A model generated the notes under the pieces. It made no database searches, was not told where the DNA came from, and saw only the letters and a list, made by a program, of their open reading frames with translations. Source: Planctomycetaceae bacterium (GTDB taxonomy: Bacteria > Planctomycetota > SZUA-567). Taken from it: a stretch of DNA of 38,518 nucleotides. This document shows positions 1 through 38,518 of this stretch, piece by piece. Both the position numbers and the translations under genes were made by a program. The stretch spans positions 1 through 38,518 of the forward strand of contig JAJQBO010000259.1 in assembly GCA_021203245.1 (NCBI GenBank), read 5' to 3'. Each line of letters starts with the position of its first letter. Within the stretch, counting starts at the first letter, position 1.

Positions 1-53
1 GATAACTCCCTGAAACATGCCGTATGCTATGCCGTGAGATAGCCAAACATGAG

Positions 54-83
54 AAAAAGCCCCGGCGCGAGCCGGGGCTTTTT
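54..83. terminator. Rho-independent terminator, probably bidirectional
   Basis: A perfect 13-bp stem (AAAAAGCCCCGGC at 54-66, its complement at 71-83) encloses a GCGA tetraloop. It is flanked by A-rich sequence on the left and a T run on the right, so it could work on either strand. It probably closes a gene beyond the left edge. Confidence 0.85.
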
Positions 84-140
84 TTCTGTGTGGCCATTTT
101 CCTGTGCGTGTAATTTTGGCGGATCATGCGGACTGGTCCT

Positions 141-222
141 GGGCGGCAGGACTTCCTGAAAACGCATTGCAGCACAGGGGCATTCGCCCTTGCCCCGGCA
201 CAACCACACGCGTGCCCGCTGA
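141..222 (-). repeat. Partial copy of dispersed palindromic repeat (right half)
   Basis: The reverse complement closely matches the 26.1-26.3 kb copy, sharing GGGCACGCGTGTGGTTGTG, the GCCGGGGCAAGG block and CCTGTGCTGCAATGCG. Only one half of the element is present. The other half lies separately at 299-392 in the same orientation but permuted order, so this is either two truncated copies or one rearranged copy. Confidence 0.75.
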
Positions 223-298
223 TTGATGCTGCACCGATGCGGACTTTTACGGAGATGATCCGATGCACTCATCGTTCCGTGTTGGAATGAACCGCCGC

Positions 299-392
299 TT
301 TCCCCCAGAACGTCACCCCGGCGGGAGAACGTCCGCTGTATCGCAAACGGGAAGTTGTGCCGGGGCAGGCGGGCTTTCCCTGGACGGCAGGA
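299..392 (-). repeat. Partial copy of dispersed palindromic repeat (terminal half)
   Basis: It begins with the terminal core CGTCACCCCGGCGGG, then GTCCGCTG, then AACGGGAAGTTGTGCC GGGGCA. This is the same order as the reverse complement of 26210-26324, with only scattered differences. It carries the outer end of the element and stops before the second terminus. Confidence 0.75.
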
Positions 393-430
393 CTGACTTC
401 GTACAGTCATTCGAATTTATGATCTGCGCC

Positions 431-2770
431 CTATTTCGGATTCGACAGCACCGTCGCCACCGTCAACTCGTCGATCAAGGGGTCCATCGCCTCCGGTTCG
501 CCGGCGCGGATGACCGCCGCCACCGAATCGGCCATGCCCAGGGCCATGCGCCGGACGGTCTTCTCCGCCTGGACGACGTATTTCTGCTGCGCCCGGTCGC
601 GGCGGGACATCACGCACATGCCGTCCGAGACGCGGTAGACCTCGGTCGCCACGTCCACGCCCGACATCTCGGCAAAGAACATCTGCGCCGCCAGGACGGC
701 GGTGGAAATGACGGCGGAATAGAAGCTCGGCACCGATTGGGCGCGGCGGAACTCCACCACCTGGCCCCGGACGACATAATCGGCCCCGGCAAGCCTTCCC
801 ATCTCGATGGCTTCCTCGCGGCTGATCAGCCGGTGATGGGTCGCCTGGCCGGTTCCGTCCCACATGATCTGGATCTGCGGGTCGAGGGCAAGCTGGGTGC
901 CGTACAGGGTCGTCACCACTTCACCGCCGCCGGTGTTGGCGATCAGGTTGTTTTCGTTCTCGCGGTCGTGATACGGCAGGATAAGCACCCGGATCGGCCC
1001 GCCGGTGCGGGGCGGCACCGAAACGAGCGGCCCGTCCTCCTGGACGACAGCGGTCGGGTCGGCTGCCAGTTCCATATCCACGCTCTTGACCGTGCGCGGC
1101 TGCTCGACCGCCAGCGGCATGCTGACGATGGCCCCGTCCACCCCGACCATAGCCGCCGACACCACCGGCGCGACCACGGGCTCCGTAAAGGTGAACGGTT
1201 TCAAGACTTCGGTCGTGTCGGGCGCGAGGGCGAGGTGCGACGCGGTGGCCCCGGCCGTCTCCGACACCGGCCCTTCGGCCGTGTTTTCCGCCTCAGGCAC
1301 GACGATGGGAGCAGGCATAATGGGAGCGTCGAACTCGGCCGGACGCACCACAGGAGGAGCGTTTTCGGCAGGAGCGGCCGTCTCTTTTTCCCAGATATCG
1401 CCGTCGGACTCGAACAGATCGGCCGCCAGTTCGTCGCCAGTCAGCTTTGCCGCTTCCATGGGCGGCGGATAGACGGCGTCGGCCGGGATCATGTTGGGAT
1501 CGACCGCGCCGAGATCCAGTTCCGGCAACTCGTCGATAACCGCCGCCGCGTCGGTGTCGACGACGACGGGAGTCGGCCGGGCCGCGGACGCGACTCCCTG
1601 CTCGGGCGCTGCGCTTTCTTCCGCTTCGGGAAGCGCCGCAGCGGCGACCGCTGCCGCCGGTTCCGGCTCGGCCGGGGCGACGACGGTGGCGACCTCGTCC
1701 TCGGTCAGGCCCAACTCCTCCAGCGGCGGTGGCGGCAGAGGCGTGGGCATATCGGCGGCGGCAAGCACGTTTTCGGCTGCCGCAGACCCGGCGGGTTCTG
1801 GGGCGGGCGCGGCCGGCTCGGCGACAGTCGCACCTTGCCCGGTTGCTTCGGCCGTTTCGGTTATTTCGGTTATTTCGTCTTCGGGCGTTTCAGGCGCTGC
1901 CGCATCCGGTGCCTGCTCCGGCAGGGTCGGTAACGTCAGGGCGTAGAGGTCATCGCCGATGGCGTCGAGAAGCGGCGGCACCTCGGGTATAAGTTGATCG
2001 TCCCATTCCTCGGGGTTGAGGAGATCTCCGTTGGCCAGATCGGGAAGGGGCGGCGGTTCGGGCACCGGGCCGAGATCGTCAAGGGCGAGTTCTTCGCCAT
2101 CGAGGTTGCCGAGCGCCTCGCCGTCGGCCGCGTCGGGCGCGACCGGCATGGCCAGGGCCGTATGGGAGGCGATGACCATGGCGACCGTGTCGGCCAGGGG
2201 GTTGGCGGCGCTCATAAATCCTTCGACCAGGCGGCTGGAGACGTTTTTGGCCTGGAGATCGCGCCCGCCGCCCGCCATGGGATAGGACGCGGCCTGGTAG
2301 TGGTCTCCTGTGAACAGGAGCGACCCGTCGGCGGCGGCGATGACCCGGACAAACATGCCGGCCCGGGGTGGAATGCTGGCGGCGCGGGTGTCTGTAAAAC
2401 TGAACACCTGGCCCGACACGACCACGTCGGCGCCGTGCCGCCGGCCCACTTCCGCCACTTCGGCGTTGGTCATGGAACGGGTCGGCTGGGCCATGGCCGG
2501 GGTGAGGATATCGGCTCCGGACGCGTCGTGCTCGCGCATGGCGGCGACAAAGATGGACCGGGCGTAGTTGCCGAGGTCGGGCGTGTGCGGGTCGGACGCC
2601 GGGACAAAGGTCCGGGTATCCATAAAGGGCATGACCAGGATTTTTTTGTCGCTGGCGTAGTACTTGCCCGATTCCGGCACCTGGTACATGGTGAGCGGTT
2701 CTGTGCAGCCGGAGACGAGCAGTGCGGTCAAAACCAGCGCCGCCGCCGCCAGTGCGCGTTTAATTGCCAT
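431..2770 (-). CDS. Lipoprotein with two CsgG/GNA1162-like domains
   Basis: A 779-residue predicted lipoprotein: the signal peptide ends in the lipobox LVSGC with Cys22. Residues about 40-230 form one alpha/beta domain (starts ILVMPFMDTR; GADVVVSGQVFSF). The last about 190 residues repeat the same plan (starts RVLILPYHDRE; GADYVVRGQVVEF). Both resemble the periplasmic fold of CsgG, LpoB and GNA1162-type lipoproteins, which help assemble envelope structures. A linker of over 350 residues rich in Ala, Pro and Glu joins them. The start at 2770 is chosen because a GGAAAGG ribosome-binding site precedes it and the lipoprotein signal follows directly. It appears monocistronic. The duplicated domain and long linker are unusual for these families. 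The fold assignment is inferred from motif pattern; the partner or substrate is unknown. Confidence 0.75.
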   Translation of the reverse strand: MAIKRALAAAALVLTALLVSGCTEPLTMYQVPESGKYYASDKKILVMPFMDTRTFVPASDPHTPDLGNYARSIFVAAMREHDASGADILTPAMAQPTRSMTNAEVAEVGRRHGADVVVSGQVFSFTDTRAASIPPRAGMFVRVIAAADGSLLFTGDHYQAASYPMAGGGRDLQAKNVSSRLVEGFMSAANPLADTVAMVIASHTALAMPVAPDAADGEALGNLDGEELALDDLGPVPEPPPLPDLANGDLLNPEEWDDQLIPEVPPLLDAIGDDLYALTLPTLPEQAPDAAAPETPEDEITEITETAEATGQGATVAEPAAPAPEPAGSAAAENVLAAADMPTPLPPPPLEELGLTEDEVATVVAPAEPEPAAAVAAAALPEAEESAAPEQGVASAARPTPVVVDTDAAAVIDELPELDLGAVDPNMIPADAVYPPPMEAAKLTGDELAADLFESDGDIWEKETAAPAENAPPVVRPAEFDAPIMPAPIVVPEAENTAEGPVSETAGATASHLALAPDTTEVLKPFTFTEPVVAPVVSAAMVGVDGAIVSMPLAVEQPRTVKSVDMELAADPTAVVQEDGPLVSVPPRTGGPIRVLILPYHDRENENNLIANTGGGEVVTTLYGTQLALDPQIQIMWDGTGQATHHRLISREEAIEMGRLAGADYVVRGQVVEFRRAQSVPSFYSAVISTAVLAAQMFFAEMSGVDVATEVYRVSDGMCVMSRRDRAQQKYVVQAEKTVRRMALGMADSVAAVIRAGEPEAMDPLIDELTVATVLSNPK

Positions 2771-3055
2771 GGTGTGCCTTTCCAGGGTGTCGTTTGCCGA
2801 AAGCAGAGCCGGTACCCGGCCGGCCGCCGTTTCCCCACACGGCGAAACGACAGCAAGGCGGTTCGGGAAAAAAGGCTCTTCATAAACTATCGTGCATTTC
2901 GGCTTAAACCTTTCGTCCACCTCGGATCTTTCTGGTGGAGGTTGGCTGTGGGGGATGTATATGGATAAAACCGGGTTTTATGGGCGTTTTTATCGGATTT
3001 CGGTTGGCGTCGACCGCTTTTATCGGAAGGCGGTTTCGCCGGGCGGCAAAAGCGG

Positions 3056-3061
3056 TATAAT
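3056..3061 (+). promoter_or_regulatory. Candidate -10 box for the HD/GT2/obgE cluster
   Basis: A perfect TATAAT lies about 140 bases before the HD-domain gene. The -35 position at the usual spacing reads GTTTCG, a weak match, so an activator or extended contact would be needed if it is a real promoter. Confidence 0.4.
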
Positions 3062-3086
3062 GCCCGTTCGAATTTTTACGTGGCTC

Positions 3087-3165
3087 CCGTAGCGGAAGTA
3101 TAGCCCCGTGGACCCCGGCCGAACCGCCCGTTTTCTGCCCGGCTGTATGCACGCGTTCGCTACGG
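3087..3165 (+). repeat. Repeat fragment with 22-base arm shared with the 9.9-10.2 kb element
   Basis: Positions 3109-3130 are identical over 22 bases to 10081-10102 (begins TGGACCCCGG, ends GAACCGCCCG). The fragment is itself bounded by CCGTAGCG at its left and CGCTACGG at its right, an 8-bp inverted pair. It lies in the leader of the HD-domain gene. Confidence 0.65.
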
Positions 3166-3202
3166 AATGACTGAAATTGCCGCTTTACACGAGAGGATTG
3201 CA

Positions 3203-3745
3203 ATGAATCGCGATCAGGCAGTGGCGTTGTTCAAACACTATAACGAAGGCCCGTCCCTCTACCGGCACGCCCTGGCCGTCGAGGCGGTTATGCGCCATTT
3301 CGCCGCCAAGGCAAACGAGGACGTCGACTATTGGGGCGTCGTCGGCCTGCTTCACGACATCGATTATGAAAAATATCCGGACGAACATTGCGCGCGAGCG
3401 CCGGAAATTCTCCGGGCTGCCGGCTGCGACGAGGCGTTTATCCGCGCCGTCGTCTCCCACGGCTTCAGCATCTGCACCGACGTCGAGCCGCAGCTCCACA
3501 TGGAAAAAGTCCTCTACGCGACCGACGAACTCACCGGCCTCGTCGCCGCCGCGGCCCTGATGCTCCCGACGAAAAGCGTGGCCGACCTCAAACTGTCCTC
3601 CTTGAAGAAAAAGTGGAAGGACAAGAAGTTTGCCGCCGGCGTCAGCCGCGAGGTGATTGCCGACGGCTGCGAACGCCTCGGCATGAGCCTCGACGACCTG
3701 ATGACCGCAACGATGGAAGGCATGCGCCGGGCGGCGGCAGAATAA
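3203..3745 (+). CDS. HD-domain metal-dependent phosphohydrolase
   Basis: A 180-residue HD-superfamily protein. The visible metal-binding pattern is an early His (H22 in YRHALAVEAVM), the doublet H51-D52 in LLHDIDYEKYPDEH, a histidine in VVSHGF, and a later Asp in ATDELTG. HD proteins hydrolyse phosphate esters or nucleotides; this compact type has no known substrate. The start at 3203 follows GAGAGG at a good distance; an in-frame ATG 36 bases upstream has no such site. A conserved lysine-rich stretch (LSSLKKKWKDKKFA) follows the domain. It lies ahead of a glycosyltransferase and obgE on the same strand and may be co-transcribed with them. Function beyond the fold is unknown. Confidence 0.85.
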   Translation: MNRDQAVALFKHYNEGPSLYRHALAVEAVMRHFAAKANEDVDYWGVVGLLHDIDYEKYPDEHCARAPEILRAAGCDEAFIRAVVSHGFSICTDVEPQLHMEKVLYATDELTGLVAAAALMLPTKSVADLKLSSLKKKWKDKKFAAGVSREVIADGCERLGMSLDDLMTATMEGMRRAAAE

Positions 3746-3840
3746 CGAGCCACTTGATTCACGCCGCGCCACGCGGATAATTTCTTTTGTCCGCCGGCGC
3801 GGTTTCGGGAAGGGGTCTGCGCCACGGAAGAAAGGTATTG

Positions 3841-4500
3841 ATGAAAATAGCGGCACTCATTCCCGCCTATCGCGAGGAAAAGCACCTCGCCGGCGTCATC
3901 GCCGGGACATTACCGTATATCGCCGACATCCTGGTGGTGGACGACGGCTCGCCGGACAGGACCCGCGAGATTGCCGCAGCGGCCGGCGCGACTGTCCTCG
4001 TCAACGAACACAACCTGGGCAAGGGCGCGTCCCTGGCCCGGGGCCTGGATCACCTCTTCGCCACCGGCTACGACGCCGCCGTCTGCCTTGACGCCGACGG
4101 CCAGCATCTCCCGGCCGAAATTCCCCGCTTTCTCGCCGCAGCCGAATCGGCCGATCTGGTGGTCGGCAACCGCATGGCCGATGTGGAAAAAATGCCGTTC
4201 GCGCGGCTTTGGACAAACCGCTTCACCAGTTGGATATTAAGCCGACTCGCCGGCGTCGCCGTCCCCGACACCCAATGCGGCTACCGGCTCGTGCGCCGCG
4301 AGGCATGGCAGGGCGTGACCATCCGCACCCGCAATTACGATTTCGAAGGCGAAATGATCGTCGCCATGGGCCGTAAGGGCTTCCGCATCGCGTCGGTCCC
4401 GGTCAGCACGATTTACGGCGACGAGGTCAGTACCATAAACCCGGTCAGGGATACGGTGAGGTTTTTCTCGATGGTGTGGCGGCTCTCGAAGAATCGCTAG
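3841..4500 (+). CDS. GT2 family glycosyltransferase (polyprenol-phosphate glycosyltransferase-like)
   Basis: A 219-residue GT-A fold enzyme. It opens with IAALIPAYREEKHL, carries the nucleotide-binding LVVDDGSPDRT (DDGS at 34-37) and the DXD motif as LDADGQH (84-89), then a NRM and a CGYRLVRRE segment typical of dolichyl/undecaprenyl-phosphate sugar transferases. No C-terminal membrane helices are present, so it is probably cytoplasmic or peripheral. Enzymes of this group move a sugar from a nucleotide donor to a lipid carrier at the inner membrane; the sugar cannot be told from sequence. GGAAGAAAGG at 3826-3835 supports the ATG at 3841. The stop at 4500 lies 20 bases before obgE, implying co-transcription. 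Confidence 0.85.
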   Translation: MKIAALIPAYREEKHLAGVIAGTLPYIADILVVDDGSPDRTREIAAAAGATVLVNEHNLGKGASLARGLDHLFATGYDAAVCLDADGQHLPAEIPRFLAAAESADLVVGNRMADVEKMPFARLWTNRFTSWILSRLAGVAVPDTQCGYRLVRREAWQGVTIRTRNYDFEGEMIVAMGRKGFRIASVPVSTIYGDEVSTINPVRDTVRFFSMVWRLSKNR

Positions 4501-4520
4501 AGCCCCTTAAGAAGGCATCC

Positions 4521-5651
4521 ATGGAATTCGTAGACGAAACAACGGTAACGGTTCGATCCGGTTCAGGCGGCAACGGCACGGTGGCGTTCCGGCGCGAACG
4601 CAACGTGCCCCTCGGGGGCCCGACCGGCGGCGACGGCGGCGACGGCGGCTCGGTGCTTTTTGTCGCCGACCGGAACGCCGACACCCTCCTCCCCCTCGCC
4701 CGGACGCAGCGCTATGCGGCCCAATCGGGAGAGCCGGGCAAAGGCAACAACCGCCACGGCGCCTCGGCCGAGGACGTCGTCGTCCGCGTCCCGGTCGGCA
4801 CCGTCTTCCACGAACAGGGCCGCGTCGTCGCCGACCTCGACGTCGACGGGGCAACCTGGACCGCCGTCCAGGGCGGCCGGGGCGGCAAGGGGAACGCCTC
4901 CTTCGCCACCTCGGTCAACCGCTCGCCGCGCGAGTTCACCTACGGCGGCGACGGGGCGGAAAAGAAGCTCCGCCTCGAACTGAAGCTTATCGCCGACGTG
5001 GGCCTGCTGGGCCTGCCGAACGCCGGGAAGTCGACCCTGTTGTCGCGGCTCTCGGCCGCCAAACCGAAGATCGCCGACTACCCTTTCACCACTCTGCAAC
5101 CGCAACTCGGCATCGTCTCCGACGGCTACGGCCACGAACTGGTCATGGCCGATATCCCCGGCATTATCGAAGGCGCGGCCGACGGCGCCGGTATGGGACT
5201 GCGCTTTCTCCGCCATGTCGAGCGCTGCCACTTCCTCCTGCACGTGGTCGAACTCCAGCCGCTGGACGGCAGCGATCCGGCGGAAAATTATCGCATCATC
5301 AACCAGGAACTGGCCGCCCACTCGCCCCGCCTCGCCGCCAAGCCGCAATTGGTGGCGGCAAACAAGATAGACCTCACCAGATCCGACGAGGCGCTGGAAC
5401 GCTTCCGCGCGGCCGTGGACGCGCCGGTCCAACCGATTTCCGCCGCGGTGGGAACCGGACTCAAGGATCTCGTCAAAGCCATGTTTGCGCTACGGGAAGA
5501 GGAACGGAGCCGCCCGCGCGACCCGGAACCAACGTATGACGACGAACCGGATACCGGCGTTGCCGGCGCGGCGGAACCGGCCATGGGGGAGCGTCCGGCC
5601 GCTGACGACGGGTTTGATCCAAACGCGGTCGCGCCGGAAGATATGTTCTGA
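4521..5651 (+). CDS. obgE: GTPase ObgE/CgtA
   Basis: A 376-residue Obg-type GTPase that acts in large-ribosomal-subunit maturation and stress control. The glycine-rich OBG domain fills residues 1 to about 155 (starts MEFVDETTVTVRSGSGGNG). The G domain follows: P-loop GLPNAGKST (164-172), switch I YPFTTL, G3 DIPGIIEGA (211-219) and G4 NKIDL. After the G domain there is only a short acidic tail, so the OCT extension of some Gram-positive Obg proteins is absent. The start at 4521 is set by the conserved N-terminus and AAGAAGG just upstream; an earlier in-frame start would overlap the glycosyltransferase. It is the last gene of the HD/GT2/obgE cluster. Confidence 0.97.
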   Translation: MEFVDETTVTVRSGSGGNGTVAFRRERNVPLGGPTGGDGGDGGSVLFVADRNADTLLPLARTQRYAAQSGEPGKGNNRHGASAEDVVVRVPVGTVFHEQGRVVADLDVDGATWTAVQGGRGGKGNASFATSVNRSPREFTYGGDGAEKKLRLELKLIADVGLLGLPNAGKSTLLSRLSAAKPKIADYPFTTLQPQLGIVSDGYGHELVMADIPGIIEGAADGAGMGLRFLRHVERCHFLLHVVELQPLDGSDPAENYRIINQELAAHSPRLAAKPQLVAANKIDLTRSDEALERFRAAVDAPVQPISAAVGTGLKDLVKAMFALREEERSRPRDPEPTYDDEPDTGVAGAAEPAMGERPAADDGFDPNAVAPEDMF

Positions 5652-5758
5652 TACCTTCCTCGTTCTGACTGTAAATTTTCCGCTAATGAAGTCGCCCAAA
5701 GCGTATACCCGCGACAGAAGTTCACTCTGCCACGGGCGATAACTGACAATGGACGGCT

Positions 5759-6178
5759 TCAGCGAATTTGTTCGTATGTAACACTCGTTACCGTCACCTC
5801 GACCCGGTAGACTGCTTGCAGGCGGTGACGATAGAGTTTGTCCAGAAATTCGGGGGTCGTAAGGACTCCCTCCATTTCCGACGGCGTCGGTTGTTTGGAC
5901 ACAGCCGCCGACGCCGGAGGGGGGGGTGGGGTAACCTGGACATTCCCGTGGTTTTTCCGAAGGTAGTCGACATCGACGCCGAAGAACTCGGCGATTTTTC
6001 GCAACCGGGTTTCATCCGGGATGCGCAAACCGCGCTCCCACGGTGACCATTGTTGCGGCGACACGCCAAACGCTTGCGCGCAAAGCTTTGCTCCACCACG
6101 CCCCGGGAATTTATTCATCCGGCAAGTGCGTATGTTCTGCGCGATGGTTTGGCGGAGTTCCTCGGGGATTCTGCCCAT
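5759..6178 (-). CDS. XRE-family transcriptional regulator
   Basis: A 139-residue protein. Residues about 10-75 form a helix-turn-helix domain of the Cro/CI type (AQAFGVSPQQWSPWERGLR, then IPDETRLRKIAEFFGVDVDYL). A run of prolines (PPPPPP, about 84-89) leads to a C-terminal tail of unknown role. The start at 6178 follows AAAGAGG. The gene stands alone between obgE (convergent) and the lpdA terminator, with an AT-rich stretch upstream (6180-6290) that stands out from the GC-rich surroundings and probably holds its promoter and operator. Its target is unknown; autoregulation is a guess. Confidence 0.85.
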   Translation of the reverse strand: MGRIPEELRQTIAQNIRTCRMNKFPGRGGAKLCAQAFGVSPQQWSPWERGLRIPDETRLRKIAEFFGVDVDYLRKNHGNVQVTPPPPPASAAVSKQPTPSEMEGVLTTPEFLDKLYRHRLQAVYRVEVTVTSVTYEQIR

Positions 6179-6354
6179 TTCTGCAACCTCTTTTTCATTG
6201 TACGAGAGACACGAAGGTGAAGTGTTTGCGGAAAACCCACTTAAATCATATTTTATATATTTATCCTAAAAATTCCACAGGTAGGCGGTGTTCATTTAAC
6301 GCTTAAGGAATTCCTTTTGCCTCTGTGAAAGAGAATTTCCCGGATCCAATTAAT

Positions 6355-6380
6355 AAGCGATGCCCCACAGGGCATCGCTT
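6355..6380 (-). terminator. Terminator of lpdA
   Basis: A perfect 11-bp stem (AAGCGATGCCC at 6355-6365, complement at 6370-6380) has a CACA loop. It lies 42 bases past the lpdA stop. On the minus strand it is followed by TTATTAATT, a modest U tract. Confidence 0.75.
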
Positions 6381-6421
6381 TTCCTACTTCTGTATGGGGT
6401 TTTGCGCAATTCAGGCGCGCG

Positions 6422-7801
6422 TCAAAGCAAATGAATGGCCCTGCCGTAGGCCGCCATAAACGCCTCGGGGATGGCTTCACTTACCGTGGGGTGGGGATGG
6501 ATGGATTCGATTATCTCGTCCGCCGTCGCCTCGGCCGTCATGGCGACGCTGAGTTCCGAGACCATATCTGTCGCGTGCTTGCCGTACATGTGCATGCCGA
6601 GAATTTCGCCAAACTTCGCGTCGACGATCACCTTCACAATGCCGTCGGTATCGCCTTCGACCAGCGACTTGCCGTTGCCGACCATGGCGAAACGGCCGAC
6701 CTTGATCTCGCGTCCCTCCGCCTTGGCGGCGTCCTCGGTCAGGCCGATGCAGGCGATTTCCGGGTCAAGGTAGATGCACGACGGCACCCGGTCGTAGTGC
6801 ATCGCGGCCGGCTTGCCGCAGATGTCCTCCACCGCCATAATGCCTTCGTGCGATGCGACGTGGGCCAGCATCACCTTGCCGTTGGCGTCGCCGATGCAGT
6901 AGATGTTCGGGACAGAGGTCCGGAGCCGCGCATCGGTCCTGATCGCTTTTCCGTCGAACTCGATGCCGATTGTTTCCGCATTCAACCCGTCCGTGCGCGG
7001 CACCCGGCCCACCGCCATCAGGACCGCGTCGGCCCGCACCGATTCCGCCTTGCCGCCCAATTCGTAGAAGACGGTGTTGTCCTTCACCGAGGTGACCCTG
7101 GCCTGCATGCGGAAGACGATGCCGTCCTTCTCCAGGCGCTTTTTCGCCAGGCCGGAGACTTCCCGGTCCACCATCGGCATGATGTCGGGAAGCAGTTCCA
7201 AAACCGTGACCTTACTGCCCAGCTTGTTCAGGAGGGACGCGAATTCGACCCCGATGACGCCGCCGCCGATGATGGCGACAGACGACGGCACCGCGTCCAG
7301 AAGAAGCGCCTCGCGGCTGGAGAGAAGGGTGTTTTTCCCTTCCAGCGCGATAAAAGGCGGCATAAACACTTCCGAGCCGGTGGCGATAATGAAATAGTCG
7401 GACGTTATGCGCGTGCCGCCGGCCTCGATGGTATGGGCGTCGACGAACGACGCCGACGCCTCGACCAGCGTAATCTTGTTGCCCCGCACCAGCCCCTTGA
7501 CGCCGCCGACCAGGGTGGCGACGACCTTCGTCCGCCTGGCCTGGAGTTTGGTCATATCGACCCGCGCCGCGCCCGCGTCAATACCCACGATGCCGAAATC
7601 ACCGGCATGGCGGATCTCGGAAAGGAGATTGGCTGATTTGAGGAGTGTCTTGGTGGGAATACAGCCTTCGTTCAGACACACGCCGCCGAGGTGTTCGCGC
7701 TCAACCAGACAGACGCGTTTTCCTTCCTTAGCCGCCCGGATGGCGGCCACGTACCCACCCGGACCACCGCCAATTACGGTGATGTCATAATCGTACGTCA
7801 T
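6422..7801 (-). CDS. lpdA: Dihydrolipoyl dehydrogenase
   Basis: A 459-residue flavoprotein disulfide reductase, the E3 component of 2-oxoacid dehydrogenase and glycine cleavage complexes. It shows the FAD-binding GGGPGG (11-16), the redox-active disulfide in GGVCLNEGCIP (Cys42, Cys47), the NAD-binding IIGGGVIGVEFA, the second FAD contact YCIGDANG, and the catalytic His-Glu pair in HPHPTVSEAIPEA. Length is normal. The ATG at 7801 follows a perfect AGGAGG; longer upstream reading has no family similarity. No E1, E2 or lipoate genes are adjacent, so its partner complex is encoded elsewhere. It is transcribed divergently from abfD across a 386-base region. Confidence 0.95.
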   Translation of the reverse strand: MTYDYDITVIGGGPGGYVAAIRAAKEGKRVCLVEREHLGGVCLNEGCIPTKTLLKSANLLSEIRHAGDFGIVGIDAGAARVDMTKLQARRTKVVATLVGGVKGLVRGNKITLVEASASFVDAHTIEAGGTRITSDYFIIATGSEVFMPPFIALEGKNTLLSSREALLLDAVPSSVAIIGGGVIGVEFASLLNKLGSKVTVLELLPDIMPMVDREVSGLAKKRLEKDGIVFRMQARVTSVKDNTVFYELGGKAESVRADAVLMAVGRVPRTDGLNAETIGIEFDGKAIRTDARLRTSVPNIYCIGDANGKVMLAHVASHEGIMAVEDICGKPAAMHYDRVPSCIYLDPEIACIGLTEDAAKAEGREIKVGRFAMVGNGKSLVEGDTDGIVKVIVDAKFGEILGMHMYGKHATDMVSELSVAMTAEATADEIIESIHPHPTVSEAIPEAFMAAYGRAIHLL

Positions 7802-7849
7802 TTTGCCTCCTGAAATGTCGTCAGGTTGGGAGAGGCATTTTCTCGATTC

Positions 7850-7878
7850 ATTGTCGCAAAATCCGGCGCGTTTGTCAC
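7850..7878 (-). promoter_or_regulatory. Candidate sigma-70 promoter of lpdA
   Basis: On the minus strand GTGACA and GACAAT are separated by 17 bases (5/6 and 4/6 matches). This would start a transcript about 40 bases before the lpdA start codon. Confidence 0.5.
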
Positions 7879-8095
7879 GAAAAAAAGGATCGGATCCCAC
7901 AATCGACACGCAATGACGCAGGGAACTTTTTCTCGATTTTGCCGGGCTTTTTTGCGATCCGGCGACTGCCCTGCTTCTTTTTTTAATTGAATCCTGGTCA
8001 ATGATATCTCTTTCGCAAGGCTGCGTCACGCGTTGCGGCGCGATTGCCGTGCCGGTTTCCATACTTTGGAGTGGCGCGGGAGGGGGAAGTTTGAT

Positions 8096-8124
8096 TTGAC
8101 AGGATGGATCTTTTTCTCCATGAT
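8096..8124 (+). promoter_or_regulatory. Candidate sigma-70 promoter of abfD
   Basis: A perfect TTGACA (8096-8101) and CATGAT (8119-8124) are separated by 17 bases. A TACAAT at 8126-8131 is an alternative -10 but lies too far from the -35. Predicted leader length is about 55 bases. Confidence 0.55.
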
Positions 8125-8187
8125 GTACAATATTGTTGAAGCTTCTGGGCAGGTCTCCATCCAACCACGCAAGAAAGGAATTGTATT

Positions 8188-9630
8188 ATGATGACCGGCG
8201 AACAGTACGTCGACAGCATCAAAAAGATCAACATGGAAATTTACATGTTCGGCGAGAAGATTCCATCCTCCGCCGACAACCCGATTCTGCGCCCGTCGCT
8301 GAATTCGGTCAAGGCGACCTATGATCTCGCCCAGCAGCCCGAGTACGAGGACCTGATGACCGCGACCTCGCACCTCACCGGCAAAAAGATCAACCGCTTC
8401 TGCCATATCCACCAGTCCACCGACGACCTGATCAAGAAGGTCAAGATGCAGCGTCTCTGCGGCCAGAAGACGGCTTCCTGCTTCCAGCGCTGCGTCGGCA
8501 TGGACGCCTTCAACGCCATCTGGTCCACCACCTTCGAATGCGACCAGAAGCACGGCACCAAATACCACGAACGCTTCAAGGACTTCATGCTGAAGGTCCA
8601 GGAAAACGACTGGGTCGTCGACGGCGCCATGACCGACCCCAAGGGCGACCGCGGCCTCTCCCCCTCGCAGCAGGCCGACCCCGACCTCTACCTCCACGTC
8701 GTTGAACGCCGCCCCGACGGCGTCGTCGTCCGTGGCGCAAAGGCGCACCAGACCGGCATCGTCAACTCGCACGAAGTCATCGTCATGCCTACCATCGCCA
8801 TGAAGCCGGAAGACAAGGACTACGCTATCGCCTTCTCCGTGCCGCTGGACACCCCCGGCCTGTTCATGATCATCGGCCGCCAGTCCTGTGACACCCGCAA
8901 GCTCGAAGGCACCACCATGGACGTCGGCAACTGCGAGTTCGGCGGCATGGAAGCCCTTACCGTCTTCGACAACGTCTTCGTCCCGAACGACCGCATTTTC
9001 CTGGACGGCGAGACCGACTACTCCGGCATGATGGTCGAACGCTTCGCCGGCTACCACCGCCAGTCCTACGGCGGCTGCAAGGTCGGCGTCGGCGACGTCC
9101 TCATCGGCGCGGCCGCACTCGCCGCCGACATGAACGGCGCGCAGAAGGCGTCGCACGTCAAGGACAAGCTGATCGAGATGACCCACCTGAACGAAACGCT
9201 CTACTCCTGCGGCATCGCCTGCTCCTGCGAAGGCGCGAAGACGACGTCCGGCAACTACCTCATCAACCTGCTCCTCGCCAACGTCTGCAAGCAGAACATC
9301 ACCCGCTTCCCCTACGAAATCACCCGCCTCGCGGAAGACATCGCCGGCGGCCTGATGGTCACGGCCCCGTCCGAAAAGGACTTCCGCCACCCGAAGCTGG
9401 GTCCGGTCATCGAAAAGTACCTGAAGGGCGTGGCCTCCGTCTCCACCGAGGACCGTCTGAAAATCATGCGCCTTATCGAGAACCTCACCCTCGGCACCGC
9501 CGCCGTCGGCTACCGCACCGAGTCGATGCACGGCGCCGGCTCGCCCCAGGCGCAGCGCATCATGATCGCGCGCCAGGGCAACATCGAGGCGAAGAAGGCC
9601 CTGGCCAAGAACATCGCCAAGATCAAGTAA
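8188..9630 (+). CDS. abfD: 4-hydroxybutyryl-CoA dehydratase
   Basis: A 480-residue [4Fe-4S]/FAD radical enzyme that dehydrates 4-hydroxybutyryl-CoA to crotonyl-CoA, as in 4-aminobutyrate and succinate fermentation. The cluster ligands known from the Clostridium aminobutyricum enzyme are present: Cys98 and Cys102 in ASCFQRCVGMDA, His290 and Cys297 in YHRQSYGGCKVG, with the conserved Tyr294. Other family blocks such as DGAMTDPKGDRGL, RGAKAHQTG and TESMHGAGSPQAQRI are intact. AAAGGA precedes the ATG at 8188; the next codon is also ATG and could serve. The gene is strongly biased to C/G-ending codons, suggesting high expression. A small Cys-rich gene follows 14 bases on. No CoA-transferase or 4-hydroxybutyrate dehydrogenase lies in the window. 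Confidence 0.97.
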   Translation: MMTGEQYVDSIKKINMEIYMFGEKIPSSADNPILRPSLNSVKATYDLAQQPEYEDLMTATSHLTGKKINRFCHIHQSTDDLIKKVKMQRLCGQKTASCFQRCVGMDAFNAIWSTTFECDQKHGTKYHERFKDFMLKVQENDWVVDGAMTDPKGDRGLSPSQQADPDLYLHVVERRPDGVVVRGAKAHQTGIVNSHEVIVMPTIAMKPEDKDYAIAFSVPLDTPGLFMIIGRQSCDTRKLEGTTMDVGNCEFGGMEALTVFDNVFVPNDRIFLDGETDYSGMMVERFAGYHRQSYGGCKVGVGDVLIGAAALAADMNGAQKASHVKDKLIEMTHLNETLYSCGIACSCEGAKTTSGNYLINLLLANVCKQNITRFPYEITRLAEDIAGGLMVTAPSEKDFRHPKLGPVIEKYLKGVASVSTEDRLKIMRLIENLTLGTAAVGYRTESMHGAGSPQAQRIMIARQGNIEAKKALAKNIAKIK

Positions 9631-9644
9631 AGGAAGTACCCATC

Positions 9645-9920
9645 ATGCGTGTGGCGGTGAAGTATTGCGGCGGCTGCAACTGTTCCTACGATCGGGTCGC
9701 CATGGTCCGCGAGTTGCAGCGGCAGTTCCCCGCCATCACCATAACCAATGCCGAAAGCCAGGACGGGATCCACGCGGATCTCGTCCTGGTCATTTGCGGC
9801 TGCTCCAGCGTCTGCGCCGCCCACGATCACCTCGAGGGCAGGCACGGCAAGATGATCACGGCGTGCGCGGGCGATTTTGAATCCGTGCGCGCGGTGGTTG
9901 AGGATTATCTGGCCGGGTAG
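9645..9920 (+). CDS. Small cysteine-rich protein linked to abfD
   Basis: A 91-residue protein beginning MRVAVKYCGGCNCSYDR, with a second Cys group in LVICGCSSVCAAHDH and a further Cys near ITACAGDF. Seven cysteines in paired or clustered positions suggest a metal centre or redox disulfide. The alternation of strand-like and helix-like segments suggests a small alpha/beta fold. Small proteins with an N-terminal CGGCN-YDR pattern occur in anaerobes, but I know of no assigned function. It starts 14 bases after abfD with AAAGGA before the ATG, so the two are almost certainly co-transcribed. A role in supplying electrons, FeS assembly or activation for the dehydratase is inference from this linkage only. 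Confidence 0.8.
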   Translation: MRVAVKYCGGCNCSYDRVAMVRELQRQFPAITITNAESQDGIHADLVLVICGCSSVCAAHDHLEGRHGKMITACAGDFESVRAVVEDYLAG

Positions 9921-9941
9921 GGAAAAGATTACGACCCAGCA

Positions 9942-10151
9942 CCTCACCCCTCCGTCACCCCGGCGTCTCCACGTCCATCAGCGGAAAAAACGGGCGGTTC
10001 GGCCGGGGTCCACGCCCCGGGCGTTCGCTATGGGGACTCCCGTACCAACGGAAAGTCTGGTGCAATCACTGTTCCTGGCATGGACCCCGGCCGAACCGCC
10101 CGTCTACCTCGCTGGTGGCTGTCCGCACGCCGGGGTGACGTATGGGGGAGG
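9942..10151. repeat. Complete palindromic repeat element, type B
   Basis: About 210 bp bounded by 25-bp terminal inverted repeats that match at 22 positions (left 9942-9966, right 10127-10151; core CGTCACCCCGGCGT and its complement). Inside is a second, perfect 22-bp inverted repeat (9991-10012 and 10081-10102; begins CGGGCGGTTCGG). There is no coding capacity. The outer ends match the 26 kb element, but the interior differs. Confidence 0.85.
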
Positions 10152-10188
10152 CTGGGATGAAAGCTGCAATACGGTACGCACCCAACGG

Positions 10189-10217
10189 AAAAAGCGCCCC
10201 GCAATGGAGCGCTTTTT
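10189..10217 (-). terminator. Terminator of the radical SAM gene
   Basis: A 9-bp stem AAAAAGCGC (10189-10197) pairs with GCGCTTTTT (10209-10217) around an 11-base loop. It lies about 30 bases beyond the radical SAM stop codon and works on the minus strand with its built-in T run. Confidence 0.75.
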
Positions 10218-10245
10218 CGTGTATGGGTATGATGCCGATTGCGTG

Positions 10246-11664
10246 TCAATCCCCGCCGCAGGCGGCACACTCCTGGCCCGACCCGGTGTTGACCGCCTGG
10301 GCCGCGCAGGAGCCGCATTTCCGGTCGCTCTCGGCCAGGACATGCGCGAAGGCGTTGGCGGTGGAACAGAGCATGTCGTAGTGGCCGGTGATAATCTCCT
10401 CCGCACCGTCGTGGGTGGGGATGAGGCCGTGCTTTTCGACAATGTCCCGAAGAATGTGCGGGTGATCGATCTGGGGGCAGGGACGGCGCAGATCTTTGTC
10501 GAACGGCGCCTTGCCGCGCATTTCCTTGAACGCTTCGCCGCGAATGCACTCGCCCAGGCTCTTTTCGTGGACCGAGTCCTTGGCGAAGTGGACAAACACG
10601 CACGGTTCGACATAGCCCCTGGCGGTGATATGGACATATTTCCTGCCCCAGGCGATGCAACCGTCAACCGAATCGCCGTCATTCCAGAAGTCGAAGACGA
10701 GAAGCGGTTTTTCCTTGCGGGCGGTGAGGATGCGCTCGCGCCGCTCAAGCCGCTGCTCTGCCGTCGGCACCAGGCTGAGGTCGGGTTCGCGACCGATGGG
10801 GATGTACTGGAACACCCAGCCGAAGGCCGCGCCGTGGCGGACCATGTCGTCCATAAACTCGGACGAGCAGGCTGTTTCGTGGTTTGCCTTGGTGTGGGTG
10901 AGGCTGTAGCCGAAGAGGACGCCGTTTTTGGTCAGGCGGTCCATCGTTTCGAGGATGCGCTTGTGCGCGTTTTCGCCGCGGCGGGCGTTGGTGAACTCTT
11001 CCGACCCTTCGATGGAGATGGCGGGGTAAATATTGCCGAGCTCGCCGAAGCGCTTCGCCATTTCGTCGTCGATACGCATGCCGTGCGTATAGACCATGAA
11101 GAACATGTCGTCGAATTCCTTGGCGATTGTCTCGAGGTGAGGCCAGTAGGTCGGTTCGCCGCCGGAGATGGCGATAAAGTAGATGCCCATTTCGTCACGG
11201 GCTTCGGTGAGGATTTCCCGCACCTTTTCGAGGGAGAGGGATTGTTCCTTCGGATATTTCCAGGCATAGCAGCCGGTGCAACGGAGATCGCAGGCCATGG
11301 ACGGCGACATCAGCAGGAAGAAGGGCGGGTATTCCCCGTACTTCGCCTTATAGGCATGGCGACGCTCTTCGCCCAGGTTAATTGTATTAAAGAACAAATT
11401 GAAGGCGAGTTTGCGCTGGGTCGCCTTGGAGAGGGTGGGGAATTTCCGCTTCGCCATTTCGAAGAACCCGCGCGCGGCATCGATCCTGCGTTCCAGCTCG
11501 GCTTCCGTGCCCTTGTGGTTGGCCGTCATCTGGCGGATGCCGTTGGCGGAAAATCTATCCATCATCGAGATCAGCAATTCCGGCGTGTGCTGAGAAAGGG
11601 CGGGCAAAAAGGTCGACATGCCTTTGCCCAACAGATAACTTTTCAGCTTGTTAATGCTAGCCAT
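10246..11664 (-). CDS. Radical SAM protein with SPASM-like C-terminus
   Basis: A 472-residue radical SAM enzyme. The [4Fe-4S]-binding CX3CX2C is Cys125, Cys129 and Cys132 in ACDLRCTGCYAW, followed by the SAM-contacting ISGGEPTYWP. About 115 residues precede the radical SAM core. Further cysteines occur in DGCIAWGRKY, YVEPCVF, GECIRG and RRPCPQID, consistent with auxiliary clusters of a SPASM/twitch-type region, and the extreme C-terminus has two CXXC pairs (CGSC and CAAC). The start at 11664 is chosen because GGAGGCG lies just upstream. It is alone on its strand, with its own terminator. No precursor peptide is visible next to it. The substrate is unknown; both peptide modification and activation of another enzyme are possible. 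Confidence 0.88.
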   Translation of the reverse strand: MASINKLKSYLLGKGMSTFLPALSQHTPELLISMMDRFSANGIRQMTANHKGTEAELERRIDAARGFFEMAKRKFPTLSKATQRKLAFNLFFNTINLGEERRHAYKAKYGEYPPFFLLMSPSMACDLRCTGCYAWKYPKEQSLSLEKVREILTEARDEMGIYFIAISGGEPTYWPHLETIAKEFDDMFFMVYTHGMRIDDEMAKRFGELGNIYPAISIEGSEEFTNARRGENAHKRILETMDRLTKNGVLFGYSLTHTKANHETACSSEFMDDMVRHGAAFGWVFQYIPIGREPDLSLVPTAEQRLERRERILTARKEKPLLVFDFWNDGDSVDGCIAWGRKYVHITARGYVEPCVFVHFAKDSVHEKSLGECIRGEAFKEMRGKAPFDKDLRRPCPQIDHPHILRDIVEKHGLIPTHDGAEEIITGHYDMLCSTANAFAHVLAESDRKCGSCAAQAVNTGSGQECAACGGD

Positions 11665-12061
11665 AAAACGCCTCCATAAAACGTGGCTCGGCCCCCCCAG
11701 GGACGTGCCCATCCACAGCAACTCATCTCTATTAGACGTCGCGGTTGTCACGAAGTCAAACAATTTCGCCCGTTTTTTACGTTACCCTGATGCCGCCGCG
11801 GCAGAGCCGTATCGCGGCGATGAATGCGGAATAAACCCGCAGGACAACGCAGAAATGCATGAGCTGTATGGATTTGCCTCCTCGTCACGACCAAGGCCCA
11901 TCAACCACCCTATTTTATGTATGTCCTGCCGGGAGAGGACACACCTCACCACATGCACGTATAAAACCATTTTTGGCGGGACAAACATCCTTGCATCCGT
12001 TAAGAAAAAGGGCCGCCACTGTTCCAATTGCCGTATTTCGTCGACGTTTGCCGGGCGGAAT

Positions 12062-12101
12062 CGCCGCTCCCGGAGAAAGAGCGGCGCTCCGTCTCCGGGA
12101 G
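12062..12101. other. Overlapping alternative hairpins
   Basis: CGCCGCTC (12062-12069) can pair with GAGCGGCG (12079-12086), or CTCCCGGAGA (12067-12076) can pair with TCTCCGGGAG (12092-12101). The two stems share bases, so only one can form. No T run follows either side. Confidence 0.45.
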
Positions 12102-12297
12102 TGATTGGTCAGGAAGACGAGCACCTCTCTCTCGAATGGCCCTGTGGCGGTTGCTAGCGAGAATATTAACGGCAAATGTACGAGCAAACCAACTCCTGTC
12201 GCCGTTTTTCGCCAATAAAACCGTAACTTCCGGAATGGAAAGAGTTATGGCACCAGGGCTATGGCCTGATCCTCATGGTGTTCCGATAATTTTCCCA

Positions 12298-12326
12298 TTG
12301 ACAACGGCTAAATCTAATTTTATGAT
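12298..12326 (+). promoter_or_regulatory. Near-consensus sigma-70 promoter
   Basis: A perfect TTGACA (12298-12303), a 17-base spacer and TATGAT (12321-12326), set in a locally AT-rich stretch. It is one of the best matches to the housekeeping consensus that I noticed in the window. The predicted start near 12333 lies about 530 bases before rny with no recognised gene between. Confidence 0.75.
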
Positions 12327-12861
12327 AGATAATAGCTGGAAGTGTCATGTTGACGATTTCGGCGGTTTTCTCAAACGGCAGCTCTTCGCGATCCTGGCGG
12401 AATGACTCGTATGTTTACGGCTGTGACAAGCTGGCTGGTAACCACGTGCCTCTGGACGGCGCTCCGTCCCCTGCGTGGCCCCGCCCCCGTCGTCACCACC
12501 ACCCCGGCCGCGGCTCTCCCGCGTTCGGGCCTGTCGTATTGCCTGCCGATCGCGATTCCCTTTACACTTTACCGTGCTCCTTCCCGACGTCCGCGTTTTC
12601 CAAAGCTGTTGCCGCCGGGAGCGGTGCATTTACGGCATAGTTGCCTGTAAAGGGTCCAAAACCGCCCATCGTCACGCCTTCCACCGCCCGGCCATGCCGG
12701 GACATCCCGCTTGATTGAGTACTATCACGCGACGGTCGCAGTGGCGCGGCCATTCATTCGCCCCTCACGCCACCCGGAGGCCCAGGCCGCCGCCAGACAG
12801 GGACGAGTTATATGCCGCCGCGTCTTGACGGACGCAGACGGTTTGATGGAAGGTGATTGGT

Positions 12862-14412
12862 ATGGCAACGTTGGTAGGCATTATTCTTTTCATCGTGGGT
12901 GTGGCTGTCGGGCTTATCGCCAGACACATCTACGCCTTAAACAAGAAGACGTCGGCGGAAAACGAGGCGCGGGAAATCATCCGCCTCGGCCGGGAAGAAG
13001 CGGAAAAGCTCCGCCAGGAAGCGGCGGTCCGCTCGAAGTCCGAACTGCTCGCCGCCCGCGAGCAGCTTGAAAACGACGTTAAAAACGAACGCAATGAAGT
13101 AAAACAGGCGGAAAAACGCCTCCTCAAACGCGAGGACAACCTCGACCGCAAGTCGGAAGCGCTCGAGGAAAAGGAAAACCAGCTTCGCGCCGTCGAGGAA
13201 CGCCTGGACGCGAAAAGCGCCGAACTGGGCCGAAAAGAGGCCGAGATCGAGGAAATCGTCACCCAGCAGAAAAACCGCCTGCACGAGATATCCCTCCTCT
13301 CGGTGGAAGAAGCGCGCAAGGAAGTCCTCGACCGCACCACCAAGGACATGGATCACGAAATCACCGTCCTGGTCGAGCGCGCCAATGCCCGCGCCAAGGA
13401 ACTGGCGGACGAAAACGCGCGCAAATACATCTCCACCGCCATCAACCGCCTGGCGGTCGACTACACCACCGAACACGTCGTCTCCACGGTCGAACTGCCG
13501 TCGGACGAGATGAAGGGCCGCATCATCGGCCGCGAAGGCCGCAACATCCGCGCCTTCGAAAACGCCACCGGCGTCGACGTCATCGTCGACGATACGCCGG
13601 GGGTGGTGGTGCTGTCCGGCTTTGAATCGATTCGCCGCGAGATAGCGGTCCGGTCGATGAAAAAACTGGTCGCCGACGGCCGTATCCACCCGAGCCGCAT
13701 CGAGGAAGTGGTGCAGAAGACGCGCGAGGAAATGGAGAAGGTGGTGGAGGAAACGGGCAAGGCGGTCGCGCTCGAACTCGACGTCCGCAACCTCAAGCCG
13801 CGTGAAATTATGCTCCTGGGCAGGCTCAAGTTCCGCACCAGCTATGGCCAGAACGTCCTCGACCACTCCCGCGAAGTCGGCTTCCTCTCCGGCATCATCG
13901 CCGCCGAAATGGGGCTGGACGAACAGCTCGCCCGCCGCTGCGGCCTCCTGCACGACATCGGCAAGGCGGTCGACCACGAAGAGGAAGGCACCCACCCGGA
14001 ACTGGGCGGCGAGGTCGCCCGGCGCTGCTCCGAACCGGACGAGGTCATCAACGCCATCACCAGCCACCACTCCGACACGGCTGCCGAAAGCCTCTACGCC
14101 ACCATTGTCCAGGCCGCCGACGCCATGTCTGCCGGACGCCCGGGCGCGCGCCGCGAGACGCTGGAGAAATACGTCAAGCGCCTCGAGCGCCTCGAAGCCA
14201 TCTCCAACAGCTATCCCGGCGTGGAGCGCTCCTTCGCCATCCAGGCCGGCCGCGAACTCCGCGTCATCGTCAAGGCGGACAAGGTTACGGACGGCGAGGC
14301 GCAGCGCATGTGCCGCGACATCGCCAAGCAGATCGAGACGGAACTGACCTACCCCGGCGAAGTGAAGATCACGCTGGTGCGGGAGTTCCGTATCACCGAG
14401 TACGCGAGGTAA
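12862..14412 (+). CDS. rny: Ribonuclease Y
   Basis: A 516-residue membrane-anchored endoribonuclease that initiates mRNA decay. An N-terminal membrane helix (about 3-22) leads into a long charged coiled coil (about 30-190). A KH RNA-binding domain follows (GRIIGREGRNIRAFE at about 219; VDDTPGVVVLSGF), and then the HD catalytic domain with LLHDIGKAVDHE (His-Asp at about 363). Length and order match the family. The start at 12862 follows GGAAGGTGA; a GTG/ATG three codons earlier is less well placed. It has its own terminator. The promoter at 12298-12326 may drive it through a 530-base leader, or a closer unseen promoter may exist. Confidence 0.97.
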   Translation: MATLVGIILFIVGVAVGLIARHIYALNKKTSAENEAREIIRLGREEAEKLRQEAAVRSKSELLAAREQLENDVKNERNEVKQAEKRLLKREDNLDRKSEALEEKENQLRAVEERLDAKSAELGRKEAEIEEIVTQQKNRLHEISLLSVEEARKEVLDRTTKDMDHEITVLVERANARAKELADENARKYISTAINRLAVDYTTEHVVSTVELPSDEMKGRIIGREGRNIRAFENATGVDVIVDDTPGVVVLSGFESIRREIAVRSMKKLVADGRIHPSRIEEVVQKTREEMEKVVEETGKAVALELDVRNLKPREIMLLGRLKFRTSYGQNVLDHSREVGFLSGIIAAEMGLDEQLARRCGLLHDIGKAVDHEEEGTHPELGGEVARRCSEPDEVINAITSHHSDTAAESLYATIVQAADAMSAGRPGARRETLEKYVKRLERLEAISNSYPGVERSFAIQAGRELRVIVKADKVTDGEAQRMCRDIAKQIETELTYPGEVKITLVREFRITEYAR

Positions 14413-14450
14413 TGACCATTTAACAATGAACATGTAACAATTTGGCCGCA

Positions 14451-14487
14451 AAAAGCGCCCACCCGGACGAAGCCGGATGGGCGTTTT
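14451..14487. terminator. Terminator of rny, probably bidirectional
   Basis: An 11-bp stem with one mismatch (CGCCCACCCGG at 14456-14466, CCGGATGGGCG at 14473-14483) is flanked by AAAAAG on the left and TTTT on the right. It lies between convergent rny and the membrane protein gene. Confidence 0.8.
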
Positions 14488-14514
14488 AATTGTTAATTGT
14501 TAATTGTTAATTGT
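14487..14514. repeat. Four tandem copies of TAATTGT
   Basis: Four perfect 7-base units (TAATTGT) run directly from the rny terminator T tract to the end of the convergent membrane protein gene. Short tandem repeats of this kind can vary in copy number; here they are intergenic. Confidence 0.85.
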
Positions 14515-14525
14515 TCATTCGTTTT

Positions 14526-15575
14526 CTACACCTCTGTCAGAACCCCGGTGCGAATCGCCGTCGACTCGAGGATGTCGTCGTGGAAGCGGCGATAGGCCTG
14601 CTCGCGGCCGTACCAGCCGGCAAGGCACGCCAGAATCGCGCCCACAATCAGGGACAGGCCGGCGAAGAGGGCCGAGCGCGCCATGGCGGAAGCGAGTTCG
14701 TCGGCGCGGATGCGGGCCTGGCGGATGGCGTCGGCCACATAGGCGCGCGTCTCCTGCAGACGCATCTGGGCGTTTTCGAGCGCGCTCCGGGTGCGGTCGA
14801 CCACGGTCGAGTAGGCGATAAGGGCGTTGTCGACCAGTTGTTCCGCTTCCGCCCTGGTGATGTTGCGGTTGTTCATAAGGGCGGTAACGACGGCGTCGCG
14901 GTCGATGTCGTCGGTGATGTTGGCGAGGCGGGCCTGCTGACGGTCGACAAATCCGCCGATAGCCTGGTCGAGATCCTCATTGTTAAGGGTGATCTGGCGG
15001 ATGGCGCTGCGGAGGTCGGAACGGGCTTCGCCGATCTGGGCGCAGAGGTATTCGGGCTGCAGGGTGGGCACGCCGGTGTCGCGGAGGACCTGGGCGACGT
15101 CGCCACGGAGTTCGTCCGTGTTCACGTTCATGTCGTCGACCTGGTCCTGGATGACGTCCACGGCGGAACCGGCGAGCGAGGCAATGCCGCCGCCCACGTC
15201 GGACGCGACGTCAACCGCAGCCGAGCCGATATTTTCAACCGCGCTGCCGATGCTGCTGGCAGCGGCGCCGATGGCCTGCCCGCCCATCCAGCCCGCGATG
15301 AGGAGGACGGTCGCCCAGGTAAGGAACCCATGCTCGGCGCCGCGGCCGGGGCCGACAAAGCCGGCCATAAAACCGCCGGCGGCGAGGCTGACGATGACCG
15401 ACACAACCGACCAGATACCGAAGGCGGTGCCGAGTCCGGACAACGGATCGCTGGACATGGGGCTGAGAACGGTAAAACCGAGGGCAACGCCCAGAATGGC
15501 CATGATGATGGAGACGGCGATGGTTGTGACCACGCCCGCAATAATGGCACGCCACGAAATTCGAGACCTGAACAT
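14526..15575 (-). CDS. Multi-pass membrane protein of unknown function
   Basis: A 349-residue protein. Three hydrophobic, glycine-rich segments lie near the N-terminus (about 11-35, 48-73 and 84-105). About 190 mostly hydrophilic residues follow, rich in Asp, Arg and Gln and probably helical (for example TDDIDRDAVVTALMNN and ITRAEAEQLVDNAL). A fourth hydrophobic segment lies at about 298-322, then a short basic and acidic tail. The ATG at 15575 follows AAGGAGA at a good distance. The N-terminal part resembles the small TM-repeat proteins of the YrzE/PhnA-like group, but I cannot assign a family. It is monocistronic. Confidence 0.75.
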   Translation of the reverse strand: MFRSRISWRAIIAGVVTTIAVSIIMAILGVALGFTVLSPMSSDPLSGLGTAFGIWSVVSVIVSLAAGGFMAGFVGPGRGAEHGFLTWATVLLIAGWMGGQAIGAAASSIGSAVENIGSAAVDVASDVGGGIASLAGSAVDVIQDQVDDMNVNTDELRGDVAQVLRDTGVPTLQPEYLCAQIGEARSDLRSAIRQITLNNEDLDQAIGGFVDRQQARLANITDDIDRDAVVTALMNNRNITRAEAEQLVDNALIAYSTVVDRTRSALENAQMRLQETRAYVADAIRQARIRADELASAMARSALFAGLSLIVGAILACLAGWYGREQAYRRFHDDILESTAIRTGVLTEV

Positions 15576-15797
15576 GAAAAATTCTCCTTTTTAGCGTTTA
15601 CGGAAAGTGCCTTGGTCCATCAACGGGCGGCTGGCCGCCACGGTCACGGGGTAACTCCCGCGCGCGCGGAGTCGAATCGAAAATTACTCAACCCGTTGCA
15701 AGGCCTGGCCTTCCTCTAACGCTGTTCCCCCCTCACGTCAGGTTAATCGTTCCGGTAATATATGTGGGCTGGAAAGAGGAATCCGCCGGGGGAGGCG

Positions 15798-15835
15798 AGA
15801 AAAATGCGGCGCCGCATCACAATGCGCCGCCGCAT
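15798..15835 (-). terminator. Terminator for the DUF4954 transcript
   Basis: On the minus strand an 8-bp stem, one mismatch and a further 5-bp stem enclose a TGTG loop. The outer arms are ATGCGGCG and CGCCGCAT, and TTTTTCTCG follows. It lies about 170 bases downstream of the DUF4954 gene, beyond the repeat fragment. Confidence 0.7.
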
Positions 15836-15910
15836 GTCCAGTGATCGCTATTGTCCACAACGGGATCGTTGTCCGATTATAACGGTAAACCCATAGCCAC
15901 TATAGGGGCG

Positions 15911-15978
15911 CCTGCCCCGGCACAACCTCCCGTTTCGCGCCCGGTTCAACGTTTAGACGCCGGGGTGACGTTTGGGGA
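15911..15978 (+). repeat. Partial copy of dispersed palindromic repeat
   Basis: It runs from GCCCCGGCACAACCTCCCG to the terminal core ACGCCGGGGTGACGTTTG, the same order as 26256-26320 but with a diverged and shortened interior. The left terminus is missing. Confidence 0.7.
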
Positions 15979-16004
15979 ACTCCGGCGGGAACAATGAACC
16001 GGAG

Positions 16005-17861
16005 TCACACAATCCCGTCGACCAGCCCCAGCAGCGTGTCTCGCTCCTCCCTGGCATCCAGAACTAGTTGCTCCGCGCCCGGGTCGCCCCGCACGCGGCG
16101 AAAGGCGGCGATGGCCGATTCCTCGACGCCGAAGCCGTACATGACCTCGCGGGTGAACTCCTTGCCGACGTCGCGGAGCAGGCTGTCGTAGCGGAAGCGA
16201 ACGGCGTTGCGCCACCTGCCGAGGAAGGCGACGACCGGGTCCTCGCCCGCGCCGTCGCCGTGGTCCCGCCGCCAGCGACTGGCGGCCCAGGCGAGTTCAC
16301 GCGCTTCGTACGACGCATGAATTTGTCGGAACCGCTCCCGCACCGCTTCCGGCGTCGCAAGGACGCCGCTCAGGACATCCTGGTGGAAATGGTCGGCATC
16401 GTGGCCGGACAGAAGCATACCGCCCCAATCCCGCCACTTGCCGCCCGCCAAGGCGGCGTCGGCCATTCCCCGGTCGATGACCTGGAGGAAATCGGCAGGG
16501 TGGAGGGCGGCGTTCCCTTTCAGCCTCCGCACCGCGCGGAGGAGGCATTCGCCGATGTAAAAGACCAGAGCGGTTTCGTATACCTGAAGCGCCGGAGCAA
16601 TCCGCTCGGCCGGGATAACCGCCCCGTTGTGGCGCAGGTCGGCGTCGAGGGTGTGGCTCCGACGCAACAACCGGCTGCCTGTCTCGAGGGCCTGCATGGT
16701 ATAGGGCGAGAAGATGGCCGGGTTGACGGCGTCGAGCGGCTCGGCGATGGCGGCGCGGCGGTCGCGCTTCGGCCACTTCGTCCCGTCCCGGGTCATGCCG
16801 GCCGAAAACAGGTACACCCCCGGCACCAGCACCGATTCGCCGTTCTTTTCCAGCAACAGACTAAAAGGGAAGTCCGCCGTCTCGATATGGCGCAGGTGCT
16901 TGCCGACCACGGTCGAAAACGCGCCGATATCGGCGGGCCAGAAGATGTACGACCCCGACCCGCACCGCGCACCCCGCCGCAGCACGCCGCCGTGGCGCGC
17001 CCCCAGCTTGAAATGGTGGTTGGACGAATTGGCGGTCGAGCCGAAGGTATTGAACGAGCACTGGCAGGCCAGGACCAGGGTCGCCTTGTGGTGCGAATTG
17101 GCAAACGGGCCGGCCATGGCGCAGGCGGCTTCGCCCAGGTGGAATTCCGAATTGGCGAAAAACAGGCTGTGCTTGGCCGAGAAGGTCCGGTCCACGACCA
17201 CCCCTTCGCCGACGAGGCAGGCGTGCAACCGGCTGCCGCCGTCGATCAGCGAACCCGCCAACGCCACCCCGTTCTCGAACCGCACGCCCTCGAGGATGCG
17301 GGCGGGCGAGGCCGGGGCGTCTGGCGTATAGCAGTTCCGGAGAAGGACCGCTCCTTCCACAATCGTCCCCTGCCCCAGCCAGACGTTCTCGAGCAGGACG
17401 GTGTCCGTCACCCGGCAGCCGTCGCCGATATGGGAGCGGGACGCGTCCAGGGACAGGATATCGGCTTCGACGATGTCCAGCAGTTTTGCCGCGACCGGAT
17501 GGCTCTGGAGGTGGCAGAGGAGATGGGCGAGTTGGGACGACAGCCCCTGGTACAACGGCACCTGGCGCGCCCCGTCCTCGGCCAGGACATGGACGGGATG
17601 GCCGAGCCCGAACGGTTCGCGTTCGGCGGTATGGCGGATGCGGGAGCGGTCGATGACGCAGTCGTCCCCAAGCCACACATCGGCCAGCGAGGCGTCTGTC
17701 AGTCCGCAGCGAGCGCCGACCCGCACCGAACCGGCGAACCGGGTGCGGAAAACACGCCCGGGTGCAAAGCCGTCCGCGACCGTGACCGCGCCCCAGTCCT
17801 CGGCGGCGCAGCCGTTGCCGACGAGGGCGGTCACTTCATCGGCGGTGAGTTGTCTCTCCAT
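16005..17861 (-). CDS. DUF4954 family protein (left-handed beta-helix-like)
   Basis: A 618-residue protein matching the DUF4954 family in its conserved blocks: SLFFANSEFHLGEA, CAMAGPFANSHHKATLVLA, SNHHFKLGARHGG, SGSYIFWPADIGAFSTVVG, and VPGVYLF followed by RDGTKWPKRDRR. The first half shows repeated short strand motifs (for example VWLGDDCVIDRS, IGDGCRVTDTVL, VWLGQGTIVEGAVL) typical of hexapeptide-repeat beta helices found in acyl- and nucleotidyltransferases. The C-terminal third is mostly helical. No function is established for the family. The start at 17861 follows GGAGAAA. It is divergent from an acetyltransferase gene over 113 bases, so the two may share regulation. A sugar- or acyl-transfer role is inference from the fold. 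Confidence 0.88.
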   Translation of the reverse strand: MERQLTADEVTALVGNGCAAEDWGAVTVADGFAPGRVFRTRFAGSVRVGARCGLTDASLADVWLGDDCVIDRSRIRHTAEREPFGLGHPVHVLAEDGARQVPLYQGLSSQLAHLLCHLQSHPVAAKLLDIVEADILSLDASRSHIGDGCRVTDTVLLENVWLGQGTIVEGAVLLRNCYTPDAPASPARILEGVRFENGVALAGSLIDGGSRLHACLVGEGVVVDRTFSAKHSLFFANSEFHLGEAACAMAGPFANSHHKATLVLACQCSFNTFGSTANSSNHHFKLGARHGGVLRRGARCGSGSYIFWPADIGAFSTVVGKHLRHIETADFPFSLLLEKNGESVLVPGVYLFSAGMTRDGTKWPKRDRRAAIAEPLDAVNPAIFSPYTMQALETGSRLLRRSHTLDADLRHNGAVIPAERIAPALQVYETALVFYIGECLLRAVRRLKGNAALHPADFLQVIDRGMADAALAGGKWRDWGGMLLSGHDADHFHQDVLSGVLATPEAVRERFRQIHASYEARELAWAASRWRRDHGDGAGEDPVVAFLGRWRNAVRFRYDSLLRDVGKEFTREVMYGFGVEESAIAAFRRVRGDPGAEQLVLDAREERDTLLGLVDGIV

Positions 17862-17914
17862 CGCGTTTCTCCATCTGGTTTTTCCACCGCCCATTGTAGC
17901 GAGGTGGTTTTTTT

Positions 17915-17942
17915 TTGAAATGGACGCCAAGCCGGTTATACT
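17915..17942 (+). promoter_or_regulatory. Candidate sigma-70 promoter of the double-GNAT gene
   Basis: TTGAAA (17915-17920) and TATACT (17937-17942) are separated by 16 bases. The start codon follows 32 bases later, giving a short leader. Confidence 0.55.
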
Positions 17943-17974
17943 AAGCCGCACCTTGCCTACGGGGAAATTTGCGC

Positions 17975-18907
17975 ATGAACCTGACGATAGAGGCGTGGTC
18001 CAAACCCTGCACAGCGGATTCCCTGGACCGGATAGCCCAATTATGGAACAACAACGCGGCCGGACGCCACGCCTTTTTTCCATGGAAGGGCGAACTGCTC
18101 CAGCGGCTCCTGACCGCCCACGGCAATCCGCTTGGTTCGATGTTCGCCGCCTGGGACGGCGACGCGCTTGTCGGCTATGTCCATGTCAACCCGGTTGTCG
18201 AGGACGGCTACCCGGTCGTGGCCACGGTCGAAGCCATTCTCGTCGACGCCGCCTACCGGAAAAAAGGAATCGGCGGCTGCCTGTTGCAGGGGGCTATCAG
18301 CGCGGCCGAACGCTTCAGGCCCAGGCCGCAGTTTATGGACGCCCTCGGGGCCTGGCCCTTCGGCTATGTCTACAACACCCTTGCCGACGGGTCGGAACGG
18401 TCCGGCGTCTTTCTGGACAACGCGCCCCTCTACCGCCTGTTCCGCCGCGCCGGGTTCGACCCGGTGCGGAAGAGTTTTGTCATGCGGGCCGATCTGCATG
18501 GGACCGTGGCCAGGCCCAACCCGCCCGGGACCGGCTTCTACATCGGCAGGCGCAGCGAATTCACCTGGCTCGACCGGGTGTTTCGCGGCAGGGAGTTGTG
18601 GGACTTCGATCTCGCCCGCGAGGACGGCCGCATCCTTTCCCGCGCCATCTTCGGGTTTATGGAAAACGAATCGGCGCGCGAGGGAAAAATCATCTTTTCC
18701 CTCTTCGGCGTCAACACGCCGCGCGAGTTCCAGAACAAGGGCTATGGCACGATAAACCTGTCGAACCTCATGACCCATGTGCGCGACATCGGCGGCGAAG
18801 CGCTGGAAATCCATGTCTATGCGGATAATGTGCCGGCATTGGCCCTGTATGACCGGCTTGGGTTCAAACCGGTGGCCGAGACGATGATGATGCACCGGCG
18901 GCCGTAG
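17975..18907 (+). CDS. Tandem GNAT N-acetyltransferase
   Basis: A 310-residue protein made of two GNAT domains. The first carries the acetyl-CoA-binding loop RKKGIG (95-100) after the strand ATVEAILVDAAY. The second carries QNKGYG (253-258) followed by ADNVPALALYDRLGFKPV, the usual C-terminal strand-helix of GNAT enzymes. The tandem arrangement resembles mycothiol synthase-type and related bidomain acetyltransferases, where often only one domain is active. The ATG at 17975 has GGGGAAA upstream; a TTG six bases earlier is a poorer choice. The substrate is unknown. It is divergent from the DUF4954 gene and convergent with the helicase gene. Confidence 0.85.
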   Translation: MNLTIEAWSKPCTADSLDRIAQLWNNNAAGRHAFFPWKGELLQRLLTAHGNPLGSMFAAWDGDALVGYVHVNPVVEDGYPVVATVEAILVDAAYRKKGIGGCLLQGAISAAERFRPRPQFMDALGAWPFGYVYNTLADGSERSGVFLDNAPLYRLFRRAGFDPVRKSFVMRADLHGTVARPNPPGTGFYIGRRSEFTWLDRVFRGRELWDFDLAREDGRILSRAIFGFMENESAREGKIIFSLFGVNTPREFQNKGYGTINLSNLMTHVRDIGGEALEIHVYADNVPALALYDRLGFKPVAETMMMHRRP

Positions 18908-18917
18908 GTGCTGGTGC

Positions 18918-18946
18918 GGCACGCACGCCGGGGTGACGATGGGGAA
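18918..18946 (+). repeat. Terminal fragment of dispersed palindromic repeat
   Basis: It contains GCACGCCGGGGTGACG, then ATGGGGA, matching the right end of the 9942-10151 element. Only this end is present, squeezed into the 56 bases between the acetyltransferase and helicase stop codons. Confidence 0.6.
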
Positions 18947-18963
18947 ATTGCGCCACCCATGCC

Positions 18964-20970
<2,007 letters not shown>

Positions 20971-21081
20971 CGCTGTCCTTCGAATCCGTCTGCAAAAAGG
21001 TCCGTATTGTAGCGGTAGCCCGGCAAAATGCAACCTCGGGCTTAATCACGGCCTTCCAGCCGGAGTGGAGGTCATTATCTC

Positions 21082-21110
21082 TTGCGTTTGCCGGTTTTTT
21101 CGTCTAGACT
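21082..21110 (+). promoter_or_regulatory. Possible promoter of pheA
   Basis: TTGCGT (21082-21087) and TAGACT (21105-21110) have 17-base spacing. Both boxes match the housekeeping consensus only moderately. Confidence 0.35.
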
Positions 21111-21163
21111 AGCCCCTTTCCCATCGATACGGCATGGGGTAATCCCCACTGTACAGCCAATGA

Positions 21164-22255
21164 ATGGATACACGTAAACCCATGACTATGGAAGAGCTTC
21201 GCCAAGCCATCGACGCTGTGGACGACAAGTTGCTGCACCTCTTGAAGGAACGTCAGGGCTTGGCCACCCGCATTGGCGATTTGAAACGCGCCCAGGGGCT
21301 GCCGATATACGATCCGGTCCGCGAAAACCAGATCCTCACCCGCCTGACCGCCCTGAACGCGGGCGAATTGGCCGAAGTGGCGGTCCTGGCCGCATGGCGG
21401 GAGATCTTCTCCGCCTCCCGGCAGGCCCAGACCCCGCTCCGGGTCGCCTATCTCGGGCCCGAAGGCACCTTTACCCAACAGGCGGCAATGGCCAAGTTCG
21501 GCACCGCGGCGGAACTGATCGCCACCCAGACCATCGCTGCCGCCTTCAACTTCATCGCCAAACGCACCGTCGACTTCGCCGTCCTGCCGGTCGAGAACAC
21601 CCTCCAGGGCGTGGTGGGCGAGACGGTTGATCTGCTCGGCTCGGCCCGGATGCCCCTCATCATCGGCGAAGTCACCATGCCCATCCATTTCGTCTTTTCC
21701 TCGCAGTGCGAGCAGTTGGAGAAGATTACAACCATCTATTCGAAACAGGAAGCATTTCCGCAGTGCTCCAACTTCCTGAACCAGCCCGCCCTCGACGGGG
21801 CGAAGCGGGTGCCGGTCGCCTCGACGGCGGAGGCGGTCCTGCGCGCCGCCGACGACGCGGAAGGGGCGGCGCTTTCGGCCGAGATCGCCGCGACCCACGC
21901 GGGCGTGCCCATCCTGTTCCACAATGTCGAAAACAGCGCCCGCAACAAGACGCGCTTCCTCGTCCTCGGCCACGACCAACACAACGGCAACGGCGGCGAG
22001 ATGAAGACAAGCGTTTTCGCCAAGGTCCCGAACGTCGCCGGCGGCCTGGAGGGGATGCTGCGCGCATTCAAGGAATGCGGCAAAAACCTGACCAAAATCG
22101 AGTCGCGGCCCATGGACGACGCGACCAATTTCGAGACCTGGTTCTACATCGAGTTTGAAGGCACCATGGGCGATGTGGCCGGGCACGATGCATTCAAAAA
22201 CAACGACCTCGTCTGGCTGGGCAGTTATCCCCGCTCGCTGTCGGTGGGAGATTAA
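21164..22255 (+). CDS. pheA: Bifunctional chorismate mutase/prephenate dehydratase
   Basis: A 363-residue P-protein that converts chorismate to prephenate and then phenylpyruvate for phenylalanine synthesis. The AroQ-type mutase domain (about 8-90) keeps the active-site residues Arg13, Arg30, Lys41, Asp50, Arg53 and Glu54. The dehydratase domain (about 92-272) has AYLGPEGTFTQQA, the PVENTLQG block and the catalytic TRF (263-265). A C-terminal ACT domain (about 283-360) has VPNVAGGL and ESRP (313-316), which bind phenylalanine for feedback inhibition. The start is uncertain: 21164 lacks a clear ribosome-binding site, and ATGs at 21182 and 21188 are alternatives. A hairpin follows the stop, and a diguanylate cyclase gene follows after 45 bases. 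Confidence 0.95.
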   Translation: MDTRKPMTMEELRQAIDAVDDKLLHLLKERQGLATRIGDLKRAQGLPIYDPVRENQILTRLTALNAGELAEVAVLAAWREIFSASRQAQTPLRVAYLGPEGTFTQQAAMAKFGTAAELIATQTIAAAFNFIAKRTVDFAVLPVENTLQGVVGETVDLLGSARMPLIIGEVTMPIHFVFSSQCEQLEKITTIYSKQEAFPQCSNFLNQPALDGAKRVPVASTAEAVLRAADDAEGAALSAEIAATHAGVPILFHNVENSARNKTRFLVLGHDQHNGNGGEMKTSVFAKVPNVAGGLEGMLRAFKECGKNLTKIESRPMDDATNFETWFYIEFEGTMGDVAGHDAFKNNDLVWLGSYPRSLSVGD

Positions 22256-22258
22256 GGC

Positions 22259-22284
22259 GTTTTCGGAAGCGCACTTCCGAAAAC
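22259..22284 (+). other. Perfect hairpin between pheA and the diguanylate cyclase gene
   Basis: An 11-bp perfect stem GTTTTCGGAAG / CTTCCGAAAAC has a CGCA loop, 3 bases after the pheA stop and just before the next ribosome-binding site (GGGAGGGG). No T run follows, so it is not a standard terminator. An mRNA stability or processing element is more likely. Confidence 0.7.
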
Positions 22285-22300
22285 ACAAGGGAGGGGTACC

Positions 22301-23386
22301 ATGGAAATGGGCATCGGCTTCCTCATTGGCGTGCTTGCCGGGGCGCTGGTGGTGATCGTGGTGGCGGTGATCGTCGGCGTCTCCCGCCGCGCCCTGAGAA
22401 AAAGGGAGGTTGCCCCGTCCGCCCCGGCCCCCGCTCCCGCAGCCGCGGCCGCGATGCCGGCCAAGAACGGCACTGCCGTGCGGGCCGACACCAAGATGCG
22501 CGCCAAGTCGGTGACGCAGCCGGTCCCGAAGCGCGGCAACACCACCCACACCATGATCGTTGCCGAGGTGGAAAACCGCGACAAGGTGCTGAACAAGAAC
22601 ATCGAGGAAGTCCGCGCCCTCATGCTGCAACTGGCCAGCGTCATCAAATCCACCGAAACGGCCAGCGGCGAGGCGGCGGAAGCCTTTAGCACCGCCCGCA
22701 AAACCATCGACGGCATGAGCGACGACAGCGACATCCTCACCGAAGCGCGGCAACTGCTTGTCGACGAAATCGACCGGGTGCTGCAATCGAACGCCAAACT
22801 CCACAAGGAACTCGACAAGGCGAACCAGGGCATTGCCGAACAGCGGCGGCAAATCGAGGAACTGCGCGTCCAGGCCCGCATCGACGCCCTCATCCGCATT
22901 CCCAACCGCGCCGCCTTCGACGAACGCTTGCGCGAATACATCAGCCTGCTCGAGCGGACCAACCTGGTCTTTACCCTTCTCCTTCTCGACATCGACCACT
23001 TCAAGCGCATCAACGACGTCTTCGGCCACGTCAACGGCGACCGCATCCTCCGGGGCGTCGCCGCCCGCATCGCCGACAGCGTCCGCAACAACGATTTCGC
23101 CGCCCGCTACGGCGGCGAGGAATTCGCCGTCATCTTCCCCGGCACGATGATGGACGAAGCCACCGCCGTGGCGGAACGGGTGCGGCAGGACATCTCCAAA
23201 ACCAATTTCCGCATGGATGACGAAAACATCAAGATGACCATCTCCGGCGGCGTTGCCGAATGCCGCAAGGGGATGGGGCCGGAACAGATCATCGCCGCCG
23301 CCGATGCCGCCCTGTACGAGGCGAAACGCGGCGGCAGAAACCGCCTGTGCAAGCACGGCGAAAACGGCATGACCACGGTATCGTGA
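22301..23386 (+). CDS. Membrane-anchored diguanylate cyclase (GGDEF)
   Basis: A 361-residue protein that makes cyclic di-GMP from two GTP. An N-terminal membrane helix (about 5-28) is followed by an Ala/Pro-rich linker, a helical region with coiled-coil character (about 90-192), then the GGDEF domain. The domain has the metal-binding LDIDHFKRIND (Asp230, Asp232), the signature GGEEF (271-275), and the inhibitory I-site RNND (262-265) exactly five residues before it. It is therefore probably active and subject to product inhibition. There is no recognisable sensor domain. It is placed between pheA and a transporter gene on the same strand, though separated from pheA by a hairpin. Output may include motility, since flagellar genes lie 6 kb away. 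Confidence 0.93.
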   Translation: MEMGIGFLIGVLAGALVVIVVAVIVGVSRRALRKREVAPSAPAPAPAAAAAMPAKNGTAVRADTKMRAKSVTQPVPKRGNTTHTMIVAEVENRDKVLNKNIEEVRALMLQLASVIKSTETASGEAAEAFSTARKTIDGMSDDSDILTEARQLLVDEIDRVLQSNAKLHKELDKANQGIAEQRRQIEELRVQARIDALIRIPNRAAFDERLREYISLLERTNLVFTLLLLDIDHFKRINDVFGHVNGDRILRGVAARIADSVRNNDFAARYGGEEFAVIFPGTMMDEATAVAERVRQDISKTNFRMDDENIKMTISGGVAECRKGMGPEQIIAAADAALYEAKRGGRNRLCKHGENGMTTVS

Positions 23387-23423
23387 ACAGGGTTCCAGGA
23401 CCACGCCACCAGGAGGGCGCTCC

Positions 23424-24800
23424 ATGCACCGCGAACGCGAAAGCCTCGGCAGCCGCCTCGGCTTCCTCTTTATCTCCGCCGGGTGCGCCATCGGGCTCGG
23501 CAATGTCTGGCGCTTCCCCTACATCACCGGCGCGCACGGCGGCGGCGCGTTCGTCATCCTCTACCTGCTGTTCCTCGTGTTTCTCGGCCTGCCGATTCTC
23601 GTCATGGAGTTTGCCGTCGGCCGGGCCAGCCGCCAGAACATCGGCGGCGCGTTCAAGAAACTCGAACTGCCCGGGACCTATTGGCACATCCACGGCTATA
23701 CGGGAATCGTCGGGAATTACCTCCTGATGATGTTCTACACCACCGTCGGCGGCTGGATGCTGGCGTATTGCTACTACACCCTCACGGGAAGACTGGAAGG
23801 GCTCGACGCCGACGGGGTCGGCGCGTTTTTCGGTACGACCCTCGGGGACGCCGGAACCCAGGTGTCGTGGATGGCGGTCGTGACCGTGGTGGGCATGGGC
23901 GTGTGCTACCTCGGGCTGCGCCGGGGCGTGGAGACGGTGACGAAAATCATGATGAGCGGGTTGTTCATCCTGCTCATCACCCTCGCTACCCGCTCCGCCA
24001 CCCTGGACGGGGCGGACGCGGGGTTGCGCTTTTACCTGCTTCCCGATTTCGACAGGCTCTACGACAGCGGTCTGTGGACCAGCATCTATGCCACCCTCGG
24101 GCAGGCGTTTTTCACCCTGTCGCTGGGCATCGGGTCGATGGCGATTTTCGGCAGTTATATTCCCAAGAACTATTCCCTCACCGGCGAATCGGTGACAGTC
24201 ATGTTCCTCGACCTCACCGCCGCGCTCATGGCCGGGTTGGTTATCTTCCCGGCCTGCTTCGCCTATAATGTCGAACCGAACGCCGGGCCGGGCCTGGTTT
24301 TCGTCACCCTGCCGAACATCTTCAACAACATGGCGATGGGCGGGCTGTGGGGCTTCCTCTTTTTCCTGTTCATGTCCTTCGCCGCCTTGACGACCATTAT
24401 CGCCGTGTTTGAGAACATCGTCTCCTACGGCATCGACATCCTGCACCTGTCGCGGCAAAAATCCTGCCTCTACAACCTGATCCTGCTGCTTCTCCTGAGC
24501 CTGCCGTGCGCGCTCGGGTTCAACCTGCTTGCCGGCATCCAGCCGCTGGGCGCAGGGACGAACATACTCGACCTCGAGGACTTCCTCCTCTCGCAGACCA
24601 TCCTGCCGCTCGGCTCGCTCGTCTACCTGATGTTCTGCGTGACCCGCTACGGCTGGGGTTGGGACAATTTCATCGCCGAAGCCGACACGGGCAAGGGGCT
24701 GAAGTTCCCGCGGGCGCTCCGGGGCTACCTCACCTATGTACTGCCGATAATCATGCTCATCATCTTTGTGCAAGGTTATATCGAAAAATTCTTTGCCTGA
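23424..24800 (+). CDS. Sodium-dependent NSS-family transporter
   Basis: A 458-residue neurotransmitter:sodium symporter homologue, likely moving an amino acid or related compound with Na+. The hallmark first helix reads SAGCAIGLGNVWRFPYITG, with the unwound substrate and sodium site. About 11-12 hydrophobic helices can be traced through the chain, including GQAFFTLSLGIGSMAIFGSY (helix 6 region) and SFAALTTIIAVFENI (helix 8 region). Length is typical for bacterial members. AGGAGGGCG precedes the ATG at 23424. It starts 37 bases after the cyclase stop and is probably co-transcribed. The substrate cannot be assigned, though the nearby pheA makes an aromatic amino acid a reasonable guess. Confidence 0.93.
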   Translation: MHRERESLGSRLGFLFISAGCAIGLGNVWRFPYITGAHGGGAFVILYLLFLVFLGLPILVMEFAVGRASRQNIGGAFKKLELPGTYWHIHGYTGIVGNYLLMMFYTTVGGWMLAYCYYTLTGRLEGLDADGVGAFFGTTLGDAGTQVSWMAVVTVVGMGVCYLGLRRGVETVTKIMMSGLFILLITLATRSATLDGADAGLRFYLLPDFDRLYDSGLWTSIYATLGQAFFTLSLGIGSMAIFGSYIPKNYSLTGESVTVMFLDLTAALMAGLVIFPACFAYNVEPNAGPGLVFVTLPNIFNNMAMGGLWGFLFFLFMSFAALTTIIAVFENIVSYGIDILHLSRQKSCLYNLILLLLLSLPCALGFNLLAGIQPLGAGTNILDLEDFLLSQTILPLGSLVYLMFCVTRYGWGWDNFIAEADTGKGLKFPRALRGYLTYVLPIIMLIIFVQGYIEKFFA

Positions 24801-24887
24801 TTTCCGCAACCAGGCGCAAATTTTTTGAAATCACATCCTCTCCTCACGGAAAGTGTAGTGAGCCTGTACGACCTGTCAGGCTTCCCA

Positions 24888-24907
24888 GACCTGCGGCAGC
24901 GCAGGTC
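24888..24907 (+). other. Hairpin upstream of the autotransporter-like gene
   Basis: A perfect 8-bp stem GACCTGCG / CGCAGGTC has a GCAG loop. It ends about 9 bases before the GAGGA ribosome-binding site. It may affect translation initiation or mark a weak terminator for the NSS gene; no T run is present. Confidence 0.45.
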
Positions 24908-24926
24908 CCGGCCACGAGGATTGTGT

Positions 24927-26078
24927 ATGCGCGCCTATCTTTTTCTCGCCCTCTCGTTTATTGTCATGGCCCTGATGAGCATCGTCTTTGCCGGCGACGG
25001 CGGCGGCAGCGCCGCACCGGGCGGAGAGGAATATTTCGTCTCGTCCCGGGCGACCCCGGACGACGTCTACAGCGGCGCGAGCGGCGAAAACATGCGCGCG
25101 GTGCAGCGGAATTTCACCGGCCGCGTCGGCTCGCGCCTGACAGCGCTGCACGAAGGCTCGGCTGCCGGCGGCCTGGCCAAGGCCCAGGCAGGGTCCGGCG
25201 ACGCGCTCGCGAGCCTGTTTAGCCCCGGATGCGAGGTCGCCGACACGGTCGACCGGCTGTGGCTGGGCGGATTCGGGGCCTGGTCGCGCCAATCGGACAA
25301 GGGCGACAACGTCGGTTACCGGTATACCTCCCACGGCATGGTAATGGGGTACGATTGGGAGCAGTCGGGAGACATCACCCTGGGCGTCAGCGGCGCGTAT
25401 TCGACCGGCGACCTGGACAGCCACAACGACATCGCCCGCACCAAGGTGGAGACGGTCAACCTGGCGATGTACGCCTCCTACGACCCCCTGAACGGCCTGT
25501 TCGCCGACGCGGCGATCAACTACGGCCATTCGTGGAACAAGGCGTCGATTCAGACCCTGCCCGGCTATCGGACAGGCCGTTTCTCCACCCATTCGTTCGG
25601 GGCGGGCGTCAATGTCGGGTATGTTTTCGAGACCGAGGGCGGTTACCGGGTGACGCCGATGCTGGGCGTTCAATGGACCCACATGCACCAGGACGGCTGG
25701 AGCGAAAACGCCACCGGCGCGGGCGTGGTGGCGCAATGGTACGACGGAACCGACGACGATTATCTGGAAATTCCCCTGACCGTGCGGATAAACCGCTCGT
25801 TCCAGTTGTCGAACGGGATGATCGTCACGCCCGAGGCTCGCGCGGCGATGGTGCTGGACGTCGGGCCGTCGCGGTCGACGGTGCGGACCGGCTTTGTCGG
25901 CAGCCCGGAGATGACGGCGCTACACGGGACCGACCCGGGCAAGACGCGGGCGCTGGTCGGAGCCGGCGTCAAGGCGAACCTCACGAACGCCATCGACGCG
26001 TATATGGATTATAACCACGAGTTTCGCAGCGGGTACCGGAATAGTAATTTGACGGGAGGGGTGGGGTTGTCGTTTTGA
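24927..26078 (+). CDS. Autotransporter-type outer-membrane beta-barrel without a passenger
   Basis: A 383-residue protein with a signal peptide (hydrophobic core at 4-21; likely cut after VFA at 22). About 90 residues of low complexity follow, then an autotransporter-like beta domain from about residue 112 to the end (starts WLGGFGAWSRQSDKGDN). The barrel shows alternating strands such as YRYTSHGMVMGYDW, SFGAGVNVGYVF and RVTPMLGVQWTHM, and it ends in GGVGLSF with the terminal Phe that BAM recognises. There is no large passenger, so it is a stand-alone barrel or a reduced autotransporter. GAGGA precedes the ATG at 24927. It indicates a Gram-negative envelope. Its role is unknown. Confidence 0.85.
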   Translation: MRAYLFLALSFIVMALMSIVFAGDGGGSAAPGGEEYFVSSRATPDDVYSGASGENMRAVQRNFTGRVGSRLTALHEGSAAGGLAKAQAGSGDALASLFSPGCEVADTVDRLWLGGFGAWSRQSDKGDNVGYRYTSHGMVMGYDWEQSGDITLGVSGAYSTGDLDSHNDIARTKVETVNLAMYASYDPLNGLFADAAINYGHSWNKASIQTLPGYRTGRFSTHSFGAGVNVGYVFETEGGYRVTPMLGVQWTHMHQDGWSENATGAGVVAQWYDGTDDDYLEIPLTVRINRSFQLSNGMIVTPEARAAMVLDVGPSRSTVRTGFVGSPEMTALHGTDPGKTRALVGAGVKANLTNAIDAYMDYNHEFRSGYRNSNLTGGVGLSF

Positions 26079-26122
26079 TGGAATGGTTATTATCTCGGCT
26101 TACTGTCAGGAGGCCCATTCCG

Positions 26123-26324
26123 CCTCCCACACACGTCACCCCGGCGGTGAATCGTCGACCAGCGGGCACGCGTGTGGTTGTGCCGGGGCAAGGTGCGAAT
26201 GACCCTGTGCTGCAATGCGATTCAGGATTCCCAGCCGTCCACGTCCAGCCCGCCTTGCCCCGGCACAACTTCCCGTTCGTGATGCAGCGGACGTTTTTCC
26301 CGCCGGGGTGACGGTTGGGGGAGG
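26123..26324 (+). repeat. Complete palindromic repeat element, type A
   Basis: About 202 bp. The outer 25-bp inverted repeats match at 22 positions (26123-26147 and 26300-26324; core CGTCACCCCGGCGG). The inner inverted repeat is perfect over 17 bp (26177-26193 and 26253-26269; GTTGTGCCGGGGCAAGG and complement). There is no open frame of note. Partial copies of the same sequence lie at 141-222, 299-392 and 15911-15978. Confidence 0.85.
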
Positions 26325-26382
26325 TTGGGATGTATTGGTGAAAATGGCTGACACACGCTCTGTGAAAAAGGCCAAACGTGAG

Positions 26383-26420
26383 AAAAAGGCTCCTCCCCGT
26401 GCTGTGGGAGGAGCCTTTTT
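26383..26420. terminator. Strong bidirectional terminator
   Basis: A perfect 15-bp stem (AAAAAGGCTCCTCCC at 26383-26397, complement at 26406-26420) has an 8-base loop. The built-in A and T runs allow use on both strands. It lies 10 bases past the stop of the minus-strand lipoprotein gene and may also stop read-through from the plus strand. Confidence 0.85.
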
Positions 26421-26429
26421 ATGCCACCA

Positions 26430-28775
26430 TTACATATCCGGCGGCGGCGGTTCCGGAATAGGCGACGGCGGCGGCAGGAACCCGCCGGCGGTGCCGGTCG
26501 GCAACCGGCCGGGCAGCAGGCCGCCGCCACGGATAAGGACGCCCGGCGCGGCGGCGCGGCGGCCGGTGTCGGCGGCTTCGGGCGCGTCCGTCAGGTCGCC
26601 GAAGCGGAGCACGCCGTAGAGGCCGGGACGGGTGTTGTCGCCGCCCGTCAGGACCCACTGGCTGACCTGCGGCGGCGGCTCGACATAGTTCCTGCCGCGG
26701 CGGCGTCCCATGTTCTCGCGCTTGCCGGCATAGTCGCGGCGCACCATCTGGAAGCCCCATTCGTCGCCCTGCTTCGGCATCTCGGCCAGGCCGAGGGCTT
26801 CCCACGGAATGCGCATCTCCGCGTCCCAGGTCTCGATATCGCCGATACGGCCGAAGCGGACCACGCGCCGCCAGTTCGGGTTGTACGAGGTTCCGGCGCG
26901 GCTGGACGTGTCCAGGACGACGTTCCTGGGGTTGAGGGCGAACTGGAAGAAGTCGCGGCCGTCGCGGTTCGGATCGATGAAGATCTCGATGGATTCGTCG
27001 TCCAGCACCGGCCCGTCGCGGTGCAGTTCGGGGTCGGACGCGGGCGGATTGACCTGGCTCGCGTTTTTCGCCGCCATCGACACGGCGATAATCAGGCCGT
27101 TGCGGTCCGCCGTGACCCTGGCTTCGGTCGGGCTGTCGGGCGGGTTGCCGTCGGGGAGTTGGAACTCGGCCAGGACGGGAAGGGAGCGCCAGTAATTTTT
27201 GTCGCGGAAGCGGGCGTCGATGCGGATCTCCTCCGGAGCCTTCATCACCTCGTACACGCGCTGGCGGGTGATCAGCAGGGGCTCGGTCGAGGAGCCGATA
27301 TCAGGCACGCTTACCGTCAACTGCGCCGGCGTCAGATTCGCCCCGGCGACGATGGCGAAGCGCGCCGCCGCGCCCTGCCCCGGCTGGAGCGTAAACGGCA
27401 TGTCGAGCGGTTCAATCTGCCAGCCCGACCCGGGCGGCACCGACCAGCGCATGGTGCCGGAGAAGGGCCGGGTGGTCGGGTTGGCGAAGGTGAGCGTCAG
27501 GAGTTGCGGCTCGTTCGGGTTCGGGACGGCCTTGGCCGCCTGGCGGGTCATGCGGAGGATTTCCCGCTGCAGGCTGAGGCTGGACGACGCGTCCTGCATC
27601 GCCATTTCCAGGGACATCGGCGCTTCAAGGTGGGCGCGGGGCGCTTCCAGGGTCAGCAGATCGATCGGCCTGCCGGCCAAATCGACGACCTGCCATTCGA
27701 GCGTGCCTTCGTCGGCCCAGAGCCGGGCGACGTGGGGCGTGCCGGAAATGGCGGCGACATATTCCCGCGCGACCAGGGCGGACGGCGTGACGATGGGCGT
27801 GTCGGCGAGACTGATATACCGGGTCTGGCCCGCACCGCCGGACGAGAAGGGCCGGGTGCGCATGTAATAATCACCCTGGCCGATGACCAGGTCGACGCCG
27901 CCCCGCTCGAGAATATCGCCAAGCGCGCCAAGGATGCGGCCGTCGCCGACCCGGGCGTCAAAGGCGGACCGCGACAGCACCACCACCGTCCAGGCGCGGT
28001 CGGCATGGCGGGGATCGAGATCCTGCACCAGCCGGTCGATGATCGCCTGGCGGGAGGATTCGAACGAAAATGCCCGCGCGTCCATGCCGATTATGCGGAG
28101 CGCGCCGACATCCCGTTTCCAATACCCGCCTTCGGCCGCGTTTTCGGGAAAGAGTTCTTTCGGAAGGCCGGAACCGGGGACAAACCACATCGGCCCGAAC
28201 GCCACCTTGTCGCCCAGGGGCGCGAAGAACATGGTATCCCAATCCACCGGCTGGTAGGGGACGCCGCCCTGGAAGGGGGGACTCGTGAACACGACGGCAT
28301 TCAGGTCGAGCATGCGCAGGACATTGCCAACGCGGAAAAGGCGGTTGTTGGCCGCGTCGCCGCCGACAAAGCCTATCCCCACCGCCATGCCGCGCCTGGG
28401 CAGGCCGCGTATGCCGTACGCGCCGCCGTCCTGATCGCCCAACCAGAGCTGGTAGGGCTTGACCTCCTCGGAGAGCGCCGGGATGGCGAGGGAGTGGAAC
28501 AGGCTGAACGACGCCTGGCGGCTGATGTATTTTCGGTTCTCCGTCATGGCCTGGAGGCCGGCGACGGTGCGGCGGTTGGAGACGAAGCGCATAAACGGCT
28601 GCAAGCCGTCGGCCGAAGTCAGGTACGGACCGAGGGCGAGCTGGGCGTCGCCGATGGGCAAATCCTCGCCCGGGGGCGGCGTGGTGATGGGCATGTCGGC
28701 GCAGCCGTAGAGCCCCAGGGCGAGAAGCGCCGCCAGGACGATGCCGCCGAGGAGCAATGCGGGACGGGTGTTCAT
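26430..28775 (-). CDS. Lipoprotein: degenerate purple-acid-phosphatase-like fold plus CBM9-like domain
   Basis: A 781-residue predicted lipoprotein (signal helix 6-24; Cys25 in GLYGC, an atypical lipobox). Residues about 45-330 follow the layout of purple acid phosphatase-type metallophosphoesterases (QLALGPYLTSADGLQPFMRF at the start; DLVIGQGDYYMRTRPF where active enzymes read GHxHxYxR). The metal ligands appear lost: the expected GNH position reads VPGSG, the HxP position reads VLSRSAF, and GHxH reads GQGDYY. A middle beta region (about 335-510) precedes a CBM9/DOMON-like sugar-binding region (about 515-745; ARVTADRNGLIIAVS, DDESIEIFIDPNRDGRDFFQFALN, EMRIPWEALGL). The proline-rich tail ends in PPPPDM. 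The start at 28775 follows GGGGGGAT. An envelope ligand-binding role is inferred; the active-site loss should be checked structurally. Confidence 0.7.
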   Translation of the reverse strand: MNTRPALLLGGIVLAALLALGLYGCADMPITTPPPGEDLPIGDAQLALGPYLTSADGLQPFMRFVSNRRTVAGLQAMTENRKYISRQASFSLFHSLAIPALSEEVKPYQLWLGDQDGGAYGIRGLPRRGMAVGIGFVGGDAANNRLFRVGNVLRMLDLNAVVFTSPPFQGGVPYQPVDWDTMFFAPLGDKVAFGPMWFVPGSGLPKELFPENAAEGGYWKRDVGALRIIGMDARAFSFESSRQAIIDRLVQDLDPRHADRAWTVVVLSRSAFDARVGDGRILGALGDILERGGVDLVIGQGDYYMRTRPFSSGGAGQTRYISLADTPIVTPSALVAREYVAAISGTPHVARLWADEGTLEWQVVDLAGRPIDLLTLEAPRAHLEAPMSLEMAMQDASSSLSLQREILRMTRQAAKAVPNPNEPQLLTLTFANPTTRPFSGTMRWSVPPGSGWQIEPLDMPFTLQPGQGAAARFAIVAGANLTPAQLTVSVPDIGSSTEPLLITRQRVYEVMKAPEEIRIDARFRDKNYWRSLPVLAEFQLPDGNPPDSPTEARVTADRNGLIIAVSMAAKNASQVNPPASDPELHRDGPVLDDESIEIFIDPNRDGRDFFQFALNPRNVVLDTSSRAGTSYNPNWRRVVRFGRIGDIETWDAEMRIPWEALGLAEMPKQGDEWGFQMVRRDYAGKRENMGRRRGRNYVEPPPQVSQWVLTGGDNTRPGLYGVLRFGDLTDAPEAADTGRRAAAPGVLIRGGGLLPGRLPTGTAGGFLPPPSPIPEPPPPDM

Positions 28776-28980
28776 TATTTTTTTATCCCCCCGGATGCGG
28801 GTATTGGGCCACTCGCTTGACAGCCTACCGATATATCTCTTTGGAAACGCCACAATACCCGCCGCCACGCGTCCGTGCCGGACGGCATGGCATTCCATAA
28901 GGCTGTACCATAATTACGCCGATTTCGCCCCCCTAATGCAAGCCAAATTTACCCCGCCTGCGCCCGGGGGCGTATTTCGC

Positions 28981-29008
28981 GAAAGTTTTGCCCGCCCATG
29001 GCCGATAA
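28981..29008 (+). promoter_or_regulatory. Sigma-28 (FliA) promoter of the flagellar operon
   Basis: GAAAGTTT (28981-28988) and GCCGATAA (29001-29008) match the class 3 flagellar consensus TAAAGTTT-N11-GCCGATAA, with a perfect -10 and a 7/8 -35. Spacing is 12, or 11 if the -35 is read one base later. Transcription would begin near 29015, 45 bases before flbD. Confidence 0.8.
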
Positions 29009-29059
29009 ACAGTACGTAACCTATCCGCATGGTGCGGCACGTTATCGTATCGGGGCGTT

Positions 29060-29257
29060 ATGATTAAACTTACGCGCCGTAGCGGCAACCCCTTCGTCCT
29101 CAACGCGGAGTTGATCAAGTTTGTCGAAGAGGTTCCAGACACCATCATCACCCTCCGGGACGGCGAAAAGGTCCTGGTCAAGGAGACCGCCGACGAAGTG
29201 GTCGGCAAGGCTTTGGAATACTGCCGGCAGACGCGGTTCCTGCCGGAACCGGTGTAA
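29060..29257 (+). CDS. flbD: Flagellar protein FlbD
   Basis: A 65-residue protein matching the small FlbD family: MIKLTRRSGNPFVLNAELIK, then VEEVPDTIITLRDGEKVLV and a C-terminal helix VKETADEVVGKALEY. FlbD-type proteins commonly precede motA in flagellar operons; their exact job is not settled. It is the first gene after the sigma-28 promoter. A stem (AGCGC...GCGCT with inner TTTCG/CGAAA) lies between it and motA, about 29277-29313. Confidence 0.9.
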   Translation: MIKLTRRSGNPFVLNAELIKFVEEVPDTIITLRDGEKVLVKETADEVVGKALEYCRQTRFLPEPV

Positions 29258-29327
29258 CCGCCCGGATGCGGGCTGATAGCGCGTTTTCGGGCCAGGTTTT
29301 ATGCGAAAGCGCTGATCTGGAGAATCC

Positions 29328-30100
29328 ATGGATTTTGGCACGATAGCCGGTATCGCCATCGGTACCTTCTGCGTGGTCGGCATCGGTATGCAATGGCAGA
29401 TCGGGCCGTTCATCGACGTGCCGTCCATCGGCATCGTCTTCGGCGGCTGCGGCGCCAACCTTCTGCTCGCGCTCGCCATGGACACCCTCAAGACCATGCC
29501 GAAAAGCCTGCCGCTTACCTTTAAAAGCAGTCCCGACGACCCGGTGGAGCTGATCAAAAAGCTGGTGGAATACTCGGAAGTCGCCCGCCGCGACGGCATC
29601 CTCGCCCTCGAAAACGTCCTCGACCAGATTCCCGACCCGTTCCTCCGCCAGGGTCTGCAACTGGCGGTCGACGGCACCGACCCGGAACTTATCCAGGATA
29701 TCATGGAAACGGAGATGGACAACATCGAGGCGCGCCATAACGACGCCAAATCCGCCTGGGACCTGTTCCGCGGCGGCGGCCCACCTGGGGCGCGCTCGGT
29801 ACCGTCATCGGGCTTATCCAGATGCTGAAAGGCGGCGTCGAAGACCCCAATGCCCTGACCCAGGGCATGGCTGTTGCGCTTATCACCACCTTTTACGGCT
29901 CCCTGATCGCCTCCCTCCTGGTCGGCCCGTTCTGCGACAAGCTGGCGGTGCGTAACGGCGAGGAAATGGCCATAAAGACCATTATGCTCAAGGGCGTCAT
30001 GTCCATCCAGGCCGGCGACAACCCGCGCATCGTCGAGCAGAAGTTGAAGATCTTCCTGCCGCCCAAGGAACGCGGTTTCGGCAAGGATGTGGAAGGGTAA
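29328..30100 (+). pseudogene. motA: Flagellar stator protein MotA, interrupted by a -1 frameshift
   Basis: The first 152 codons give the MotA N-terminus: two membrane helices (about 4-24 and 30-52) and the cytoplasmic loop ending AKSAWDLFRGGG. The frame then breaks at about 29771-29783 in CGGCGGCGGCCCACC. The continuation in the next frame reads TWGALGTVIGLIQMLKGG, then GMAVALITTFYGSLIASLLVG and the C-terminal cytoplasmic tail. These are MotA helices 3 and 4. Adding one base in the G/C run restores a single 257-residue protein, the normal MotA length, so one base appears deleted exactly at the conserved Pro before helix 3. MotA with MotB forms the torque-generating ion channel. Either a true null mutation or a sequencing/assembly error. 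GGAG precedes the ATG at 29328. Confidence 0.85.
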
Positions 30101-30103
30101 CCG

Positions 30104-30780
30104 ATGGCACGCAAGAAAAAGGAATCGGGCGGCGGCGGTCCGTCAGTCGCCGAATTTTCCGCCCTGACGTCGTTCTCCGACATGATGACCCTCATGTTGA
30201 CCTTTTTCGTGCTCCTCTTCACCATGTCGGAACCGAAAAAACCGCGCATCCAGGCGACGATGCAGGCATTCATGCGCCAGGTGGGCGTGCTGCCGCACAA
30301 CCAGAGTCCGCTCCGGCCAACCATGACGCCGCAACGAACCAGCCAGGAGGAGGCGAACGTGCTGCGGCGCGGTCCCCCGGCAAACGCTCGGAAGTCAGGA
30401 CGCTGGTGGAAAACGACCGGCAGAAAATCATCATCGGCGGGGAAGACCTCTTCCGGCCCGGGTCGGCTGAATTGTCGGCCAGGGGCAAACGCTTGTTGCA
30501 GACGGACGTGGCGCCGGACTTGAAGGGGTTCCGCAACCGCATCGAGATAAAAGGCAATACCGCCGGGGCGACCAACGAAACGCAGGACCTGTGGGCGCTC
30601 GGCTATGCGCGGGCGTATTCGGTCATGCGCTACCTGGTCGACGACTGCGGCATCGAGGAAAACCGCTTCCGGCTCATCTCGGCGGCTGACAACGAGCCGC
30701 GCGACCCGGCCAACCCGGCCCTGAACCGGCGAGTCGAGGTGGTGATGACCGAGGCCCTGGTGTCGGGAGGCGGGGAGTAA
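30104..30780 (+). pseudogene. motB: Flagellar stator protein MotB, interrupted by a -1 frameshift
   Basis: The N-terminal part has one membrane helix with the ion-carrying Asp26 in SFSDMMTLMLTFFVLLF. The frame breaks at about 30371-30382 in GGTCCCCCGGCAAAC. The other frame then reads GKRSEVRTLVENDRQK and the OmpA-like peptidoglycan-binding domain ending NRRVEVVMTEAL. One extra base in the C/G run restores a 225-residue MotB. The peptidoglycan motif is somewhat divergent (EIKGNTAGATN). It starts 3 bases after motA. A separate internal start at 30406 (GTG) would give only the OmpA-like part. As with motA, this is either gene loss, a variable tract or a base-calling error. Confidence 0.85.
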
Positions 30781-30784
30781 CCCT

Positions 30785-31480
30785 ATGTCCGCCGACGATG
30801 ATGACATCGACTTCGACGAACTCGAGGCGAGTCAGCAGGAGGAAGGAGAGGGGGAACAAACGGACGCGGACGCGTCCGCCGGCGAAGACGTCAACTCCCT
30901 CGGCATCTCCTGGGATTCGATGAAGGAATGGCTGACCGCGCGGCGCGGCTGGGTGCTGGTCATCGGTCTGGCGCTGGCGCAGGGCGTGTTCGGCGTGATC
31001 ATGCTGGGGCTCCGTTCCGAGGCGAGGCCGGTGGGCGAAGTCTCCATCGCCGCCATGCAGGACCTGGCGGTGGAAATGCTTGGCTACGAAGTGAAGGTGG
31101 GGCAAATCCACCAGCTTATCCCCATGCGCGGCGGCAAGCGCATGACGATTGGCCTGGACATTTCCCTCATCCTCGGGCAGTTGCCGGAGGAACAGATAGA
31201 GGGCGCGCCCCGGCCAAACGCGGAAGAGTTTGCGCTCTTCATCGAGACCATCCAGATGATGGAGCCGCGCATCCGTAGCCGGGTCAATATGCTCCTGCAG
31301 CAGATCCCGACCGAGAACTTCGGCACGGTGGACGTCTACAAGACGATAAAGGACGACATTAAGGATTACGTCAACGATACCCTCGAGGGCCTGGATTTCG
31401 GCAAGGGTTTGCGGGAGGGCGTCGGCAAACGGCGGGTGACGGATGTGTTGCTGCCAATGTTTGTGCGGCAAATGTACTGA
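30785..31480 (+). CDS. FliL-like flagellar protein, first copy
   Basis: A 231-residue protein: a very acidic N-terminal tail (about 1-40), one membrane helix (about 55-76), then a periplasmic domain ending RRVTDVLLPMFVRQMY. FliL proteins surround the stator and stabilise it under load. The long acidic tail is not usual in FliL. Starting 4 bases after motB with GGGGAG, it is translationally linked to it. A second copy follows. Confidence 0.8.
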   Translation: MSADDDDIDFDELEASQQEEGEGEQTDADASAGEDVNSLGISWDSMKEWLTARRGWVLVIGLALAQGVFGVIMLGLRSEARPVGEVSIAAMQDLAVEMLGYEVKVGQIHQLIPMRGGKRMTIGLDISLILGQLPEEQIEGAPRPNAEEFALFIETIQMMEPRIRSRVNMLLQQIPTENFGTVDVYKTIKDDIKDYVNDTLEGLDFGKGLREGVGKRRVTDVLLPMFVRQMY

Positions 31481-31515
31481 TTTTCACTTAACGGTCGCCT
31501 CACGAAGGGACAGGC

Positions 31516-32109
31516 ATGGCTGACGAAAACCCGGAAATCGAAGGGGAAGAAGCGCCGGCAAAATCCGGCGGCGGGTTGCTTGGCGGCATCAAGGGCTGGA
31601 TAATCGTCATCGGCATCACGCTGCTGCAGTCGGCGTTCTGGATTGTGATGATGTATATCCGCGAGCCTGGCTCCGCGCCGGATCCGGAACAGACGCGCGT
31701 GTTCCTGGAAGACCCGGCCATCCTGCAGAGCCGGGTGGAACTCCTGAACTTTTCCGCGACCGTGCCGGGACCGGGCGGCGACTTGCGGCCGCTCAACTTC
31801 AACATGGTTATGGAAATGCACTATCTGCCGGAAGAAAAGCGGGCGGGCGCGGCACGGCCGACCTCGGCGCAAATCGAGGTCTTCCGCACCGTGGTGGTGC
31901 AACTCGAGTCCAAGATCCGCGACCACCTCAACACCTTCCTGACCGGCCAGTCGTTCACCAACCTGATGGGCGAGCGCGGGCCGGAACTGGTGAAGTCGGA
32001 GGTGATGCGGTTTGTCAACAACGAGCTGGAGCGCTACGATTTCGAATCGCAAAAGATTCCCGCCGACGTATCGCGGCGGCGGGTGACCAATGTGCTGCTG
32101 CCGTCGTGA
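31516..32109 (+). CDS. FliL-like flagellar protein, second copy
   Basis: A 197-residue protein: a short acidic N-terminus, one membrane helix (about 27-47), a periplasmic FliL-type domain with NMVMEMHYLPEE and a C-terminus RRRVTNVLLPS. The end shares RRVT-VLLP with the first copy, showing the two are paralogues. It has its own ribosome-binding site (GAAGGGACAGG). Two FliL-type proteins in one operon may form a mixed ring around the stator. Confidence 0.82.
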   Translation: MADENPEIEGEEAPAKSGGGLLGGIKGWIIVIGITLLQSAFWIVMMYIREPGSAPDPEQTRVFLEDPAILQSRVELLNFSATVPGPGGDLRPLNFNMVMEMHYLPEEKRAGAARPTSAQIEVFRTVVVQLESKIRDHLNTFLTGQSFTNLMGERGPELVKSEVMRFVNNELERYDFESQKIPADVSRRRVTNVLLPS

Positions 32110-32136
32110 ACCCTGATGTAATGCGAAAGGCGTATT

Positions 32137-32544
32137 ATGGCCGATGAAATGAGCCAGGACGATATCGACGCCCTGTTGTCGGGGGGCGGCCTTGGGGCCG
32201 ACGCCGAGGCGCGGCTCGGGCCGGCGCAACCGGTGGCGTTGGCGGCGCTGGCGGCCGACCAGCCGCCGGCGGACCCGGCGAGCATCAACATGCTCTACGA
32301 CGTGGAACTGGAGGTGAAAATCGAACTCGGCCGGACCATGCTGTCGGTGGAGGACATTCTCCGCCTGCGCGAAGGCTCCATCATCCAGCTCGACAAGGAC
32401 GCCGGCGCGCCAGTGGACATTTACATCAACAACCGCCTTGTCGCCGAGGGCGAGGTGCTGGTGTTGAACGACTACTTCTGCGTGCGCGTGACCAACATCC
32501 TGTCGAACAAGGACAGGGCGATCAGCAAGACCGTGGGGACCTAG
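32137..32544 (+). CDS. fliN: Flagellar motor switch protein FliN
   Basis: A 135-residue C-ring protein. The C-terminal SpoA domain (about 55-128) is typical: [53 protein letters not shown], and VRVTNIL. The N-terminus [18 protein letters not shown] matches the short peptide normally found at the start of FliM and FliY, where it contacts CheY-P. An Ala/Pro-rich linker joins the two parts. FliN usually follows fliM; here it follows fliL directly, with fliM missing from the cluster. A strong terminator ends the operon. Confidence 0.93.
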
Positions 32545-32571
32545 CTTGCACGTCTGATCCAGGGAATGCAC

Positions 32572-32604
32572 ACGGCCGGGGCGAATCGCCCCGGCCGTTT
32601 TTTT
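32572..32604 (+). terminator. Terminator of the flagellar operon
   Basis: A 12-bp G+C-rich stem (ACGGCCGGGGCG at 32572-32583, complement at 32587-32598) has an AAT loop and is followed by seven T. It lies about 30 bases past the fliN stop. Confidence 0.92.
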
Positions 32605-32636
32605 ATGGCGGACCACCGCCGGGCGATTTTCCTCAC

Positions 32637-33197
32637 CTACAGCGGTTTGTGCATACGGTAGTATTCGACATCGGCGATTTGCGTTTCTTCCACCACCTCG
32701 AACCCGACCCGCTCGTACAGCGTCCGCGCGCGGGGCTTCCCCTTCGAGACCAGCAGACTCACCAACGCGTAGCCGAGGTCGCGGCCCTTTTGTTCGGCAG
32801 CCGCCATCAGCGCGGTGCCGACCCCCTGGCCGCGGAACTTCGGTTCAACCCCCATGGTGCTGAGGTAGTAGGTGCCTTTCTCGCCCTCGAAGAACAGCTC
32901 TTTCAGGCCATAGCCGCGCGCGTTCAGGTAGGCGAGGAGGATCGTGTCGAGGGCGGGCTGATCGTCGGCGGGAAACGAGATAATCGAGCCGGCGACCTCG
33001 CCGCCGATCTCGGCGACGATGTTGTTCGCGATGGAATACCGGTTGGGCGTGGGCGAGAGGATAAATTTTTCCAGCGCCGTCTTGGACGCGTCCGGGTCGG
33101 TGGTTCCGGTGAAATGGTGGACCATTTCGCTTTCCGCCATGGCGATGAATCCGGCGATGGCGCGGGAATCGGCTGGGGTGGCTGGACGAACGTTCAT
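32637..33197 (-). CDS. GNAT family N-acetyltransferase
   Basis: A 186-residue single-domain acetyltransferase. It has the N-terminal VRPATPADSRAIAGFI typical of GNAT enzymes, the acetyl-CoA-binding block GVEPKFRGQGVGTALMAAAE and the C-terminal ARTLYERVGFEVVEE. The substrate is unknown. The start at 33197 follows TGAGGAAT; an ATG 15 bases upstream overlaps that site and is less likely. It lies 54 bases downstream of ychF on the same strand and may be co-transcribed with it. Confidence 0.88.
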   Translation of the reverse strand: MNVRPATPADSRAIAGFIAMAESEMVHHFTGTTDPDASKTALEKFILSPTPNRYSIANNIVAEIGGEVAGSIISFPADDQPALDTILLAYLNARGYGLKELFFEGEKGTYYLSTMGVEPKFRGQGVGTALMAAAEQKGRDLGYALVSLLVSKGKPRARTLYERVGFEVVEETQIADVEYYRMHKPL

Positions 33198-33251
33198 GGC
33201 AATATTCCTCATGCTGAAAAGCGATGTGTCCTTGGGACCGTTAGGACCCGC

Positions 33252-34331
33252 CTACTTGTTAAAGCGGATGACAACGATGTCGCCGTCCTGGACGACATAA
33301 TCCTTGCCTTCGACGCGCAGTTTGCCGGCCTTGGTGACAGCCGCTTCGGACCCGCAGGCCATCAGGTCGTCATAGGTCATGACTTCCATCCGGATGAAGC
33401 CCTGCTCCATGTCGGAGTGGATTTTACCGGCGGCGCGCGGCGCCTTGTCGCCGGCGTTGCAGGTCCAGATATACACCTCCTTCGGCCCGGCGGTGATGAA
33501 GTTGACGAGACCGAGCGTCTTGTAGGCGGCGCGGATAAGGCGCTCCATCGACGATTCCTGCAGGCCGAGTTCTTCGAGAAAAACCTTTTGATCATCGGGC
33601 TCGAGCTGGGCGATGTCGGCTTCGTCGCGGCCGCTGACCGTCACCAGTTCCGCGCCTTCCGCTTCGGCGACGGCGCGGAGCGATTTGACGTAGTCGTTGT
33701 CGGCGTCGCTCTGGGCCTTCAGGTTGGCGACATACATGACCGGCTTCAGCGAGACCAGGTTGCAGTCGAAAACGGCGGCGATATCGCGTTCGGACAGGTT
33801 CATTTTTCTCGCCGGCGTGCCGGAGTCGAGGCCTTCCTTGACGAGTTCGAGGGAGGTCATGTCGCGTTTGGCGTCGGCGTCGCCGGACTTGGCTTTTTTG
33901 GCGATGCGGTCCATCTTATTCTGCACCGTCTGGGCGTCGGCGACGACCATTTCGAGGTCGATCGTCTCGACGTCGCGGGCGGGGTTGATGGTGTCGTATT
34001 CGTGCGGCAGGTTCGGGTCGTCGAAGCAGCGGACGACGTGGATGACGGCGTCGACGTCCTTGATGTGCGACAGCAGTTTTGAGCCGCGTCCGCCGGCGGC
34101 GGTGGAGCCGGCCTTGAGGCCGGGGATGTCGACGACTTCCATCTGCGCGGCGACGACTTTGGGAGCGTTGTACATTTTAACGAGCGGGTCGATGCGGCTG
34201 TCGGGGACCTGGACGGTGGCCCGGTTGGCTTCGTCTTTGCCGAAGGAGCCTGCGCCGGCGGCGGTGATGGCGTTGAAGATGGTGGTTTTGCCGACAGAGG
34301 GCAGGCCGACGATGCCGCAAATAAAGCTCAT
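33252..34331 (-). CDS. ychF: Ribosome-associated ATPase YchF/OLA1
   Basis: A 359-residue Obg-family protein that binds ATP rather than GTP. It has the P-loop GLPSVGKTT (9-17), the switch VVDIPGL, a long coiled-coil insertion (about 125-200, TVQNKMDRIAKKAKSG), and VANL in place of the guanine-specific NKxD, as expected for YchF. The C-terminal TGS domain includes INFITAGP-type residues (NFITAGPKEVYIW) and ends DGDIVVIRFNK. It acts in translation and stress response. GAGGA precedes the ATG at 34331. Its promoter should lie in 34332-34430. Confidence 0.96.
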   Translation of the reverse strand: MSFICGIVGLPSVGKTTIFNAITAAGAGSFGKDEANRATVQVPDSRIDPLVKMYNAPKVVAAQMEVVDIPGLKAGSTAAGGRGSKLLSHIKDVDAVIHVVRCFDDPNLPHEYDTINPARDVETIDLEMVVADAQTVQNKMDRIAKKAKSGDADAKRDMTSLELVKEGLDSGTPARKMNLSERDIAAVFDCNLVSLKPVMYVANLKAQSDADNDYVKSLRAVAEAEGAELVTVSGRDEADIAQLEPDDQKVFLEELGLQESSMERLIRAAYKTLGLVNFITAGPKEVYIWTCNAGDKAPRAAGKIHSDMEQGFIRMEVMTYDDLMACGSEAAVTKAGKLRVEGKDYVVQDGDIVVIRFNK

Positions 34332-34636
34332 AACATAATCCTCACAAGAAAACGAAGCGGTAACACGTAGCGGTAAAAAAGCGGTAGCAATAGGAGCGAA
34401 GCGACGGACTGGTCCAGCGGAACGCTGGTTGCAGGGGTCCAAGGGGGCGCAACCAGCCCCCCTGTCAATGAAACGGAGGCGCAAAGCGCCGACATCATCA
34501 CCCGGCCAGCGAAGCGCCGCCGAAACGTCTCATTCCAGGGACCTCGTCACATACACCACTTCCCACCACGTAAAAACAACCGGCCCCAAACCCGGAGCCG
34601 GTCATGATTATATTGTAGCGGATTATGGTCGTGCCC
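34332..34636. other. Intergenic region upstream of ychF
   Basis: It contains the leader and presumed promoter of ychF at its left and the terminator of the next minus-strand gene at 34571-34602. No gene is visible; the short open frames have no family features. Confidence 0.6.
34571..34602 (-). terminator. Terminator of the 34637-35548 gene
   Basis: On the minus strand a 9-bp stem with one G-U pair (ACCGGCTCC / GGGGCCGGT) and a GGGTTT loop is followed by TGTTTTTA. It lies about 35 bases past the stop codon. Confidence 0.75.
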
Positions 34637-35548
34637 TCAAGCCGCAATGCTCTCCTCGCTCGCCGCCGCGCCGGTCTGGGCGACAAAGGCGGTGGGCCGG
34701 AGCACGACGACCAGGGCGTCGCGGCCGCCCGAAAGGGAGAGGAAATGCATTTCGAAGCATTCGCGCCTGGCGGTGGCGGGGAAGTCGCCGTCGCCGAGGA
34801 CAGGCCATTGGCGGCAGGCGCGTCGCCAGAGGTGGACGACCCAGGCGGAGGCTTCTTCGGGGCCGATGCGTTTTTGCAGATCGGCGAAGCCGTCGCCTTT
34901 TTCAATCAGGCGCGCCCAGGCAGGGAGGACGCTCGGGTAGGAGATTTCCCGGATATTGGTACCTGCTTCCCAGAGGCTGTCGCCGGAGATTTCGCCGTGG
35001 ATTTCTCGCCAGAGCGCGTCTTCGTCGCGGCAGGAGGCGGGCGCGTCGCCGGCGATGTAGATGCGGGCGTAGGGGAGGCGCATATCGTAGTCGGGGGAAC
35101 CCAGCCAGTCGCCGGTGAAGAGCCAGCGTTTGAGGGCGGCGGGCCAATCGTGCGGGCAGCGTCCGAGCGAAAGCCGGGTGGCGAAGCCGCGCCGGGTGGC
35201 GTCGTCCAGGCCGAAGCGGACGCGCAGGAACAGGTTGCCTCCGGCCTGGCCGGCGGCTGCGCCGCAAAGGAGACTCGGGAGCATCACGGCCGCGGCGAGG
35301 TAATGGGGTGAAATATCCGGCATGGCGTGGATAATGGCGACGGTGAGACCGAGGGCGGCTCCGAACATGCCGGCAAAGGTGCAGCCGGCGGCGGTGACGG
35401 CGAGGCTCAGCATCAGCGTTTGTTTCGAACTGGTGGTGATGCGCTCGTGGATGCGCCGCCAATCGTCCGGGGCGGCCCCCTGGACGACGGCGATTCGGAC
35501 ACCGGAATGTCGGCGCGATGACGTGGTATTGGATTCGCAGGCGGCCAT
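34637..35548 (-). CDS. Membrane protein of unknown function
   Basis: A 303-residue protein with two or three hydrophobic stretches in residues about 44-103 (SLAVTAAGCTFAGMFGAALGLTV; YLAAAVMLPSLLCGAAAG). A C-terminal soluble part of about 190 residues follows, rich in Trp and Arg (WREIHGEISGDSLWEAG, WVVHLWRRACRQW). The start at 35548 follows GGAGGG and skips an upstream in-frame extension. I recognise no family. It is divergent from an AtpZ-like gene over 136 bases and has its own terminator. Confidence 0.7.
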   Translation of the reverse strand: MAACESNTTSSRRHSGVRIAVVQGAAPDDWRRIHERITTSSKQTLMLSLAVTAAGCTFAGMFGAALGLTVAIIHAMPDISPHYLAAAVMLPSLLCGAAAGQAGGNLFLRVRFGLDDATRRGFATRLSLGRCPHDWPAALKRWLFTGDWLGSPDYDMRLPYARIYIAGDAPASCRDEDALWREIHGEISGDSLWEAGTNIREISYPSVLPAWARLIEKGDGFADLQKRIGPEEASAWVVHLWRRACRQWPVLGDGDFPATARRECFEMHFLSLSGGRDALVVVLRPTAFVAQTGAAASEESIAA

Positions 35549-35684
35549 GGTTCGCCCTCCGTTCAGGAATAGGATCGTCCGGGAATGCCCGGCAGAAAAC
35601 ACTTGCCGCGACGGAGAAATTCCTTTTAGGATTTATCGAAAGTTCCCCGGTTTCCGGGGCCGGTTGAGGGCGTGTGGAGCATAT

Positions 35685-36014
35685 ATGGCTGAGCAGGAAC
35701 GCGATCCCGAAGCGTTGAACAGGAAGGAACGGGCCAACCGCCGGTTTGCGCGCGAAGAGATGGGGGAATTGTTGAAGCTGTTCTCCGGACTTGGCGTGAC
35801 GGTGGCGGTGGGCATAGTCGGGTTTTTCCTTCTCGGGCTATGGGCTGACGGACGGCTTCAGGAATGGGGCTGGCAGACGCGGGGGATTCCGCGTGTCGTC
35901 GGCGTGGTGGTTGGAGTCGGGTTGTCGGTGTATTGGGCGTATTTACGGATTGCACGGCATCTGGAGCGGTTTGCGCCGGAGCGGGAGGAGGTTGAGGAGG
36001 AAGGGGACGAATAA
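35685..36014 (+). CDS. AtpZ/AtpI-like small membrane protein
   Basis: A 109-residue protein with two membrane helices (about 32-54 and 70-90) separated by a short loop, a basic N-terminal region and an acidic C-terminal tail (EREEVEEEGDE). This is the layout of the AtpZ/AtpI-type proteins that assist assembly of the ATP synthase c-ring or carry Mg2+/Ca2+. The loop FFLLGLWADGRL resembles that family's conserved Gly-Asp region. No other ATP synthase gene is adjacent downstream; the next gene converges. The family assignment is moderate. TGGAG precedes the ATG at 35685. Confidence 0.6.
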   Translation: MAEQERDPEALNRKERANRRFAREEMGELLKLFSGLGVTVAVGIVGFFLLGLWADGRLQEWGWQTRGIPRVVGVVVGVGLSVYWAYLRIARHLERFAPEREEVEEEGDE

Positions 36015-36072
36015 AAGGGCGATCCGCTGTTGGCAATCGCCGACGCCATTCCCCGCTCGGGCGAAAAAACGG

Positions 36073-36221
36073 CGTCATCCCCGCGTACGCGGGGATCCAG
36101 TGGACGGATCATATAGGGAACGGGGAGTTTTCTTCTAAACGATTTTTGAAGGCATTGTGGGTATGTACCACCGTTCCTTTATCGACAGGCCCGCTGGGCC
36201 CCCGCGTTCGCGGGGGTGACG
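36073..36221. repeat. Palindromic repeat element, type C
   Basis: About 149 bp bounded by CGTCATCCCCGCG and CGCGGGGGTGACG (12 of 13 positions complementary). Each end folds on itself (CCCCGCGTACGCGGGG on the left, CCCCGCGTTCGCGGGG on the right). The ends resemble the other elements in the CGTCA(C/T)CCC core, but the rest differs. It lies between the convergent AtpZ-like and SpoIID genes. Confidence 0.75.
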
Positions 36222-36263
36222 GGGTTTGAGGAGCGAGCGGGGCTTGATTGCTGCGCTGTTCCC

Positions 36264-37580
36264 CTACCTGCCCCACAACCGCACCAGCTTGCAGCCGGGG
36301 TAGTACAGCGACAGAATGTCGATGAAATTGTACCGGAGCTTGTCGGCCGCGTGGACGGCGCCGTATTGGCACAGGCCGACGCCGTGGCCCCAGCCGAGGC
36401 CGGAAAAGGTGATGGTCGATTCGTCGCCGCCGGAGACGATCATATAGGTCGAGGCGATGTTTTTCCGATCCGCGCCCATGGCAAGGCGGAAATCGTTCGC
36501 CGGAATGCGCAGGGTCGTGCCCCTCCCCCCCGCCAGCGTTATCTCCACCGTCACCACCCGCCCAAGATTGTTGCCCATGGGGTTGCCGCCGTGGTCAAGG
36601 CTCTGAATCATCCGAATCTCGCCCTGCTGCCGGAGCAGTCCGGCGCGGCGCAGACGGGTGACGATCTCCTGCCGGGTATACGCCACCTGCCATGAGGACG
36701 GCCGGTTCGACCGGTCGGAACAGCGCGGGCAGCGCACTCCCGACAGGGCGAGGATGGGCGTTTTCGTAAAGACCCAGCGGGCGTCGGCGGTAAAGCCGCC
36801 GCACTCGGAATGGAAAAAGGTCTTGATAAGGGCGTTCTTCTCCGTCACCACGATGCCGGCGGTGGAATCGACCGCCCGGCGCACCTGCGGTTCGACCGCC
36901 AACGACGGCCGCCACACCTGCGACCGGGTGCTGGCGTGGACGTCGTACTCTTCGTTGCGGCGGCTCTTGACTTCGAAGTAGGCAAAGGTGCGGCTGGCAA
37001 TGGCCTGGGCGCGCAAGGCCTCGAGCGGCCAGCTCGTCGGCACTTCGCCGGCGACGACGCCATAGAGGTATTCCTCGATGGGGAGCCGGGCGAGAACGCG
37101 GACCTTGGGGATCTTTCTGTTGTTGACGACGACATGGGTGCCGTATATCTCGATCTCGTGGGGAATCGAGACGGTGGTTGTCTGGTTGTTTTCGCCCCGC
37201 CAGGTCAGGCGAAGCGGCTGGGAGTCCAGGTTCTTCATCCTGACGCGGACATAGAGTTCGGCGCCGAGTTTAATGCCCTGGCCGGTGGGGGTGACGTCGA
37301 CGGCGACGGACTGGGTAAAATCGCCGGTCTGGCGCTGCACGCCCATGGTAACCGCTTCCATCCGCACCCTGCCGTTGATGGTGAGGACGGCGTGGTCGAG
37401 CGCGTCGGCGACCAGGACCCGCACCTCGGGCTGGGCCGGGCCGCGGCCAGGCATATTGGCGGCGAGGAGATCGCTGCCGGGGGCCGGGATGGCGAGATCC
37501 GGAACTTCATGAAAGGCGATATGGTAAAACCCGAACGCGAGCAGGACAAGAAAGACCAATTTTATCAGCCAACGCAGCAT
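36264..37580 (-). CDS. SpoIID/LytB-domain protein
   Basis: A 438-residue protein with an N-terminal membrane anchor or signal (about 4-24) and a C-terminal SpoIID domain. The domain shows EEYLYGVVAGEVPTSWPLEA (Glu179, matching the catalytic Glu of the SpoIID lytic transglycosylase), RAQAIASRTFAY, FHSECGGFT, and the hallmark GWGHGVGLCQYGA. These enzymes cleave peptidoglycan glycan strands. Despite the name, such domains occur in many non-sporulating bacteria, and no sporulation genes are visible here. An extra Cys pair CPRCSD follows FHSECGG. Its GAGGAT ribosome-binding site overlaps the stop codon of queH, so the two are translationally coupled. Confidence 0.92.
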   Translation of the reverse strand: MLRWLIKLVFLVLLAFGFYHIAFHEVPDLAIPAPGSDLLAANMPGRGPAQPEVRVLVADALDHAVLTINGRVRMEAVTMGVQRQTGDFTQSVAVDVTPTGQGIKLGAELYVRVRMKNLDSQPLRLTWRGENNQTTTVSIPHEIEIYGTHVVVNNRKIPKVRVLARLPIEEYLYGVVAGEVPTSWPLEALRAQAIASRTFAYFEVKSRRNEEYDVHASTRSQVWRPSLAVEPQVRRAVDSTAGIVVTEKNALIKTFFHSECGGFTADARWVFTKTPILALSGVRCPRCSDRSNRPSSWQVAYTRQEIVTRLRRAGLLRQQGEIRMIQSLDHGGNPMGNNLGRVVTVEITLAGGRGTTLRIPANDFRLAMGADRKNIASTYMIVSGGDESTITFSGLGWGHGVGLCQYGAVHAADKLRYNFIDILSLYYPGCKLVRLWGR

Positions 37581-37589
37581 GTTTTATCC

Positions 37590-38180
37590 TCATTGCGCCT
37601 CGTCGGCGCTTTTTCCCCCGGGGAAATACAGGTGCTTGGCGGTCGGGCGGAAGCGCTCCTCCTCGGAGAAGATGCAGCCGCAGTATTGTTGCTTGTAAAT
37701 GCCGCGCAGCATTTTGTCGTCGGGGAGCACTTGCCGTAAATCAGCCTCGAAAAACCGAACCCCGGCTTCGGCCGCAGCGTCCCTCCCGGCTTCGGCCACC
37801 GCGTCCCGGTCCTGCTCGCGGCTGGCGAGGAGGGTGGTGGAAAATCCCTCGAGACCATTCGCCCTGGCACGCGCCGCCGTTTTTGCGAGCCGCAACCGGT
37901 AGCAGCTTCGGCAGCGCTCGCGCGGACCTTCTTTCCAGGCGGTTTGGGCCAGGAAGACAGGGAGACCGTATGCGTCATCAATTTCCGCCCGAAGCGGATC
38001 TCTTTCAAGATAAAGGCGTAGGGCCTTGACCCTGCGGCGGAACTCCAGCAGCGGATGGATGTTAGGGTTATAAAAAAATATGCCCGCCACCGCCGGCAGG
38101 CCGCGGACCGTGCCGCCACGCAGGGTCGCCTGCGCGGTGGCAAAGCAGGGAGCGCAACAGACATGGAGAAGTATGGCCAT
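37590..38180 (-). CDS. queH: Epoxyqueuosine reductase QueH
   Basis: A 196-residue enzyme of the DUF208 family that performs the last step of queuosine tRNA modification, reducing epoxyqueuosine, without the cobalamin used by QueG. The FeS and metal cysteines are visible: LHVCCAPC (Cys8, Cys9, Cys12), CRSCY and YCGCIFS. The block GIFFYNPNIHP is also characteristic. The ATG at 38180 follows AGGAAA; upstream extension is not conserved. The stop overlaps the ribosome-binding site of the SpoIID gene, forming a two-gene operon. Confidence 0.95.
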   Translation of the reverse strand: MAILLHVCCAPCFATAQATLRGGTVRGLPAVAGIFFYNPNIHPLLEFRRRVKALRLYLERDPLRAEIDDAYGLPVFLAQTAWKEGPRERCRSCYRLRLAKTAARARANGLEGFSTTLLASREQDRDAVAEAGRDAAAEAGVRFFEADLRQVLPDDKMLRGIYKQQYCGCIFSEEERFRPTAKHLYFPGGKSADEAQ

Positions 38181-38518
38181 GATTTTTCCTGTCGCCGGGT
38201 GGAGATTCCACCGCGCGTCCAGCGGTCGAAAAAAACCTCGAGTGAATTTTAAAACGTTGCAACTCAACTCATTATGGAAAGATCAAGATTTTCGAAAAAA
38301 TATGATTTTTCGCCGAGGGGGGCCCAGACAGGGGAGGACAGGATGATTTTGTAGTAAGAGTAAAAAACAGACTCCTTCTCCCAACCCCCGGCTGGAACTC
38401 CTCCTCCTTCCCATAACCGGGGGTGGCTTTTTAGGAAAACCAAGCGGTCAAAATATTCTGCTCCAGACCCAGCCCCGAGGGCCTCCCCCAGGCCCTGGCG
38501 GGTCAGCCCCTCCCCCGG
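38181..38518. other. Right-edge intergenic region
   Basis: It contains the queH leader, an AT-rich near-palindrome (CGAAAAAATATGATTTTTCG at about 38293-38312), and a terminator-like hairpin at 38384-38431. The last 60 bases contain a GGGCCT/AGGCCC stem but no recognisable gene. Confidence 0.5.
38384..38431 (+). terminator. Terminator-like hairpin
   Basis: An 8-bp stem ACCCCCGG (38384-38391) pairs with CCGGGGGT (38417-38424) across a 25-base loop, followed by GGCTTTTTA. No plus-strand gene in the window ends nearby, so what it terminates is unclear. Confidence 0.45.

Follow-up and report, generated by a model that had tools for sequence, protein, structure and literature searches.

The abfD locus

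The window analyzed here, i.e. the whole stretch of 38,518 nucleotides (contig JAJQBO010000259.1 of a Planctomycetaceae bacterium), carries an abfD gene on its forward strand (8188-9630). It encodes a protein of 480 aa with Pfam HpaB_N and HpaB domains, whose best match in the PDB is the 4-hydroxybutyryl-CoA dehydratase of C. aminobutyricum (1u8v; 785 bits over residues 1-480, i.e. the full length). This dehydratase performs a chemically difficult radical elimination, both in anaerobes of gut and sediment that ferment GABA/succinate to butyrate and in archaea that fix CO2. AbfD requires an oxygen-sensitive [4Fe-4S] cluster that has an unusual His ligand and adjoins FAD. According to the alignment with 1u8v, the whole set of cluster ligands (three Cys and one His) is present in the window protein: Cys98 (codon 8479-8481) and Cys102 (8491-8493), spanning 8479-8493 on the forward strand, correspond to Cys99 and Cys103 of 1u8v, and His290 (9055-9057) and Cys297 (9076-9078), spanning 9055-9078 on the same strand, correspond to His292 and Cys299. 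The original prediction that this AbfD is a [4Fe-4S] enzyme agrees with the retention of these four residues, and the alignment assigns the window dehydratase to the 4HBD type. Upstream of abfD are found a sigma-70-like promoter match (8096-8124, forward strand, 10/12 positions, a match to the consensus only) and a dihydrolipoamide-dehydrogenase-like gene on the reverse strand.

A small gene (9645-9920, forward strand) encoding a protein of 91 aa begins 14 bases after abfD, on the same strand but in a different reading frame. The RBS-like motif AAGGAAG (9630-9636, forward strand) begins on the final base of the abfD stop codon, and 8 nt separate it from the start codon (ATG) of the small gene. 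The protein contains exactly seven Cys (positions 8, 11, 13, 51, 53, 57 and 74), in and around the stretches YCGGCNCSYDR and CGCSSVCA. Both the distance to abfD and the number of Cys had been read correctly in the original prediction. The first Cys motif, C8-G-G-C11, is encoded at 9666-9677 (C8 codon 9666-9668, C11 codon 9675-9677) and the second, C53-x3-C57, at 9801-9815 (C53 codon 9801-9803, C57 codon 9813-9815), both on the forward strand. The downstream neighbor is a radical SAM/SPASM gene (10246-11763, reverse strand), convergent with the small gene. Between these two genes, a hairpin, AAAAAGCGC...GCGCTTTTT (10189-10217), was spotted by eye and was not flagged by the scan.

Conservation and predicted fold of the small protein

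Comparison with 142 unique relatives indicates that the family conserves only four of the seven Cys (C8, C11, C53 and C57); a Cys at position 13 is unusual, and C51 is frequently missing. Among the unique members from the fetched loci, the CxxC motif is found in 142/142, an invariance partly imposed by the search pattern and the profile, and the CxxxC motif in 141/142. The AlphaFold2 model of the window protein is confident (pLDDT 91.8) and predicts the order strand-helix-strand-strand-strand-helix, with a short helix ahead of the third strand. In this model, CxxC lies in the loop past strand 1 and CxxxC in the loop past strand 3, and we infer that the four conserved Cys could form a single thiol or metal site. 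Searches in Pfam, NCBIfam and PDB sequences and with Foldseek assigned the protein to no family, and no fold match was found in the PDB at E <= 0.1. The small protein would belong to a previously unnamed family. A search of open-access papers turned up no description of this small gene of the operon, nor of any maturation or repair partner of AbfD, in line with the original prediction that none is established.

Co-occurrence of the small gene with abfD

The window genome and its relatives from the same genus, family and order make up a set of 17, in which abfD occurs in exactly six genomes and the small gene in those same six. The two genes are adjacent in five of them, and in the sixth (G004) only a gene encoding a NifU-domain (Nfu-like) protein intervenes. 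Furthermore, whole genomes were scanned with a pattern for which the small protein was the only seed, and this retrieved 80 loci from Bacillota, Planctomycetota, Synergistota, Spirochaetota, Deltaproteobacteria and Bacteroidota. Within the DNA fetched for each locus (about 8 kb at most on either side), an AbfD homologue is encoded in 70/80 loci. The remaining ten genomes have an AbfD match elsewhere, which in G107 is only a contig-edge fragment (51% identity).

Two further samples of genomes were chosen independently of the small-protein scan. In the sample from the class Clostridia (391 genomes), all 18 carriers of the small gene have an AbfD (18/18), for a total of 21 AbfD genomes (Fisher p 2.8e-28). 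The second sample consists of 395 genomes from the phylum of a deltaproteobacterial carrier. In this phylum, all 66 carriers encode an AbfD-like protein (66/66), with at least 53% identity in 64 of them (p about 2e-51), and 45 of the 71 small genes share the strand of abfD and are less than 400 bp away from it. In G237 and G264, both abfD and the small gene are present in two copies, and each abfD copy adjoins a small gene. These co-occurrence statistics lead us to reject chance adjacency. The distances between AbfDs correlate with those between small proteins (Mantel r 0.68, 0/2000 permutations), a correlation to which shared ancestry contributes. Moreover, the CCHC cluster ligands are kept in 94/94 full-length AbfDs paired with a small gene. 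Many of the sampled genomes are draft MAGs, and the hosts surveyed are bacteria. One small-protein match, in G348, was discarded as spurious (weak E, inside a frame of 1358 aa), and tblastn found no match to the small protein in plasmids.

The original prediction would have been refuted if no association with abfD had existed outside this genome; the association was found in 70/80 loci and in 18/18 and 66/66 carriers. Bacillota and the sampled Deltaproteobacteria-type phylum show it strongly, and it also occurs in genomes of Planctomycetota, Synergistota, Spirochaetota and Bacteroidota. Hence, a partnership between the small protein and AbfD is strongly supported by these genomic data.

The association is one-directional: the small gene goes with AbfD, not the converse. 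The small gene is absent from 23/87 second-phylum genomes that have an AbfD of at least 53% identity and from 3/21 Clostridia AbfD genomes, one of the three being a contig-edge fragment. When the ORFs flanking AbfDs that seemingly have no small gene were re-read, a very diverged small gene was found adjoining abfD in G791, G811 and G847, and none was found in the flanking ORFs of the others that were inspected. In the second phylum, 19/71 small genes have no abfD within 5 kb. Several of the 19 (L215-L218 and similar loci) lie beside acyl-CoA genes, encoding the large subunit of methylmalonyl-CoA mutase, the B12-binding subunit, 3-hydroxyacyl-CoA dehydrogenase and enoyl-CoA hydratase. Besides, heterologous production of the Metallosphaera sedula 4HBD yields an active enzyme (2.2 U/mg; table in PMC7078158), and therefore an accessory is not a universal requirement.

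G104, G500, G342, G336, G376 and many second-phylum genomes have more than one AbfD paralogue (37-60% identity); the cluster ligands of these paralogues are mostly kept and the small gene is not nearby. In the two paralogues examined at L122 and L132, a Tyr replaces the ligand His.

Gene neighborhood and fusions

Clustering of the genes from the 80 loci reveals a recurrent set: AbfD, an Nfu protein of about 95 aa, the small protein, AbfT (4-hydroxybutyrate CoA-transferase), a sigma-54 activator and a Fe-ADH resembling 4-hydroxybutyrate dehydrogenase. AbfD is the commonest partner of the small gene. A gene encoding a NifU domain (PF01106, Nfu) occurs in 49/80 loci and immediately precedes the small gene in 40. 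The pair formed by nfu and the small gene is kept with no abfD nearby in five loci (L041, L052, L066, L080 and L091). The window genome has its nfu and abfT on other contigs, and no nfu adjoins the window copy of the small gene; therefore, abfD and the small gene are the part of the set that stays together. A protein of about 456 aa, probably a membrane protein, also recurs in abf clusters (L093:11859-13229 and 23 other loci), often encoded just past abfT, and has no Pfam match at E <= 1e-5.

About 21 loci (Megasphaera, Lachnospiraceae) encode the small protein as a fusion with a MaoC hydratase domain, and L039 encodes it as a fusion with AbfT. The observed fusion partners are thus MaoC and AbfT, and none is an Fe-S protein. 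In several loci (L027, L038, L047, L054, L058, L071 and others), the gene encoding the MaoC fusion is followed by genes encoding an ACP-sized protein that has no Pfam match, a LuxE-like synthetase, a LuxC-like acyl reductase and an AMP-ligase. From its gene content, this LuxE/LuxC-like set appears to be an uncharacterised aldehyde/acyl operon linked to 4-hydroxybutyrate genes.

Putative role of the small protein

The small protein probably assists AbfD by loading, repairing or protecting its cofactor. The original prediction had proposed a cofactor-loading, redox or protective partner, a proposal that gains support from the multi-phylum association with AbfD and from the frequent NifU-domain neighbor. 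More precisely, the AbfD-linked distribution, the frequent Nfu neighbor and the conservation of a four-Cys protein lead us to favor a client-specific delivery or repair of Fe-S. That the small protein is a dedicated Fe-S delivery or repair accessory of AbfD, often paired with Nfu, has in our opinion about an even chance of being correct. According to this proposal, abfD and the small gene would form a two-gene unit that is presumably co-transcribed. The small protein would receive iron-sulfur, or keep the thiols of apo-AbfD reduced, and would then hand over to AbfD. It would thereby aid the insertion of the 3Cys/1His [4Fe-4S] cluster of AbfD, or its re-insertion after oxidative damage. In many lineages, the supplier would be the adjoining Nfu protein (NifU C-terminal domain), and in the window genome the nfu gene located on another contig could serve as such. 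We infer the physical interaction of the small protein with AbfD, its binding of metal, the direction of the transfer and its role in repair.

The main rival explanation, rather unlikely in our view, is that the small protein is a thiol-redox or protective partner, whose CxxC would be a dithiol of the SelW/thioredoxin type acting without any transfer of cluster. Such a dithiol would keep the Cys of AbfD reduced, clear persulfides or oxidised thiols, or rescue the enzyme after a misfired radical. This would fit the only weak family signals obtained for the N-terminal half, which are those of Rdx/SelWTH (PF10262, TIGR02174 and hhalign). However, these Rdx scores are under the curated cut-offs, a simple dithiol leaves unexplained the second pair, CxxxC, which is equally conserved, and the linkage with Nfu points to Fe-S. 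Ranked just after it, with a slightly lower probability, comes a general accessory of acyl-CoA enzymes (AbfD, MaoC hydratase, AbfT, methylmalonyl-CoA mutase), for instance a scaffold or a thiol/metal chaperone, for which AbfD would be merely the commonest neighbor. The MaoC and AbfT fusions argue for it, as do the second-phylum copies found near methylmalonyl-CoA mutase, enoyl-CoA hydratase or 3-hydroxyacyl-CoA dehydrogenase. A general role would not need the AbfD-like gene that all carriers have (18/18, 66/66 and 80/80), and the two adjacent small genes of the two genomes that have two AbfDs also argue against it.

Two other explanations appear very improbable. The small protein might be a regulator or metal sensor of the 4-hydroxybutyrate operon that controls expression and not the enzyme, since a sigma-54 activator gene is often found in the same clusters (39 loci). 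However, family profile searches detected no DNA-binding domain in the small protein, and the sigma-54 activator is missing from the window unit and from several other loci that associate abfD and the small gene. Just as improbable is a linkage due to chance or hitchhiking within the 4-hydroxybutyrate operon: its genes abfT and 4hbD are frequent neighbors too, but AbfD is the commonest partner in the 80 loci, the pair persists where other genes have moved, and the p-values of co-occurrence (2.8e-28 and 2e-51) speak against it.

Returning to Fe-S delivery or repair, we consider it possible, though somewhat short of an even chance, that the small family is a client-specific Fe-S loader or repair factor constituting, with a dedicated Nfu, the first known maturation system of 4-hydroxybutyryl-CoA dehydratase in anaerobic bacteria. 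A helper linked to AbfD across several phyla, often with its own Nfu, makes the insertion and repair of a Cys3His cluster directly testable. Furthermore, the small protein would be a practical co-expression factor in pathway engineering.

Comparison with known systems

The N-terminal part of the small protein (residues 2-41) shows a weak likeness to the Rdx/SelW-SelT-SelH family (PF10262, E 0.0028; TIGR02174, E 0.0049), with scores of 18.3 bits against a curated cut-off of 22.6 in Pfam and of 17.1 against 34.2 in NCBIfam. Comparison of the Rdx profile with that of the small protein by hhalign gave 88% over 44 columns. As in Rdx, an N-terminal strand (2-7) is followed by CxxC (C8-G-G-C11) and then by a helix, whereas the C-terminal half, which includes CxxxC, shows no similarity to Rdx. 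The xGCxxxCA loop past a strand resembles the DGCPxxCA of the DGC domain (PF08859; hhalign, 17 columns at 39%). However, the small protein is shorter and has CGGC in place of CSG; furthermore, the window protein does not match the DGC profile, and only 3/69 members match it (best E 0.034, below the curated cut-off). Since these profile similarities are partial and sub-threshold, membership in Rdx and in DGC was rejected.

The small protein may also resemble the thioredoxin-like [2Fe-2S] ferredoxins, proteins of about 100 aa with four Cys, the last two spaced as CxxxC and the first pair widely spaced. The likeness would lie in the size, the four Cys and CxxxC; the first pair of the small protein differs in being CxxC, its predicted strand order would differ as well, and no Pfam match to these ferredoxins was found. 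As for Nfu proteins, they deliver Fe-S clusters to client proteins. The small protein itself has no NifU C-terminal domain (PF01106). The job proposed for it, delivery to a client, is the one that Nfu performs in client-specific maturation, and the small protein would be an extra factor, linked to AbfD.
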